Origin: Nitrospira sp.
GTDB lineage: Bacteria > Nitrospirota > Nitrospiria > Nitrospirales > Nitrospiraceae
DNA length: 64,000 nucleotides
Direction of reading: 5' to 3'
NCBI GenBank assembly: GCA_029194665.1
Contig: JARFXO010000001.1
Coordinates: forward strand, 1 to 64,000
Shown piece by piece: positions 1 to 64,000 of the stretch (position 1 is its first letter; each line of letters opens with the position of its first letter). Under the pieces are notes generated by a model. It was not told the DNA's origin and searched no databases. It worked only from the letters and a program-made list of their open reading frames with translations. The position numbers and the translations under genes were made by a program.

Positions 1-1344
1 ATGAGCATTGATGCTGTGTGGGAGGAAGTGCTGCAGTATATCCAAGAGAAGGTTCCAAGGCAGGTGTATGACACATGGTTTCTACCCGTTCGTCTAGACC
101 GGATTGAGGACTCGACGGCGCATATTGGAGTCCCGAATAAATTCTTTGGAGAATGGTTGAGTACTCATTATGGATCCCTGCTGGCAGAAGCCATGACCAC
201 AGCTGGCGGAGGGGAGGTAATGACTGTCGCGTTTACCGTCCGTGAGAATGGAGCACGGTCGGAAAGTGAATCCCAAGGCGTCAGGAACGGGCCTCGGAGC
301 CCAACGCAGGGCAAGCCTCGACGGGGAATCCAGCTGAACCCAAAATATACATTCAAAAGCTTTGTCGTTGGTGCGGGGAATCAATTTGCTCATGCAGCCT
401 GCATGGCAGTGGCGGAACAGCCTGGACAGACCTATAACCCACTCTTTATTTACGGTGGTGTGGGACTTGGAAAGACGCATCTTTTAAATGCCATAGGGAA
501 TCATGTGGCTGAAAAGAGCGATTTACGCATTGCCTACCTGACCACGGAACAGTTTACCAACGAGGTGATCAACTCCATCCGCTATGACAAGATGATGGAT
601 CTGCGGAAGCGCTATCGACATATCGATATGCTGATGATCGACGACATTCAGTTCTTGGTCGGAAAAGAACGAACGCAGGAAGAGTTCTTTCACACTTTCA
701 ATGCCTTGTATGAAGGCCATAAACAGATCGTGCTCTCGAGCGACCGGTTTCCGAAAGACATGCCTGATATCGAAGAACGTCTGCGTTCCCGTTTCGAGTG
801 GGGATTGATCGCCGATTTGCAACCTCCCGACGTCGAGACTCGGATCGCGATTTTGAGAAAAAAATCGGAGGATGAGGGAGTCAAGTTGCCGGAAGACGTG
901 ATCCAGTTCCTCTCCACGACGATGAAGAGCAATATCCGCGAGCTGGAAGGCAGTCTTGTCCGATTGGGAGCCTACGCGTCGTTGACGGGCCAAGTCATTA
1001 CCCTCGATCTGGCCAAGAGCGTCCTCCGCGATCTGATCGGAGACAAGAAGAAGATCGTGACAATGGACGATATTCAAGAGGCGGTGTGTACCCAGTTCCA
1101 TGTCAAACTAACCGAACTCAAATCGCGCCGGCGGAGTAAGACCCTCGTACATCCTCGGCAAATCGCGATGTATCTCTGTCGAGAGCTGACCGACGCATCG
1201 TATCCTGAAATCGGGCGGCAATTCGGCGGCAAGGACCATACGACGATCATTCATGCCTGCCGTCAGGTTGCAAAGTCTAAGGAGAAAGACACGACCTTGC
1301 ATACGACGATTGAAACACTGAAAGAGCAAATTCTTCGGAGCTAA
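1..1344 (+). CDS. dnaA: Chromosomal replication initiator DnaA
   Basis: 447 aa, full family length. The N-terminal oligomerisation domain (residues ~1-80) is followed by a variable linker and the AAA+ core beginning near NPKYTF; Walker A is GGVGLGKTH, Walker B MLMIDDIQFL, and the sensor/box VII region has ERLRSRFEWGL. The C-terminal DNA-binding domain carries the DnaA signature around GGKDHTTIIHAC. DnaA binds ATP and DnaA boxes to open the origin. It starts on base 1 of the window, so its promoter and any upstream oriC are not visible. It is followed after 20 bases by dnaN on the same strand, the classic origin-proximal order. Confidence 0.98.
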   Translation: MSIDAVWEEVLQYIQEKVPRQVYDTWFLPVRLDRIEDSTAHIGVPNKFFGEWLSTHYGSLLAEAMTTAGGGEVMTVAFTVRENGARSESESQGVRNGPRSPTQGKPRRGIQLNPKYTFKSFVVGAGNQFAHAACMAVAEQPGQTYNPLFIYGGVGLGKTHLLNAIGNHVAEKSDLRIAYLTTEQFTNEVINSIRYDKMMDLRKRYRHIDMLMIDDIQFLVGKERTQEEFFHTFNALYEGHKQIVLSSDRFPKDMPDIEERLRSRFEWGLIADLQPPDVETRIAILRKKSEDEGVKLPEDVIQFLSTTMKSNIRELEGSLVRLGAYASLTGQVITLDLAKSVLRDLIGDKKKIVTMDDIQEAVCTQFHVKLTELKSRRRSKTLVHPRQIAMYLCRELTDASYPEIGRQFGGKDHTTIIHACRQVAKSKEKDTTLHTTIETLKEQILRS

Positions 1345-1364
1345 GAATCGGGGAGAATGTTTCC

Positions 1365-2492
1365 ATGAAGGTACGGATAGGGCGAGATGAATTGCTGACC
1401 GGGCTTCAACGGGTTCAAGGCGTCGTTGAGAAGCGGAACACGATGCCGATTTTATCGAACATCCTCTTTGAAGCAAAACAGGAGGGAATAGAAATCGTCG
1501 CGACCGACCTCGAGATCGGCGTGCGAGGCCTGTACAAGGCCACCGTCGTTGAGACGGGAGGGGTTACCATTTCTGCCAGAAAGCTGTTCGAAATCATCAA
1601 GGAAGTGCCACCCGGTGAAGTTGAGCTCACCTCCGCCGAGAACAACTGGACCACCATTCAGACCGGGAAGAGCCAATTCAAAGTCGTGGGGTTGCCCAGT
1701 ACGGAGTACCCGGCGTTGCCGACGATCGAGCGTGAGGGATTGACGCCGCTTTCGGGAGACGGCCTGCTTGAATTGATCCGAAAGACACTCTTCGCCGCTG
1801 GAGATAATGATGCTCGGTATATCTTGAATGGGCTCCTTGTCACCCTTCTCGCCACGGATAGAAAGACGTCACTTCGGCTAGTGGGCACGGACGGACACCG
1901 TCTCGCCGTGTCAGAGCAGGAGGTCGGAAAGACCGACACGAAGGGCGTCCCGCAGGAAATCAAGGCGATTATTCCGAAGAAGGCCGCACACGAAATCCGG
2001 CATCTCTTGGAAGAGGGAGGGGATAACGAACCGCTGATCGGTTTTACGAAGAACCTCATGATTTTTCGAAAAAGCGGCCTTTTGCTCACATCTCGATTGA
2101 TGGAAGGCAACTATCCTAACTACCAACAGGTCATACCGAAAGAGAACGGCAAGAAGATCAGCGTGAACCGGGCTGAGCTGGAAAGCGCGCTGCGGCGAGT
2201 CTCGGTCTTATCGAAGGATAAAACCAGCGCGGTGAAAGTTTCGTTCGTGCCCGGCACGATGACTCTGTTTACCAGCAGTCCGGACTACGGGGAAGCCTCG
2301 GAAGATTTGCCTGTTCGATACGAGGGGGATGCGCTCAGCACGGGCTTTAACGCCCGTTATCTGTTGGATGTCTTCAGTGTGATGGACGGGGAAAGCATCT
2401 CTATGCAGATGGAAACCCCTTTGAGTCCCTGTCTGATACAGGAACCGGATAACCCGGGGTTCAAGTGTGTGGTGATGCCGATCAAGATCTGA
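1365..2492 (+). CDS. dnaN: DNA polymerase III beta sliding clamp
   Basis: 375 aa, normal for the beta clamp. The N-terminus (MKVRIGRDELL...VVEKRNTMPILSNI) and the C-terminal end with PGFKCVVMPIKI, the usual clamp terminus, are both present, and three clamp domains fit the length. It forms the ring that holds polymerase III on DNA. It lies 20 bases downstream of dnaA with a purine-rich GGGGAGA before the ATG, so co-transcription with dnaA is likely. The 99-base gap to gyrB contains no recognisable gene. Confidence 0.98.
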   Translation: MKVRIGRDELLTGLQRVQGVVEKRNTMPILSNILFEAKQEGIEIVATDLEIGVRGLYKATVVETGGVTISARKLFEIIKEVPPGEVELTSAENNWTTIQTGKSQFKVVGLPSTEYPALPTIEREGLTPLSGDGLLELIRKTLFAAGDNDARYILNGLLVTLLATDRKTSLRLVGTDGHRLAVSEQEVGKTDTKGVPQEIKAIIPKKAAHEIRHLLEEGGDNEPLIGFTKNLMIFRKSGLLLTSRLMEGNYPNYQQVIPKENGKKISVNRAELESALRRVSVLSKDKTSAVKVSFVPGTMTLFTSSPDYGEASEDLPVRYEGDALSTGFNARYLLDVFSVMDGESISMQMETPLSPCLIQEPDNPGFKCVVMPIKI

Positions 2493-2579
2493 AAAGGCTT
2501 CGCTAGCCGACCAACATGGACATCGAAAACTTTCTTTTCGCCTCACAGCCGACAAACCAGGTGACCGTGTGACGATTGA

Positions 2580-5060
<2,481 letters not shown>

Positions 5061-5063
5061 CGT

Positions 5064-5139
5064 TATTCGTAATCGTGAATCGCAAGCAAGAGAAGACCGA
5101 GATGGACTCTTGCTTTCACGGTTCACGAAGAACGAATGA
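5064..5139. repeat. Imperfect inverted repeat between gyrB and gyrA
   Basis: Most of the 109-base gyrB-gyrA gap is a long imperfect palindrome. ATTCGT, CGTGAA and AAGCAAGAG in the left arm recur in the same order in the reverse complement of the right arm (CTCTTGCTT, TTCACG, ACGAAT), with a 14-base loop. It could fold as a hairpin in RNA on either strand. No U-tract follows, so I do not call it a simple intrinsic terminator; it may be an intergenic repeat element or a regulatory hairpin before gyrA. Confidence 0.7.
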
Positions 5140-5169
5140 CAACTAACGGTTAACGATTCGCGAGGGAAA

Positions 5170-7647
5170 ATGCCTCCCGATGAACGTGTAGAACATATCG
5201 ACATCGAAGACGAAATGCGCTCGTCGTACTTGAGCTACGCGATGAGCGTGATCGTGGGGCGCGCACTGCCCGACGTCCGCGACGGGCTCAAGCCGGTTCA
5301 TCGCCGCATCCTGTTCGGCATGAATGAAATGGGCCTCGCCTCTAACCGGGCCTACCGCAAATCGGCCAAGATCGTCGGCGAAGTCATGGGGAACTATCAT
5401 CCACACGGGAACATGCCCATTTACGACGCGCTCGTCCGGATGGCGCAAGACTTCAACATGCGTTACCCGCTCATCGACGGCCAGGGGAATTATGGTTCGA
5501 TGGATGGTGATCCCCCGGCTGCAGAACGGTATACCGAAGCGCGCATGACGAAACTGGCGGAGGAGATGTTGGCCGACATCGACAGGGAAACCGTCGATTT
5601 CGGGCCGAACTACGACGAATCGAGGCAGGAACCGCTGGTCCTGCCGACCAGGGTGCCGAACCTGCTCATCAACGGTGCCGGCGGTATTGCTGTCGGTTAC
5701 GCAACCAATATCCCGACACACAACATCGCTGAGGTCATCGATGGCTTGCTTCTGTTGTTGGAGAGCCCAGAAGTCACAATTGCCCAACTCATGAAGAAGA
5801 TTCCCGGCCCTGATTTCCCCACGGCCGGGTTCATTTACGGAATGAGCGGCATTAAGGAGGCCTACGAGACCGGTCGGGGTCTGCTGACGCTGCGAGCAAA
5901 AGTGGTCGTGGAAACCGACCAGCGTACCGAGCGCGAGCGCCTGATCGTCACGGAGGTTCCCTATCAAGTGAACAAGGCGAAGCTGATCGAGAAGATAGCC
6001 GAATTGGTTCAAGAGGATCGAATCAAGGGTATCTCCGATCTGCGTGATGAGTCATCAGATCGCGAAGGGGTGCGGGTGGTGATCGAGCTGAAGCGGGGTG
6101 AAATTCCCTTGGTGGTGTTGAACAACCTGTATAAGCACACCCAGCTTGAAGCCACGTTCGGCGTCATCATGCTCGCGTTGGTCAACAATCGCCCTGAAAT
6201 CCTGAACTTGAAGCAGATCTTGGCTCACTTCCTCGATCATCGTCGCGAAGTCGTGGTGAGGCGGACGGCGTTCGAGCTCCGAAAAGCCGAAGACCGGGCC
6301 CACATTCTGGAAGGGCTTAAGATCGCACTCGACCATCTCGATGCCGTCATCGGCCTCATCAGGCGGTCCCAATCGCCCGACGAAGCGCGGGCCGGCCTGA
6401 TGCGCCAGTTCGACCTCACCGAAATCCAGGCCACCGCGATCCTGGATATGCGGCTGCAGCGTCTGACACAGCTCGAGCGAACGAAACTCGTCGAAGAATA
6501 CCAGGAGGTGCTGAAGCAGATCGAATATCTCAAGTCGGTGCTGGGGAGCGAGGCGCTGGTACGGACCATCATCAAGGACGAGTTGGCCGAGATTCGTGAG
6601 TCCTATAAGGACGAGCGGCGCACCCAGATCGTCAAGGAAGAGGCGGAGATCAGCCTCGAAGACCTTATCGCAGAAGAAGAGGTGGTCGTCACGATATCTC
6701 ATGCGGGGTACATCAAGCGTAATGCCGTATCGCTGTATCGCGCGCAGCGACGAGGTGGTAAGGGCAAGATCGGGATGGGTATCAAAGAAGAAGATTTCGT
6801 CGAAAACCTGTTTACCGCCTCCACCCATGATTCGCTCCTCTTTTTCACGGACGCGGGAAGGGTGTATTGGCTGAAGGTGCACGAAATTCCAGAGGCTAGT
6901 CGCGCCGCGAAGGGCAAAGCCCTTGTCAATCTGCTTGCCCTGTCCAGTAGTGAAAAAGTGACGGCTATCTTGCCGGTAGAAGAGTTCCGAGACGATCGCT
7001 ATATCGTGATGGGGACCAGGAAGGGCGTTATCAAGAAGACGGAACTGTCTGCGTTCAGCAATCCCAGGCAAGGCGGCATTATCGCACTGGGATTGGAACC
7101 AGGCGATAAACTCATCGAAGTCCAGCTGACTGATGGGCAGCGCGAGATTTTGCTTGGAACCAAACAGGGCATTACCATCCGGTTCAAGGAGGACGAAGTA
7201 CGACCGATGGGTCGTACCGCGTATGGTGTGAAAGGGATCACGCTCGAAGAGGGGAACGAAGTCATCGGTATGGAAACCATTACCCCCGATTCCACCACCT
7301 CGATCTTGACCGTCACGGAAGGTGGCTACGGCAAGCGAACACCGGTGGGCGAATATCGCGTTCAGGGCCGTGGCGGCAAAGGAATCATCAGTGTCAAGAC
7401 GACCGAGCGAAACGGACCGGCCGTTGGATTCCTGCAAGTACGAGACGGCGACGAAATCATGTTGATCGCCGCGCAGGGCAAAGTGCTTCGTTGCAAGGTG
7501 GACGACATTCGTGAAATCGGTCGGAATACTCAAGGGGTTCGCATTCTCGACCTCGATGGCGAAGGGGATCGAGTCGTGGGTGTCGCGAGACTCGCGGAAG
7601 CGGTCGAACGAGAGGACGCTGGTTCGGAAGAGGTCCCCGAAGGCTAA
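5170..7647 (+). CDS. gyrA: DNA gyrase subunit A
   Basis: 825 aa. The breakage-reunion domain has the active tyrosine in [10 protein letters not shown] (residue ~120), and the GyrA box QRRGGKG (residues ~520) supports gyrase rather than topoisomerase IV. The C-terminal six-blade DNA-wrapping domain follows. GAGGG lies upstream of the ATG. The quinolone-determining loop reads [10 protein letters not shown] where E. coli has HPHGDSAVYD, so Ser83 is replaced by Met and Asp82 by Asn. The gene probably forms an operon with gyrB. Confidence 0.98.
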
Positions 7648-7672
7648 CCCGACCGAGCCGCGCAGTTGTTCA

Positions 7673-8284
7673 ATGGACCATCGGATAGCGACCTCCATTC
7701 CTCCCACCGGTCCCAAGACCGTGAAGCCGCTCGATGTTATCGTCAAATTCGCGCTCGCGGTCTTCGTGGGATCCTTCGCCTTGATCTGGGGAGGGATGTA
7801 CCTCAGTCGCCCCGATCGCTCGATTCCTCCCTACACGGTCGGTTCTCAATCCAGCTATCTCGTGACGACAGATGTTCCTTCAGGGACGCAAGATGACCAG
7901 GTCGAAAAACTGGTGAAGCGGTTTCGAAAGATCGGGCATCAGACACGCGATTTCGGTCCGATGAAGATCTATCCGACAACTCCAGGCGATCCGAAAAGCC
8001 GGTATAGACACATCGTGATTTATGTGTTTGATGACCACAGGCGGACTGATCCAGAAGTCCTGGCGAAATATCTGGCCGGAGACGCGACGGTCGTTCACGA
8101 CTATGAAAGGTCGATGCGCGGATACTATCGACTCCAGGATCAGGATGAAGAAGGAGGAATAGGGCCTATCCTCAAGAATGGGCAGGTCACCAGCGACACA
8201 CGGATCCTCTTCAAGGGACTTGTGACGGCCCCTTTGCCGGTTGAGGCGGAAACTGAGGAGGGTATCTCGATATCACCTCTCTAA
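7673..8284 (+). CDS. Membrane-anchored protein of unknown function
   Basis: 203 aa from the ATG at 7673, 25 bases after gyrA; the frame is open further upstream but inside gyrA, and the ATG start is preferred. Residues ~20-40 (VIVKFALAVFVGSFALIWGGMY) form one transmembrane segment, giving an N-in anchor and an extracytoplasmic C-terminal domain of ~160 residues with many charged residues and a conserved-looking stretch HIVIYVFDDHRRTDPEVL. I do not recognise a family. Its 3' end overlaps the convergent gene 8211-8714 by 74 bases. Position suggests read-through from gyrA but no functional link is visible. Confidence 0.75.
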   Translation: MDHRIATSIPPTGPKTVKPLDVIVKFALAVFVGSFALIWGGMYLSRPDRSIPPYTVGSQSSYLVTTDVPSGTQDDQVEKLVKRFRKIGHQTRDFGPMKIYPTTPGDPKSRYRHIVIYVFDDHRRTDPEVLAKYLAGDATVVHDYERSMRGYYRLQDQDEEGGIGPILKNGQVTSDTRILFKGLVTAPLPVEAETEEGISISPL

Positions 8285-8714
8285 GCCGCTCACGGATAAC
8301 CGGATCTTGAATCATGGCGGTATGCGATACCAGCTCAACCCAAGATTTCTCCGATGGAGCGATTTCGAGGGCATTGGCGAGACTTGCGGGGGAAGCCTCC
8401 GTTTCACCGGGAATCTCTCCGACGCGAAAGGCAATGTCCGTGACAGACCCGGTTCCTGCCTCTGCCTGCAGCTTAGCCAGGAGTGCTGGTTTGAGGAACG
8501 TCAACTGCTGTAGCCAGACGGAATTCTTAACGATGAGGTAAAGCTTCTTGAAGCGAATCTGGGCGGGCCAGGTGTGAGATGCCATGGGCTCGCCCACGAT
8601 GCCCCGCCAGCGACGCCGCAAACGAAGTTCCACGAGTCTCGATTCGAGACCGAGCCGGTTGGAAAGCCCTGAGAGGATGCTGCCGAAGGAATCGAGTGTA
8701 CCTGGGCCGGTCAT
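8211..8714 (-). CDS. DUF721 / DciA-like protein
   Basis: 167 aa. The N-terminal half has the DUF721 pattern: an LGLESRLVELRLRRRWRGIVG stretch split by a basic turn, then a W/P segment (ASHTWPAQIRFKKLYLIV) and WLQQLTFLKPALLAKL. In other bacteria this family (DciA) binds the replicative helicase DnaB, and the gene commonly sits near dnaA, dnaN or gyrB, as here. The C-terminal ~60 residues are low in recognisable motifs and end proline-rich. It converges on the unknown gene 7673-8284 with a 74-base overlap. The helicase-loader role is inferred from the family, not shown here. Confidence 0.8.
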   Translation of the reverse strand: MTGPGTLDSFGSILSGLSNRLGLESRLVELRLRRRWRGIVGEPMASHTWPAQIRFKKLYLIVKNSVWLQQLTFLKPALLAKLQAEAGTGSVTDIAFRVGEIPGETEASPASLANALEIAPSEKSWVELVSHTAMIQDPVIRERLREVISRYPPQFPPQPAKGPSQVP

Positions 8715-8775
8715 GTGGCATCATAGGCGGTAGGGGAAAAATAGATCAAGGCGTGGGTGTCGCGCCAGGGGTGCC

Positions 8776-9249
8776 ATGGGTAAAGAGACGGACGATCATC
8801 GGAAAGTCGTGGCCACCAATCGGAAGGCCTACCACGATTATTTTATCGAAGAAAAGTTTGAGGCCGGGATTGTGCTCAAGGGCACCGAGGTGAAATCCCT
8901 TCGGGACAGACGAGTGAACTTACAAGACAGTTATGCGGACGTTAAAGAAGGGGAGGTTTTTCTCCATCACTGCCACATCAGTCCCTATAGTCACGGCAAC
9001 ATTATGAACCATGATCCGACCAGGACCCGCAAAATGCTCCTTCATCGAAAGGAGATCAACAAGCTCCTCGGGAAAACTCAACAGAAAGGCCTCACGCTGA
9101 TCCCTCTACGAATCTATTTTTCGAAGAGAGGCCAAGCCAAGGTCGAAATAGGATTAGCCAAAGGGAAGAAACAGTACGATCGCCGAGAATCGATCAAAAC
9201 TCGTGAAGCGGGCAGGGAAGTGGAGCGAGCGATCAAAGAACGAAAGTAG
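8776..9249 (+). CDS. smpB: SsrA-binding protein SmpB
   Basis: 157 aa, standard length. Family features include [48 protein letters not shown] and the basic C-terminal tail after KKQYDRRE that inserts into the ribosomal mRNA channel. SmpB delivers tmRNA to stalled ribosomes. The ATG follows GCCAGGGGTGCC. The tmRNA gene is not in this window. Start is supported by the MGKE...KVVATNRKA alignment with the family. Confidence 0.96.
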
Positions 9250-9402
9250 CATCGAAGTTCGTACTCGAGGACCACGCCTGAGACGATGGAGAAGCTCTTT
9301 CTACCTCCAGTCCAACGAATTAGACTGACACAAGAAAACATTCGCGGTACGCCGCTGTGAACGACGCACAAGAGCGCGAATGTCCGTTGGGCTACCGAAT
9401 GA

Positions 9403-9428
9403 ACGGCACCGTCCCCGGTCTGTGCCGT
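9403..9428. repeat. Stem-loop downstream of the 28-aa micro-ORF
   Basis: Seven-base perfect stem, ACGGCAC pairing with GTGCCGT around a 12-base G/C-rich loop. It lies 18 bases past the stop of the minus-strand ORF 9447-9533 and about 150 bases past smpB. No T-run follows on either strand, so it may be a Rho-type 3' end or an RNA-stabilising hairpin. Confidence 0.45.
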
Positions 9429-9446
9429 GAGAGGAGACCGTTCTAT

Positions 9447-9533
9447 TTATTTTTCACCGTCAAGGAACACCGCCTTATACATCGCTCCAAAAACAGCGGT
9501 CAGCGCGAGCAACGCAAAAAATATCGTCATCAT
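9447..9533 (-). CDS. 28-aa single-span membrane micro-protein
   Basis: An ORF of 28 codons beginning ATGATGACG, preceded by AAAGGAGGTG at an ideal 7-base spacing, one of the strongest ribosome binding sites in the window. The product is MMTIFFALLALTAVFGAMYK followed by AVFLDGEK: one hydrophobic helix with a charged C-terminus. Its core LTAVFGAMY resembles LAAIFGVLY of the neighbouring 26-aa ORF at 9714-9794, suggesting paralogues. I do not recognise the family. Tiny subunits of membrane complexes (as KdpF, CydX and similar) look like this in general terms only. Start and strand are supported by the binding site; expression is unproven. Confidence 0.55.
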   Translation of the reverse strand: MMTIFFALLALTAVFGAMYKAVFLDGEK

Positions 9534-9640
9534 TGCTCTTCACCTCCTTTTATTCGATACAAAACATACCGTTCGAAAATGAACGAAATGAAAGTATGAA
9601 AAGTCGTTATAACCCGAAAAACTACCCGCTCCGCATATCG

Positions 9641-9663
9641 ATCTGTTGGATAAACCAACAGAT
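9641..9663. repeat. Perfect 9-bp hairpin between the two micro-ORFs
   Basis: ATCTGTTGG and CCAACAGAT form a perfect 9-base stem around a 5-base A/T loop. It lies in an A/T-rich stretch between the 26-aa and 28-aa minus-strand ORFs, 50 bases past the stop of the first. It could attenuate or stabilise a shared transcript, or be an operator palindrome; no U-run follows directly. Confidence 0.5.
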
Positions 9664-9713
9664 TATTGATCTCTTGACAACCGTTATCCTACGGCAGATC
9701 GTTCCACCGTCAG

Positions 9714-9794
9714 CTACCGATTTGCGAGCTGGAACATTGCGTACAACACTCCGAATATGGCTGCCAATATGGACACTTCGATGATGGAAATCAT
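9714..9794 (-). CDS. 26-aa single-span membrane micro-protein
   Basis: ORF of 26 codons, product MISIIEVSILAAIFGVLYAM followed by FQLANR: an acidic residue near the N-terminus, one hydrophobic helix, a basic end. AAGGGGGGTGA sits 9 bases before the ATG. The helix core LAAIFGVLY aligns with LTAVFGAMY of the ORF at 9447-9533 (shared L-x-A-[IV]-F-G-x-[LM]-Y, similar size and orientation), which is the main evidence that both are real and related. Function unknown; a small subunit or regulator of a membrane complex is a guess. Confidence 0.5.
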   Translation of the reverse strand: MISIIEVSILAAIFGVLYAMFQLANR

Positions 9795-9832
9795 GATAAT
9801 CGTTCACCCCCCTTCCACCTTCCTTAAGGTAT

Positions 9833-9886
9833 CTACGCCTGCAAGATGAAGCTTCCATGATGAGATCGTGAAGAATTCTTCATCAT
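9833..9886 (-). CDS. Possible 17-aa leader-like ORF
   Basis: ATGATGAAG opens 17 codons (MMKNSSRSHHGSFILQA) with GGAGGGG exactly 7 bases upstream. It ends 38 bases before the 26-aa membrane ORF. The start region overlaps an inverted repeat (AGATCG...CGATCT enclosing the palindrome GAAGAATTCTTC), so the coding signal may instead be part of a structured leader. It is too short for composition to help. Confidence 0.25.
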   Translation of the reverse strand: MMKNSSRSHHGSFILQA

Positions 9887-10164
9887 TCGATCTCCCCTCC
9901 AAAAGGGGGTGCGAAGTCCTCGATGGAACAGGGGGCCTGATCGTTGGAAGCCGGGTTTCAGCATCGTTAGGGCTCAGGGGCGTAATGCGGAATAGACTAA
10001 GGCGGCCCTTCATGAGGACGTAGTCCAGAACCGATCTGTTCGATGGTCGACAGTATCAAGTTAATAGCACTCATGGCGAGTACGTAGTCGAGAAGTCCTC
10101 ATCATTGCATTTCACCGCCCCTCGTCAGTTTCAACAAGCTCCTAGGACCTATGGGTGAAGGCCC

Positions 10165-10401
10165 TCAACGGGCGGTAAATACGGAACAGCCTGGAATGAA
10201 ACAGACCTTGCATCTCCTATCTTCTCTGCGTGACGTCTTGACCGTTTCAACGAATGCCGCGAGAGGGATCCTCCGGCCAGTAGTCTCGGCCATGTTGCGG
10301 ACTGTTCTTCCGGCCTGGTGCGTCCCCGCGATGATTGCTTGACTGAGTCCCGTAACGACGTACGGAAAGCACACCATTGAAGCAGCGATAATATTGTCCA
10401 T
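10165..10401 (-). CDS. Possible 78-aa small protein, unrecognised
   Basis: ATG with GGGGAGG five bases upstream opens 78 codons. The first ~30 residues are mildly hydrophobic (MDNIIAASMVCFPYVVTGLS, then QAIIAGTHQAGR); the rest is basic with two cysteines near the end (CKVCF). It shares the minus orientation with the micro-ORFs downstream. No family is recognised, and an overlapping frame upstream also encodes a hydrophobic segment (LYVMLLAFLIM), so a frameshifted remnant of one membrane protein is an alternative. Confidence 0.35.
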   Translation of the reverse strand: MDNIIAASMVCFPYVVTGLSQAIIAGTHQAGRTVRNMAETTGRRIPLAAFVETVKTSRREDRRCKVCFIPGCSVFTAR

Positions 10402-10828
10402 ATTGTCCTCCCCTTCATGATAAGGAAAGCTAACAACATCACATAAAGGGAGAACGAAGTCAAGGTGAAGCGGATTTCATCCTCCGTGAGAAGTTCATGT
10501 GCTGTCGATGTGGGGTCATGTGGGGTCACTGGAGGATGGCGCATCGTTTCCAAACTCTCGTCCATTAGGAAAGCACTTGACCATCCGTGACCTATATCGA
10601 TTGACTGCTTTATCGAGAGGTCATTTCGCCCCGGTTATGGTCGTGCGAATTGTGTGTGGCGAAACGTGTGATGGCCATACGAAGTGGAGTGTCATGACAA
10701 CCTTTGCAAGGGAAAGTCGTCTTGGAAGTGGGTGACTCACTTGGCAGGACAAAACGCTGGGAGGAGACGAGGTGAACTAAAATGGAGTCAGAACGTAGGT
10801 GGACGAGGTCAAAGTGCTTCGAGAGCCG
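10402..10828. other. Gene-poor stretch between small ORFs and the sensor kinase
   Basis: No convincing gene. It contains a perfect 10-base tandem duplication (ATGTGGGGTC twice, 10508-10527) and a short minus-strand frame with a hydrophobic run described under the 78-aa ORF. Together with 9250-10164 it forms about 1.5 kb of low coding content in an otherwise dense region. Confidence 0.5.
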
Positions 10829-12265
10829 CTAAGCAGGGCCCGATTGCTGGGCATGTGCTGGTAAACGCAGGGTGAAGACAGAGCCTTTGTTGACTTCACT
10901 GGTGACAGAAATACTACCCCCATGAGCATCCATAATTTCTTTCACGATGGGCAATCCAAGTCCGGTACCGGCGGAGTCTTTCGCGCGGGCCCAATCAGTG
11001 CGGTAGAATCGTTCGAAGAGATGGGGAATATGCTCCGGTTCGATCCCATGGCCCGTGTCCTCGACGGCCACGGTGACCTTAGAACTGATCGTTTGTAGAC
11101 GAACCGTGACGGAACCACCGGATGGAGTGTACCGCAGCGCATTGTCGAGCAGATTGATCAATGCTTGTTTGAGCCACTGTGCATCGCCGAGGACGGACGG
11201 AACCGGTTGGGACTCAAATGTCAGGGCAATCCGGTGGTCATCCGCCAAGACCATCAGTTCATCCACGATCTCTTGAATCAACGGTTCCAGGGCGAGGGGC
11301 ACGAGATTGACCGGCGGTTTGCTGCTGGTGAATTTCGCCAACGTCAACAATGGGCGAGTCAAGGCAATGAGCCGATCCACTTGCTGGAGGTTGTTGAGCA
11401 GCACCTCGCGATATTCTTCGACAGTCCTGGCTTTCATGAGGGCGACCTCCAGATTACCTTGCAAGATGGTCAAAGGAGTCCTCATCTCGTGGGCGGCGAT
11501 TTCACAAAAGTTACGTTGGACTTCGCTGCTTCGTTGGAACTGATCCAGCACCGCGTTGACCGCCTGGGTGAGTCGCCGAAATTCCCGATAGGGTGAATCT
11601 ACCGCCAGTCGTTTTCCGAGGTCGGCTTCCGACATCGTTTCTGCCCCGGCGCACAAGGCTTCGATGGGGGCCAGCACCTTCTTTGACAGCCAGAGGCTCC
11701 CGATCCAGGCGAGTAGAAGTGTGGCTCCGGATCCAAGCGTCAGCAGGAATACAAGCCCATGCAGAGTTTCCTGGTAATGGAGCAGCGACGTTTCCGCCTG
11801 CAAAACATACCGCACATGGTCTTTCCCGGCGAAGGGGAAGAACAAATGCCGCGCCGGCATCCCATCGGCCGAGTCCATCGTTTCAAACGTGATCTTCGAA
11901 AGCCGAACTCGTTCAAGCACATGCGGCGAAATCGAGACTTGCGCATCCGCACGGGGACTGTTCCACACCAGCCGGCCATCAGCCGAAAAGATCCGAAGGG
12001 CGTGCGAGATGTTGGGCAATAGGTGCTGTTCCAGCGTGCCGTGGGTTAAGTCATTAGCCGGCGCGGTGTCCTTGGTGTTGGTCCTCATGAAGTCGGGATA
12101 CCGCTCCGCAATCTCGGCAAGGGACTCGGCCAATACCAACATTTGTCCATCGAGTAAGCGGTGCAACAAGACCTCGCTGGCAGCGTACACGAGCCCAGAA
12201 AACGCGAGAAGACCAGTCATCAGGACGACGGCGGACCAGCTGATCAAACTGCGCAGAGATTTCAT
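10829..12265 (-). CDS. Membrane sensor histidine kinase (CusS/heavy-metal type)
   Basis: 478 aa. The first transmembrane segment is at residues ~10-30, a ~130-residue periplasmic domain follows, and the second segment lies near 170-195 (FLLTLGSGATLLLAWIGSLW). HAMP spans ~196-248, the HisKA H-box is AAHEMRTPLT (His ~260), the N-box is NLLDNALRYTP, then DTGHGIEPEHIPHLFERFYR and GTGLGLPIVKEIM complete the ATPase. Its start overlaps the stop of the upstream response regulator by 4 bases (ATGA-type), so they are translated together. Similarity is to the CusS/CopS/IrlS group, but no metal ligands are obvious, so the stimulus is unknown. Confidence 0.93.
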   Translation of the reverse strand: MKSLRSLISWSAVVLMTGLLAFSGLVYAASEVLLHRLLDGQMLVLAESLAEIAERYPDFMRTNTKDTAPANDLTHGTLEQHLLPNISHALRIFSADGRLVWNSPRADAQVSISPHVLERVRLSKITFETMDSADGMPARHLFFPFAGKDHVRYVLQAETSLLHYQETLHGLVFLLTLGSGATLLLAWIGSLWLSKKVLAPIEALCAGAETMSEADLGKRLAVDSPYREFRRLTQAVNAVLDQFQRSSEVQRNFCEIAAHEMRTPLTILQGNLEVALMKARTVEEYREVLLNNLQQVDRLIALTRPLLTLAKFTSSKPPVNLVPLALEPLIQEIVDELMVLADDHRIALTFESQPVPSVLGDAQWLKQALINLLDNALRYTPSGGSVTVRLQTISSKVTVAVEDTGHGIEPEHIPHLFERFYRTDWARAKDSAGTGLGLPIVKEIMDAHGGSISVTSEVNKGSVFTLRLPAHAQQSGPA

Positions 12266-12945
12266 GCAGGTGAGTCCGGCTCTTCGAGCATATACCCGGC
12301 ACCACGCACTGTGGCGATCAAGGGCGGCGAAAAATCCCGATCGATCTTTGCGCGTAGAGCCCGGATATGGGCGTCGACGATGTTCGTCATGGGGTCATAG
12401 CTGATGTCCCACACATGTTCAATGATCGCGGTTCGCGTGAGCACACGATTCTTGTTCCGTAACAGAAATTCTAGGAGCGCATACTCCTTATTCGTCAGGA
12501 AGATTTCCTGCTCGGCGCGCCAGACACGGTGAGACGCCGGGTCCAATCGAAGGTCAGCCGCTTGAAGATGGGCAATTTGCTGGGAACTGCCTCGGCGCAA
12601 AAGCGCCCGAACGCGGGCGAGCAACTCCGCGAAGGCGAACGGCTTCGGCAGAAATTGATCCGCCCCCGTGTCAAAGCCGGATACCTTCGTCTCCACCGTG
12701 TTGCGCGCCGTGATGAGCAGCACCGGAGTTGTGATGCCCTTGTCTCGAACGCGGCGGCAGAGGGTCAAACCGTCAAGCTTCGGCAGCATCACGTCTAGAA
12801 TCACGAGATCGTAAGGGTTGTTCAGCGCCAACGCCAATCCTGCTTCGCCATCGGCAGCAGCATCCACCGCATAGTACTCTTCTTTCAATCCTTTTTTGAT
12901 GAATTGAGCAAGGTCCGCATCGTCTTCAACGAGCAGAATTCTCAT
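12262..12945 (-). CDS. OmpR-family response regulator (CusR-like)
   Basis: 227 aa. Receiver domain MRILLVEDDADLAQFIKKGL with acidic pocket EDD, phosphoacceptor Asp in VILDVMLP (~51) and Lys in FLPKPFA. The C-terminal winged helix has LRLDPASHRVWR, LTNKEYALLEFL and the terminal VRGAGYML. It regulates transcription when phosphorylated by the adjacent kinase. First gene of the pair, co-translated with the kinase. Confidence 0.95.
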   Translation of the reverse strand: MRILLVEDDADLAQFIKKGLKEEYYAVDAAADGEAGLALALNNPYDLVILDVMLPKLDGLTLCRRVRDKGITTPVLLITARNTVETKVSGFDTGADQFLPKPFAFAELLARVRALLRRGSSQQIAHLQAADLRLDPASHRVWRAEQEIFLTNKEYALLEFLLRNKNRVLTRTAIIEHVWDISYDPMTNIVDAHIRALRAKIDRDFSPPLIATVRGAGYMLEEPDSPA

Positions 12946-12996
12946 GGTCTACCTCATGACAGAACCACGCAGATCGGCAGCCAAGGAATCGGTTGC

Positions 12997-13614
12997 TCAA
13001 CATAGGCTGCTCTTGCAATCTGTGACCACCAGGTTGGTTGCTTTTTCGTCTGCTTCGAGGTCGATGGTCAGCCAGGCGATTCCCATCGCCCGCTCATCCT
13101 GATGGGCTCCACCGCTCCCCTCAAGGAGGCTGACGACATAATACCGGCCACCGGGAACTTTCGTGAACCAAAAATGGCCGGTTGGATTGGCCCTCGTCGT
13201 ACGGAGATAGGGAATCAGTCGTTTATCGGTCAGCAGTTGGGCCATGACCTCACGAAGGCATTCCACAGGCGAGCCCTGCGTCATGAGGGGCTCTGACGAA
13301 GATGTCGCACCTTTGAGAGAGCAGGAGTAATCTCGCACATGTTTATCGAACCAATGGCGAGTATATGGAACCATTGGAATCAAGTAGATCGAGGCCCCTG
13401 CCTGCGTCACGGCTTTTCCAGAGGGTGTGCGCAAGAACACCTGTCCGGCCGCACTTCCCCGACCTTTCGCTCTGTAGGCGAAGAATTCTTTCTCATTGAA
13501 GGCTGGTGGGCTCGATGAGCCCGACGTCACCGCCTGTGCCGGTGCGACGAGGAAGCCGCTGATCAGCAACAACCCTGCAAGCCAGCACCCGAGTTGCCTG
13601 TCGCGCCTCGTCAT
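12997..13614 (-). CDS. Secreted protein of unknown function
   Basis: 205 aa with a clear signal peptide (MTRRDRQLGCWLAGLLLISG then FLVAPAQA, cleavage about residue 28). The mature part contains a carboxypeptidase-regulatory-like pattern: GQVFLRTPSGKAVTQAGASIYLIP early and KVPGGRYYVVSLL later, typical of beta-sandwich modules. Four cysteines (two mid-protein, two at the CKSSLC end) could form disulphides. Its ATG overlaps the stop of the upstream FTR gene by 4 bases, so the two are co-translated. Function is not assignable. Confidence 0.8.
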   Translation of the reverse strand: MTRRDRQLGCWLAGLLLISGFLVAPAQAVTSGSSSPPAFNEKEFFAYRAKGRGSAAGQVFLRTPSGKAVTQAGASIYLIPMVPYTRHWFDKHVRDYSCSLKGATSSSEPLMTQGSPVECLREVMAQLLTDKRLIPYLRTTRANPTGHFWFTKVPGGRYYVVSLLEGSGGAHQDERAMGIAWLTIDLEADEKATNLVVTDCKSSLC

Positions 13615-14051
13615 GTCGAGGAAGCCGACGCTGCGGCGGGCTCGTCGGGCACGGTTGAAGCCGGGAGGGACTTGTGTTTGAGGGCGCGGCCTTTGTCCGG
13701 GGTCGGATCGGTGACAAGACCATACACTTCGCGACCTTCGTGGCCGTCCGGCAAATATTCCGTAATCGGCATCCCATCTTCACGAACAAACAGGAGACAA
13801 TGACAGTACTTGTACATCTGCATTTCGTCGCAGGCGCAGATCCACCGTCGAAGCTTAGCTTCGGCTTCCTTATCCTTGTAAAAGTTACAAGGGCAGAGCG
13901 GTTTCCCGAGTTCGTCGATATGGGACGCTAATCCCTTGACGACCGCCTCCGTCACGGCAGTGTTGGGATGCATCGTGGTTCCGCTTTTCTCGGCAAAACC
14001 CTGTATGAACTTCCGGATCTTATCGAGACTTTCCTGCGTCGGTTCGGCCAT
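13611..14051 (-). CDS. Ferredoxin:thioredoxin reductase, catalytic chain
   Basis: 146 aa. The cysteine pattern of the FTR catalytic subunit is intact: LCPCNFY, ICACDEM and YCHCLLFV, which supply the [4Fe-4S] ligands and the redox-active disulphide. The family passes electrons from ferredoxin to thioredoxin. Residues after ~115 are a low-complexity tail rich in Ala, Ser and Pro. It heads a minus-strand pair with the secreted protein and is divergent from the large VWA gene. The variable FTR subunit is not adjacent, as is usual in non-photosynthetic bacteria. Confidence 0.88.
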   Translation of the reverse strand: MAEPTQESLDKIRKFIQGFAEKSGTTMHPNTAVTEAVVKGLASHIDELGKPLCPCNFYKDKEAEAKLRRWICACDEMQMYKYCHCLLFVREDGMPITEYLPDGHEGREVYGLVTDPTPDKGRALKHKSLPASTVPDEPAAASASST

Positions 14052-14150
14052 GGACTTCTTCCTCCAGCGGTGGCGGGCAGAGTCGCTAGTTTACAAGGAT
14101 AATTCGCTGCTTTACAATCCGTGCTCTCAGCTGATTCTCGTAAACAAGTC

Positions 14151-17144
14151 ATGAAGGACATGTCAAGTCGACAGATCTTGCTGCAGCGGCTGGTCTCCGA
14201 GTTGAGTCCGGCGGTCGCGGAGGCTGTGGTAGCTGCCTTGCGGGCCACCCACATGCTGGATGCCGAGGCGCGGGTACTGACCCTGCTGGATGAGCTCCAA
14301 GAGTTGTCCGAAAAGGCAGCAGGCTCAGCGATGGCGGCATTGCCCGAGCTGAACCGGCGGGCGGGCCTCTCGCATAGCATCTTGTGGCTCGACCTGGGAG
14401 TGACGCTGGCTCAGTCCTCAGGGGCCTCCGCGCTGAAGTATTTCAAGGACAGTCCTTTGAGCCTTGGGCTGATCGAGGAAGGCGATGCGCGCACAGAAGT
14501 CTTAACAATCGGTCTGGAAATTGCTGAGCAAGACGCCAACGTTGCGCTCGAATACATCCGCCATGCCCCGGGGATTCTGTCAGAGGTGCCTGCCACGCAG
14601 TTGCGACCCTGGCTCGATATCGGCCTCGAACTGACCCAGGTCAATGTCGTCGTCGGTCTTGAGTTTATCCGACAAATCTCCAAGCTGGCTTCCGTGCTGC
14701 CTTGGGAGGCGGTGCGTAGCTGGGCCACGGTGGGCATGAAATTGGTTGTGCCGAATAGCCTCGGGAAGCCGGACTATGTGGCGACCATGGAATTTCTAAG
14801 AACCAGCCCATCGATTCTTGGAAATATCGAAGACCCTCCGGTTCGGGGAAAGGTGGTATCCCTGTGCCTTCTGTTGGCCGAACATTCACCCGTGTCCAGC
14901 CTAACGTGGCTCGCAGAATCACCCGCCCTCTTAAGTCGGTTACCGTCAATGGAATGGCGGATCCGGCTGGTGCAGTACGGCGCCCTGCTTGCCGAGAAGC
15001 AGGCTGAAGTGACGGTCGATTACCTGCGTCGCGCCCCCGAACTCGTGGGACTCATCGGAAATGGACCCGAAGCCCTCCCGCGATTCGAGAATTGGTTTAA
15101 GACCGGGATGGAAGTAGCAGCCTACAGCCCAGAGGGAGCACGTGCTTATTTTTCAGTAGCGTCAAGAAAAGCGCTGGCTTCGATCGAACAAGCCTTGAGC
15201 GGGGTGCCGTTTCGGCGGGTCGCGCGACGAGTGAAACTGTTCGTTCAAGGACTCTGTGGAACCGATGTGACCGTGATGGCGCTTCCTGATGCTGTGACTT
15301 CCCCAGCCCGGGCGACGGTCAGTCCAGACGGGAAGACTATTTCCTTGCCGGCGCTGCTCCGTCGGTACTCGACGGCCGCGGAAAACGAACGGCTCTATCT
15401 CGTGATGGCGGCGCATGAAGCTGGACATTTGGAATTCGGTACCTATCGACTCCCGCTTGAATCTCTCGCCGACTTGGTTGAAACCGTACGGCGCCGATAT
15501 GGTCGATCCAATAAGGCGAGACCAGAGACACTAGCCGCCTTCTTTCAGATGTATCCGAACCCTACGCTGGTGCGGGATCTATGGGCGGTGCTGGAGGATG
15601 CGCGTATCGAATTCCTGCTGCAAATCGAGTATCCGGGACTCCGGTGCGACCTTGCGAGATTCGCTACGGAATCCATCGCTCCGCGCGATCCAGCTCACGG
15701 AGTAACGGCCAAAGAATTGATCGTCGATGGTCTCCTGAGACTCTCCACCGGTGAAGCAGTAGATACCGCAGTGCCCAAGGCTGTCAGTGAAGAAGTCTCA
15801 ATCCTCTGGAGTATGTGCCGTTCCGTTCTCAAGACTACGGCCACGGCGGAAGAAGCGGTTCGTGTGGTCGATGGTGTCTACATGCGGTTGGAGGAGCTGC
15901 TGGTGGCTCGCGACGAGATGATACGCGCAGACCGACGCGAGAAGCGGAAGGATACAGAATTGGGAGGGACGAAATGGGAGCAATCGGATGACCAATACCG
16001 GGCTGTGACCGATGTGGCCTATCGTGGCTCGATGAATCCGGAGTTCATCACGTGGAGGCAGGAACAATTCGACCGGCACCACGAGTCTCGGGCACAATCG
16101 GACGGCCGAACGAAGGAGAATGTCCGGAGGGGCGAACAAGATCTCCGAAGCAAAGATACGTTGAGCGAGGGGTATTCATTGCCGTCCATTGTGGATGAGT
16201 GTCTCACGCTTGAGTTGGACGCACGACCGATTCGGGAAGTCAGCGCTCATGGCGAGCGAGCCACCCTCTACGCTGAGTGGGACTATCGGATTGAGGATTA
16301 CCGGATGAATTGGTGTCGCGTGGTGGAGCAACCCGCGGATCTGGGATCCGACGACTTCGTCACGGAGACGTTGGTCTCGCACCAGAGTACTGTCAAGTCA
16401 CTGCGCAGGTTTTTTGAAGGCTTGCGTCCCCCAACCTTTCGCCGCGTCTCGGGGCAACCCGACGGGGAAGAGGTGGATCTCGATGCGGTTGTCCGGCGAA
16501 CAGCGGAACAGCGGGCGGGCATGGTAGGCGACGATCGGCTGTACATCCGGCGGGAAAAACGAGAGCGCGACGTGGCGGTGGCCTTCCTCGTTGATGTCAG
16601 TGGATCCACAAGCCGAGATCTTGGAACCGGTCGTCGGGTCATCGACATTGAGAAAGAAGGCCTGATACTCCTCTGTGAAGCACTGGATGCCGTCGGCGAT
16701 CAGTATGGACTCTATGCCTACTCGGGCCAAGGACGAGGGAAGATAGAGTTTCTCACGATCAAGGACTTTGACGATCGACTCGGGGGAGAGACAGCCCATC
16801 GTCTTGGTGGTCTGGCTCCTCGTCATCAGAATCGCGACGGCGCGGCGATTCGGCACGCAACAGCGAAGCTGCTGACCAGGGAAGCCAAGAACCGACTCCT
16901 CGTGCTGTTGAGCGATGGAAGACCATTGGACGACCAGTACAAGGACGCGTACTCGTTGGAAGATACGAAGGTGGCACTTCGTGAGGCAAGACAACAGGGA
17001 GTCGAACCTTTTTGTATCACAATCGATCGGGAAGCTGAAGATTATCTACGCAGCATGTACGCCGATGCACGATACTGCGTCATAGACCACGTCGAAGCAT
17101 TTCCGGCGAAGTTGCCGAGAATTTACAAGCAATTGACTGCGTAA
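14151..17144 (+). CDS. Large HExxH and von Willebrand A domain protein (NorD/CbbO-like)
   Basis: About 997 aa from the ATG at 14151; a GTG at 14121 or ATG at 14160 are alternatives because no good binding site is seen. Residues ~60-330 form helical repeats of ~40 residues, each with a pattern like ALEYIRHAPGIL, LEFIRQISKLA, MEFLRTSPSIL, VDYLRRAPELV. A zinc-type motif MAAHEAGHLEFGTY follows (~425), then a charged linker, and the C-terminal VWA domain has the MIDAS motif FLVDVSGSTS and LLSDGRPLDD. The whole resembles NorD/CbbO proteins that work with MoxR/CbbQ AAA+ ATPases as metal-centre activators. No AAA+ partner is adjacent. Confidence 0.82.
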   Translation: MKDMSSRQILLQRLVSELSPAVAEAVVAALRATHMLDAEARVLTLLDELQELSEKAAGSAMAALPELNRRAGLSHSILWLDLGVTLAQSSGASALKYFKDSPLSLGLIEEGDARTEVLTIGLEIAEQDANVALEYIRHAPGILSEVPATQLRPWLDIGLELTQVNVVVGLEFIRQISKLASVLPWEAVRSWATVGMKLVVPNSLGKPDYVATMEFLRTSPSILGNIEDPPVRGKVVSLCLLLAEHSPVSSLTWLAESPALLSRLPSMEWRIRLVQYGALLAEKQAEVTVDYLRRAPELVGLIGNGPEALPRFENWFKTGMEVAAYSPEGARAYFSVASRKALASIEQALSGVPFRRVARRVKLFVQGLCGTDVTVMALPDAVTSPARATVSPDGKTISLPALLRRYSTAAENERLYLVMAAHEAGHLEFGTYRLPLESLADLVETVRRRYGRSNKARPETLAAFFQMYPNPTLVRDLWAVLEDARIEFLLQIEYPGLRCDLARFATESIAPRDPAHGVTAKELIVDGLLRLSTGEAVDTAVPKAVSEEVSILWSMCRSVLKTTATAEEAVRVVDGVYMRLEELLVARDEMIRADRREKRKDTELGGTKWEQSDDQYRAVTDVAYRGSMNPEFITWRQEQFDRHHESRAQSDGRTKENVRRGEQDLRSKDTLSEGYSLPSIVDECLTLELDARPIREVSAHGERATLYAEWDYRIEDYRMNWCRVVEQPADLGSDDFVTETLVSHQSTVKSLRRFFEGLRPPTFRRVSGQPDGEEVDLDAVVRRTAEQRAGMVGDDRLYIRREKRERDVAVAFLVDVSGSTSRDLGTGRRVIDIEKEGLILLCEALDAVGDQYGLYAYSGQGRGKIEFLTIKDFDDRLGGETAHRLGGLAPRHQNRDGAAIRHATAKLLTREAKNRLLVLLSDGRPLDDQYKDAYSLEDTKVALREARQQGVEPFCITIDREAEDYLRSMYADARYCVIDHVEAFPAKLPRIYKQLTA

Positions 17145-17156
17145 GAGCTCGAGGGC

Positions 17157-17564
17157 ATGACGAACTCGATCGGAAAGACGACCATCCCTGCATGGTTGTA
17201 CAAGCTTTTCACAGGGCATCAGTATCCCTATGTCCGTCGACTGGCCAAGTTCGGACAGACCGTCAAGCCGGGTGAAGACCGCCCGGAGCCGACGAAGGAG
17301 ATGATCGAAGCAAAGTTCTGGGAAGTCTACCCGCGTTGCCGAGTGAAAGTATTGCAGGAGGTCAAAGAAGGGATGATCGTGGTCTTTCATGACCTGGATG
17401 AGTATCCTCCGGGCGGCTTTCAAGAACTTGTCAATAACCCGGAGGAGTTTCTGGCAAACACATTCGGCAAAAAGAAGATCAAGGTCAATTTCTACGACGG
17501 AGATAATTTCGTCTGCACGATCAACTTCAAAGTTGCGGGCTGGACGGAGCACGAACACGCGTGA
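17157..17564 (+). CDS. Unknown 135-aa protein downstream of the VWA gene
   Basis: It starts 12 bases after the VWA gene and overlaps the frame leading into mdh, so it is probably in one transcript. The product is cytosolic, with aromatic-rich segments ([50 protein letters not shown]). No motif is recognised. The tight spacing suggests it serves the VWA protein or its client. Its ATG follows GAGCTCGAGGGC. Confidence 0.8.
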
Positions 17565-17578
17565 AGAGTGAGGTGGTC

Positions 17579-18526
17579 ATGATGAAGCGACCGAAAGTGA
17601 CGGTAGTAGGTGCGGGGAACGTCGGAGGGACGACGGCTCAGCGGTTGGCTGAGAAGAATCTGTATGACGTGGTACTGCTCGATATTGCCCAAGGAGTTCC
17701 ACAGGGAAAGGCCCTCGATATTTCACAGGCGGGGCCGGTCTGTGGGTACAGCACACAGGTGGTCGGCACCAACGATTACGCCGAAACAGCCGGATCATCG
17801 ATCGCCGTGATCACCTCAGGCAAGCCGAGAAAGCCCGGGATGAGTCGAGACGAGTTGCTGGCGACGAATGCCAAAATCGTGCAATCCGTCGTCAGAGAAT
17901 TAGTCTCCCGCTCCGGGGATATTATCCTGATCCTCGTCACCAATCCATTGGACGCCATGGTTCATGTGGCGCGTTCTGTCAGCGGTCTCCCTAAATCGAG
18001 AATCATCGGGATGGCCGGAGTCTTGGATTCGGCAAGAATGCGGACGTTCATTGCCGCTGAATTGAATGTACCAGCTACGGAGGTGCAGGCCATGGTATTG
18101 GGCGGACATGGCGATACGATGGTGCCGTTGCCGCGTTATACAACCGTGCAAGGTAGGCCGGTGTCGGAACTCATGTCGAAGGAGAAACTCGATGCGATCG
18201 TCAAACGAACGCGACAGGGCGGAGCCGAAATCGTGGGCCTTTTGAAAGCGGGCAGTGCCTTCTATGCGCCGTCAGCATCAGCGGTGGCGATGGTTGAATC
18301 GATCCATAAAGATGAGAAGCAGGTGATGCCGTGCGCGGTGCTGTGTGAAGGGGAGTATGGACTCAAAAACGTCGTCGTCGGGGTTCCGGTGAAGCTTGGA
18401 CGTGGAGGAGCCGAACAGATCCTGGAGTACGAACTGACCAGTGATGAACGGGCGGCGTTGGAAACCTCGGCGAGCGCGGTGCGGGAACTCTGTGCCACGG
18501 TCGATCGGTTGATGACACAGGATTAG
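17579..18526 (+). CDS. mdh: Malate dehydrogenase (NAD)
   Basis: About 315 aa from the ATG at 17579, which has GAGGTGG just upstream; a GTG at 17561 overlapping the previous stop is an alternative. The NAD fold is [12 protein letters not shown], the substrate loop [11 protein letters not shown] carries the arginines typical of malate rather than lactate dehydrogenase, and the catalytic pair is Asp in TNPLDAM and His in [10 protein letters not shown]. It interconverts malate and oxaloacetate, a step of the oxidative or reductive TCA cycle. It is the last gene of the VWA/unknown/mdh run. Confidence 0.95.
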
Positions 18527-18667
18527 GATGAGTCAGTGGAAAGAAGACGAGTCCCTCATCATTGACGAGTGACCGACGACCAGTCCAACCTGGCGGCTTG
18601 ACAATCGGAGAAAAGCTACAGTACAGACATCGGACTAGACAATCAACCGTTCACAGGAGAGGAAGCA

Positions 18668-19255
18668 ATGAAATTTCTTGAAGATCCGATGCAGACGATG
18701 GGGGCAGGATTTGCGCTGTCCATCGTATTGATAGTGATATATTTGGGCTTAACCGGAATTGGCGCGGGTGATGCCGAATGGGCCTCGCTGATCCTTCGCT
18801 GGATTCACTTCCTAGCGGGGATCACGTGGATCGGGCTCTTGTACTTCTTCAATTTGATCAATGCCACCTTCCTGAAAAGCTTGGATGGTCCCACCAAAAA
18901 TATTGTGATTCCGAAGCTCATGCCGATGGCGCTCAATTGGTTCCGACACGGAGCGACGGTAACCGTGCTGGCCGGTGTGTTGTTGTATGGCCACATGTAC
19001 CACAAGGGCGGAACGGGAGCCGTGGCTTTGGCGATCGGTGGGCTGCTCGGCATTATCATGATGGGCAATGTCCATGGGATTATCTGGCCGAACCAGAAGA
19101 AGATCATTGCCGCCGTCACTGCCGCGGCTCAGGGGACTCCAACCCCCCCTGAGATGGCTCAGTGGGGACGGAGCGCATTGCTGGCCTCGCGTGTGAATTT
19201 CATGCTGTCGATCCCCATGTTGCTTTTCATGGGTGCCGGCAGCCACTTTAGATAG
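18668..19255 (+). CDS. PuuD-like (urate oxidase N-terminal type) membrane protein
   Basis: 195 aa with about five transmembrane helices (residues ~12-32, 42-64, 90-112, 116-138, 172-192). Histidines lie in or beside helices: RWIHFLAG, WFRHGAT, GHMYHK and GNVHGIIWPNQK; the last and the ITWIGLLYFFNLINATF segment match the membrane domain of PuuD/Urate_ox_N proteins. The C-terminal cytochrome c of PuuD is absent, so it is a stand-alone membrane domain that could bind haem. Substrate unknown. TTCACAGGAGAGGAAGCA gives a good binding site. It appears monocistronic. Confidence 0.75.
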   Translation: MKFLEDPMQTMGAGFALSIVLIVIYLGLTGIGAGDAEWASLILRWIHFLAGITWIGLLYFFNLINATFLKSLDGPTKNIVIPKLMPMALNWFRHGATVTVLAGVLLYGHMYHKGGTGAVALAIGGLLGIIMMGNVHGIIWPNQKKIIAAVTAAAQGTPTPPEMAQWGRSALLASRVNFMLSIPMLLFMGAGSHFR

Positions 19256-19277
19256 AGCCTGTGCCTTATCCTGATCT

Positions 19278-19306
19278 TGGCCGGTGGGAGTAAATTCTAC
19301 CGGCCA
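19278..19306. terminator. Strong hairpin after the PuuD-like gene
   Basis: TGGCCGGT and ACCGGCCA pair perfectly and the stem can extend with G-U pairs to about 12 base pairs around a short loop. It lies 22 bases after the stop codon. No T-run follows, so termination efficiency is uncertain, but position and stem strength suggest a transcript 3' end. Confidence 0.55.
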
Positions 19307-19421
19307 GGTTTACATCTCAACCTTATTTCTCCTGCCCTCTAGACCCAGCCTCAGAGTAGGTCCCCTAGCCTTAACTTCTTGAGATTCTGACCTATTTAGG
19401 ACTGTTGCCTTGTCCATTGCC

Positions 19422-19451
19422 TTGACGGGCGAAGCGATGGAGCCGTATAGT
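19422..19451 (+). promoter_or_regulatory. Sigma-70-type promoter for the NuoF-like gene
   Basis: TTGACG (19422-19427) and TATAGT (19446-19451) with an 18-base spacer, ending 36 bases before the ATG of the NuoF-like gene. Both boxes match the consensus at five of six positions. Confidence 0.55.
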
Positions 19452-19487
19452 ACGATTTCTACATTGAGGACGTAGATCGGAAAAAGT

Positions 19488-20792
19488 ATGTCTACGACTG
19501 CAGAACCACGCCTTGTACAACAGACGGAGGGTGCTCCTTGGGAGATCGAGGGGTATCTCAAAGTCGGTGGGTATGAAGCCTGGAAGCGTTGTGTCAAAGA
19601 ATTGAAGGCGGCTCAAGTTATTGATGAACTGAAGAAAGCCGGACTGAGAGGGCGAGGCGGAGCAGGGTTTCCGACGGGAATCAAATGGGACAAGGTTTTG
19701 AACCACCGAGTCCCAGAGCGATATTTTGTTTGTAATGCCGGTGAGCACGAGCCAGGCACGTTCAAAGACCGCTATCTATTGAAAACCTTGCCGCACCAAT
19801 TGATCGAAGGCTGTCTGATCGCGTCTCATACGGTGCAAGCGAAAGCGTCCTTCATTTACGTGAATCATGAGTACCATGAAGAGCAGCAGAATCTGAAGAA
19901 AGCTTTAGCACAAGCGAGAGAACGGGGACTTCTAGGGAAGAATGTGTTGGGCAGTGGAGTCGATGTTGAGCTGGAGGTCTTTGAAGGCCATGGTAGCTAC
20001 GTGGCCGGTGAAGAGACGGCCATGCTTGAGTCGATGCAGGGGCGCCCTGCGATGCCACGGCAGAAACCTCCATTTTATCCGACGGACTTCGGCCTGTATG
20101 GCAAGCCGACTCTCGTCAACAATGTGGAGACGTTGTGCAACATTCCTAGGATTCTTCACAAAGGCGCCGCGTGGTTTACTCAAGTTGGAACGGAGAAGTG
20201 TCCAGGAACAATGATGTTTTCATTGAGCGGCGCGATCAATCGTCCCGGCGTGTACGAGATGCCGATGGGTGTGACCATCCGTGATCTGATCGAGCAATGT
20301 GGTGGCGGAGTTCCCAATGGTCGCAAGATCAAGGCGGTCTTTCCCGGTGGTCCGGCGTTTTCCATGGTAACGGCTGATCAGCTCGATCTTCCCATGGACT
20401 TCGATTCGTTGAAGAAAGCTGGGACGGGGCTAGGATCGGCCGGTGTGATCATCGTCGATGATGCGACCTGTATGGTGGCCAAGACGTTGCACTTTTCAAA
20501 TTTTTTCAAGAACGAGAGTTGCGGGCAATGTCCCCCCTGTCGAATGGGGACCATCAATCTAGCTGCGCTGATGACTAAGATTGAATCGGGGCAGGGTACG
20601 CAAAAAGACTTGGACAGTCTGCTCCAACTGTGTGGATTCGTCAAAGGGACTGGGTACTGTACCCTCGTAACCGGAGCCTCAGTATTGGTGCAAAGTAGTT
20701 TGAAGCTGTTTCGTCACGAATATGAGGACCACATTCGGCTCCAGAGGTGTCCCTATCAGGAAGCGCCGGCGGGGATTGGTGCTCATTCTTAG
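19488..20792 (+). CDS. NuoF-like NADH-binding flavo-iron-sulfur subunit
   Basis: 434 aa. FMN/NADH motif GLRGRGGAGFPTGIKWDK, then NAGEHEPGTFKDR (most NuoF have NxDExEPGTFKDR, so the Asp is Gly here), GEETAMLESMQGRPAMPR and GKPTLVNNVETLCNIPRIL. The N3 [4Fe-4S] ligands are SCGQCPPCRMG plus the Cys of GTGYC. Family members (NuoF, HoxF, FdsB) move electrons between NADH and Fe-S acceptors. No nuoE or other complex I gene is adjacent; instead a [2Fe-2S] ferredoxin follows after 8 bases. This suggests a soluble NAD(P)H:ferredoxin-type oxidoreductase or a diaphorase module. Confidence 0.88.
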   Translation: MSTTAEPRLVQQTEGAPWEIEGYLKVGGYEAWKRCVKELKAAQVIDELKKAGLRGRGGAGFPTGIKWDKVLNHRVPERYFVCNAGEHEPGTFKDRYLLKTLPHQLIEGCLIASHTVQAKASFIYVNHEYHEEQQNLKKALAQARERGLLGKNVLGSGVDVELEVFEGHGSYVAGEETAMLESMQGRPAMPRQKPPFYPTDFGLYGKPTLVNNVETLCNIPRILHKGAAWFTQVGTEKCPGTMMFSLSGAINRPGVYEMPMGVTIRDLIEQCGGGVPNGRKIKAVFPGGPAFSMVTADQLDLPMDFDSLKKAGTGLGSAGVIIVDDATCMVAKTLHFSNFFKNESCGQCPPCRMGTINLAALMTKIESGQGTQKDLDSLLQLCGFVKGTGYCTLVTGASVLVQSSLKLFRHEYEDHIRLQRCPYQEAPAGIGAHS

Positions 20793-20800
20793 GAGGAGTC

Positions 20801-21136
20801 ATGCCACGGGTGACTTTTCTTCATTCGGACGGGCGAAGCGGGGAAGTAGAAGAGAATATTTCTCTCCTCGATGCCGCAAAAGAAGTGGGGTTCCGGTTGA
20901 ATCATGACTGTGGAGGAAATGCCTCCTGTACTACCTGCCGAGTGGAAGTTCAGATGGGGCATGAGCACCTCTCGGAGATCGATTTCGATGAGCAAGACTT
21001 GCTGGATCGAGAAGCCTTGACAGAGCCATGGCATCGCCTTGCCTGTCAGGCACGTGTCTTGGGGGATGTCGTCGTGCGCGTCCCAGAAACCAAATGGGAG
21101 AATCCGGCAACAGCGGCGACGGAAGCGCGGGGTTGA
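20801..21136 (+). CDS. [2Fe-2S] ferredoxin, adrenodoxin type
   Basis: 111 aa from the ATG at 20801, chosen because TAGGAGGAG lies just upstream; an in-frame start 54 bases earlier is inside the NuoF-like gene. Cluster ligands are C-x5-C-x2-C in DCGGNASCTTC plus the Cys of RLACQARV. It probably exchanges electrons with the NuoF-like protein encoded 8 bases upstream and is co-transcribed with it. Confidence 0.92.
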   Translation: MPRVTFLHSDGRSGEVEENISLLDAAKEVGFRLNHDCGGNASCTTCRVEVQMGHEHLSEIDFDEQDLLDREALTEPWHRLACQARVLGDVVVRVPETKWENPATAATEARG

Positions 21137-21212
21137 TATTCAAGAAACAGGTGTTAGACTAACGTTCTAACCCGTTGGTGCGGGTTGGACTGACCCATAG
21201 AGGAGGAAGGCG

Positions 21213-21533
21213 ATGGTTACAATTACGTCGGTGGCGGAACAGAAGATCAAGGAGTTGATGGCCGAGGAAAAAGACGTCGTCGGATTGCGGGTGTACGTCC
21301 GCGGCGGCGGGTGTCATGGCTATCAGTATGGGATGGCCTTTGAATCCAAAATGGCCGAAGACGATACCGTTATCGAAAAGGGTGAAGTGAAGCTCATTAT
21401 GGATTCTCAGAGCGCCCCATTGCTTCAAGGGGCGGAAGTCGACTATGTCGACAGCGTGCAAGGCTCAGGCTTTTCAATCAAGAATCCTCAGGCCAAAACG
21501 ACGTGCGGCTGCGGCAGCTCGTTTAGCGCGTAA
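21213..21533 (+). CDS. A-type iron-sulfur carrier (HesB/IscA/ErpA family)
   Basis: 106 aa. Three family cysteines are present: GGGCHGYQYGM and TTCGCGSSF. These proteins carry and insert Fe-S clusters. AGAGGAGGAAGGCG is an excellent binding site. It follows the ferredoxin by 76 bases on the same strand, so a role in maturing the NuoF-like/ferredoxin pair is plausible; a general ErpA role is equally possible. Confidence 0.93.
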   Translation: MVTITSVAEQKIKELMAEEKDVVGLRVYVRGGGCHGYQYGMAFESKMAEDDTVIEKGEVKLIMDSQSAPLLQGAEVDYVDSVQGSGFSIKNPQAKTTCGCGSSFSA

Positions 21534-21657
21534 CCTTGACCGCGGAAGCGTCGCCACGGGATCGTCGTAGAATGTCGGCAATGGACCTCCGGGTGAGGGC
21601 CGCTCATATCCTGAGTGGTCCTCACTGTTTACTCCACTCCAAGAGACACACAATCGA

Positions 21658-22062
21658 ATGTCACAGGTACATGTGACAAGACGGTATCGTTTTTGCGCTG
21701 CACACAGGCTTCACACCGACCTCCTCTCGGCCGAAGAAAATTGGGCTGCCTTCGGAAAATGTAATAATCCAAATGGTCATGGGCATAACTACGTTGTGCT
21801 GGTCACAATCAAGAGCGGAGCGGTGCAGGAATCGTGTGACCTTGATCGACTCGACCGGTTGGTTAACGAGAGGATCATCGATCGCTTCGATCATGTGGAC
21901 CTCAATCGTGACCCTGCGTTTGCCGAACTAACCACAACTGGAGAGAACATCGTCAAGCTAATTTGGGACATCCTGGAGCCGTTAGTGACTAACGGCTGTC
22001 TACAAAAGGTTGGAGTCATCGAGACCAGGGACAACTATTTCGAATACGCAGGCGTCACCTAA
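21658..22062 (+). CDS. 6-pyruvoyltetrahydropterin synthase (PTPS/QueD superfamily)
   Basis: 134 aa. The zinc and catalytic region reads CAAHRLH, then [14 protein letters not shown], with the late motif [13 protein letters not shown]. The [11 protein letters not shown] block is that of animal-type PTPS rather than the shorter E. coli QueD version. The substrate is 7,8-dihydroneopterin triphosphate, the product of GTP cyclohydrolase I encoded 17 bases downstream. PTPS activity would give 6-pyruvoyltetrahydropterin, a tetrahydrobiopterin precursor; QueD activity would give carboxytetrahydropterin for queuosine, and a queE gene occurs at 53558-54193. Which product is made cannot be settled by eye. 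Confidence 0.9.
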
Positions 22063-22079
22063 GGCGACGAGGAAGCGCG

Positions 22080-22727
22080 GTGAATAAGCAACCGAAGAGA
22101 GAGAGGAGACGGGAATCGCTGGAAGACAGCAGCGGGAGTAGAAAGCCCGCGGATCTACCGGTGCTCCAATCACTGGTCACAGAGATGCTGCTCGCCTTAG
22201 GGGAGAAACCGAGTCGTAATGGGCTACTCAAAACACCGGAGCGTGTTGCCAACGCGCTGGCCTTCATGACGCAGGGCTACCAGCGCAATATCGACCATCT
22301 GTTGAACGGCGCCCTCTTTCCGATCGAGTACGACGAAATGGTCATAGTCAAAGACATCGATTTCTTCAGCATGTGTGAACACCACCTGCTCCCATTTTTC
22401 GGCAGAGTGCACGTCGGGTACTTGCCCAACAAGAAAGTCGTCGGTCTTAGCAAGATCCCCAGAATCGTCGATATGTTCGCGAGGCGACTACAAGTTCAGG
22501 AACGGTTGACGGTTCAAATCGCCGAAACGTTGAGCACCAAGCTGAATGCACATGGCGTCGGGGTCGTCGCCGAAGCACGACACCTTTGCATGATGATGCG
22601 CGGGGTGGAAAAACAGAACACGGTCGCCGTCACCAGCTCCATGTTGGGAGCGTTTCGCAGCCAATCACAGACTCGCGAGGAGTTTTTGAAACTGATTCGA
22701 CGTGGTAGCGTCGGCGATCCCGAGTGA
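22080..22727 (+). CDS. folE: GTP cyclohydrolase I
   Basis: 215 aa with a GTG start preceded by GAGGAAGCGC. The zinc/active-site segment [37 protein letters not shown] and [13 protein letters not shown] are all intact. It converts GTP to dihydroneopterin triphosphate for folate, pterin and deazaguanine pathways. The first ~35 residues are charged and probably disordered. Pairing with PTPS suggests channelling into one pterin branch. Confidence 0.96.
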
Positions 22728-22759
22728 TGGTTTGCTGAGTGCCCGCTCAGCCACCTCGT

Positions 22760-23587
22760 TTATCTTGTGACATCCGACACAAAAGAGTGGACGGTTTCGT
22801 TGAACAGGTCGGGTTGTTCCAGATTCGAAAGATGGGCGGCGCCTGGAATAATGGTCAAGCGGGCATTGATGATTTTGTCTGCCATAACCTTCGCGTCGGA
22901 TGGTGGGGTGGGCAGATCTAGGCTACCGACGATAATTTGAACAGGACATGCCATCCTTGTGAGAAGAGGGATGGAATCTGGCCTCTCAGCCATCGCCATT
23001 AAGGCGCCCGCTATACCGCTGACTTGGTTGCCCTCGATCATCGCACGCACGCGTTGAACCAGCTCCAGCCTCGTCTGGATCGTTGCGGGACTTAGCAGCT
23101 TGGGAATCATGACGTCAGCGATCGCCCGCGCACCTTGTTTGTACGCAATCCGAGCCATGTCGAACCGCGCCTGTTTCCCTTCGTCTGTATCCGCTTGGGC
23201 TCTCGTGTCGGCCAAAACCAGTCCTTTCACACGCTCGGCATATTTCCTATACAATGCGAAGAGAATGTACCCTCCCATGGAAAGTCCGACGAAGACGGCC
23301 TGCTGGATCGACAGATAATCAAGCAGAGCGCGTACATCATCAGCTGCTTGGTTGAGAGAATAATGCCAGAGGGGTGCATCGGACTCGCCATGCCCGCGCA
23401 GGTCGATCGTAACGACTCGGTGCTGGGATGAAAGCGCGTTCTCCTGGTCCGCCCACATGGTCCGGTTGAGCGGAAAGGCATGGAGAAAGACAAGGGGAAG
23501 GCCGGTTCCCTGATCATTGAAGGCGAGGGTGATGCCGTTGATGTTGCCTTGCACGACCTTCTCCGTAGGCTGAGGTGTTCGTACCAC
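22760..23587 (-). CDS. Alpha/beta hydrolase
   Basis: 275 aa. Oxyanion region FLHAFPLNRTMW, nucleophile elbow GLSMGGY, catalytic Asp in VGSLDLPTPP and His in GAAHLSNLEQP complete the triad. The fold and length resemble BioH/3-oxoadipate enol-lactonase-type esterases, but the substrate cannot be assigned. It is convergent with folE and divergent from rarA. Confidence 0.9.
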   Translation of the reverse strand: MVRTPQPTEKVVQGNINGITLAFNDQGTGLPLVFLHAFPLNRTMWADQENALSSQHRVVTIDLRGHGESDAPLWHYSLNQAADDVRALLDYLSIQQAVFVGLSMGGYILFALYRKYAERVKGLVLADTRAQADTDEGKQARFDMARIAYKQGARAIADVMIPKLLSPATIQTRLELVQRVRAMIEGNQVSGIAGALMAMAERPDSIPLLTRMACPVQIIVGSLDLPTPPSDAKVMADKIINARLTIIPGAAHLSNLEQPDLFNETVHSFVSDVTR

Positions 23588-23666
23588 TGACTGTCTGCAG
23601 GGTCAAGAGGTCATTTGCGATCATGCCAAGCGGCGTATACAATCCCCGCGATTCTCAAGGAGTGAA

Positions 23667-24962
23667 ATGAGCCCCTCTCGTGATCAGACTCCTGATCTAT
23701 TCACCTCTCACGACCATGAAGATATGGTCGTAGCCCCGCTCGCCGAACGGATGCGGCCGCAGCAGTTTGGGGATTTTGTAGGGCAAGATGACATCACGGC
23801 GCAGGATCGACCGCTGCGGCGGGCCATCGAGTCCGATCAGCTCTCGTCCACGATCTTCTGGGGACCACCCGGATCAGGGAAGACGACGCTAGGTCATCTC
23901 ATTGCCCGGCATACGAAGGGGCAGTTTGTTCCATTCTCGGCTGTGACCAGCGGCGTACCCGAGTTGCGCACGATCCTCAAGGGGGCCGAGCAGCGCCGAG
24001 CGGTCAGCGGGCAGCGGACCATCTTATTCGTGGATGAAATCCACCGCTTTAACAAGGCACAGCAAGACGCGTTTCTTCCGTATGTCGAACGTGGCACTAT
24101 CATTCTCGTCGGGGCGACCACGGAGAATCCTTCCTTCGAGGTCATCAGCCCGCTACTGTCGCGGTCGCTGGTTGTTGTCCTCAAACCGCTTACTGAGGAG
24201 GCGTTAGGTCTGATTCTTGATCGCGCGCTCGCCGACGTCGGCCGAGGTCTAGGTGAGTACAAAGCGCAGCTCTCGCCGGAGGCCAGGCAGCGGCTGATCT
24301 CGTTCAGCAATGGTGATGCACGGGCGGTGCTCACATCGTTGGACTTCGTGGTAACGCAAGCGTCTGCTGGACCCGATGGCAGGCGTGTGATCGATAAAGC
24401 GAAGGTGGAAGCCGCGTTGGGAAGGAAGGTGCTGAGGTACGACAAGGCCGGCGAAGAACACTACAACATCATCTCGGCCTACATTAAAAGCCTTCGGGAT
24501 TCCGATGCGAACGGGGCGCTCTATTGGCTCGCCCGTATGCTGGAAGCCGGCGAAGATCCGAAATTCATCGCGAGGCGGATGGTGATCTTTGCATCCGAGG
24601 ATATCGGCAATGCCGACCCCTTCGCACTGATAATCGTCATGTCGGTCGCGCAGGCCGTTCAATTCGTGGGGTTGCCTGAAGCGCAGATCAATCTGGCTCA
24701 AGGCACGACGTATCTCGCTTCGCGACCCAAAGACAACGCGTCGTATGTCGGTCTGTTGGAGGCCCTCCAGGACGTCAAAGCCCATGGAAATCTTGGAGTT
24801 CCCCTGCATCTTCGGAATGCCGTGACCCCGCTGATGAAGGGATTAGGGTATGGGCAGGAGTATCGTTATGTCCACGATGACCCATCGGCACGAACTGAAC
24901 AAACCCACCTACCACCACCACTGAAAGATCGACGGTATTACCGCCCGAAGCCGCGGGAATAG
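23667..24962 (+). CDS. rarA: Replication-associated recombination protein A
   Basis: 431 aa. AAA+ ATPase of the RarA/MgsA/WRNIP1 family: ERMRPQQFGDFVGQDD, Walker A GPPGSGKTT, Walker B ILFVDEIHRFNKAQQD, sensor GATTENPSF, then the C-terminal tetramerisation domain with YIKSLRDSDANGALYWLARM and RRMVIFASEDIGNADP. It acts at stalled replication forks. An in-frame ATG follows AAGGAGTGAA, a strong binding site. Confidence 0.96.
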   Translation: MSPSRDQTPDLFTSHDHEDMVVAPLAERMRPQQFGDFVGQDDITAQDRPLRRAIESDQLSSTIFWGPPGSGKTTLGHLIARHTKGQFVPFSAVTSGVPELRTILKGAEQRRAVSGQRTILFVDEIHRFNKAQQDAFLPYVERGTIILVGATTENPSFEVISPLLSRSLVVVLKPLTEEALGLILDRALADVGRGLGEYKAQLSPEARQRLISFSNGDARAVLTSLDFVVTQASAGPDGRRVIDKAKVEAALGRKVLRYDKAGEEHYNIISAYIKSLRDSDANGALYWLARMLEAGEDPKFIARRMVIFASEDIGNADPFALIIVMSVAQAVQFVGLPEAQINLAQGTTYLASRPKDNASYVGLLEALQDVKAHGNLGVPLHLRNAVTPLMKGLGYGQEYRYVHDDPSARTEQTHLPPPLKDRRYYRPKPRE

Positions 24963-24999
24963 GGCCAATTATCCTCTTTTACTTTGTAGTCTAATCGGT

Positions 25000-25005
25000 T
25001 ATACT
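25000..25005 (+). promoter_or_regulatory. -10 box immediately before a PilZ gene
   Basis: TATACT ends 7 bases before the ATG of the PilZ gene at 25013, with a weak T-rich -35 (TTTTAC, 24977-24982) at 17-base spacing. If used, the transcript would begin at or next to the start codon, giving a leaderless mRNA; no ribosome binding site is visible. Confidence 0.4.
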
Positions 25006-25012
25006 TAGAGCG

Positions 25013-25405
25013 ATGAAGCGAGTAGAAGGAAAATCGCCAGTTGGCGTGGCTGCACTGAGCGAGCGGAGGAAGTTTGTCCGGGCGACGTTGGTCGGCTCCG
25101 CCTTGGTGTCGCCGAAAAGCGGCGGGCGCGCCTGTACCGCCGTCCTGGATAATGTAAACAAGATCGGGGCCGGTCTTCACACCAAAGATCGCTTCCCTCC
25201 GAATGAAAAGGTTACTGTTTCGCTCGCCTTCCTCGATTCCGATCGAGTCGAGCAACAGGAAAAGCTCGACGGAACCGTCGCCTGGGTCAAGCCTTGGGGC
25301 AAGAAAGGTTTCTTGATCGGAGTTGTGTGGGACGAATTGGTGACGAAAGAGAAGAACCGCTGGCTGTATTACTACCTCGAGGAAACCCTCAAGGCCTCTG
25401 TTTAA
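25013..25405 (+). CDS. PilZ-domain protein
   Basis: 130 aa. The c-di-GMP signature is recognisable: ERRKFVRA (RxxxR) at ~17-24 and DNVNKIGAGL (D/NxSxxG-like, Asn for the usual Ser) at ~46-55, followed by beta-barrel strands ending with GTVAWVKPWGKKGFLIGVVW. It may bind c-di-GMP, although the second motif is imperfect. It stands alone between rarA and the ABC-F gene. Confidence 0.85.
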   Translation: MKRVEGKSPVGVAALSERRKFVRATLVGSALVSPKSGGRACTAVLDNVNKIGAGLHTKDRFPPNEKVTVSLAFLDSDRVEQQEKLDGTVAWVKPWGKKGFLIGVVWDELVTKEKNRWLYYYLEETLKASV

Positions 25406-25473
25406 GGTTCTCTTCCACAACACCATCGCGCCATTGATGAACACCAGCGTGCCGACCTATATGGAAGGCCGCG

Positions 25474-27321
25474 CTAAGCCAGCGACACGAGCTGTCGTTT
25501 TACATTTTCTAATTCTGCAGACAGCGATTCCCAGCGCGAGGTCAGTCGTTCGAGATCACGCTTCCAGGCCGCTTGTTCTTGATGCAGGAGGTTCCAACGA
25601 TCGAACTCGGCGTAGAGAGTCGAATCGGCCAACTCCGCTTCGCGCGCCTTGATCTTGGTCTCGGCCTCGGTAATTTCTGCTTCCGCTCGGGACACCTGCT
25701 TTTCCAAGCGTGCCTGGGTTTTGGTTAGATCGCGTCGCTCTCCTCCCCGCCCTTTTGGCTGGACTTGCTGGGCCATCGCGCGTGTAGGGCCGGAAGCAGA
25801 TGGTTTTGCGGTTCCCTCGAGTTCTTCGCTTGTTTCCTTTATCGATTCGAACTCTTGAGCCTTCTTCCACAGGTAGTACTCATAATCACCAATAAAATTT
25901 CGAGCCTGACCCCCTTCGATTTCGACGACCCTGGTGGCGATGCGCGCAAGAAACGTCGGATCATGGGAAATGAAGAGGATGGTCCCTGGGAATTCAGCCA
26001 GTGCATCAGTGAGCACATCCACCGAGGCCGGATCCAAATGGTTCGTCGGCTCGTCGAGAAGCAACGTATTCGCCGGTTCAACCAACATGCGGGCTAAGGC
26101 GACCCGGTTCCGCTCGCCGCCGCTCAGGGCCTTGATCGGCTTTTTCTGATCTTGTCCTGAGAACAAGAAGGCACCGGCGATTCCTCGTAGAAAATTCATT
26201 TCCGCATGTCTCGTGACTTCTTCGAGTGACTCAAGAATCGAGTGCTCTGGGTTCAAAGTCTCCGCTTGATGTTGCGCAAAGTAGTGCAAGGTGACTCCGT
26301 GCCCTACCGTTCTGGTGCCGGTATCCAGTGGGAGTACGCCCGCGAGCATCTTCAGAAGAGTGCTTTTTCCCGCCCCGTTTTCACCGACCAGCGCGATACG
26401 TTGGCCCCGCTCCACGGAAAAATCGAGGGTTTTGTAGACCACCTTTTCACCATAGCGCTTACTAGCTCCGGCTAGATCCAATACCTGGCGGCCGCTCGCT
26501 GAGGGAAGGGGAAACCGGAACTTGACCCGCTTTGGATCTCGTTGGATTTCAATCCGCTTGACCTTTTCAAGCTGTTTGAGACGCGATTGAACCTGGCTGG
26601 CCTTGTTGGCCTGGTACCGGAAGCGATCGACGAACTTCTGAACGCGGGCAATCTCTTTGGACTGTCGAGCCGCCGAGGCTTGTAGCTGGGAATCCCGCTC
26701 CGCTTTCAACTTGCGGAAGAGGGAATAGTTGCCTCGGTACTCCTCGATCTTGTGATGCCGTAGTTCCCAGATGTGCGTGACCACACGGTCCAGAAAAGCG
26801 GTATCGTGGCTGATGATCAGGAGCGTCATGCCGGATTGGAGCAGAAACTGCTCGAACCAACGCTGAGTCGGCTTATCCAAGTGGTTGGTCGGCTCGTCCA
26901 GCATGAGCACATCTGGGTTCGATAGAAGCAGATGGGCCAGCGCGACCCGCATTCGGTAGCCTCCGGACAGTTTCTCGACAAGCCGATCAAAATCGACTTC
27001 CGTAAAGCCCAGCCCCATCAAGATGCGCTTGGCTTCGTGTTCAGGGTACTCATCGCGATGCGCAGCATCGAGGACGGTCTTTCCGGTAATCGTTTCGAGT
27101 TCTTGTGGAAGGTAACCGATCCGGAGCCGAGGCCGCTTGCGGATCGAGCCTTTGTCCGGCGACTCTTCACCAAGAACCATCCGAAAGAGCGTCGTTTTTC
27201 CGGCGCCGTTCGGGCCAACCAAGCCCACTCGCGAATTCGGGCGAAGATGCGCGGAGGCTTCAGTGAGCAGCAGCTTCGTGGAATATTGCTTGCTGATGGA
27301 TTCAATTTGGAGCATCGACAC
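25474..27321 (-). CDS. ABC-F family ATPase
   Basis: 615 aa with two ABC cassettes and no membrane segments. Cassette 1: GPNGAGKTT, LSGGYRMRVALA, VLMLDEPTNHLD. Cassette 2: GENGAGKST, LSGGERNRVALA, LLLDEPTNHLD. A charged linker of ~80 residues separates them (residues ~200-275), and a C-terminal coiled coil (~540-615) follows a disordered region. This architecture matches the Uup/YheS-like groups of ribosome-associated translation factors; which subgroup is unclear. Confidence 0.93.
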   Translation of the reverse strand: MSMLQIESISKQYSTKLLLTEASAHLRPNSRVGLVGPNGAGKTTLFRMVLGEESPDKGSIRKRPRLRIGYLPQELETITGKTVLDAAHRDEYPEHEAKRILMGLGFTEVDFDRLVEKLSGGYRMRVALAHLLLSNPDVLMLDEPTNHLDKPTQRWFEQFLLQSGMTLLIISHDTAFLDRVVTHIWELRHHKIEEYRGNYSLFRKLKAERDSQLQASAARQSKEIARVQKFVDRFRYQANKASQVQSRLKQLEKVKRIEIQRDPKRVKFRFPLPSASGRQVLDLAGASKRYGEKVVYKTLDFSVERGQRIALVGENGAGKSTLLKMLAGVLPLDTGTRTVGHGVTLHYFAQHQAETLNPEHSILESLEEVTRHAEMNFLRGIAGAFLFSGQDQKKPIKALSGGERNRVALARMLVEPANTLLLDEPTNHLDPASVDVLTDALAEFPGTILFISHDPTFLARIATRVVEIEGGQARNFIGDYEYYLWKKAQEFESIKETSEELEGTAKPSASGPTRAMAQQVQPKGRGGERRDLTKTQARLEKQVSRAEAEITEAETKIKAREAELADSTLYAEFDRWNLLHQEQAAWKRDLERLTSRWESLSAELENVKRQLVSLA

Positions 27322-27634
27322 AAACCTTCCGTGTGAAATCGGACGACTGGGTCACCCGAGATGAGCTCGAAGGAAGTGAACGGTTAGGAGGTTGGGAGGC
27401 GGGGCAATGTGATGAAATTAAACAGAGTAAACATTCTAGAATCCGAATCTTTGGACAATGGAGGCGCTCATCCCCCCGAGAGGATTACGATCTATCTCAC
27501 AAGAGCGGCCCGCGCCCGCAAGCGGAACGTTTATGAATGCCAACGTGGGTTGAAGACTCTTTCCGATCGCGCCAATTACGATACTGTGAAACTTAGCGAT
27601 CGACTCAACCGATTATCAGAAAACTGCAAAACAC
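27322..27634. other. Intergenic stretch upstream of the ABC-F gene
   Basis: No convincing gene or RNA. A plus-strand open frame from 27409 continues into the antisense of tRNA-Ala and is judged spurious. The promoter of the minus-strand ABC-F gene should lie near 27330-27400. Confidence 0.5.
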
Positions 27635-27696
27635 TTGTGGGTTTTATCCGTCGGCACAATTACGAAAAACCTCAAAATAGCCGACGGTACGCACAA
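27635..27696. repeat. Nested inverted repeat beside tRNA-Ala
   Basis: CCGTCGGC (27648-27655) and GCCGACGG (27680-27687) form a perfect 8-base stem with a 24-base A/T-rich loop, and outer arms TTGTG/CACAA add a second stem. It lies 10 bases past the 3' end of tRNA-Ala in that gene's direction, so a 3' processing or termination structure is possible. Confidence 0.45.
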
Positions 27697-27705
27697 AGTG
27701 CGGGT

Positions 27706-27781
27706 TGGTGGAGCTGGCCGGGATTGAACCGGCGACCTCGTGAATGCCATTCACGCGCGCTCCCAACTGCGCCACAGCCCC
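27706..27781 (-). tRNA. tRNA-Ala (anticodon GGC)
   Basis: 76 bases with encoded CCA. Acceptor arm GGGGCTG pairs with CAGCTCC (one G-U), anticodon stem CGTGA/TCACG encloses ATGGCAT, giving GGC for GCC codons, and the T-loop is GGTTCAATCC. Discriminator A as expected for alanine. Confidence 0.95.
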
Positions 27782-27916
27782 AGTCTAGAATAATTCAGAG
27801 CGCTAAATTAATATAGAAAATGCAGTATCGCACCGACTTTGCGCATGCTAACACGCAGCTTAGAGTCAGTCAATCGACCAATCGACGACGCAATTCGGCA
27901 CAAACGATGCGTCACC

Positions 27917-27945
27917 TTGCCGGTCATGAACACGCATGCTAAGAT
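27917..27945 (+). promoter_or_regulatory. Promoter for tRNA-Ser
   Basis: TTGCCG (27917-27922) and TAAGAT (27940-27945) with an exact 17-base spacer; the predicted start near 27952 is 18 bases before the mature tRNA end. Confidence 0.5.
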
Positions 27946-27969
27946 ACCGCGCTTTTCACTTCTCGATGC

Positions 27970-28059
<90 letters not shown>

Positions 28060-28176
28060 AACCGCACTTCGTGTGTACCGCCCGCTCTTTATTCGGTGCA
28101 TCGTAATTTCTGCGGGCAGATAGATGCCTGAAGTGTTGACGGTGTTGGAGGGTCTAGGAGGTTGAAGAACAACCAT

Positions 28177-28209
28177 CCGTTCGCCCTAAGGTTCTCGAAG
28201 GATGAACGG
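28177..28209. repeat. REP-like palindromic element 1
   Basis: CCGTTC...GAACGG ends enclose CTAAGGTTCTCGAAGGAT. The sequence resembles the short extragenic palindromes with CCGTTCGCCCTGAG-type cores that are dispersed in many bacterial genomes. It sits 34 bases before a second such element. Confidence 0.5.
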
Positions 28210-28236
28210 AGCGGTCCTTGAATATCCTGAGGTTTT

Positions 28237-28263
28237 CCGTTCGTGCTCAGCTTGTCGAAGCAC
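28237..28263. repeat. REP-like palindromic element 2
   Basis: CCGTTCGTGCTCAGCTTGTC followed by GAAGCAC; GTGCT and AGCAC form the stem. The AGCTTGTCGAAGC core is a widespread extragenic repeat in diverse bacteria. Located between tRNA-Ser and the SRP RNA gene. Confidence 0.55.
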
Positions 28264-28302
28264 ACAAATCGAGTTGTTCAGCAGACTGCTAGATCGAACA
28301 TA

Positions 28303-28403
28303 GGGGCTGGGCCCTGTGCAATAGAACCCTGTGAACCCCGCCAGGTCCGGAAGGAAGCAACGGTAAGCAGCCAGTTCTGTGTGCCGCAGGATCACCTGGC
28401 CCC
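28303..28403 (+). ncRNA. ffs: Signal recognition particle RNA (4.5S type)
   Basis: About 101 bases, terminal stem GGGGCTGGG with CCTGGCCCC. The conserved domain IV is present: GTGAACCCCGCCAGGTCCGG, then the GGAA tetraloop region AAGGAAGCAACGGTAAGCAG. It scaffolds Ffh for membrane protein targeting. It lies 114 bases before dnaX, the same ffs-dnaX-ybaB-recR order known from many bacteria. Confidence 0.95.
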
Positions 28404-28517
28404 ACTTTCTTGGAGAAGAAGAGCGGAGCATCGAGCTATGAGTTTTGCGTTGTTCGACCAGGAATGTTTAACCCAGCATCGACTGCGCATAACTGCGTAG
28501 GGTAGGCATAGCGAGAA

Positions 28518-30311
28518 ATGGACTATCAAGTCTCCGCGCGTAAATATCGACCCAGTACGTTTGACGATGTGATCGGTCAGCCGCATGTGGTCCAAACGTT
28601 AATGAACGCGGTCTCGACCAAACGGATTGCGCATGCGTATCTCTTTTCAGGCACGCGAGGCGTGGGGAAAACGACCGTCGCACGAATTCTCGCGAAAGCA
28701 CTCAACTGTGAACGAGGACCGACCAGCCATCCTTGCGACAGCTGTGAGAATTGCAGTGAGATTACGCAAGGGAACTCGGTTGATGTCATCGAAATCGATG
28801 GTGCGTCCAATACCAGCGTGGACGATGTGCGAGAGATTCGTGAGAACGTCAAGTTCACGCCGTTTCGTGGTCAGTTTCGTGTCTATATCATCGATGAAGT
28901 CCACATGCTCTCAAACTCAGCGTTTAATGCCCTGTTGAAAACGCTCGAGGAACCACCGGCCCATGTGGCTTTCATCTTTGCGACCACGGAGATTCACAAA
29001 ATCCCCGCAACGATTCTTTCGCGATGCCAGCATTACAATTTTCGCCGTATTGCCAGAACCGAAATCATTGAACGACTTCGGCACGTGGCACTGCAAGATC
29101 GGTTGACGCTTGAAGAACGGAGTTTTGTGGCACTGGCTCGCGCCAGTGAAGGGAGTATGCGCGATGCCCTGAGCTTGCTTGATCAGGCCGTTGCATATGG
29201 TGGCAAGGCCATCTGCCACGCAGATCTTGAACTTCTGTTGGGAGCAGTCCCGCAAGAACTGGTGCAGGAGATCATTAAGGCGATTATCACCCAAGACAGC
29301 CATGCGGCCCTTGTCAGCCTGGCCAGGCTAATGGACCGAGGGCATGACTTGCGGGCGTTCTGCGCGGAGGTGGTGGAATGCATACGCAATCTGCTCGTGG
29401 CGGCAGTCGTTCCCGGTAGGGCCGAACTGCGTAGCTTGATTGAGACCTCGGAGGACGATCTGAACCAACTGTCGATGAATGCCAAGGAACTGACTCCTGA
29501 GCAGCTTCAGGAGTTGCTCGCAATCTTCGTTCAAGCGGAAGATTCCTTACGATTCAGCAGTCACCCTCGTTTTGTGATGGAGACCGCGGCTGTTCAAGCC
29601 ACACGGCTGTTGTGTCGACGGCAGGGTACAGAGGCGCGTCCAGTACAGACATCGCCGTCTTCCAACCAGAAACCTCCGGCTGGGTCGGAAGGACGCAAGA
29701 GTGGGCCGCCACCTCCGCCGCCTTTGCGTCAGGACGTACCGGCTACGCCAAGGTCCAGCCCTAAAGCAGCTCAGACGTCCATGGCGGAAACAGATGAAGG
29801 GCGATCGACTTCATCTGTACTATTTCACATTCCACCGATCAATGAGGGAACAGCCACCCACACCACCATACCTCCCATAGCCGTCTGTCCACAACCGATG
29901 TTGCAGTGGGAGTTAGTCCAAGAAGAGGTTGCGGCTTCATTTCCCAATATCGCACCCTTTCTCGAATCCGGCAGGTTTGTTGGGATGGAGGGTGGCTTTG
30001 TCATTATCGGATTCGGCAAGCAAGCAACCGTAGCGAAAGCTAGATTGGAGAAAGCAGAAAATCTTTTGGTGTTGTCAAGGTTGTGCGAGCGCCAGTTGGG
30101 ATATCCCATACCTGTCCGGATTATCGAGCTGACGGAGACACATCCACCGGGGCCAACCATGGCCCAAGTACGAGCGGCCAAGGAGCAAGAACAACGGCTG
30201 GTGTTGTTCGAACGTGCGAAGTCGAACCCGACGGTGAAGCAGGCCCTCGAGATATTCGGCGTCGAATTGGCCGACGTTCATATTATAGCCCAGCAGGAGG
30301 CAAGCGAATGA
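28518..30311 (+). CDS. dnaX: DNA polymerase III gamma/tau subunit
   Basis: 597 aa. Clamp-loader AAA+ ATPase: YRPSTFDDVIGQPHVV, Walker A GTRGVGKTT, zinc module C-x8-C-x2-C-x2-C in CERGPTSHPCDSCENC, Walker B VYIIDEVHML, sensor EEPPAHVAFIFATTE. Residues ~375-440 are a Pro/Ser-rich linker, followed by a tau-like C-terminal domain. I saw no A-rich slippery heptamer in the linker, so a separate gamma form is not evident. Its stop overlaps the start of ybaB. Confidence 0.97.
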   Translation: MDYQVSARKYRPSTFDDVIGQPHVVQTLMNAVSTKRIAHAYLFSGTRGVGKTTVARILAKALNCERGPTSHPCDSCENCSEITQGNSVDVIEIDGASNTSVDDVREIRENVKFTPFRGQFRVYIIDEVHMLSNSAFNALLKTLEEPPAHVAFIFATTEIHKIPATILSRCQHYNFRRIARTEIIERLRHVALQDRLTLEERSFVALARASEGSMRDALSLLDQAVAYGGKAICHADLELLLGAVPQELVQEIIKAIITQDSHAALVSLARLMDRGHDLRAFCAEVVECIRNLLVAAVVPGRAELRSLIETSEDDLNQLSMNAKELTPEQLQELLAIFVQAEDSLRFSSHPRFVMETAAVQATRLLCRRQGTEARPVQTSPSSNQKPPAGSEGRKSGPPPPPPLRQDVPATPRSSPKAAQTSMAETDEGRSTSSVLFHIPPINEGTATHTTIPPIAVCPQPMLQWELVQEEVAASFPNIAPFLESGRFVGMEGGFVIIGFGKQATVAKARLEKAENLLVLSRLCERQLGYPIPVRIIELTETHPPGPTMAQVRAAKEQEQRLVLFERAKSNPTVKQALEIFGVELADVHIIAQQEASE

Positions 30312-30631
30312 AAAATCCTTTCGGCAACATGAGCAACATACTGAAGCAAGCGCAGGCCATGCAGGAACAGATGGCCAAGATCCAGGAGCAAGCGACCTCA
30401 AAAACCACCAGCGGGACGGCCGGCGGCGGGATCGTCACCGTCACGGCGAACGGCGCGATGCAGGTCGTTGGCGTGGCGATCGATCCCGAGGTCGTCAAGA
30501 GCGGCGATGTCGATATGCTCCAGGATCTTGTGGTGGCTGCGACGAACGAGGCGCTCCGCAAGGCCAAGGAATTGATGGAAGGTGAAATGAAAGCCCTGAC
30601 GGGTGGAATGAAAATTCCGGGTCTGTTTTAG
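30308..30631 (+). CDS. YbaB/EbfC nucleoid-associated protein
   Basis: 107 aa from the ATG at 30308, which overlaps the dnaX stop by 4 bases and has CAGGAGGC upstream. Helical N-terminus with MSNILKQAQAMQEQMAKIQE, then a beta sheet region (GGIVTVTANGAMQVVGVAID) and a C-terminal helix with DLVVAATNEALRKAKEL, as in the dimeric DNA-binding YbaB fold. Usually co-transcribed with dnaX and recR, as here. Confidence 0.96.
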   Translation: MKNPFGNMSNILKQAQAMQEQMAKIQEQATSKTTSGTAGGGIVTVTANGAMQVVGVAIDPEVVKSGDVDMLQDLVVAATNEALRKAKELMEGEMKALTGGMKIPGLF

Positions 30632-30633
30632 CG

Positions 30634-31236
30634 ATGCCCGTCGATCAACAAAGCTTGTTGGCGAGATTGATCAAGGAACTGGTCCGTCTCCCCGGAATCG
30701 GTCACAAGAGCGCCCAGCGTTTGGCCTTTCACCTCATGAAGGCCGAGCGAGAGGATGCCTTGCGACTGGCGGATGTCATTCGTGCGGTGAAGGATGGGTT
30801 AGCGTTTTGCAGACAATGTCGGAATATTGCCGAAGCAGACTTGTGCGAGTTTTGTCTCGACCCGAAACGCGACCGCACCAAGATCTTTGTCGTTGAAGAA
30901 CCCAGTACGCTGTATGCCGTCGAACGGGCAGGCGCCTATCGCGGGCTCTATCACGTCCTGTTGGGCGCACTTTCTCCACTTGACGGTGTGGGTCCTGGTG
31001 ATATCAAAGCTGATGAACTCATCGAACGCGTGAAACTCGGTGGGGTTGAAGAAGTCATTCTCGCGACGAACCCCACTATCGAGGGAGAAGCCACAGCGAT
31101 CTATCTGACCCGATTGCTCAAGCCTTTCGGCGTGCGCGTTTCTCGAATTGCTTATGGAATTCCAGTGGGTATGGACATAGAGTATGCGGACGAAGTGACG
31201 TTGCTGAAATCGATCGAGGGTCGGCGCGATGTATAG
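30634..31236 (+). CDS. recR: Recombination mediator RecR
   Basis: 200 aa, full length. Helix-hairpin-helix LPGIGHKSAQRLAFHL, C4 zinc finger CRQCRNIAEADLCEFC, Toprim segment FVVEEPSTLYAVERAGAYRG, and the C-terminal Walker-like EVTLLKSIEGRR. It acts with RecF/RecO to load RecA on gaps. It begins 2 bases after ybaB ends. Confidence 0.97.
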   Translation: MPVDQQSLLARLIKELVRLPGIGHKSAQRLAFHLMKAEREDALRLADVIRAVKDGLAFCRQCRNIAEADLCEFCLDPKRDRTKIFVVEEPSTLYAVERAGAYRGLYHVLLGALSPLDGVGPGDIKADELIERVKLGGVEEVILATNPTIEGEATAIYLTRLLKPFGVRVSRIAYGIPVGMDIEYADEVTLLKSIEGRRDV

Positions 31237-31323
31237 CCGATTCAGCGCGTACCGACCCTCGTTGACCCCCTCTCATCTAGATTGGTATAGTTCCCTGTTT
31301 CCCTTACACGCAGAACCCTAACC

Positions 31324-31773
31324 ATGAAGATACGCCGTTCCGGTACACGTACTCCATCGGCAAAATCGAAGGGCTCGGTGGGAGCCAGGGGTTCCCTGAA
31401 CAAGCCGGATTCAGCCTCCCAGAAGGCCAAGTATCCCGACATCCGCCGTGACCTCGAACGCCAACGCGCCGCCATCCTTAATGATGTCGGAGAAGTCCTG
31501 ACACATCGAGGCGACCTCGCGACATTTCCCGACGTCAGCGACCAAGCATCCGCCGAGGTCGACCAGAATTTTTCCATGCGAATTCGCGATCGTGAGCGGA
31601 AGTTGCTGAAGAAAATCAATGAAGCATTGGATCAGATGAATGCAGGGACCTATGGGATCTGCGAACGCTGCAGCGGCGACATTCCCTACAAGCGACTCAA
31701 AGCCCGCCCGGTAACCACCCTCTGTATCGAGTGCAAGACCCTTCAAGAACAGGAAGAGCAAGGTCGAGGCTGA
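31324..31773 (+). CDS. DksA/TraR-family zinc-finger protein
   Basis: 149 aa. A basic, low-complexity N-terminus (~35 residues) is followed by the coiled coil with the tip motif DVSDQAS, matching the DxxDxA that DksA inserts into the RNA polymerase secondary channel, and a C4 zinc finger CERCSGDIPYKRL...LCIEC. A DksA-like role with ppGpp is likely from family and tip residues. Confidence 0.9.
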   Translation: MKIRRSGTRTPSAKSKGSVGARGSLNKPDSASQKAKYPDIRRDLERQRAAILNDVGEVLTHRGDLATFPDVSDQASAEVDQNFSMRIRDRERKLLKKINEALDQMNAGTYGICERCSGDIPYKRLKARPVTTLCIECKTLQEQEEQGRG

Positions 31774-31817
31774 ATTGTTTCTTCACGCGAGTAGAAAAAT
31801 CCCGGTAGGGCTCGAAA

Positions 31818-32963
31818 CTACTGCTTCAAAACCTTGACGCGTTCTTTGGCATGCGCAATCCGCGCTTCCTCTTCCGGAATCCCTTCGGAGAGTGCAAGGT
31901 AGGTTTCGTACTCAGAGATAGCGCGCTTAGGGTTCGTGTCCTCACTGGCTTCGGCCAAGTTGTACCTAGCCAAGGCATAATTGGGGCGAAGAATCACCGC
32001 TTTTTCGAACAAGCTTAGGCTAGCAGCTTTGTTTCCGAGTTTCATCTCGACCGTGCCAAGATTGTTGAGCACTTCCGGGATATTGGGCCTGAGGGCGAGC
32101 GACTGCAGCATCTCTGTTTTTGCCTTGTCGAGCTGACCGTTGGCTTCCCAGGCGAGGCCCAACTTATGATGAGCTTCGGCAAGCCACACCTTATTTGTGA
32201 ATCCACCGGCGATCGCCTTTTGATACGCGTCGGCCGCGATATCATAGTTCTTGTCACCGCAATATGCGAGCTGGGCAGCTTGGCCACGAGCAAATTGCTG
32301 CAAGGACAAAAACGGTTCTTTATCCTCGATTCCCTGCCGTTCCATTTTTTGCCCTCCATTGCCCCCTGCCGGGTTGCGAAGACGATCAAGGAACTCCCGC
32401 CGGTATGGAGAGAAGAGTCGCACGTAGGGATCAATGCTAAATGAGGCTAGGAGCAGGACCGGGCGCTCTTGCAGACCCGTGACGAGGTATTGCATCGTGG
32501 TTTTCTCATCACCTGTTTCGAAGAGCGCACTGCTTTCCATGTTCCCTTGCGTCTCGAGTTGAGCCACGTTCAAGTAGAATTCCACTGAGGGTTTCAGCCG
32601 TGAGAGCGTGTCTCGGAGTACAGAGTAGGGTTCAAGATCCAGACCTTTGGGAAAGGTAAAGAGAGCTCCAACCAGTACACCATCTTCGTCAAAAAAATAA
32701 CCCTCTTCTGCGTGTAAGATGCCTTTCTCCTCAGGAATCATGACTTCCTGGCCGCTCCCCCACGGCTTGACCGTATGCGTGCTTGGTGGATGGTTCTTGA
32801 GGAATTCCGCCTTGCCCTCACAGAGTGCCGTTGATGAGACCAAAACGAGATCGGTCTCTGAGGGAGGCAGAGGGGGGCGGCTGGGAGAGGCTGAGCCACA
32901 TCCCGTCACCATGCTGAAAGCGATAAGGGCACCGGCTGACCCGAAGCACCTGAATAGGGTCAT
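31818..32963 (-). CDS. TPR-repeat lipoprotein
   Basis: 381 aa from the ATG at 32963; an ATG at 32990 would add 9 residues. The N-terminus MTLFRCFGSAGALIAFSMVT ends in a lipobox with Cys next (VTGC), so it is exported and lipidated. Residues ~245-381 are tetratricopeptide repeats (WLAEAHHKLGLAWEANGQLD, PEVLNNLGTVEMKLGNKAAS, PNYALARYNLAEASED). The middle domain is unrecognised. The frame stays open upstream for 450 bases, but that part has no coding character I trust. It is convergent with the DksA-like gene. Confidence 0.82.
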   Translation of the reverse strand: MTLFRCFGSAGALIAFSMVTGCGSASPSRPPLPPSETDLVLVSSTALCEGKAEFLKNHPPSTHTVKPWGSGQEVMIPEEKGILHAEEGYFFDEDGVLVGALFTFPKGLDLEPYSVLRDTLSRLKPSVEFYLNVAQLETQGNMESSALFETGDEKTTMQYLVTGLQERPVLLLASFSIDPYVRLFSPYRREFLDRLRNPAGGNGGQKMERQGIEDKEPFLSLQQFARGQAAQLAYCGDKNYDIAADAYQKAIAGGFTNKVWLAEAHHKLGLAWEANGQLDKAKTEMLQSLALRPNIPEVLNNLGTVEMKLGNKAASLSLFEKAVILRPNYALARYNLAEASEDTNPKRAISEYETYLALSEGIPEEEARIAHAKERVKVLKQ

Positions 32964-33960
32964 CACGCGATTCACTCGCAGACAGTACATGATTTGGTGG
33001 GGGCTTCGCGATGAGAAAATTAGTCCTGATCCGGCGTAAGCCAGAGGGGTCTGATCGTTCTGCACCACCAGCCCCCCACAGCATGCCCGTTCAGGCGCGT
33101 TGGGCGGAGCCCGACCGCAGAGGTAAGATTCCGTCCAATGCCCAGCCGACCGGGAACTCTCCGAGTGATGTTTGGTGCCCAGATGTTGATCCATGCCGAT
33201 GGCATCTCTCTCATCCTTCGATTCCCGACGCGTATCGGATTGAAGCTTGCGATTGCCCACGACAGCCGTGTCGTGCCACGGAACACCCGTTCCAGCGTTG
33301 GTGAGATGCGGCGCGCCGTACTCTTTCCGGTAAGCCTCGTGCTGGAACACAGCGAGCCCACTCACCTGCTGGTCCAGAATAGTGGGTAGCACGAACTCAC
33401 AGGGCTGCAGTCCCATCCTAGTCCGAACCCACTGGCGCGGGTCCTGCCTCGCAGGGCGCTACCTGTCCTCCGGCAGCGGCGCACAAAGGCACGATTGCTT
33501 GCCTGCAGGATCACCCATCCGCATCCTCGTCGCCACTGATCGTCGATGGTGACTCGACCCTGCTCGTCCCCTTCGGACCAACAGGAGGAGGCCAAGATCG
33601 GCTACACCCAGATCCTGCGGGGACAGCTACCGTCCCATCCGCCGCGCTGTTTCGAAGAGCAGCGCCAGGGTTTCTGACAGGGTGCGTTGGCCAGGGCAAT
33701 ACCCAGGCCCCCAGCGGAAGGTGCGCCGTGCTCGCGGGGCGCGTCGCGAAAATTCCGGCCCGAGTCTGCTGACGCATGACCCGCGCCCACATAAGGGTGT
33801 TCTGACCATCCGCTGCTCGAATGGTTCGAAGCGCAGCAGACCCGATTCCTGACCGTCGCCCGCCTGACAGCGCCGCTCACACGGGTAGTGCGGCATAATG
33901 TGTATGAATCGGGATGTGGGGGGATGGAAGTGCCGAGAGGAATCCGGTCTGACAGGTGGT
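32964..33960. other. Degraded, gene-less DNA
   Basis: About 1 kb with open frames on both strands but no recognisable protein, no good binding sites and several frame changes. Minus-strand fragments at ~33600-33890 (for example RRTFRWGPGYCPGQ, LSETLALLFETARRM) look like pieces of one eroded coding sequence, possibly a transposase, but I cannot name the family. It marks the left edge of the insertion-sequence graveyard. Confidence 0.45.
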
Positions 33961-33983
33961 CAGCTCCTGTGGGCCAGGAGCTG
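33961..33983. repeat. 9-bp hairpin before the IS256 fragment
   Basis: CAGCTCCTG pairs perfectly with CAGGAGCTG around a 5-base loop, 38 bases before the transposase start. It may be part of the IS256 element's left end or leader. Confidence 0.4.
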
Positions 33984-34020
33984 GCCGAGAGATCACCTCT
34001 TACCAGAAGGAGGCATCCCG

Positions 34021-34467
34021 ATGAGGCAAGATACAGCCAACGTGGAGCTGAAAGAAACGGCCAGAGGTCGATTGAATCCGTGGTTACTGGAAAAGATTCA
34101 GCAGTGGATCAATGGGCTCTTGGAGGCTGAGTTGACAGAGCAGCTGGGCCGTCCGCAATACGAACGGGCGGAGACCGCCACCAACTATCGGAATGGGTAT
34201 CGACCCCGGCCCCTGAATTGTTTGGGGCTGGGACGGGTGCACCTGTCTATTCCGCGAGATCGTGCTGCGGGCTATCGGAGCCAATTGCTGCCGGAACGTC
34301 GGGGACAGGATAAGGAGATGGAAGCCGCGTCGCGTCCGATTGACCGTGAACGAGTCGCGGACCTCGCACGGCGTGCCTGGTCAAACATTGGCTGCACCTC
34401 CAGCTACCTGGTTCGGTCCAAGAACCAGAAGGCCTCCAGCGTACCTTCTGACCACGAAACACCCTAA
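34021..34467 (+). pseudogene. Truncated IS256-family (Mutator) transposase
   Basis: 149 codons from an ATG with AGAAGGAGGC upstream. Residues ~20-100 match the N-terminus of Mutator-type transposases: NGLLEAELTEQLGR, NYRNGYRPR, LGRVHLSIPRDR, SQLLPERR. The similarity stops about position 34325, before the DDE catalytic core, and the rest of the frame is unrelated. The element is therefore dead. Confidence 0.8.
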
Positions 34468-34480
34468 GTACCAAACTAAA

Positions 34481-34510
34481 AGGCCCACTCTTCTTTCGAA
34501 GAGCGGGCCT
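34481..34510 (-). terminator. Intrinsic terminator for the lipoprotein gene
   Basis: AGGCCC-CTCTTC and GAAGAG-GGGCCT form a 12-base-pair stem with one mismatch and a 5-base loop. On the minus strand it is followed by TTTTAG and lies 26 bases past the lipoprotein stop; on the plus strand CATTTTAG follows, so it could work for both directions. Confidence 0.75.
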
Positions 34511-34535
34511 CATTTTAGTAGAACGACTGGGTGTA

Positions 34536-34877
34536 CTACCGACGTTGTGCGTTCACCATATTGTCTTCAGCTGTGTAGCCGGATAGATATGCGAATCCAC
34601 TCGCCAGTGTATAGATCGGACGATTGATTCCATAATCAAGTGCTTGGCCAATCGGATGTGAGGCAAATGTGAACCAACGAAGAGGGTGATCGTTGATGGG
34701 TGATCCAGCCGCCGGGTCTGAGTAGACCAATGCGGTGCTGTCCAGGATATTGTAAATACTTGTTGGAGGAGTGTACTCTCTATCGTCGGCGCCTGCACTC
34801 TGTTGGCGCGTCGTGCTACAACCTAGTGCGACCAGAGCCAGCATCATGAATCCGACAACCTTCATCGTTGCTTTCAT
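34536..34877 (-). CDS. Small lipoprotein of unknown function
   Basis: 113 aa from the ATG at 34877, selected because GAGAGGG precedes it. The signal peptide MKATMKVVGFMMLALVALGC ends in a lipobox Cys. The mature part has TPPTSIYNILDSTALVYSDP and DHPLRWFTFASHPIGQALDY; the second segment resembles short bacterial lipoproteins of unknown role. It is an apparently intact host gene stranded between IS remnants. Confidence 0.78.
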   Translation of the reverse strand: MKATMKVVGFMMLALVALGCSTTRQQSAGADDREYTPPTSIYNILDSTALVYSDPAAGSPINDHPLRWFTFASHPIGQALDYGINRPIYTLASGFAYLSGYTAEDNMVNAQRR

Positions 34878-35016
34878 ACATGCCCTCTCTTGTTTCAATC
34901 TCTGTACAAGCTTCTCTAGGCAGATACGTCACAAAGACAATCGGAAGTGTAGCCGAAATCCTTTGTTCCGTCCAGTGTCCGAATTGCGTCTGTCAAGCCC
35001 AAATAGAAATGCCGGT

Positions 35017-35190
35017 TTATATCACGGCTGCCGCCGATTGTGGTCCTCGTTCCTGCGGCCGGCACGGCTGTCCCGGAATCGTGAGGGCGTCGAACAAACG
35101 CCCCTGATGCGTGAGTCGCAACGTCCCATTCAGGTGTTCTTCCACCACATGCGTGGCGCGGTGTGCTAGGCTCGAAAAAGTGGACGCCTT
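35017..35190 (-). pseudogene. C-terminal fragment of a transposase (ISNCY/IS481-like)
   Basis: Reading the minus strand gives THVVEEHLNGTLRLTHQGRL followed by FDALTIPGQP, which resembles the conserved C-terminal HEHLDGTL-type segment of several DDE transposases. The rest of the gene is missing where the IS3 element begins. Family assignment is tentative. Confidence 0.45.
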
Positions 35191-35221
35191 CAACCTACAA
35201 TCAGAGGTCTGGAGGGGTGCG

Positions 35222-35469
35222 ATGGAACGGGTTCCTCGACAGCAGTATACGAAGGAGTTCAGGGAGCAAGCCGTGCAGCTGGTCCTGGCACAGAGGTTGA
35301 CGATTCCGGAGGCCGCCCGACGCCTGAGCATGTCGGGCAGGACGCTCGCGCTGGGTGTGTCGCGCTCTGCAGGGCCAGCTTGCGACGCTGGGCGAGAGCC
35401 GACGGCCCGTGACGGAACTGGAGGCCGAGGTGTCTCGGCTCACGCGCGATCTCGCTGAAGCGCGGATGG
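35222..35469 (+). pseudogene. IS3-family OrfA, frameshifted and interrupted
   Basis: The helix-turn-helix start (RQQYTKEFREQAVQLVLAQ, IPEAARRLSMSGRTLA) is typical of IS3 OrfA. At about 35352 two bases appear to be missing; reading resumes in another frame as GQLATLGESRRPVTELEAEV and RLTRDLAEARM until the IS21 insertion at 35470. The remaining end (ERDILKK, then KATAYFAKAQLPGTRS after one further lost A) lies at 37719-37789. Confidence 0.8.
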
Positions 35470-35524
35470 TGTCAAGGGTCATCCAAATTGCCCCAGTTAT
35501 GGTCATCGAAAATTCCCCACCCCG

Positions 35525-36307
35525 TTAGGTTGTCGTTGACGCTTCTTCGACCCGCACAAGTCCGGCTTTGAGTTTCTCCTTCAGCCGGTAGGAATGGCCC
35601 CGGATGTTGATGGTGATCGCGTGGTGGAGCACCCGATCCAGGATCGCAGTCGCCAGCACCCGGTCGCCAAACACCTCGCCCCAAGCCCCGAAACTCTGGT
35701 TACTGGTCAAAATCATCGGCCCCTTCTCATAGCGGCGTGAGATGAGCTGAAAGAACAAGTTGGCCCCGGTGCGGTCAATGGGCAGATAGCCGATCTCATC
35801 AATGATCAGCAACCGGGGAATGGTATAGAGCTTCAGCTTGTCCTCCAGCCGATTCTCCGTGAGCGCCCGAGTCAGCGTAGCGATCATGGCGGCGGCTGTC
35901 GTGAACAACACCCGATAGCCCTGGGCAATGGCTTGCAGCCCTAGCCCGATGGCCAGGTGGCTTTTGCCCACACCGGGCGGCCCCAAGATCACGACATTCT
36001 CGCCGTGCTCGATGAAGTGGCAGGTCGCCACCTGCTGAATCTGCTTCTTATCCAACGAAGGCTGGTAGCTGAAGTCGAAGACCTCCAGACTCTTGACGAA
36101 TGGAAATCGCGCCAAACTCGTCCGCATCGCAATGTTCTTCGCGGTCTTGGACGCGACTTCTTCGCCGAGCACCTGGTCGAGGAAGTCGGCATAGGGCAGC
36201 TCCTTGACGGCCGCTTCTTGTAAGAGGGCCTCCAGCCGCTCCCGACTCTTCAAGAGCCGTAGGCGCGTGAGTTGGTCACGGAGCCGTTCCAGTTGCGCCG
36301 CGTTCAT
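35525..36307 (-). CDS. istB: IS21 helper ATPase IstB
   Basis: 260 aa AAA+ ATPase. Walker A ILGPPGVGKSHL, Walker B RLLIIDEIGYLP, then SNQSFGAWGEVFGD and DRVLHHAITINIRGHSYRLK, the standard IstB C-terminus. It assists IstA in transposition. Its start overlaps the istA stop by 4 bases. Confidence 0.95.
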   Translation of the reverse strand: MNAAQLERLRDQLTRLRLLKSRERLEALLQEAAVKELPYADFLDQVLGEEVASKTAKNIAMRTSLARFPFVKSLEVFDFSYQPSLDKKQIQQVATCHFIEHGENVVILGPPGVGKSHLAIGLGLQAIAQGYRVLFTTAAAMIATLTRALTENRLEDKLKLYTIPRLLIIDEIGYLPIDRTGANLFFQLISRRYEKGPMILTSNQSFGAWGEVFGDRVLATAILDRVLHHAITINIRGHSYRLKEKLKAGLVRVEEASTTT

Positions 36308-37572
36308 GGCCGCCCCTCCTGCGACGCCGTGCGCTCACACACCGCCTCGTACCAGGCCAGATCCCGCACTTCGACCTCCGGCAAGGCATCGGGGCGAGGG
36401 GACCGATCGCTCACCGTGGACCGACGGTGGCGGGCGAGACGCGCACTGGCTCCAGGGCCGTGCTCGGGCTGGATTCGGAATTGGTGCTGGCCCGGGAGCA
36501 CCGGGTGCGTCGCGATCTCTTGGTCACGGTGAAAGATGTGGACCGTGTCCCCCCGTCGTTGCACTTCAACCCGCTGACCAATGAGCCGGAAGGGCACGGA
36601 GTAGCGGTTCGTCGCCAGGCTGACCAAATAGTCCTCGGCCACGATCCGTGAGACGCGCGCCTCCTGCTGGAAGGCGCGCTGGTCCGCCAGCGGGACCAGG
36701 TGGTTGCGTTCTCGCGCAAACCGGACGAGTGGCTCCTCATGCGTCGTGCCATGGATGCGGCGGTCGGCAATTGTCGCGGTCCATTCGTCAAGTTGGGTTT
36801 GAAAGTCCACCAGATCGACAAACGTTCGTCCCGGCAGAAAGTTCCGTTTCAGATATTTCACGCCGGATTCGACCTTACCCTTGGTCTGGGCCCGATAGGG
36901 CCGACACACGCGCGGCTCAAAGCCCCAATAGTCGGCGAAGGCTTTGAAGGTGGGATTCCAGAGCCGCCGCCCCGTCTCATCCGCATAACAGACGGTTCGC
37001 GGTCGGTCATACAGATGCTCTCGCGTGTGGCCACCGAAATGCGCAAAAGCCCGTTCATGGGCCTCGAGAAACTGCGCCAGCCGCTCATCGGCACAGGCGT
37101 AATAGAACCCACGTCGGCTGAACCCCAACGTCAACACGAACACGTGCACCACCGTCGGGCCGGCGCGGAAGGGCACGGTGGCTTGGCCCCAATCAATCTG
37201 ACTCTGCTGGCCCGGCGGTGTCTCAAAGCGGAGGAGGGCCCGCTCCGCCTGCAGCTGACCCTCACGCAGCGGCGCCACCCCTCGCTTCACCGTCTCATAA
37301 CTGCCGATGTACTCGTGGCTCGCTCGCAGTTCCTGATAGAGAATCCGCGCCGAATAATTAACCTGCGACGCACGGGTCCGCACAAAGTCGGCATGGGCGG
37401 TCAGCAGCGTCTCCGTCATCGCCGCTCGGCGATAGGGTTGCCACGTCGTCTGCTGCAGACTGCGCCGCACGGTCTTCCGATCCAGGTCCAACCGCCGCGC
37501 AATCCCTGAAATGGATCCCCGCTCTTCATGACGCAACCGTCGAATCTCCGCCCACCGCTCTTGATCCACCAT
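36304..37572 (-). CDS. istA: IS21 transposase IstA
   Basis: 422 aa from the ATG at 37572, chosen because GGGAGGT lies 5 bases upstream; the frame remains open a further 38 codons toward the IS end. N-terminal HTH (SISGIARRLDLDRKTVRRSL), integrase core with the first Asp in QIDWGQATV, the second in the EHLYDRPRTVCY region and Glu in TKGKVESGVKYLK. It performs cut/paste DNA transfer with IstB. Confidence 0.93.
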   Translation of the reverse strand: MVDQERWAEIRRLRHEERGSISGIARRLDLDRKTVRRSLQQTTWQPYRRAAMTETLLTAHADFVRTRASQVNYSARILYQELRASHEYIGSYETVKRGVAPLREGQLQAERALLRFETPPGQQSQIDWGQATVPFRAGPTVVHVFVLTLGFSRRGFYYACADERLAQFLEAHERAFAHFGGHTREHLYDRPRTVCYADETGRRLWNPTFKAFADYWGFEPRVCRPYRAQTKGKVESGVKYLKRNFLPGRTFVDLVDFQTQLDEWTATIADRRIHGTTHEEPLVRFARERNHLVPLADQRAFQQEARVSRIVAEDYLVSLATNRYSVPFRLIGQRVEVQRRGDTVHIFHRDQEIATHPVLPGQHQFRIQPEHGPGASARLARHRRSTVSDRSPRPDALPEVEVRDLAWYEAVCERTASQEGRP

Positions 37573-37718
37573 ACATACCTCCCGAGTGTGGTCTACCTGG
37601 GACGGTATGATCGTTGTCTCCTTGCTATCGTCAAGTTCCATCACATCCCTCCTTCGGTGAGAGGGTGGGGAGAATTCATTGACCACATCTGGGGATTATT
37701 GCATGACCGCTGACACGG

Positions 37719-38288
37719 ATGGAGCGCGACATCTTAAAAAAGCCACCGCGTACTTTGCGAAGGCGCAGCTGCCCGGTACGCGCTCATGAGGACGCTGCGT
37801 CCCTACTATCCGCTATGACCTATGGGCCGACCATGGAAGGGTGGCTGTATCTGGCTGGCGTGAAGGATCTCTACACCTGTGAGGTGGTCGGCCATGCGAT
37901 GGACGCCCGGATGGCGACGGACTTGGTGCAGGATGCACTGCTGAAGGCCATCGACACCAAACGCCCAGCCCGCAGGCTCATTCATTACTCCGATCGCGGG
38001 TCTCACTATTGTGCCCAGAGGTATCAAGCCACCCTGAGGCAGTTCGGCATGATCCCCTCCATGAGTCGGAAGGGGAATTGCTATGACAATGCGCCGATGG
38101 AGAGTTTCTGGGGCACGCTGAAGAATGAGCTGGTGCATCATCGCCGCTACCAGACCCGTGAGCAGGCTCGGCGCGAGATCGCGGAGTACATCGAGCTCTT
38201 CTATAACCGGCGGCGGCATTCTCGGCTGGGGAATCGCTCGCCCGCGGCATTTGCCCTTCAGTGGGCTCGTCAACAGCCGGCGGCGTGA
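37719..38288 (+). pseudogene. IS3-family OrfA tail fused to truncated OrfB
   Basis: One open frame runs from the OrfA end (MERDILKK) into the C-terminal half of OrfB from ~37810: GWLYLAGVKDLYTCEVVGHA, HYSDRGSHY, RKGNCYDNAPMESFWGTLKN, YNRRRHSRLG. Second Asp and Glu of the DDE triad are present; the first Asp and the whole N-terminal domain are missing (SAMTY where ADxTY is expected), so it cannot be a working transposase. Confidence 0.85.
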
Positions 38289-38344
38289 GGCTGTAACTCA
38301 TGGCGTCCACTATTGACAACCGGGGTCAGTTCCCTATTCTCCGA

Positions 38345-38825
38345 CTAAGGAGGGCTGAGCGCCAGGATGTGGCTGCGCGTGAGGGTCAAGAGGGCCTGCT
38401 GCGCACTTGAGGTGAGGCGTAACAGGGTGCGTCGAGCATGCTGCACGACCTTCCCGACCGGGTTGAACACCAGAAACCGCAATCGCTTCGGCCGGGCCTC
38501 TGACAAATCTCCGGGTAAGGCCAGCCGCTTCAATGCGCTGAGCAGATTGTAGGTCAGCACGTTGAGCCGGAACCAGACGGCATTCGTGCCAAACTTACTG
38601 CTCTGCAGCGTCGCAGCGGCCAACTCGTTTTTCAGGACATGAGGAGCATGTTCGACGGGGCCGGCTTTCTCCCGATGCCACGGATCAGGGTGAGACCGCC
38701 CTCCTTCAGGTTGGTCACGATCGCAAAGTGTTTCACCGTGCTGCCATCGGGGAACCGCTCGTCTTGGCGTCGGCGAATCCGCACAGCCAGATACCGGCGC
38801 ACACAGGGCCGGTCCTTCCGATAGT
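38345..38825 (-). pseudogene. C-terminal fragment of an IS1380-family transposase
   Basis: The minus strand reads KAGPVEHAPHVLKNELAAAT, LQSSKFGTNAVWFRLNVLTY, NLLSALKRLALPG and RKLRFLVFN-like segments, typical of the end of IS1380 DDE transposases. Upstream, RIRRRQDERFPDGSTVKHFA and IVTNLKEG continue in another frame, so there is a frameshift near 38670-38690. The fragment stops at ~38825 where an IS110 remnant on the other strand begins. Confidence 0.7.
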
Positions 38826-39048
38826 CGCCGTCCTGGCCAAGAACGGCAACAAGTATCTGTCCTGGACTGTTGTCGAAGCCGCCCACTTCGCGGTGCGCTC
38901 CAACGCCCAGAGCAATCGGTTCTATGAGAGAAAGACGGAGAGAATGACGGCCAGGACCAAGATGGTCGTGGCACTCAAAACGGTCTCGGACAAGCTGTGT
39001 CGGGCTTGTTACTCCATGATCCGGAATGCGGAACCGGGTCGCGTTTGA
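38826..39048 (+). pseudogene. C-terminal fragment of an IS110-family transposase
   Basis: The plus strand reads KNGNKYLSWTVVEAAHFAVR, SNRFYERK, TKMVVALKTVSDKLCRACYS, the conserved C-terminal domain of IS110/IS116/IS902 transposases (usually NKYLxWAxVEAAxFAxR and KALAHKLARACY). It joins directly to the IS1380 remnant, a chimaeric junction. No N-terminal RuvC-like part is present. Confidence 0.75.
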
Positions 39049-39760
39049 TCTGAGCATCTCTTTCGGCGCGCAGTACATGTATCTGGTTGGGATGGGGCCG
39101 TGAGCGTGCCCTGGGGTTGGCTGCGACCTACAAGCTCTGATGAACCGCTGCCTCGTCCCTCACATACCACTCGCACGGGTTGTGATCGGCGGTGCGCTCG
39201 CCCTGCGAGTCACACAGGGGTTGGACCAACAAGGGAGCCACGGGATCTGTGAATCCGCTCCTGTTGGAGACGGCGTGGTAGCGACAGTGTTCTGGGGCAC
39301 GGAAGGGTGCCAGGGGTGGAAAGAAGTCTCGATGAAGATTTGTTCTCATGCCGTGGTTCTGATGAGTGACTGGTGTGAGCCAACGGTCTGGCCTCCTATG
39401 AAACGAAAATGAGGCTGCGAGATCGAACCATCGCTGCCGTGGCGAGAAGATTGGCGTGGGGAAAGAAGAGCATTCTTTTCATGGGAACGTCTGGGCCCAC
39501 TTGACTTGCCGACTCATGGGTGACCCCGTTTGCCCAGAAGAGATGTTCAATATCGTTACGGAAAATAGGGTGAGTGAACTGCCCTCGCCATTGCCAAACA
39601 GTTTGGCGGGATGCAATTCCCATATCAGGAAGGTCATCCTGAGGTGTACCAGGACGAACGTATGGCCGAAGTTTTCGATGAGCGATGGGAGATGGCCGAG
39701 ATCACCAAACAGTCTGCTGGACCATTCATACCTAGTATAGGCCACCCTCGGTCGTATGGG
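39049..39760. other. Gene-less stretch at the right edge of the IS graveyard
   Basis: About 700 bases with short frames on both strands. One plus-strand frame at 39611-39820 has an acidic, plausible-looking start (MQFPYQEGHPEVYQ), and a minus-strand frame at 39396-39623 another, but neither has a ribosome binding site or a recognised family. Treated as decayed DNA. Confidence 0.45.
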
Positions 39761-39789
39761 TTGACATTACAGGTGCCCAACGGTACAAC
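39761..39789 (+). promoter_or_regulatory. Promoter for tRNA-Leu(UAG)
   Basis: TTGACA (39761-39766) and TACAAC (39784-39789) with an exact 17-base spacer, 90 bases before the tRNA. It may also serve the downstream tig-clpP-clpX genes. Confidence 0.5.
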
Positions 39790-39879
39790 GCTATACGACA
39801 TCTCGTGTTTTCCAGTGTGAGCCATCTACTATTTTGCTGGATCTAGATAGAGTGACAGCTCCGCGACATCCTCAACCAT

Positions 39880-39962
39880 GCGAGAGTGGCGGAACTGGCA
39901 GACGCGCGAGACTTAGGATCTCGTGGGCAACCGTGGGGGTTCAAGTCCCCCCTCTCGCACCA
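39880..39962 (+). tRNA. tRNA-Leu (anticodon UAG)
   Basis: 83 bases with encoded CCA. Acceptor GCGAGAG/CTCTCGC, anticodon stem CGAGA/TCTCG enclosing CTTAGGA (anticodon TAG), class II variable arm, T-loop GGTTCAAGTCC. It lies 38 bases before the trigger factor start. Confidence 0.96.
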
Positions 39963-40000
39963 GACGTACGATGCCCTTTGCAGGGCGCCCAATCTCGACG

Positions 40001-41317
40001 ATGAAAATGGAAGTGACCGAGATAGGACCGATGAAACGCGCCTTGAAAATCGAGGTGCCGGCTGATGAGGTGACACAAGAATTTTCACGAGCGTACTCGG
40101 AGCTCAACCGTCAGGTTCAAATTCCAGGGTTTCGACCAGGAAAAGCCCCTTTGACTATTCTAGAAAAACGTTATGCTAAGGCAGTGGAAGAAGATGTCAT
40201 TCGCAAGCTCGTGCCGGATTTCTATGGTCGAGCGATTAAACAGGCTGGGATCAGTCCAGTAGTGGTGGATATTCCCCCTTTGGATCGGGTCAAAATCAAA
40301 AAGGACTCCCCGTTTACTTTTACGGCGACAGTCGAAATCAAACCCACGATCGAACTTCGCGACTATAAGCCCCCCAATCCAATTTCGCTCCAGGCGGACA
40401 AGCGCACAGTTGCGGAAGAACAGATAGATCGCGCCCTAGAGGTATTGCGTGAGCAACAGGCTCGTCTGGATGCGGCCACACATGGCACGGTTTTGACCGA
40501 AGGGGACTATGCCATTGTCGATCTCGAAGGATTCTTGGACGGAGCTCCTCTTGAAGGGACTAAAAAGGAGGGTCAGCTCCATAGGGTGGGTTCGAAGGCC
40601 GCGTTGCTGGGGATTGAAATAGATGCTCATCTTATTGGAAGACAGGAAGGGGATGTTGTCGAGATTCCTCAGACCTATCCGGTGAGCCATCCGGACCAGC
40701 GAGTCGCGGGAAAAACTGTCGGTTTCCGACTAGTCATACAGGGAGTCAAACAGAAGAAACTCCCTGCCCTTGACGATGAATTTGCCAAGGACTGCGGACC
40801 GTACGCATCGCTTTACGAGTTAAGGGAAAAGCTACGCGGTGAAATGGAGAATGCGCTCAAGAAGGATATCGAGGCGTCCTATAAGGACACTCTTCTCAAA
40901 CGCCTCATCGACACCCATCATTTCGATCTTCCTGACACACTCGTAGAACAAGAGCTCAGCACGATTGTGCGGCAGAAATTACAGGCGCGGCAGCGCGGCA
41001 AAGTCACCGATTCTCTTCCCGCGCCAGAGATGGAAGTGCTGAAGGGGATTCGCGAAGAACACCGTGAGGAGGCAAATCGTCGTGTGAAAGCCAGCTTGAT
41101 TCTTGAAGCCATAGCTGAAAAAGAAGGCTTGTCGGTGAGCCAGGATGATCTGAACAATGAAGTGGCTCGACTAGCCACGGAGCTCAGGGTACCGATGGCC
41201 GATCTCGTGAAAATGATCCAGGCTGGAGGTCAGGACTCCGTTGAGGAATTACGGGCGAGGATCCTGGCCGACAAGGCATTGGATGTTGTGTATCGTCAAG
41301 CGGTCATTCAAGGATAA
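40001..41317 (+). CDS. tig: Trigger factor
   Basis: 438 aa from the ATG at 40001, which matches the usual MKxEVTExGPxKRxLKIEVP start. The ribosome-binding signature is [16 protein letters not shown], the PPIase domain covers ~160-245 ([20 protein letters not shown]), and the C-terminal chaperone arms follow. It is a ribosome-bound chaperone and begins the tig-clpP-clpX cluster found in many bacteria. Confidence 0.96.
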
Positions 41318-41381
41318 ACGCCGCGATCGTTGTACACGGATTGCGCCGGCCGGAAGTTGTCCAGGAAAGGAATTGAGCAAT

Positions 41382-42020
41382 ATGTTGGTTCCGATCGTAG
41401 TCGAGCAAACTAATCGAGGCGAACGAGCCTATGATATCTACTCACGCCTTCTCAAAGATCGCATCATTTTCCTTGGCGCCCCAATTGACGATGTGTTTGC
41501 CAACTTGGTGATTGCCCAGCTTCTCTTTCTTGAAGCGGAAGATCCTGAGAAAGATATCAATCTCTACGTCAATTCGCCGGGAGGTAGTGTGACAGCCGGG
41601 TTGGGCATCTACGATACCATGCAATATGTGAAGCCCCCGATCAATACCATCTGCCTCGGTCAGGCCGCCAGCATGGGAGCCCTCCTATTGACCGCCGGAA
41701 CAAGAGGCAAGCGGTTTGCCCTGCCCAACGCCCGGGTGATGATCCATCAACCGTTGGGTGGATTCCAAGGACAGGCGACGGAAATTGACATCCATGCTCG
41801 AGAGATTCTCAAGATTCGTGAACGTCTCAACGAAATCATGGCTAGACACACTGGGCAGCCGATCGAGAAGATCGCGCATGACACGGAACGGGACTATTTC
41901 ATGTCCGGCGAAGAAGCCAAGCGATACGGTCTCATTGACGAGGTGATTACACGACCACCCAAGTTTATGAAAGTCGTGGAATCCGGCGACGGGGCAAAAG
42001 ACGGGATCAAAGGGAAGTAA
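41382..42020 (+). CDS. clpP: ATP-dependent Clp protease proteolytic subunit
   Basis: 212 aa from the ATG at 41382 ([20 protein letters not shown]). Catalytic Ser in [10 protein letters not shown], His in VMIHQPLGG, Asp in [18 protein letters not shown] lies upstream. Forms tetradecamers that degrade substrates delivered by ClpX, encoded next. Confidence 0.97.
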
Positions 42021-42033
42021 CGCAGGAGGGTAC

Positions 42034-43290
42034 ATGGCCAAGCAGGAAAAGATGGACCGACACTTGCGATGTTCTTTCTGTGGGAAAAGCCGTGATGAGG
42101 TGCGAAAACTGATCGCCGGACCGACGGTGTATATCTGTGATGAATGCGTCAATCTATGTAATGACATCATTGCGGAGGACTGGGAAGAGGCCAAAGAAGA
42201 AATTTCGTCGAAACTCAAGAAGCCGACGGAAATCAAACATCACCTCGATCAGTACGTCATCGGGCAAGAGCGGGCTAAACGCATTCTCTCCGTGGCCGTG
42301 CATAATCATTACAAGCGCATCTCGTCAAGGGAAAAGGGGGTCGATGATATTGAACTCCAAAAGGGCAATATTCTAATGGTGGGTCCAACCGGCACGGGGA
42401 AGACCCTCCTGGCCCAGACCTTGGCCAAGTATCTGGACGTCCCTTTTACCCTCGCTGATGCCACGACGCTGACAGAAGCCGGTTACGTCGGTGAAGATGT
42501 TGAGAATATCATTCTGAAGCTTTTGCAAGCTGCGGATTACGATGTAGAAAGGGCCGAACGCGGGATCGTGTATATCGATGAAATCGATAAGATCAGTCGA
42601 AAAAGCGACAGCCCGTCTATCACACGGGACGTCTCCGGCGAAGGGGTTCAACAAGCCTTGCTGAAGCTGATCGAGGGCACAGTTGCAAATGTTCCGCCCC
42701 AAGGAGGGAGAAAACATCCGCATCAAGAATTTATTCAGGTCAACACCAGCAATATTTTATTCATCTGTGGCGGAGCATTTGTCGGTTTGGAACAAATCAT
42801 CGAACAGCGTCTAAATCGAAAAGCTATCGGATTCGGAGCTGAAATCCGGGGAAGGAGCGACGTTCGTTTGGGTGACCTTTTGGCTAAGGTTCAGCCCGAG
42901 GATTTTTTGAAGTACGGCCTGATACCCGAATTCGTGGGACGGTTACCGGTCGTGGCTACGTTAGAGGAGTTGGATGAACGTGCTTTGATCCGTATCCTTA
43001 CCGAACCACGCAATGCCTTGACCAAGCAGTACGAAAAGTTGCTGTCGTTCGAAAAGGTCAAGCTCCGATTTACGGAAGGGGCGCTGGGGGCGGTAGCACG
43101 AAAAGCCTATGCGCAGAGGACCGGTGCCAGAGGCCTTCGGGCAATCCTGGAAGAGGTGATGCTTGACGTCATGTACGATGCTCCCTCTCAGAAAGAGATT
43201 GTCGAGGTAGTGATCACGGAAGATGCGATCTTGGGAAAAAATCAGCCGATACGCATATTCGAACAGGAAAAGGACGCTAAGACGGCGTAA
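42034..43290 (+). CDS. clpX: ATP-dependent Clp protease ATP-binding subunit ClpX
   Basis: 418 aa. N-terminal C4 zinc domain (CSFCGKS...CDECVNLC), Walker [11 protein letters not shown], pore loop GYVGEDVEN, Walker [11 protein letters not shown], and the IGF loop for docking on ClpP (KAIGFGAE). AGGAGGGTAC precedes the ATG. Unfoldase partner of ClpP, 13 bases downstream of it. Confidence 0.97.
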
Positions 43291-43463
43291 AGACTAGAAA
43301 GTTCTATAGGTGCCCGGCCTTCGCCTATAACTAGTAGAGGTCAAGTCGATCGTTTTTCCCACGCAAGCTGCTTTTCTCTATCAGGTCTAAACACCTTGAT
43401 CTTTCTCGACAATCAGAAACCCCGCGCTATACTTTCCTCGTGCGTGTATCGGATGGAGGGCTT

Positions 43464-43982
43464 GTGAAGTACCCCGTGGCATCGAGCCTTAGGCACAAAG
43501 GCAAAGTCATCGAACTTGACGGGGTACGCGAAATGGTCGTCTTGTTGGGAGCCAACGGGGATGTCATCGGCAGCCTGTCCTGGGACTTTGTCATCGATCA
43601 AATTCTTGCTTACCGTAAGATATCAGTTCAGAAGGAAGACCGGTCAGAGCCTCGCATTTCGCTCACGTTTCGGGTGCGCTACAACAGTCCAGAGGGACCG
43701 AGATGCGAAAGTCGAGCAGGTGGCATTGGTGGCGGAGGCTTGTTTATCGAAAGTCAGACCCCACTTCCTGTAGGGACCAGGCTGGCCATGGAGTTCTCGA
43801 TCCCGGAGAAATCCGAAGAATGGATGCCGGCAAAGGGAACCGTCGCCTGGGTTTGTCCGAAAGCCGACCAATATACGTTCAGTCCTGGAATGGGAGTACG
43901 GTTCACTGAGATAGCGGCGGATGTCCGTGACCGAATCCACGAGTTAGTGAAATCAATCCAGAACATGGGTCACGCAGCCTGA
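43464..43982 (+). CDS. PilZ-domain protein, twin copy 1
   Basis: 172 aa from the GTG at 43464, chosen because GGAGGG lies upstream and because it aligns the start (VKYPVASSLRHKGK) with the downstream twin, giving identical length. The N-terminal ~55 residues form a small beta domain (VIGSLSWDFVID). PilZ motifs: RSEPRISLTFRVRY and GGIGGGGLFIES, then GTVAWVCPKADQYTFSPGMG, a shared feature of this PilZ subgroup. c-di-GMP binding is possible, but the first arginine motif is unusual. Confidence 0.85.
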   Translation: MKYPVASSLRHKGKVIELDGVREMVVLLGANGDVIGSLSWDFVIDQILAYRKISVQKEDRSEPRISLTFRVRYNSPEGPRCESRAGGIGGGGLFIESQTPLPVGTRLAMEFSIPEKSEEWMPAKGTVAWVCPKADQYTFSPGMGVRFTEIAADVRDRIHELVKSIQNMGHAA

Positions 43983-44030
43983 TTCCGTTCCTGACTTAGA
44001 TCACCAGGAAAGGGGAAAAGGGATGGTTCT

Positions 44031-44549
44031 ATGACGTTTCCTGTCGTTCGCACTGCCGGGCATCAGGGGAAATACCTCGTGGTTGATTCTGGGCGAGAGA
44101 CGATCGACGTACACGATACCTCGGGCCGGCTTGTGGGCAGCATGTCATGGGGAGCAATTATCGAGCGCGTATTTGTCAGCGGTGAAGATGCCCGGTTCGC
44201 TCATTGTCGTACGCAGCCCCGCGCACCTCTTGCGCTGAAGGTCCGGTATACGACGTCAGAAGGAAAGCAGTTCGACAGTCTAACCGGGGGAATCGGCGGC
44301 GGTGGGCTCTTTATCGAGAGTGGCGCCCCTCTCAGCCCGGGCACCGAGTTGACGGTCGAATTTGCGCTTCCGGATCGGCCGTTGGACAAGTTGAAAGCGA
44401 AGGCGAAGGTCGCCTGGGTCCGCAATAAGCCGGAGCGATATCTTTTATTTCCAGGCATGGGCATTCAGTTCGTGGAATTGGATAAGAAGGTACAGGAGCA
44501 ACTGGTCGGACTGGTTGAGGCCTTGAATCGAAGCCGAAACCCCTCGTGA
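44031..44549 (+). CDS. PilZ-domain protein, twin copy 2
   Basis: 172 aa, same length and domain order as the preceding gene: MTFPVVRTAGHQGKYLVVDS, GRLVGSMSWGAIIE, RTQPRAPLALKVRY, GGIGGGGLFIESG, KVAWVRNKPERYLLFPGMGI. The two are tandem paralogues, 48 bases apart, and probably co-transcribed. Divergence is substantial, so the duplication is old and roles may differ. Confidence 0.87.
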   Translation: MTFPVVRTAGHQGKYLVVDSGRETIDVHDTSGRLVGSMSWGAIIERVFVSGEDARFAHCRTQPRAPLALKVRYTTSEGKQFDSLTGGIGGGGLFIESGAPLSPGTELTVEFALPDRPLDKLKAKAKVAWVRNKPERYLLFPGMGIQFVELDKKVQEQLVGLVEALNRSRNPS

Positions 44550-44565
44550 GAACAGCCGGCCTATT

Positions 44566-44592
44566 CTGATAGTAAGATGGTTGTTCTATCAG
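44566..44592. repeat. Hairpin between convergent PilZ and TatA-like genes
   Basis: CTGATAG and CTATCAG form a 7-base stem around a 13-base loop, 17 bases after the PilZ stop and 87 bases beyond the TatA-like stop. No T-run; a weak bidirectional 3' end is possible. Confidence 0.4.
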
Positions 44593-44678
44593 GCAATGGC
44601 GACCATGTGGCCGATGTCGATCCGTCTCTCAAGGACCGAAGTGGTAAGCTGCGCTCCTCGGGACGGATGAGCTGAACA

Positions 44679-45479
44679 TCACGCAGATTTTTGAGGATCC
44701 TCTTGCACCTGCGGTAGCTCTTTAGCCGCTTCGATGGATTGCTGGATTTCTTTTTTGGCCGCGTCCATTTCGGCTTGAATCGTACATAGCTGAGGATCGA
44801 CGCCATTGCGAAGATCTGTCACGGCTTGCCGGTAGGTTCGCACGACCTCTCCGAGACCTTCACCGAGATGCTGCATGTCAGCGGGCGATACTCCAACCGC
44901 TGATGGTCTCTGCTTAGCTTTGAGTGCGGCTTGTTGTGCTTGCACGCGAGCGACCGCATCCTTATTGATGATGGCTGAAGGACGTTTGGGGGTCGTTCTT
45001 GATTGAGAGCCAGCCGGCAATGGTGGGTATGAAGCATGGGCCCTCGGAGTTGAAGCGGCAGCCCGTTCCTCCATCGATAGCACCTGGTTTGAGGCAGATG
45101 CCGTCGCGTGATTTGGGGGAAGAGCGGAGGTTTGCGGAGGCTGAGGGTTTGTATTGTACAACAACGAGGCAGTGGTGCCGGGCGTCTGTTCTGGACCAGG
45201 GGTACGGGGAGTATTTGGCTTAGCCGTTACCGGCGATGATTCTACGGTCTGAGGTCGTGTCGCTGCAAGGTTTGCCGGAGTCTGAAGTGCTTGTGGTTGC
45301 TCGGCTTCTTGTTGAGTCTGGCCTGAAGCGGCCTGGGGCACTTCATTGACTTCTTTTCGAAACCCTTTTAATGCCTTGCCGACACCCTCGCCGATCTGCG
45401 GCAGACGGCCCGCTCCGAAAATGATCAGCACGATGACTAGAATGATAATGAGTTCCGAGAAACCCATTGTGCCGAACAT
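44679..45479 (-). CDS. TatA/TatB-like protein with a very long C-terminal extension
   Basis: 266 aa. The first ~50 residues are TatA-like: short N-terminus, one membrane helix (SELIIILVIVLIIFGAGRLP), the hinge FGAGRLP and amphipathic GEGVGKALKGFRKEVNE. TatA is normally 60-90 aa; here ~210 further residues follow, first Gln/Thr/Pro-rich, then with charged helical parts near DMQHLGEGLGEVVRTYRQAV and KEIQQSIEAAKELPQVQED. The late segment repeats a LGEGLGEVVR pattern resembling the amphipathic helix. It should form part of the twin-arginine translocase; tatC is not in the window. Confidence 0.8.
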   Translation of the reverse strand: MFGTMGFSELIIILVIVLIIFGAGRLPQIGEGVGKALKGFRKEVNEVPQAASGQTQQEAEQPQALQTPANLAATRPQTVESSPVTAKPNTPRTPGPEQTPGTTASLLYNTNPQPPQTSALPPNHATASASNQVLSMEERAAASTPRAHASYPPLPAGSQSRTTPKRPSAIINKDAVARVQAQQAALKAKQRPSAVGVSPADMQHLGEGLGEVVRTYRQAVTDLRNGVDPQLCTIQAEMDAAKKEIQQSIEAAKELPQVQEDPQKSA

Positions 45480-45590
45480 GTACGGCCTCGCATGTGATTA
45501 GGGAAAGTATCCTGCCGGATGAGTGAATCTAGCTGCCTCTTAGACCTAGTGTCAAGAAAGGGTCAGAGCAGAACGGTCAGATATGAAAGG

Positions 45591-46793
45591 TCAGAGAAGC
45601 GACATGATTTCGGTTTGGAGCGGTAGGCCATGCACGACGACTTCTCGATCCGATATATAGACATCAAGCTCGCTCCTAATCCCAAACTCTCCCGGCAGGT
45701 AGATCCCGGGCTCGATAGAAAAGCAAGTTCTTGGCAGGAGCCGACGATCGTCCTGCGTTTCCAGGTTGTCGATATTGGCTCCATTACCATGGACCTCTTC
45801 ACCGATCGAGTGGCCGGTTCGATGAATGAAGCAGTCGCCGTAGCCGGCCGCTCGAATCGTATTGCGGCAGATATCATCGACTTCCCATCCGCAAGGAAAT
45901 CGGCCGGTAGCCACCTGATCTTGGACAAAGGACAGGGCCGCATCGCGCCCCTGTCGCACATGCTCAAAAATCATACGGTGCTTGGCCGGGACCTTCCTGC
46001 CGGTATAGCCTGTCCAAGTGATATCTCCATAGACCGAGCCCGGTGCCGTTCGCTTTGCCCATAAGTCGATCAGAACCAAATTGTCACGCGTGATGAGCGA
46101 GGAGCCAGACTCAGTCGGTCCATAATGTGGATCGGCACTATGGCCGTCAACAGCTGCGATCGGAGCACTGGACGTCATCATGCCCGCATCGCGAATACGT
46201 GAGAGAATGAACCGCTGGAGGCCATATTCAGATAACGGACGTTCGTTGGTGAGACAAGACGCCACATGGGCGAAGGCTTCGTCGACGATGTTCCTGAGCA
46301 TCGTCACGGCGTACCGATGCGATTCCAGTTGCTCATCGGTCCAGACCGCCTCGAATCGTTGGACGAGATCAGCTGATGAGACCACCTCCAACCCAACACT
46401 GCGAATCAGCTCGACGGTGCCGGCATCAACTCTGGAAAGATATGGAACAGCGTTGAACGGTGAGTACTGCATGGCAATTCGCTGTCGACCTCGTAGCAGG
46501 GAGGTCAATAGTAGACGTTGCTGTTCCCATGAGACGTACTGCTGGATCTGACCCGGTAGCTCATCCAGCACATGTGGTTCGATCCGGTGAAGGAGTTTGA
46601 CCGGTTCCCCCGACGTAGGGATCCAATAGTACCAGCGCCGAGTGACATGCCGGTTCGGATCAAGGAGCAAAATCCGATAGGCAAGCGGGTCACTGCTGCG
46701 AAAGTCGTAAAAAAGCCATCCATCTACCGTGCCCATGTCCCGGAGTGCTTCTTGGATCGCAACGATCCGCATTTGGTGGGCCAAGGCGCTCAT
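45591..46793 (-). CDS. M24-family Xaa-Pro-type aminopeptidase
   Basis: 400 aa. Creatinase/prolidase N-terminal domain (~1-160), then the pita-bread domain. Metal ligands: Asp in LIDLWAK, Asp in YGDITWTG, His in HRTGHSIGEE, Glu in FSIEPGIY and Glu in RSELDVYI. Expected to release N-terminal residues before proline from peptides in the cytosol. Divergent from the unknown gene at 46865. Confidence 0.92.
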   Translation of the reverse strand: MSALAHQMRIVAIQEALRDMGTVDGWLFYDFRSSDPLAYRILLLDPNRHVTRRWYYWIPTSGEPVKLLHRIEPHVLDELPGQIQQYVSWEQQRLLLTSLLRGRQRIAMQYSPFNAVPYLSRVDAGTVELIRSVGLEVVSSADLVQRFEAVWTDEQLESHRYAVTMLRNIVDEAFAHVASCLTNERPLSEYGLQRFILSRIRDAGMMTSSAPIAAVDGHSADPHYGPTESGSSLITRDNLVLIDLWAKRTAPGSVYGDITWTGYTGRKVPAKHRMIFEHVRQGRDAALSFVQDQVATGRFPCGWEVDDICRNTIRAAGYGDCFIHRTGHSIGEEVHGNGANIDNLETQDDRRLLPRTCFSIEPGIYLPGEFGIRSELDVYISDREVVVHGLPLQTEIMSLL

Positions 46794-46850
46794 GGGGTTC
46801 TATCTTACAGGGGTGTCAATCAAGCCCTCAAGTCTCCATGTGATTCATGG

Positions 46851-46856
46851 TACAAT
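46851..46856 (+). promoter_or_regulatory. Extended -10 box before the unknown gene at 46865
   Basis: TGGTACAAT contains an extended -10 (TG-N-TACAAT) ending 8 bases before an ATG. The predicted transcript start would be within about 2 bases of that ATG. No -35 box or ribosome binding site is evident, suggesting a leaderless message. Confidence 0.35.
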
Positions 46857-46864
46857 GGCGCCGC

Positions 46865-47335
46865 ATGATTCCAGAATCACCCCGAGATGTCCCATCTTAT
46901 CGAGTCACGTTCTTCTTCGGACCTGAGTCAGTTGAGGGACGACCCGACGTGCTGACCTGTGTGTTCAACGTGAAAAAACGGAGTTGGAAAGCAGGCATCC
47001 AGGTCTCTGTCGAGATGAGGATCGACCAACTCTCGGTTCTTCGAGAGAAAATGCGCCTTACTGATCGACTCGCGATAAGTTTGAGGACGCTCGATTCCAA
47101 CGAGTGTCCTCACTATCAAGAACGCATAGCGGAGCTCTTTGCACAAGCAGTTTGTTGGTGCAAACTCCATCTCAGGCTGCAGGAGGGGCTGACCCAAGAA
47201 AATCAGCGAATCCAAGCCGATGAGTTGACAACCGAATTGGATCAGGAAGCCGGTAATCGCGTAGACTATGTTCTCGCCTATATCTTGGGAGAGTTGGATC
47301 TGGTCCCTGAACATTCGGTGTCATCATCCTGTTAA
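46865..47335 (+). CDS. Unknown cytosolic protein
   Basis: 156 aa from the ATG at 46865 (an ATG at 46847 is upstream but overlaps the -10 box). Beta-rich first half (YRVTFFFGPESVEGRPDVLT, CVFNVKKRSWKAGIQVSVEM) followed by helices (CPHYQERIAELFAQAVCWCK). No domain recognised. No signal peptide or membrane segment. No clear operon partner. Confidence 0.65.
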   Translation: MIPESPRDVPSYRVTFFFGPESVEGRPDVLTCVFNVKKRSWKAGIQVSVEMRIDQLSVLREKMRLTDRLAISLRTLDSNECPHYQERIAELFAQAVCWCKLHLRLQEGLTQENQRIQADELTTELDQEAGNRVDYVLAYILGELDLVPEHSVSSSC

Positions 47336-47452
47336 TGCCAAGTCCATAGGGGTTGCATTCAGCACCGAATTTGCTATAACGCATGCCGAAGCTAGTGTAT
47401 GATCGTTCGTCATCCCATCGTTGTCGATCTGAAAAGGAAGGAGGCGCTTCAC

Positions 47453-47833
47453 GTGAGACTCCCAATCGTAATTCTCATCGTTATCATTACCTACTGTTCG
47501 ATGCTAGTGGCACCGGCTTGGAGCCAGTCGTCGTCCACTGACGCACAGCAAGGAACGGCTAACGGGGCCGGCATGGGAGCTGCCGCGGCTGTCTCTACAA
47601 TCCTGTACTTCCCATTTAAAGCGGCATTTGCCATCGGAGGTGGACTAGTCGGTGGTCTTGCTTATCTGTTCTCGGGATTTAGTGAATCAACGGCGAAAAG
47701 TGTCTGGGTCCCCAGTATGTATGGTACTTATGTCATTACTCCGGAGCATCTCAACGGTGATGTTCCGGTACGGTTCCTGGGCGTTGCGGCTGAAAGTGAG
47801 GCGATGCCGACCACCCCTGCACCGACCAACTAG
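47453..47833 (+). CDS. Exported glycine-rich membrane-associated protein
   Basis: 126 aa from the GTG at 47453, chosen because GGAAGGAGG lies upstream; the frame is open earlier without a binding site. Signal peptide MRLPIVILIVIITYCSMLVA then PAWS, followed by a hydrophobic Gly/Ala-rich segment with glycine-zipper spacing (AAFAIGGGLVGGLAYLFSGF) and a conserved-looking SVWVPSMYGTYVITPEHLNG. Unknown function. The next gene begins 14 bases later. Confidence 0.7.
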   Translation: MRLPIVILIVIITYCSMLVAPAWSQSSSTDAQQGTANGAGMGAAAAVSTILYFPFKAAFAIGGGLVGGLAYLFSGFSESTAKSVWVPSMYGTYVITPEHLNGDVPVRFLGVAAESEAMPTTPAPTN

Positions 47834-47847
47834 GCTGCTCATCGAGC

Positions 47848-48588
47848 ATGAAACCCGTCATTGGCGTGACCTCAGACTTTAATGCCGGTGACAGGAAGGA
47901 CATGGGTGGGCATGAGCCAACCTACTTCTTGCGGGCTCGGTATATCCGAGCCGTTGAAGAACTGGGCGGGATTCCACTGATCCTTCCGTTAGTAGCGGAA
48001 CCGTTCGCCCGACGACGGCTTCTTGACAGTGTCGATGGGCTGCTCATCACAGGCAGCGGGCCGGACCTTCCGCCGCATCTCTACGGAGAGCGGCAGCGCT
48101 ACAAATTTCCACTCGTGAGTGAACGCCGCGCCGACTTTGAGTTGGAATTAGTCCATCAAGCAAGGAAACGGGATCTCCCGCTCCTGGGAATCTGTGGAGG
48201 GATGCAGGCCGTGAATGTCGCCTGTGGCGGGAGTCTGTATCAGGACATTCCCGCGGAAGTTCCCGGCGCGTTGGATCATCGTCAGAAAGCGAAGGCGATC
48301 CATGTCGCTCACCCGGTGACCGTGGCGCCCAGGAGCCTCCTGAACAAGGTGGTCGCAAAGAGCAAGCTCATGGTGAATAGTTCCCATCACCAATCGGTCA
48401 AAACGGTCGCGCCGTCGCTGAAGGCAAGTGCCGTGGCCCCCGATGGGATTATAGAAGCAATCGAATCCCCGCCGCATCGATTTCTACTCGCGGTCCAATG
48501 GCATCCGGAATTCTTGTTTGAACGGCATGCGGTCCATCGTCGGTTGTTTGAAGCCCTGTTACGGGCGGCCCGCCGGACGCATGCATGA
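47848..48588 (+). CDS. Class I glutamine amidotransferase-like peptidase C26
   Basis: 246 aa. Nucleophile elbow LGICGGMQAVNVACGG (Cys), His in VQWHPEFLF and Glu two residues on complete the triad. GSLYQDIP and NSSHHQSV match gamma-glutamyl-gamma-aminobutyrate hydrolase (PuuD) proteins. It probably cleaves gamma-glutamyl amides; lack of a putrescine operon leaves the substrate open. An amino-acid permease follows 69 bases downstream. Confidence 0.88.
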   Translation: MKPVIGVTSDFNAGDRKDMGGHEPTYFLRARYIRAVEELGGIPLILPLVAEPFARRRLLDSVDGLLITGSGPDLPPHLYGERQRYKFPLVSERRADFELELVHQARKRDLPLLGICGGMQAVNVACGGSLYQDIPAEVPGALDHRQKAKAIHVAHPVTVAPRSLLNKVVAKSKLMVNSSHHQSVKTVAPSLKASAVAPDGIIEAIESPPHRFLLAVQWHPEFLFERHAVHRRLFEALLRAARRTHA

Positions 48589-48657
48589 TCTCTCGGGATC
48601 GTTCCAACAATCACAACCACCTTGTTCCTATGGTTTCCTGCAACACTTTAACCTCAG

Positions 48658-50169
48658 ATGGAGCCGCAGCCCAGTGACCCCATCCCGGCGGATCCTGACA
48701 GGGTGGGATCGAGCGAAACCGTGAGCAGCCGACTTTTCCGGACGAAGCCAATAGATCAAATCCTGGCCGACGCCGACCATCCGGAGCATCGGCTCAAGAA
48801 AACATTGACGGCATGGGATCTCACGGCGCTTGGGATCGGAGCGATCATTGGGACCGGCATTTTCGTCCTGATCGGTACCGCCATCGTCGGTGATGCGCAT
48901 AGACCGGGAGCCGGACCGGGAATCATCCTCTCCTTCATTCTCTCCGGCGTCACCTGTGCGTTAGCGGCGCTGTGTTATGCCGAATTTTCAGCAATGATCC
49001 CGGTCGCGGGGTCAGCCTACACTTTTTCTTATGCCACACTAGGTGAGTTTCTTGCCTGGCTCACGGGATGGAATCTGATTCTGGAATACGGTGTGGCGTG
49101 CGTGGCGGTTGCCATCGGCTGGTCCGGGTATTTCAACAAGTTGCTGAAGCTCGGAGGCCTCGAACTGCCCTATTGGGCGACCAATCCACCACATTGGGCG
49201 GGGGGGCCGGAGGGAAGCCTTGCCAATTTTCCTGCCGCGATCATCGTCTTGTTGATCACCGCCCTCCTCGTGATTGGAATCAAAGAAAGTGCGCGCGTGG
49301 CCGGTCTGATCGTGCTTCTCAAACTGGGGGTGATTCTCTTCTTCATCGCGGTTGGGGCTCCCGCTGTCAACGCCCATAATTGGATGCCGTTCATGCCGAA
49401 CGGTTTCGAGGGGGTGCGGTCAGCTGCAGCCATCATCTTTTTTGCCTATATCGGGTTTGATGCGGTCTCGACTGCTGCTGAGGAGGCCCGCAATCCTCAA
49501 CGAGATGTTCCGATCGGTATCATTAGCTCGCTGGCTATTTGCATGGTGCTCTATATTTCCGTGGCAGCCGTGATCACCGGCCTGGTCCCCGTATCCCAAA
49601 TCGACATTTATGCTCCGGTGGCTGAAGCGCTTAACCTCGTGGGATTCAAATGGGGCGCCGCCATTGTCGCCATCGGGGCTGTGGCTGGTATTACGAGCGT
49701 GTTGGTCGTGATGATGCTGGGACAAATTCGCGTCTTCTTTGCCATGTCGCGCGATCAACTCCTAAGCCCCGGACTGTCCAAGGTCCATCCGACGTTTGGG
49801 ACCCCGCATCGCGCGACCATTCTCACCGGAGTCGCTATCGCAATTCTTTCAGCATTCTTTCAGATAGGGGAAGCAGCCGATATGACCAACATTGGGACCT
49901 TCTTTGCCTTTGTCTTGGTGTGCCTGGGCGTGATGCTGCTCCGGTACACGAAGCCGGAGCGCCCTCGTCCTTTTCGCCTTCCCTTGATGCCGCTCGTGCC
50001 TGTTTTGAGCATAACAGCGTGTCTTTACCTGATGGCTGGTTTGCCCTGGGCGACATGGATCCGTTTTGTGGTATGGACTATCATCGGCATTCTCGTGTAT
50101 GCCGCCTACGGGATAAAACACAGCAAGCTGGCCGCACAGGCCGTCAATAATGGTTCGCTGTCACGATGA
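48658..50169 (+). CDS. APC-family amino acid permease
   Basis: 503 aa, about 12 transmembrane helices. First-helix signature LGIGAIIGTGIFVLIGTAIV, then CALAALCYAEFSAMIPVAGS with AYTFSYATLGE, FFAYIGFDAVSTAAEEARNP, typical of cationic amino acid transporters (CAT/YfnA-like). Inner-membrane uptake of an amino acid; substrate not assignable. Cytosolic N-terminus of ~45 residues. Confidence 0.92.
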   Translation: MEPQPSDPIPADPDRVGSSETVSSRLFRTKPIDQILADADHPEHRLKKTLTAWDLTALGIGAIIGTGIFVLIGTAIVGDAHRPGAGPGIILSFILSGVTCALAALCYAEFSAMIPVAGSAYTFSYATLGEFLAWLTGWNLILEYGVACVAVAIGWSGYFNKLLKLGGLELPYWATNPPHWAGGPEGSLANFPAAIIVLLITALLVIGIKESARVAGLIVLLKLGVILFFIAVGAPAVNAHNWMPFMPNGFEGVRSAAAIIFFAYIGFDAVSTAAEEARNPQRDVPIGIISSLAICMVLYISVAAVITGLVPVSQIDIYAPVAEALNLVGFKWGAAIVAIGAVAGITSVLVVMMLGQIRVFFAMSRDQLLSPGLSKVHPTFGTPHRATILTGVAIAILSAFFQIGEAADMTNIGTFFAFVLVCLGVMLLRYTKPERPRPFRLPLMPLVPVLSITACLYLMAGLPWATWIRFVVWTIIGILVYAAYGIKHSKLAAQAVNNGSLSR

Positions 50170-50194
50170 AAGAGGGGGCAATGCCCGACGGATG

Positions 50195-50638
50195 TTAATC
50201 AGACTTTCCAGATGGTTGGGTTGCGGAAGCGGGTGCAGTGGTAGCAGCCCCTTCAACAGCAACCGGGGCAGGGCGAACCGTGTTCGTGACGGGAGCAGTC
50301 GGGACAGGCGATCCAGCGGCCGTCCCTACTGGAGCGACCGCGGGCTTCGAGGGAGGAGCCGGTTTGGGCGGTGCTGGTCTTTCCGGCTTAATACCTCCTT
50401 CCCAGGCCGGACCCGAATACATGTTCGCTGCTAGGCCCTTTGTCTTCCATTTCTCCTCGAAATCAGCAGCCGCTTTATTCGGTGTTTCCCCGACACCCAT
50501 GACATCGTTCCAAGGATAGACTTTCGGTCCGATCTGGCATCCCGATTCCGTCCTCCGCAAATACAAAGCGATCGGATTACCCCGGTAGGGCCCAAGAAAA
50601 ATATGGACGGATCCAACGTGCTCTAGCAATGAGGCCAT
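50195..50638 (-). CDS. Unknown protein with Pro/Ala-rich tail
   Basis: 147 aa from the ATG at 50638, selected because TTGGAGGG lies just upstream. A compact N-terminal part (~75 residues: MASLLEHVGSVHIFLGPYRG, YPWNDVMGVGETPNKAAADF, EEKWKTKGL) is followed by ~70 residues dominated by Pro, Ala, Val and Thr, likely disordered. No domain recognised; no signal peptide. Confidence 0.65.
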   Translation of the reverse strand: MASLLEHVGSVHIFLGPYRGNPIALYLRRTESGCQIGPKVYPWNDVMGVGETPNKAAADFEEKWKTKGLAANMYSGPAWEGGIKPERPAPPKPAPPSKPAVAPVGTAAGSPVPTAPVTNTVRPAPVAVEGAATTAPASATQPSGKSD

Positions 50639-50831
50639 AAGGCCCTCCAAGGGAGGGCTATGATGCCATAACAGACGAGAAGAGGGCAAGATATTCGGCG
50701 GGGAGCGTGGAGGTTTCGCTTCCTTACTTCATGAGGCGAGGTTGTTCATCGTGATGGAGATCAGGAAGTTCTCTCCGGAGACAATGCTCAAAGTCGTCCG
50801 CCTTTGTTTTGTGCAAAGAAAGAAGGCAGGA

Positions 50832-51929
50832 TCAGACATCAGCTTTCGCGAATCGTTGCCGAGTCTGGTCGATGGTGCGCAAGAGAGCCTTGTGGCTTCG
50901 GCAGCCCACCACAAGTTTCGCATCAGAAATCATCACGGGTCGATAGGGAAGAAGGAAACGTTCTTTTAAGCGGCGGATACGTGCGAGAGACTGGGCCAGC
51001 CGCCCGGCAGAGATATCCCCGTCGGCAACGGCCTTGTCAGCGGCATTCAGCGCGGCTACCACTCGGTTGCGGTCTTTACAGATCAACGGCATGTCGCAAC
51101 CGGCTTGTATAGCCTGTATCGTCGCGTCGCCGATACCATAATGATCGATGATGGCATGCATCTCAAGATCATCCGTCAACACCACACCGTCGTAACGCAA
51201 CTCTTCACGAAGAAATCTCCCAATGATCGTCGGGGACAGGGTTGCCGGCCGGTTCTCATCCAAAGCGTGATACACAACGTGGGCCGTCATCATCGTTGCC
51301 ACGCCGTGTGCAATTGCGCGCCGGAATGGAGGAAACTCAATACGCTCGAGTCGTTCGCGCGTCACCTGTACGATGGGCAACTCCTTGTGCGAGTCCGAGT
51401 TGGTATCGCCATGGCCGGGAAAGTGTTTCCCGCAAGCCACGACATGATTGTCCTGGAGGCCGCCCACGGTCGCCAACCCCAATTCAGACACGACATCAGG
51501 ACTTGTGCCGAATGCTCGATCGCCGATCACCGGATTGGCGGGGTTGCTGTTCACATCCAGCACCGGGGACATATTCATGTTGATGCCGACGGCCTTGAGC
51601 TCCTTCGCGGTCGTTGCTGCTGCAGCGTAGGCCAATTCGGAGGAACGGCAGCGCCCGAGGACTTCGCACGGGGGGAAGATCGTAAAGTCTTTCGGCAACC
51701 GTGAGACACGTCCGCCTTCCTGATCGACAGAGATAAGAAGAGGGGAGTGCGGACTGCAGCGTTGAAGATCGTTTGTCAACGCGACGATCTGCGCGAGCGA
51801 TTCGAGATTTCTCGAAAACAGGATGACGCCCCCGGGCTTATATTCCCTGATGAAGGAGGTGAGTTCAGGTGAGACGGCGTTGCCGTCGAACCCTATCATG
51901 AAGAGCTGGCCGATCTGGTCGTAAGCCAT
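50832..51929 (-). CDS. nagZ: Beta-N-acetylglucosaminidase NagZ
   Basis: 365 aa from the ATG at 51929. Glycoside hydrolase family 3: ISVDQEGGRVSRL, the NagZ loop KHFPGHGDTNSDSHKELP and the nucleophile Asp in VVLTDDLEMHAI. It releases GlcNAc from anhydromuropeptides in peptidoglycan recycling. It starts 23 bases after pepA ends on the same strand, so the two peptidoglycan/peptide-turnover genes are probably co-transcribed. Confidence 0.94.
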   Translation of the reverse strand: MAYDQIGQLFMIGFDGNAVSPELTSFIREYKPGGVILFSRNLESLAQIVALTNDLQRCSPHSPLLISVDQEGGRVSRLPKDFTIFPPCEVLGRCRSSELAYAAAATTAKELKAVGINMNMSPVLDVNSNPANPVIGDRAFGTSPDVVSELGLATVGGLQDNHVVACGKHFPGHGDTNSDSHKELPIVQVTRERLERIEFPPFRRAIAHGVATMMTAHVVYHALDENRPATLSPTIIGRFLREELRYDGVVLTDDLEMHAIIDHYGIGDATIQAIQAGCDMPLICKDRNRVVAALNAADKAVADGDISAGRLAQSLARIRRLKERFLLPYRPVMISDAKLVVGCRSHKALLRTIDQTRQRFAKADV

Positions 51930-51952
51930 CGTCGAGCGGTCTTTCTCTCGTC

Positions 51953-53464
51953 TTACAGTGAGCGATCGATGAGGAACTGGATCAACAGTCTGGTCCCGAT
52001 GCCGGTCGGGCCTTTGGGAATGTAGGCCCGCTCCCTTTCGCTCCAATCGGTGCTGGCGATGTCGAGATGCACCCAAGGGGCGTCGCCGACGAACTTGCTC
52101 AAGAAGAGTGCAGCCGTGATCATGCCGCCCCCGCGTCCCCCGATGTTGCGCATATCGGCCACATCGCTCCGCAGTTGCTCAAAATATTCTTCCCACAACG
52201 GCATCTCCCATACCCGCTCGCCCGCTCGAAGGCCGGCCTTGCGAATCGCTTCTTTCAACGTTGCATCGGTCCCGAACATTCCGATCGCGAACTGGCCCAG
52301 GGCGACGACGCAAGCTCCCGTCAGTGTAGCGATGTCGATGAGTGCAGCCGGCTTGAATCGAGTGGCGTAGGCGAGACCGTCGGACAGGATCAGGCGGCCC
52401 TCGGCGTCTGTGTTCTGCACCTCCACGGTTTTTCCCGATAGGGTCTTGACCACGTCGCCGGGTCGCATCGCCCGGCCTCCCGGCATATTCTCCGCCGCCG
52501 GGAGGATGCTGATGAGATTAAGAGGTAACTTCAGACGAGCCGCGGCCCGCATCGCCGCTAGCACCTCTGCTCCACCGGTCATGTCGGCCTTCATCTGTTC
52601 CATATTCTCCGCCGGCTTGAGCGAGATCCCACCCGTGTCGAAGGTGATCGTCTTACCGACGAGCACCACCGGGCGGTCGTCTCTTTTCTTGGCTCCTTGG
52701 TACTGGAGAATAATGAACTTCGGCGGTTGGTGGCTGCCTTTCGCCACTCCCAGCAAGGCACCCATACCAAGCTTTTCCATCTCCCTTTGTTCAAGGACTT
52801 TTAGGTTCACACCGGCTTCCTTCGCCACGGTCTTCGCCTCGCTGGCGATCCTGGTCGGTGTCATCACATTGGACGGATGGTTGCAGAGATCTCGAACGAA
52901 GATCGTCGCTTCAGCAGTCGCGACACCGCGACGAATCCCTTCAGACAACTGGCGCAGGTGATCTTTCTGCGGAGCCAGGATGGTCATCGCCGCCACTTCC
53001 CTACCTGTCGGAGTGTCACTGCGATAGATGGTGAATTGATAGCTCCCTAAGAGGGCTCCTTCCGTCATGGTCTGGGCAACGTCGATCGGTGAGGGCCCAT
53101 GTGGCACGACGCTTGGTAACGCAACCATAAAGGTGCCGCATTTGGCTTGACGTACGCGTTTGACGGCATATCCCATCGCCTGTCGGATCTGATCCAACCC
53201 CAGCTCAGGTTTCTTCCCGAGGCCGACAAGAATCACGCGCTTGGCCTGAATTCTTCGCTGTGTATGAAATACGACCACCTCACCGGCCTTTCCATCAAAC
53301 TCCTTGGACTGCAGAAGCTCACGGAGCGCTCCTCCGAGCGCTCTATCGAGGATGACCCCGTCTTCCTTCGGCAGTCCCTCTCCTTCACAAAGCAGGAGGA
53401 CAAGCGCATCGGTGGTCTCGGTGTCGACTCGTCCTTGTTTCGCTGCAACCGACATCATATGCAT
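51953..53464 (-). CDS. pepA: Leucyl aminopeptidase (M17)
   Basis: 503 aa from the ATG at 53464, preceded by AAAGGAGAATCGA. Catalytic domain has VGKTITFDTGGISLKPAENM, TGGAEVLAAM, VQNTDAEGRLILSD (M17 signature) and ATLTGACVVALG. Two-metal cytosolic aminopeptidase; family members can also bind DNA. Upstream of nagZ. Confidence 0.95.
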   Translation of the reverse strand: MHMMSVAAKQGRVDTETTDALVLLLCEGEGLPKEDGVILDRALGGALRELLQSKEFDGKAGEVVVFHTQRRIQAKRVILVGLGKKPELGLDQIRQAMGYAVKRVRQAKCGTFMVALPSVVPHGPSPIDVAQTMTEGALLGSYQFTIYRSDTPTGREVAAMTILAPQKDHLRQLSEGIRRGVATAEATIFVRDLCNHPSNVMTPTRIASEAKTVAKEAGVNLKVLEQREMEKLGMGALLGVAKGSHQPPKFIILQYQGAKKRDDRPVVLVGKTITFDTGGISLKPAENMEQMKADMTGGAEVLAAMRAAARLKLPLNLISILPAAENMPGGRAMRPGDVVKTLSGKTVEVQNTDAEGRLILSDGLAYATRFKPAALIDIATLTGACVVALGQFAIGMFGTDATLKEAIRKAGLRAGERVWEMPLWEEYFEQLRSDVADMRNIGGRGGGMITAALFLSKFVGDAPWVHLDIASTDWSERERAYIPKGPTGIGTRLLIQFLIDRSL

Positions 53465-53557
53465 TCGATTCTCCTTTGATGTGTCAATCACCGAGGGTCC
53501 TCAGCCTATTGATCGTGGTCATCAGGACTCCTACATCTCGATCGATGGAGCAAATCT

Positions 53558-54193
53558 TCACACTCCCCGCAGCTCGGGTGCCCAGATGTGCTTGTGCAGT
53601 TGTAACTGAAGGCGAATCGGTAGGCGATCTGCCAGAACCCATTCAGCCAACTGTCGTGGATCCAGCACACCGAATACCGGGCTAAAGAGGACCGGACAGC
53701 GATCGGTCAACTGGAAGCGATCCAGAATGCTCTTAGCCCATTCATAATCACCTCGGTCTTGGATGACGAACTTCACTTCGTCCTGTGGCCGCAATCGTTC
53801 GACATTGGGCCAGTACATCCGTTCCGTCATGCCGCTTCCCGGGCACTTCACATCCAGGATGATACGGACCGATCGGTCGACCATGCTTGTATCCACCGCT
53901 CCGCTCGTTTCAAGAAGAACCGTCAAGCCTTCTTCGCACAGCCGATGCAGCAGCGTAGCCGCATCCGGTTGTGCCAATGGTTCACCTCCCGTTACCTCGA
54001 CTAAACGGCAACCATAGGATCGCACCGCGTCGAGAATGTCATTGATAGACCGGTCCGTTCCACCAAAGAAAGCATATTCCGTGTCACACCAGGTGCAACG
54101 CAGAGGGCAACCGGTCAGACGTACGAACACGCAGGGGAGGCCGGCAAAGGTCGATTCACCCTGAATGCTATGAAAAATTTCGGTGATGCGCAT
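53558..54193 (-). CDS. queE: 7-carboxy-7-deazaguanine synthase
   Basis: 211 aa radical SAM enzyme. Cluster motif C-x3-C-x2-C in TGCPLRCTWCDTEYAFFGG, preceded by IFHSIQGESTFAGLPCVFVR, then VTGGEPLAQ. It forms the deazapurine ring for queuosine/archaeosine-type bases from 6-carboxytetrahydropterin. The partner QueD-like protein may be the PTPS-family gene at 21658; queC and queF are not in the window. Confidence 0.92.
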   Translation of the reverse strand: MRITEIFHSIQGESTFAGLPCVFVRLTGCPLRCTWCDTEYAFFGGTDRSINDILDAVRSYGCRLVEVTGGEPLAQPDAATLLHRLCEEGLTVLLETSGAVDTSMVDRSVRIILDVKCPGSGMTERMYWPNVERLRPQDEVKFVIQDRGDYEWAKSILDRFQLTDRCPVLFSPVFGVLDPRQLAEWVLADRLPIRLQLQLHKHIWAPELRGV

Positions 54194-54272
54194 GAGGGTT
54201 GTATGGGCTTACCGAGTAATCGATGGATGATTCGCCGCGGAGGTGGTTGATTCGATCACAAGCAGCAGCCCG

Positions 54273-54949
54273 TTACCATTTAGCAAGCGGCCAGTTCATG
54301 CGACGTGCGATGGAGGCCATGCCACGAATCGGATTCACCACCGTCGGATGCCCTACGGCCCGGAGCAGGCCTAAATCACCAGGGCTGTCTCCGTAGGCAT
54401 AGCATTGGGACAGATCCAGCGTCAGTTCATGGGTCAACCGATCAATGAGTTGGCGTTTGCCCTCCCCATAAGGAATGGGGGTACAAGGGAACCGGTATAG
54501 AGGCCGTTCCGTTGCTCCAACCGACTCGCAAAGCATCGGTCCGCTCGAAGGGCCTCAGCGATCGGAGCGATCAGGAAATCAATGGATCCCGTTACGAAAA
54601 TGATGGCATGGCCGGCACGACGATGCTCGTCCAGCATCCGCATGGCGACGGGAGAGACACGAGGACATAATTCGTCCCGACAAAACTCCTCACCCAACGG
54701 TTGAATCACTTGGGAAGGTTTTCCGGCTAGGTACAGCTTTCGCTCGCGAAGCGGGTGCAACGACAATGTCGGGAGATGTCGCATGAGCCAAGCCGCACTC
54801 GCGCGCGCTTCAGGCCAACCGACGATACCGAGGCTCCAGAGCCGGCGAAAAAATCGCACTTCGCTCGCTTCGCCCGGCAATATGGTGTTGTCGACATCAA
54901 AAAATGCCGCAATGGAAGAGGAGAGACCTCGTTGGTCTGTTCGTACCAT
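54273..54949 (-). pseudogene. HAD-IB phosphatase (SerB-like), single-base frameshift
   Basis: Two overlapping frames together make one HAD-IB protein of ~225 aa. Frame 1 (54949 to ~54480) has motif I AAFFDVDNTILPGEASE and motif II IIFVTGSID; frame 2 (~54480 to 54273) has YGEGKRQLIDRL (motif III Lys) and AYGDSPGDLGLLRAVG (motif IV). The switch falls at a C5 run (minus strand, 54477-54481); one extra C would restore VPP-IPYGEGK. Either a real mutation or a homopolymer sequencing error. Similar proteins dephosphorylate serine- or lipid-phosphates. Confidence 0.85.
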
Positions 54950-55001
54950 GGAAGAGCGCCTTACGACATTGAGGGGCAGATTCTACCGGAGGGCTGGTTG
55001 A

Positions 55002-55031
55002 TTGACAAGAATTTTACCCTCCTCCTATAAT
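55002..55031 (+). promoter_or_regulatory. Consensus sigma-70 promoter for tRNA-Leu(GAG)
   Basis: Perfect TTGACA (55002-55007) and perfect TATAAT (55026-55031) with an 18-base A/T-rich spacer. The start near 55038 precedes the tRNA by ~40 bases. This is the best promoter match seen in the window. Confidence 0.8.
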
Positions 55032-55079
55032 AGTGCCCTTCAGTCAAGCGTCCTGTAGGACGTTTCGAATCATGCGGTG

Positions 55080-55163
55080 GCCGAAGTGGTGGAATGGCAG
55101 ACACGCACGTTTGAGGGGCGTGTGGCGAAAGCCGTGCGGGTTCAAGTCCCGCCTTCGGCACCA
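55080..55163 (+). tRNA. tRNA-Leu (anticodon GAG)
   Basis: 84 bases with encoded CCA. Acceptor GCCGAAG/CTTCGGC, anticodon stem CACGT/GCGTG enclosing TTGAGGG (anticodon GAG), class II variable arm, T-loop GGTTCAAGTCC. Confidence 0.96.
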
Positions 55164-55278
55164 TCGATCTGACTGCTCCTACCAGATGCCGTCCGGCGAA
55201 AGGCCTTGGGCCATTTGGATCTAGACTTTTCTCCTTTTGTCATAGCACACTGCTCACCTCATGACATTAATTAGGAAC

Positions 55279-55304
55279 CAATAACTTTTGGGGTCAATAA
55301 CTTT
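55279..55304 (+). repeat. 10-bp direct repeat upstream of the multi-PAS kinase
   Basis: CAATAACTTT occurs twice (55279-55288 and 55295-55304) with a 16-base period, about 130 bases before the kinase start in an otherwise gene-less 268-base gap. A regulator binding site is possible; the spacing is not a full two helical turns. Confidence 0.4.
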
Positions 55305-55431
55305 CTGTCCAGGAGAAAAAGTGTTCGTGAGGCAAGCGACGTACTCGATCCTCGTACCGTGAACCGGTTACTCCCATGAGCTGAACCGGCTCTTGATGCA
55401 TCGTCGATGTCGCCCAGCAAGGAGCCCTATC

Positions 55432-58400
55432 ATGAGTGCTACGAGCGACCTTCTTGAATTGGATCTCCTGCGCAGACAGGTAGCCGATCTCGCGCGTGAA
55501 TTGGCCGAACGAGACCGAGTACTGCACGAACGGACTCGCCACCTCCATGCCGCACAAGCTCTTGCTCACTTGGGAAGTTGGAGTTGGGACATCACGAACG
55601 GCGAGGTAGAATGGTCGGATGAACTCTACCGAATCTTCGGCTATGCGCCTCAATCACGTGCGATGAGGTTCAACAGTTTTGTGTCGGCGGTAGTGCCGGA
55701 CGATCGTGACCGGGTTCTGGCGTTGATCGACGGCGCGTTGGTAGGGGCCGCGCCATACGATATGGAATGCCGAATCGTTCGCCCCAATGGCGAAGTACGG
55801 ACGATTCGTTGCTGCGCAGAGTTCTTGCGCGATAGTAGCGGTCAGCCAGTGCGTATGTCCGGGACCGCTTTGGACGTGACCGATCGGAAACGAACAGAGT
55901 CGGCACTACAGGAGCGCGAGGCTCACTTCCGTACGCTGATCGAGCATTCCTCGGACATCATTACGGTTCTCGATTCGAACGGGGCAATCCAGTTTGAAAG
56001 CCCCTCGTTCGAACGACTGCTCGGGTATGCACAACGCGAGCTCGACGGACGAATCGCCTTCGAGTTCGTTCATCAAGAGGATCTTCCTGCCGTGATCGAG
56101 CGGTTCCAGTTGCTCATCCAGCGTCCCGGAACGCCTCAAACGGCCGAATTCCGTTTTCGCCACAAAGACGGTTCGTGGCGCAGTTTGGAAGGAATCGGCA
56201 GGGCGACTTGGGATCAACATAGTCGATGCATCGTGGTCGTGAATTCACGGGACATTACCGAGCGGAAGCACACCGAGGAGATGCTACGGACCTCCCAAGA
56301 AAAGCTCGAACAAGCCCTCCGTGCCTCAGGGACCGGACTATGGGACTGGAACACGGAAACGGACGAAGTAGTCCTTTCACAGGAATGGAAACGCCAGTTG
56401 GGATATGAGCCGGCGGAGATTTCAGATGCTTTTGAGGCCTGGACGGCGCTGCTGCACCCGGAGGATCGGGAAGCGGCGATGGCCTATGTACGAGATTACG
56501 TGTCTCGTCGCGAGGGAGACTATCGACAGGAATTTCGGCTGAAGCACAAGGATGAGGGGTATCGATGGATCGAAGCGCGGGCTTCGTTTGTGTCCGAGCG
56601 GGATGGTCGAAGGATTCGTCTCCTCGGTTCGCACACCGACATTACGAACCATAAACGGATGGAGGAGGCCCTGCGCGAGAGCGAGGAGCGTTACCGGATG
56701 TTGATCGAGCTGGCCCCATGCGGTGCCCTCGTCTTGTGTGAAGGGCGGACGGTCTACATCAACCGAACGGGCGTCTTCATCATGGGAGCGAAGGATCCTC
56801 ATGAAATTCTCGGCCGGTTGACATTGGAGTTCGTCCATCCGGACTATCATCAAGAAGTCCAGGAGAACGTGAAATGCCTGCTGAACGGCGGCCTGTCCAT
56901 CCATAGTGCGGAACGAGTTTATTTGAAAATGGATGGAACGCCGATTCCGGTTCAGGTTGAGGTAGCTCGGATTACGTGGAACGGTACGCCGGCCATCCTC
57001 TGCCTGTTCTCCGATATCACCGAGCGCAAGCGGAGTGAAGACCGTATGCGAGAAATGAACCTGGCCTTATCCCAGGCCATGCCAGGCATTGCCCGAGTCG
57101 ACGTAGCAGGCCGGTACCTGGAGGTGAACCGGCCCTATGCGACGATGTTGGGGTATGAACCGTCCGAGTTGCTCGGGCGAACATGGGAGCCGACAGTGCA
57201 CCCAGAAGACCTGTGTCTCGCCCAACATGCGTATGAGGAGTTGCTGGAAAAAGGAAAAGCAGAGTTCGAGTGTCGAGCTGTTCGGAAAGACGGCTCCAGC
57301 TTCTTTAAACAGGTCTTGATGGTAACAAGCAAACCGTCCGTCGGCGGTTTCCTCGGCCACCATTGCTTCATGCGCGACATCACCGAGCGCAAGCAGACGG
57401 AGCAAGCCCTTTGGAAGAATCAGCAGGCAATCCGTGAGCTCCACGATATCTCGTCGGCGCAGGGCCAGTCGTTTGAGGAACGGGTCGACGCTCTGCTTCA
57501 GCTCGGGTGCCGCTTCTTCGATCTGCCGATCGGGATGCAGACTTTTGTCCGGGGCCGTGAGTTGGAGGTGGGGCAAGTGAACGCGCCCGGCACGGGGTTC
57601 CATCAGGGCATGCACGTGTCTCTGTCTGAATCGTACTGCAGCGAGACCATTCGCCTCGGCAGACCGTTGAGTTTCGAGCATGCCGGGGCATCTCCAGATT
57701 GGCAAGGGCATCCCGCTTACGCTGCACTGAAGTTGGAATCGTACCTCGGGACTGCGATCAACGGGCTGGAGGGCACCTATGGGACCCTGTGTTTTACGAG
57801 CGTCGAACCCCGGCAGAAACCGTTTAGCATAGCCGAAAGGGATTTCATTCAACTGATGGCGCAGTGGCTTGGCGGTGAAATGGACCGCCAAGCGACGCTG
57901 GACGCTCTGCGGGAGAGCGAGGAACGATACCGGAGTCTCTATGATGCAACTCCCTCTATGTATTTCACCGTGGATCGAACAGGAATGATCAGATCCGTCA
58001 ACCAGTACGGGGCGCAGTACTTGGGCTATGGTGTCGAGGACCTCGTCGGGAAGCCGGTGGCGGAGCTCTTCTTCGCAGAAGATCGAGCGCGCGTATGTGC
58101 CGCGATAGGAGCGTTCTTTCAGCATCCGGAAGGAGTCGCGCGATGGGAATTTCGCAAGGTGCGAAGAGATGGCGCGCTGCTGTGGGTACGTGAGCTGGTG
58201 CGTGAGCTGCGGAGCCCGGAGGGAGAATCATCAGCACTCATCGTGTGCGAGGACATCACCGAATACAAACGGATGGAAAAAGCGCTGCGGCTCACCCAGT
58301 TCTCGGTGGATCAGGCGGTCGAAGCGATCTTGTGGGTGGATTCGAGCGCTCGCATATTCAACGTGAACGAGACGGCCTGTCGAATGTTGGGGTATGCCCG

Positions 58401-59694
58401 CCAGGACTTGACGACCATGACGGTGCATGACATCGATCCTAATTTCCCTGTGGAACGATGGGGAGAGCATTGGAATCACTTAAAGGAGCAGGGAGCGTTG
58501 GCGTTCGAAGCCACCTATTGGTCACGCACCGGCTCTATCTTAGAGATGGAGGTGACCTTCAATTATCTGCGGTACGATGAGAAAGAGTATGGCTGTGCGA
58601 TCCTGAGGGATATCGGAGAACGGAAACGAGCGGAATCCGAGCTTCGCCGTTCGCATACGTTTTTGCGACAGGTCATCGACACAGACCCCCATCTCATTTT
58701 TGCCAAGGATGGGGAAGGACGTTTTACCATGGCCAACAAAGCTGTGGCTGATTGGTATGGGACGACGGTGGAAGATTTGATCGGGAAATCGGACGTCGAG
58801 TTCAATGCCGACAGTGAAGGGGGGAGGTCCTTTCGGCAGAGTGACCTTGAGGTCATGAATTCCGCGCAGGAGCGGTTCATCCCGGAGGAGCAGATCACTG
58901 ATGCGGAGGGGAGGAGGCGCTGGTTACAGACGGTCAAGAGACCGATCTTCGATGACCAAGGCCAGGTCCACATGGTGCTCGGAGCTGCGACTGATATCAC
59001 TGAGCGTAAACAAATGGAAGAGACTCTCCTTCAGCGCGAGCGAGACCTAAGCGCAGCACTTCAGGAACGTGAACGGATCAGTCAAGACCTCCACGACGGG
59101 ATTCTCCAATCCTTGTACGCCGTCGGACTTGGGTTGGAAGCAGGTAAATCAGCGATCAAGAATCAACACGATCAGGTGGCGGAGAAATTCATGGCGACCG
59201 TGGATCACGCCATTGGGCAGCTCAAACATGTCATGACGGAGGTCCGGAATTTCATTGCGGGACTCGAGTCGCAGGTGATGCAGGGCGGAGACTTCTCGAC
59301 CGCCCTGCGGAGCATGGTCGATACGATGTCCATCGCCGCCTCCGCCAGCTGTCGCGTGAGGATCGATGATGCGGCAGCACGACGGCTATCCACCGAGCAG
59401 GCGATCCATATCATCAACATCGTACGCGAGGGGTTGAGTAATGCATTGCGCCACAGCCGTGCCAAACGGATCACGGTCTCGCTCCGGGATCTCCTCCGCT
59501 CAGATCGTCTCGCCGTGACGGATGACGGTATTGGGTTTGATCCACGCTCGGTTCAGGGTGTTGGTCATGGGTTAGTCAACATGGCGGCACGGGCTCAAAA
59601 AGTTCGGGGCTTGTTCGCCATTCAGTCGAAACATGACAAGGGGACGAGGATCTTAGTCCATCTTCCAAAGGATATTGATGATGCTCACCACTAA
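55432..59694 (+). CDS. Soluble multi-PAS/GAF sensor histidine kinase (NarL-system type)
   Basis: 1420 aa from the ATG at 55432, with AAGGAG 8 bases upstream. Five PAS domains, a GAF domain (~residues 675-835), then three more PAS domains; most end with the linker DITERK. No transmembrane segment, so sensing is cytosolic. The C-terminus has a HisKA_3 dimerisation motif with His in ISQDLHDGILQSLYAVGLGL and an ATPase domain with NALRHSRAKRI and DDGIGFDP. It should phosphorylate the NarL-type regulator whose start codon overlaps its end. Confidence 0.93.
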   Translation: MSATSDLLELDLLRRQVADLARELAERDRVLHERTRHLHAAQALAHLGSWSWDITNGEVEWSDELYRIFGYAPQSRAMRFNSFVSAVVPDDRDRVLALIDGALVGAAPYDMECRIVRPNGEVRTIRCCAEFLRDSSGQPVRMSGTALDVTDRKRTESALQEREAHFRTLIEHSSDIITVLDSNGAIQFESPSFERLLGYAQRELDGRIAFEFVHQEDLPAVIERFQLLIQRPGTPQTAEFRFRHKDGSWRSLEGIGRATWDQHSRCIVVVNSRDITERKHTEEMLRTSQEKLEQALRASGTGLWDWNTETDEVVLSQEWKRQLGYEPAEISDAFEAWTALLHPEDREAAMAYVRDYVSRREGDYRQEFRLKHKDEGYRWIEARASFVSERDGRRIRLLGSHTDITNHKRMEEALRESEERYRMLIELAPCGALVLCEGRTVYINRTGVFIMGAKDPHEILGRLTLEFVHPDYHQEVQENVKCLLNGGLSIHSAERVYLKMDGTPIPVQVEVARITWNGTPAILCLFSDITERKRSEDRMREMNLALSQAMPGIARVDVAGRYLEVNRPYATMLGYEPSELLGRTWEPTVHPEDLCLAQHAYEELLEKGKAEFECRAVRKDGSSFFKQVLMVTSKPSVGGFLGHHCFMRDITERKQTEQALWKNQQAIRELHDISSAQGQSFEERVDALLQLGCRFFDLPIGMQTFVRGRELEVGQVNAPGTGFHQGMHVSLSESYCSETIRLGRPLSFEHAGASPDWQGHPAYAALKLESYLGTAINGLEGTYGTLCFTSVEPRQKPFSIAERDFIQLMAQWLGGEMDRQATLDALRESEERYRSLYDATPSMYFTVDRTGMIRSVNQYGAQYLGYGVEDLVGKPVAELFFAEDRARVCAAIGAFFQHPEGVARWEFRKVRRDGALLWVRELVRELRSPEGESSALIVCEDITEYKRMEKALRLTQFSVDQAVEAILWVDSSARIFNVNETACRMLGYARQDLTTMTVHDIDPNFPVERWGEHWNHLKEQGALAFEATYWSRTGSILEMEVTFNYLRYDEKEYGCAILRDIGERKRAESELRRSHTFLRQVIDTDPHLIFAKDGEGRFTMANKAVADWYGTTVEDLIGKSDVEFNADSEGGRSFRQSDLEVMNSAQERFIPEEQITDAEGRRRWLQTVKRPIFDDQGQVHMVLGAATDITERKQMEETLLQRERDLSAALQERERISQDLHDGILQSLYAVGLGLEAGKSAIKNQHDQVAEKFMATVDHAIGQLKHVMTEVRNFIAGLESQVMQGGDFSTALRSMVDTMSIAASASCRVRIDDAAARRLSTEQAIHIINIVREGLSNALRHSRAKRITVSLRDLLRSDRLAVTDDGIGFDPRSVQGVGHGLVNMAARAQKVRGLFAIQSKHDKGTRILVHLPKDIDDAHH

Positions 59695-60337
59695 AAGGCA
59701 CGTCGTTCGAGTGCTGCTCGTCGACGATCACGAGGTTATTCGCGTGGGACTGCGGACGGTGCTCGGTCAAATGCAGGGTGTCACGGTAGTGGGGGAAGCT
59801 GGCACCATGGCGGATGCGATCCAGCAAACGCTAAGGTTGAAGCCCGATGTGATCTTGATGGACGTCCGACTACCTGACGGTTCCGGGGTGGATGCCTGTC
59901 GGGAGATCCTAGGGACACTGCCGGGGACACGGGTCATCTTCTTGACGTCCTACGCCGACGACGACTCCGTTCTCGCCGCAGTGCTTGCCGGCGCTCATGG
60001 CTATGTCCTCAAAGAAATTGATTCACCCGCATTGGTTGAAGCCATCCGCTCGGTGGCCAACGGTCAATCGATTTTGGACTCCACGGTGACTGAACGGGCG
60101 TTGGGCTGGTTGAGGGGGCTTCACGAGCTCCCGGGGATCCCTGGTACGGATCCACTGTCTTCTCAGGAAGAACGAGTGGTCGCGCTAGTGGCCGAGGGAA
60201 AGACCAACAAGGAAATCGCCGTCGCGCTCGGACTCAGCGACAAGACCGTCAAGAACTATTTGGCAAACGTATTTCAGAAGCTCCGCATCACCCGGCGAGC
60301 GCAGGCAGCCGCCTTTTTTGCGAAACGGCGGGGATGA
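59678..60337 (+). CDS. NarL/LuxR-family response regulator
   Basis: 219 aa from the ATG at 59678, overlapping the kinase by 17 bases; AAAGGA lies just upstream. Receiver: VRVLLVDDHEVIRVGLRTVL, phospho-Asp in VILMDVRLPDGSG, Lys in YVLKEID. C-terminal LuxR HTH: SSQEERVVALVAEGKTNKEI and LGLSDKTVKNYLANVFQKL. Partner of the multi-PAS kinase. Confidence 0.95.
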   Translation: MMLTTKRHVVRVLLVDDHEVIRVGLRTVLGQMQGVTVVGEAGTMADAIQQTLRLKPDVILMDVRLPDGSGVDACREILGTLPGTRVIFLTSYADDDSVLAAVLAGAHGYVLKEIDSPALVEAIRSVANGQSILDSTVTERALGWLRGLHELPGIPGTDPLSSQEERVVALVAEGKTNKEIAVALGLSDKTVKNYLANVFQKLRITRRAQAAAFFAKRRG

Positions 60338-60493
60338 GCGAGAATCATTCAGCTCTACTGCGGTTAGGTGCAAAAAGCTAGTTTTGCAGCTGCTCTTCAT
60401 ATCTGGGCACTCCCCTTGCACTTCATGTAGATTGTCTTTAAGTGCTTCGTATTCATAACTACTCTGTGTGCACAGACCGGGAGGTTGTCCTGT

Positions 60494-62629
60494 ATGACTA
60501 CTGGTCTCTTCCTAGGGTTGCTCCTGTCCATAGGTTTGGTTCTCGGGATAGTGATGCGACAGCGCCAAGAGAACATCCTGAATGCAACCATCATCGCGGC
60601 CACCAATTGTAGTGTGTTCGTGACGGATGCGACGTTGTCCCAGCATTCCATCGTCTACGTCAATCCGGCCTTCCTGCTGCTGACCGGCTACACTGAAGAA
60701 GAGGTGCTCGGGCAAACGACGTCACTGTTGACCGGCCCGGACACAGATCGGGCTTCGCTCGAAAAGCTTGCGATGGCCCTCCAAGGTGGATGGGCCTGTC
60801 GTGTCGGGTTGTGCCATTACCGCAAGAACGGCACCTCATTTTGGAATGACGTATCGGTGTCACCGGTGAAAGACCGTCAGGGCCGGGTGACGTTGGTCGT
60901 TTGGACCATGAGTAACGTCTCTCAACTCGGGGAGGGTACAGAAACGCCTAATAACGCCCGGTCCGAGGATGTCTACACTTGCCGGCAGGCCGAAGAGGCG
61001 CTCAGGGAACGCGAGACGCGACTTGATCTTGTTGCGGAGATAGGACGGGTCGGGTGCTTTGAACAGGACCACCGGACAGATTCGCTCTCTTGGTCACCGA
61101 TCCTACGGGACATCTATGGCGTGGGTACCGATGAGCCTGCTTCATGGCAGCGCCACCTCGAGCTGGTTCATCCCGATGATCGGGAGGGGGTGAGCTCTGC
61201 CGTCCAAACAGCTCGTGCCGTGATGGGCGATGGCCTGTCTGAGGTCGAGTACCGTTTCGTCAGGCCAGACGGCGTTATGCGGCATATCAGGCTTCGTTCT
61301 CTGACTGCGTTTGACGGCGACGATTCGTCGAGGCAACCGACCCGCACACTCGGGACGGTCGTCGATGTGACCGATCGTAAACAGGTCGAAGCCAGGGGTC
61401 GGGAGGCTGCGAGGAGGGAAGCGATCGGCACCTTTGCCGGCGGTATCGCGCACGAGTTGAACAACGGTCTCACGGCCGTCCTCGGCTTCAGCGAGCTGGC
61501 GCTTCCGGTGATTCCGGCTGAGAGCAAGGCGCATCGCCATATCAGGCAAGTCATAGCGGGGGCGAAACAATCCCGGGAACTGATCCAGCAGTTGTTGGTC
61601 TTCGGTGGGCAAAACGATCACGGTCGGTGCCCTGTGTTCCTCCATTCCTTTGCGAAAGAGTCCCTGAGGCTCCTTCGTCCGACGATTCCCTTGTGGATTG
61701 AACTCAGAGCGCAGATCGCACACGCGACCAGCCCTATTTCTGCCAACGTTGTGCAGCTGCATGAGATGATGTTCAACCTGGTCGATAACGCCCTCTGTGC
61801 GATGCAGAGGACGGGAGGAATCCTTGACGTTCAGCTTCGGAACCGAGACTTTGTCACGGATCAGATCATGCCTTCCAGTCGACTCCCCGCTGGACGGTAC
61901 GTCTGTCTGAGCGTTCGTGATACAGGCGAGGGGATGGACCCCGAGAGAGTCAGTCGATTGTTCTCTTCGTTCGCGGCGTCGGAGGCGGGCAGCGAGGAGC
62001 AGGCGGTGGGATTAGCGGTGGTTTACGGCATTGTCACGGCGCATGGCGGTACCCTGGTGATTGAAAGCCAAATCGGCGCCGGTACGGTAGTATCGGCCTA
62101 TTTTCCTGCTCTCCCGGCTTGTGGGCCATGGACGGCTCAGAAGGACGATCCGGTTCCCCATGGACACGAATGTGTTCTATTTGTCGATGACGAAGACTCC
62201 GTTGTTCGATTAGGAAGAGAGCTGTTGGAATCCCTCGGCTACTATCCAGTGGTCTGTAGAACGGCTGCCGAAGCATTGGGACTCTTCCAGGCCGAACCCA
62301 AGCGGTTCGACCTACTGATTACCGATCGGACGATGCCCGGCATGACTGGGGATCGTCTGGCTCGAGAATGTCGACGACTTCGACCGGATCTCCCTGTCAT
62401 CCTCTGCACCGGGTCAAATGGTGTGTCTGGTCTGGACGATGCCTGGTCGCAGGGCGTGACGGAATGCCTCCCCAAACCGGTCACGTTGCACGAGCTGGCC
62501 TATGCCATTCGCAAGGCATTGGATCAGGCTTCCGACTACCCGGAACCTGCGGGTGCGGCGGCCAACAGCGTTCCAGAACCATCGAGGATATCGATTGAGG
62601 TGTCGGATGCCGTCGGTCCTCGTGATTGA
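60494..62629 (+). CDS. Hybrid PAS sensor histidine kinase with receiver domain
   Basis: 711 aa from the ATG at 60494. One N-terminal membrane helix (MTTGLFLGLLLSIGLVLGIV), a LOV-like PAS at ~30-140 (VNPAFLLLTGYTEEEVLGQT) that lacks the photoactive Cys (GQTTSLLTG where LOV has GxNCRFLQ), a second PAS at ~190-300, HisKA with His in FAGGIAHELNNGLTAVLGFS, an ATPase domain (NLVDNALCAM, DTGEGMDPERV), and a C-terminal receiver with Asp in LLITDRTMPGMTG. The next gene, a lone receiver, overlaps its end, suggesting a branched phosphorelay. Confidence 0.9.
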   Translation: MTTGLFLGLLLSIGLVLGIVMRQRQENILNATIIAATNCSVFVTDATLSQHSIVYVNPAFLLLTGYTEEEVLGQTTSLLTGPDTDRASLEKLAMALQGGWACRVGLCHYRKNGTSFWNDVSVSPVKDRQGRVTLVVWTMSNVSQLGEGTETPNNARSEDVYTCRQAEEALRERETRLDLVAEIGRVGCFEQDHRTDSLSWSPILRDIYGVGTDEPASWQRHLELVHPDDREGVSSAVQTARAVMGDGLSEVEYRFVRPDGVMRHIRLRSLTAFDGDDSSRQPTRTLGTVVDVTDRKQVEARGREAARREAIGTFAGGIAHELNNGLTAVLGFSELALPVIPAESKAHRHIRQVIAGAKQSRELIQQLLVFGGQNDHGRCPVFLHSFAKESLRLLRPTIPLWIELRAQIAHATSPISANVVQLHEMMFNLVDNALCAMQRTGGILDVQLRNRDFVTDQIMPSSRLPAGRYVCLSVRDTGEGMDPERVSRLFSSFAASEAGSEEQAVGLAVVYGIVTAHGGTLVIESQIGAGTVVSAYFPALPACGPWTAQKDDPVPHGHECVLFVDDEDSVVRLGRELLESLGYYPVVCRTAAEALGLFQAEPKRFDLLITDRTMPGMTGDRLARECRRLRPDLPVILCTGSNGVSGLDDAWSQGVTECLPKPVTLHELAYAIRKALDQASDYPEPAGAAANSVPEPSRISIEVSDAVGPRD

Positions 62630-62978
62630 TGATCAGGACCAAGTTCGTCAGGTCATCCGTGAAATATTGGAACAGGCCGGCTACGAGGTCGATGAGGCCG
62701 GCAACGGGAAAGAGGGGCTTGACCGGTATCGGACGAGGTCGACGGATCTTGTCATCATGGATATTCTCATGCCGGACCAGGACGGACTAGAAACCATCAT
62801 GACGCTCTGCCGGGAGTTTCCCGATGCTCGTGTTATTGCGATGACCGGGGGAAGTGATACGATCGGCATCCTCAATTTCTTGGACATCGCAAAAATGCTC
62901 GGAGCCAGGCGGACCCTTCAAAAGCCGTTCGACCTGAACGTCCTGCTCGATACGGTTGCCGTCGAACTGACCCGCTAG
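62607..62978 (+). CDS. Single-domain response regulator (CheY-like)
   Basis: 123 aa from the ATG at 62607, which overlaps the kinase end by 23 bases and follows TGAGGTG. Receiver only: VLVIDDQDQVRQVIREILEQ, phospho-Asp in LVIMDILMPDQDG, Lys in RTLQKPFDL. No output domain, so it acts by protein binding or as a phosphorelay intermediate for the hybrid kinase. Confidence 0.93.
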   Translation: MPSVLVIDDQDQVRQVIREILEQAGYEVDEAGNGKEGLDRYRTRSTDLVIMDILMPDQDGLETIMTLCREFPDARVIAMTGGSDTIGILNFLDIAKMLGARRTLQKPFDLNVLLDTVAVELTR

Positions 62979-63070
62979 ACAACTCGCCGCGCACAGTCAA
63001 CCTTCTTCGCATTGACATCACGACAGGCTCCCGTCAGACTCCACCATTCCATGCTCGGATCAGACGTTTC

Positions 63071-63496
63071 ATGATATTTCTCAATCAGTTCTTAGGGACC
63101 CTCGTTGCCGCAGTCGGCTTCTGGCTCTTATGGGGAGGAAGCGTCTCCCCGGTCGTCGTGGTCGGATGGGCTCTGACCGCGTGGCTGTTCTTATGGTTCA
63201 TGACAGAGTCGATCACGGAACTATGGGCATGGGCTACCTTGTTGCTCGGCCTGGAAAGCTTTGCCTGGCCGTTGGTGCTGATGATTCAACTCAGAGGCCA
63301 GGCAGAATCACTTCCCGAATCTGAGATGGGAACGATCCTTTCGGCCGTCGTGCTGGGTCTCTTCTCATCCGTCTTCTGGATTTCGTTTTCTTACGGACTC
63401 TTTAAACGGGCACGTAAGCTGACTACGTCTGTACATGCGGAGCAGGCTGCGACAGAGCCGATTTCTCGGGCGAAGAAAAAGAGGAAGGGCGCCTAA
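63071..63496 (+). CDS. Small integral membrane protein of unknown function
   Basis: 141 aa, three to four transmembrane helices (~5-25, 27-45, 50-75, 88-112) and a basic C-terminus (RAKKKRKGA). No family recognised. It ends 2 bases before the convergent priA stop. Start supported by GATCAGACGTTTC before the ATG only weakly. Confidence 0.7.
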   Translation: MIFLNQFLGTLVAAVGFWLLWGGSVSPVVVVGWALTAWLFLWFMTESITELWAWATLLLGLESFAWPLVLMIQLRGQAESLPESEMGTILSAVVLGLFSSVFWISFSYGLFKRARKLTTSVHAEQAATEPISRAKKKRKGA

Positions 63497-63498
63497 CC

Positions 63499-64000
63499 TC
63501 ATCCATTCTCGATCGGGTCAATGTCGACAATGAATTTGATCCGTCCCTTGCGGTACTCCCGCTCCATTTTCTGGACGGATTCATGGATCCGTCGGCTGAG
63601 GGCGGTGACAGAAGTTCCCTTTACCAAGATGCGATACTGCTGACGGCCTTTTGGACGCCGACGTGTGGCCGGCACCGGACCTAAAATATGCAGAGGCTCC
63701 TGGTCACTGGAATTCTGTTCAAGGTCCGCACTCCATCGCTTAGCAGCCTCCTCGACCATCCTAAGGTCTTTGCCGATTACCGAAAGCTCAGCTAATCGAC
63801 AGACGGGCGGATAATGAAGAAGCCGGCGTGCGGCGAGTTCTTCATCGTAAAATTGAGTGGGTTCTCCTGAGATCAAGGCCTGTACGGTATGATGTGTAGG
63901 AAGGCGAGTCTGCACGATGACTCGTCCTCCGGTGGGCGCTGGATATGCCAGGTCGGCAGCATCAACCAGCAGGTGATAGGTGCGTTCCGCTGCACGAAAG
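63499..64000 (-). CDS. priA: Primosomal protein N' (PriA), C-terminal part, helicase motif VI degenerate
   Basis: Partial: the gene continues past the window edge. The visible ~166 residues begin FRAAERTYHLLVDAADLAYP, where active PriA has FRAxERTxQLLxQVAGRAGR; the Gln and both Gly-Arg pairs of helicase motif VI are replaced. The rest follows PriA well: VIVQTRLPTHHTV, FYDEELAARRLLHYPP, VPATRRRPKGRQQYRILVKG and the end RIKFIVDIDPI. PriA restarts replication at collapsed forks. This copy has probably lost ATP-dependent helicase activity, as known for actinobacterial PriA. Confidence 0.85.
   Translation of the reverse strand, partial: FRAAERTYHLLVDAADLAYPAPTGGRVIVQTRLPTHHTVQALISGEPTQFYDEELAARRLLHYPPVCRLAELSVIGKDLRMVEEAAKRWSADLEQNSSDQEPLHILGPVPATRRRPKGRQQYRILVKGTSVTALSRRIHESVQKMEREYRKGRIKFIVDIDPIENG

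Follow-up and report, generated by a model that had tools for sequence, protein, structure and literature searches.

The microprotein locus and its coding evidence

The window analyzed here, a stretch of 64,000 nucleotides from the bacterium Nitrospira sp., carries dnaA, dnaN, gyrB, and gyrA, followed by smpB (names read from the list of open reading frames), an arrangement we take to be that of a typical chromosome start. Convergent with smpB, the minus strand bears genes for two microproteins, A and B, for a somewhat larger small protein, E, and for a membrane histidine kinase and an OmpR-family response regulator that constitute a two-component system (Table 1).

Table 1. Coordinates of the genes and operators at the microprotein locus
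Feature	Positions	Strand	Description
smpB	8776..9249	+	convergent neighbor closing the conserved locus; synteny marker, outside the system
Microprotein A	9447..9533	-	28 aa, MMTIFFALLALTAVFGAMYKAVFLDGEK; one predicted TM helix; Shine-Dalgarno AAAGGAGGTGA
Operator/promoter of A	9564..9601	-	TTCAT repeats, then -10-like GTATGT; spacing degenerate here, canonical in relatives
Microprotein B	9714..9794	-	26 aa, MISIIEVSILAAIFGVLYAMFQLANR; one predicted TM helix; Shine-Dalgarno GGGGGGTGA
Operator/promoter of B	9831..9883	-	ATGAAGAATTCTTCACGATCTCATCATGGAAGCTTCAT, then -10-like GTAGAT; perfect match to the regulon motif
Third target, E	10165..10401	-	78 aa, MDNIIAASMVCFPYVV...RCKVCFIPGCSVFTAR; hydrophobic N-terminal part, conserved Cys-containing tail
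Operator upstream of E	10431..10480	-	decayed, 2 mismatches; intact in orthologs (e.g. L011, L009)
Membrane histidine kinase	10829..12265	-	HAMP-like, HisKA, HATPase_c; PAS-like periplasmic domain in model
OmpR-family response regulator	12262..12945	-	Response_reg and Trans_reg_C; presumed operator binder

The two short ORFs, each with a single hydrophobic helix, were first noticed in an initial annotation made from the sequence, and their description is borne out by Kyte-Doolittle maxima (17-residue window) of 2.2 for A and 2.4 for B. The core claimed for both, LxA[IV]FGx[LM]Y, is present as LTAVFGAMY in A and LAAIFGVLY in B. The same annotation considered both Shine-Dalgarno sequences near-ideal, which holds for A, with 10 contiguous matches at a spacing of 6, but is overstated for B, whose site is good, with 5 contiguous matches at a spacing of 9; 10 contiguous matches are found in some orthologs of B. 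Searches of Pfam, NCBIfam, PHROGs, and the PDB returned nothing significant for A, B, or their relatives, in keeping with the view that these are undescribed small proteins.

Of 59 congeneric genomes searched with tblastn (E<=1), 22 gave matches to A and 32 gave matches to B, although a few of the weakest matches are due to chance. The relatives preserve both ORF length and ribosome-binding site, and substitutions fall mostly at third codon positions; dN/dS is 0.22 among 21 distinct sequences of A and 0.19 among 52 of B. The remaining two forward frames have pN/pS ratios of 0.86-1.83, and on the reverse strand low ratios (0.38-0.46) are confined to the frame that shares the wobble position. 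When ten loci were aligned, they matched the window at about 0.8-0.9 identity across most of the A and B ORFs and their ribosome-binding sites, at about 0.6-0.85 in their promoters, and mostly at 0.1-0.5 in the flanks; the conserved footprint is thus confined to promoter, ribosome site, and ORF. The spread of the matches and the frame-specific dN/dS of about 0.2 mark A and B as more than chance ORFs, as had been surmised, and the tblastn results, the synonymous-site bias, and synteny all support real genes. These comparisons demonstrate coding and conservation, by which A and B are real, conserved genes that were previously undescribed.

The two had also been presented as a related pair. Their kinship is likely, since intermediate sequences bridge them and a B-only profile gives A proteins positive scores, although 34 of 2000 shuffled decoys score as high as or higher than the A of the window; four intermediates outscore every decoy. 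In an alignment of A, B, and the intermediates, Tyr never varies and FG is nearly constant. The word "pair" is too narrow, as they are part of a set in which each locus has between one and three such genes, and the window contains a third target. There are up to about five A/B copies per genome, with paralogs standing alone in unrelated intergenic regions, and no member of the superfamily was found outside the genus of the window in 96 genomes of the family.

The top NCBIfam subfamilies of the kinase and regulator are those of the CusSR/CopRS/CzcRS heavy-metal two-component systems (TIGR01386/TIGR01387), with scores short of the curated cut-offs (257.5 against 292.55; 256.4 against 279.2), and no metal-resistance gene adjoins the system in the window. 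An AlphaFold model of the kinase (pLDDT 71, pTM 0.45, i.e. of moderate confidence), used solely for this point, suggests with moderate confidence that its periplasmic part, between the TM helices, is a PAS-like domain. Beside the regulator (12997-14051, minus strand), we observed genes for a protein resembling the ferredoxin-thioredoxin-reductase beta chain (PF02943) and for an exported protein of 205 aa with no assigned family, both of which recur in relatives (L070, L217).

A direct-repeat operator and its probable regulon

Upstream of A, B, and most of their paralogs lies the operator TTCAY-N7-TCAY-N6-TTCAT, comprising three direct repeats with an 11-bp period, followed by N9 and a -10-like GTA; it is missing from some far paralogs. 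The initial annotation had not noted this operator, which we regard as the key feature of the locus. OmpR/PhoB-family activators use a layout of this kind, with direct repeats about one helical turn apart directly before the -10 element. Judged by this layout, the A and B operators are of the OmpR/PhoB response-regulator type and constitute candidate binding sites. When one mismatch was allowed, the 59 congeneric genomes yielded about 175 sites, as against 1 with the reversed pattern. A half-site that had not been searched for, ATGAAGA, emerges 11 bases upstream in 127 sites of the genus, with a weak signal in 48 sites of other genera. With the motif extended by this half-site, a scan of 118 genomes of the phylum recovered sites in the family of the window and no convincing site outside it, where the few matches look like chance. 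Within its own genome, the B site is convincing and three further sites are kept in relatives; scans for sigma-70 promoters and terminators gave nothing above chance.

An ortholog of the kinase (at least 67% identity) is found in 43 of the 59 genomes, and operator sites occur in 42 of these 43, as against 5 of the 16 genomes lacking it (Fisher p=1.7e-7, with relatedness ignored). Two of these five are fragmented assemblies (G004, G047), and G025, G032, and G051 carry a kinase homolog of 43-46% identity with an operator no more than about 2 kb upstream of it, before a gene for a PepSY protein. G004 excepted, every genome with good matches to A/B also has the kinase ortholog. The sole genome with an ortholog and no operator site, G046 (2.0 Mb), keeps a 71% kinase with neither operator nor microprotein nearby; this, together with the location of A/B 4-12 kb from the kinase in a few genomes, indicates that the microproteins are not indispensable for the kinase. 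Most of the 50 named Nitrospira loci display the gene order response regulator-kinase-[operator-microprotein]n-smpB, with n=1-3; the exceptions include five loci with A/B further off (L195, L196, L204, L206, L217), and at L222 no microprotein was seen. Operators flank the homologous kinase in other genera too, and in genera g9 and g2 the order operator-microprotein-regulator-kinase suggests autoregulation. Linkage of the operator to the kinase and their co-occurrence are hence established at the level of genome comparison. A and B are small ORFs under selection, within about 50 aa and with a single predicted TM helix, as is characteristic of small membrane proteins regulated by two-component systems, and their motif, spacing, conservation, and co-occurrence argue for each having its own promoter with a response-regulator-type site.

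We counted as micro-ORFs those of up to 60 aa, beginning within 200 nt past the operator, with a ribosome-binding site and a TM segment. Among loci selected by operator alone, such an ORF lies behind 57 of 113 sites, against 2.3% of random positions; in the opposite direction there were 4 over all 180 sites. The families behind operators comprise A, B, A/B-like 25-32-mers, D (MDANWLIFGAAILGLVVAAAFVYKKGQQP), and E (about 78 aa). In close relatives, E retains RCKVCFIPGCxVFAPR, with three cysteines, in its C-terminal part, a stretch that the more distant copies lack. In the genera g18, g9, g12, and g2, the operators precede unrelated peptides, mostly of 29-42 aa (e.g. MNKLKTIAPVTLLLLLVIAAMGVMVFWGVSLLDLSE), and such unrelated 29-42-aa membrane peptides adjoin the homologous kinase in Nitrospiraceae genera other than that of the window. 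Because sister genera place unrelated peptides under the same control, the operator motif finds microproteins that homology misses. The operators also precede genes for larger products, among them Slp outer-membrane lipoproteins, PepSY proteins, and a nucleotidyl transferase.

Several individual sites merit mention. In G069 (genus g12), an operator stands ahead of what looks like a series of two micro-ORFs and an HMA-domain P-type ATPase (L277:16700-19001), which may point to a connection with metals. The operators L137:6364 and L137:2812, some 3.5 kb from each other, drive an Slp lipoprotein and a family-less exported protein, an arrangement that recurs in several genomes. A conserved operator in the urease locus of five genomes (L297:1501-1539, L122, L136, L141) points antisense into an apparent ureA, and no ORF was found downstream of it. 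In the genome of the window, a PAS-like sensor protein is preceded, at a distance of about 190 nt, by a conserved operator (L295:1501), with similar sites in about six other genomes. On contig 3 of the window's genome, at about 716.6 kb, a TTCAT-type site in variant form, ATGAAGAAGTTTTCATCTTCTCCTAATGATCTCTTCATG, stands before a conserved 106-aa soluble protein (L326:4087-4407), the gene for which adjoins a helicase-like gene; the variant is also present in genus g18 (L322-L325).

Proposed mechanism and competing explanations

We propose that a periplasmic signal would activate the kinase, whereupon the phosphorylated OmpR-family regulator would bind the 11-bp-spaced TTCAT repeats, which would stand in for a -35 box. 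A separate promoter and a strong ribosome-binding site would yield each microprotein, E alike with A and B, and each would enter the inner membrane as a single helix. There it would most probably serve as a regulatory peptide by contacting, helix to helix, the kinase or another membrane partner as first candidate, providing feedback or tuning in the manner of MgrB, or else, as a second candidate role, adjust the envelope under stress like PmrR or YohP. We infer that the operators are bound by this particular regulator, that it activates rather than represses, and that the A and B products insert as single helices; the molecular target and the signal are our guess. A and B probably form part of the regulon that the adjacent two-component system controls and have a regulatory or stress role in the membrane, and we only tentatively suggest the kinase as their direct target.

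Three known microproteins offer points of comparison. MgrB, a 47-aa feedback inhibitor of PhoQ/PhoP, contacts the kinase through its TM region (PMC8404706). Like A and B, as far as the sequence indicates for these, it spans the membrane once and is controlled by a two-component system of the OmpR family, but it depends on a periplasmic region, whereas A and B are almost devoid of a soluble part and, unlike MgrB, are present in several copies per genome. A and B are also shorter than MgrB and presumably unrelated to it in sequence; in searches confined to family profiles, neither matched any family in Pfam or NCBIfam even at an E-value of 10, which speaks against membership of the MgrB family. 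PmrR, a membrane peptide controlled by PmrA, inhibits LpxT (PMC8129183); its gene likewise codes for a hydrophobic peptide and has its own PmrA box at the pmrAB locus, but it overlaps pmrB divergently, whereas A and B lie on the same strand downstream of the kinase. YohP, a 27-aa protein of E. coli reported to be linked to stress (PMC12719787), shares the length class and single helix, but, unlike A and B, has no known two-component operator.

Our preferred reading, in potential analogy to MgrB with PhoQ and PmrR with LpxT, is that the peptides are regulatory and act on the kinase or on some other protein of the membrane, since from genus to genus the peptides change whereas the kinase and the wiring stay the same, and since a microprotein gene usually adjoins the kinase. 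Against this count the other OmpR-type regulators of these genomes, which could read the repeats, and the copy number of up to about five per genome, which exceeds the needs of simple feedback. Alternatively, the peptides, still induced by the two-component system, might be bulk stress effectors that alter membrane fluidity, potential, or lipid make-up with no single protein partner. The occupation of the same positions by non-homologous hydrophobic peptides in sister genera, the multiple copies, the Slp lipoproteins accompanying the peptides in the regulon, and the precedent of a general membrane effect reported for YohP (PMC12719787) are all consistent with such a role; nevertheless, the purifying selection within the genus, the invariant Tyr, and the near-constant FG exceed the demands of bulk hydrophobicity, and we regard it as somewhat unlikely.

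It is also conceivable that another OmpR-family regulator reads the operators, leaving the neighboring kinase and regulator as bystanders. Each genome has several OmpR-type systems, and a slightly different TTCAT-type site precedes the 106-aa soluble protein in g1 and g18; however, the co-occurrence with this kinase, the adjacency in several genera, and the operators beside its 43-46% homolog make this improbable.

Nitrospira possess many oxidase-like complexes, and the size and single helix of A and B would fit the small accessory subunits that respiratory or transport complexes can carry, such as CydX, KdpF, or CcoS; the initial annotation had raised a role as subunits or regulators of a membrane complex, of which a regulatory role is still conceivable, though in the setting of the two-component system. 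Profiles of small subunits (CydX, KdpF, CcoS/FixS, PetG) gave no match for A or B, and relatives had sub-threshold matches to PetG (E 0.06, 13.6 against 23.7 bits) and FixS/CcoS (E 0.09, 13.0 against 23.1 bits). No complex is linked to the main locus or the paralogous loci as a constant neighbor, and the paralogs stand alone; what A and B have instead is a regulator operator and linkage to a kinase. With both linkage and profile match absent, the oxidase-subunit identity was dropped, and we consider subunits of this kind quite improbable.

Short, hydrophobic, multicopy peptides at orphan loci also recall type I toxins of the TisB/DinQ kind, which are silenced by antisense RNA, but the strong constraint on the amino acids, the regulator-type promoters, and the lack at the locus of any conserved element besides operator, ribosome site, and ORF that could encode an antisense RNA, or of any Rfam match there, render this very improbable, and it too was dropped. 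That A and B are chance ORFs without a product, for which their great shortness might speak, has a negligible probability, being contradicted by the conservation, ribosome sites, locus order, and frame-specific selection in dozens of genomes and by the footprint.

Implications for signaling in the Nitrospiraceae

That two-component systems induce microproteins is already known, with MgrB and PmrR as examples. What is new, as far as the genomes indicate, are the protein families, the operator, the predominance of microprotein genes among the targets of that operator, and the replacement of the peptides by unrelated ones in sister genera. A literature search, with most subscription journals outside its scope, found no paper joining Nitrospira, a small membrane protein, and a two-component system. 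Since most relatives with the sensor carry such genes behind a promoter of the same regulator type, the microproteins seem to be the chief product of a signaling system that has so far gone unstudied. More broadly, though with some reservation, we suggest that an OmpR-type two-component system of the Nitrospiraceae might have as its main output membrane microproteins, each with its own copy of the operator and represented by non-homologous peptides in sister genera, such that conservation would lie in the wiring and in the possession of one helix, not in the sequence, and the peptides would serve as exchangeable tuners of the kinase or the membrane. Nitrospira are major nitrite oxidizers and include the comammox bacteria. 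Their signaling is little known, and a defined operator, regulator, and kinase, together with undescribed small genes, lay this system open to direct laboratory testing.
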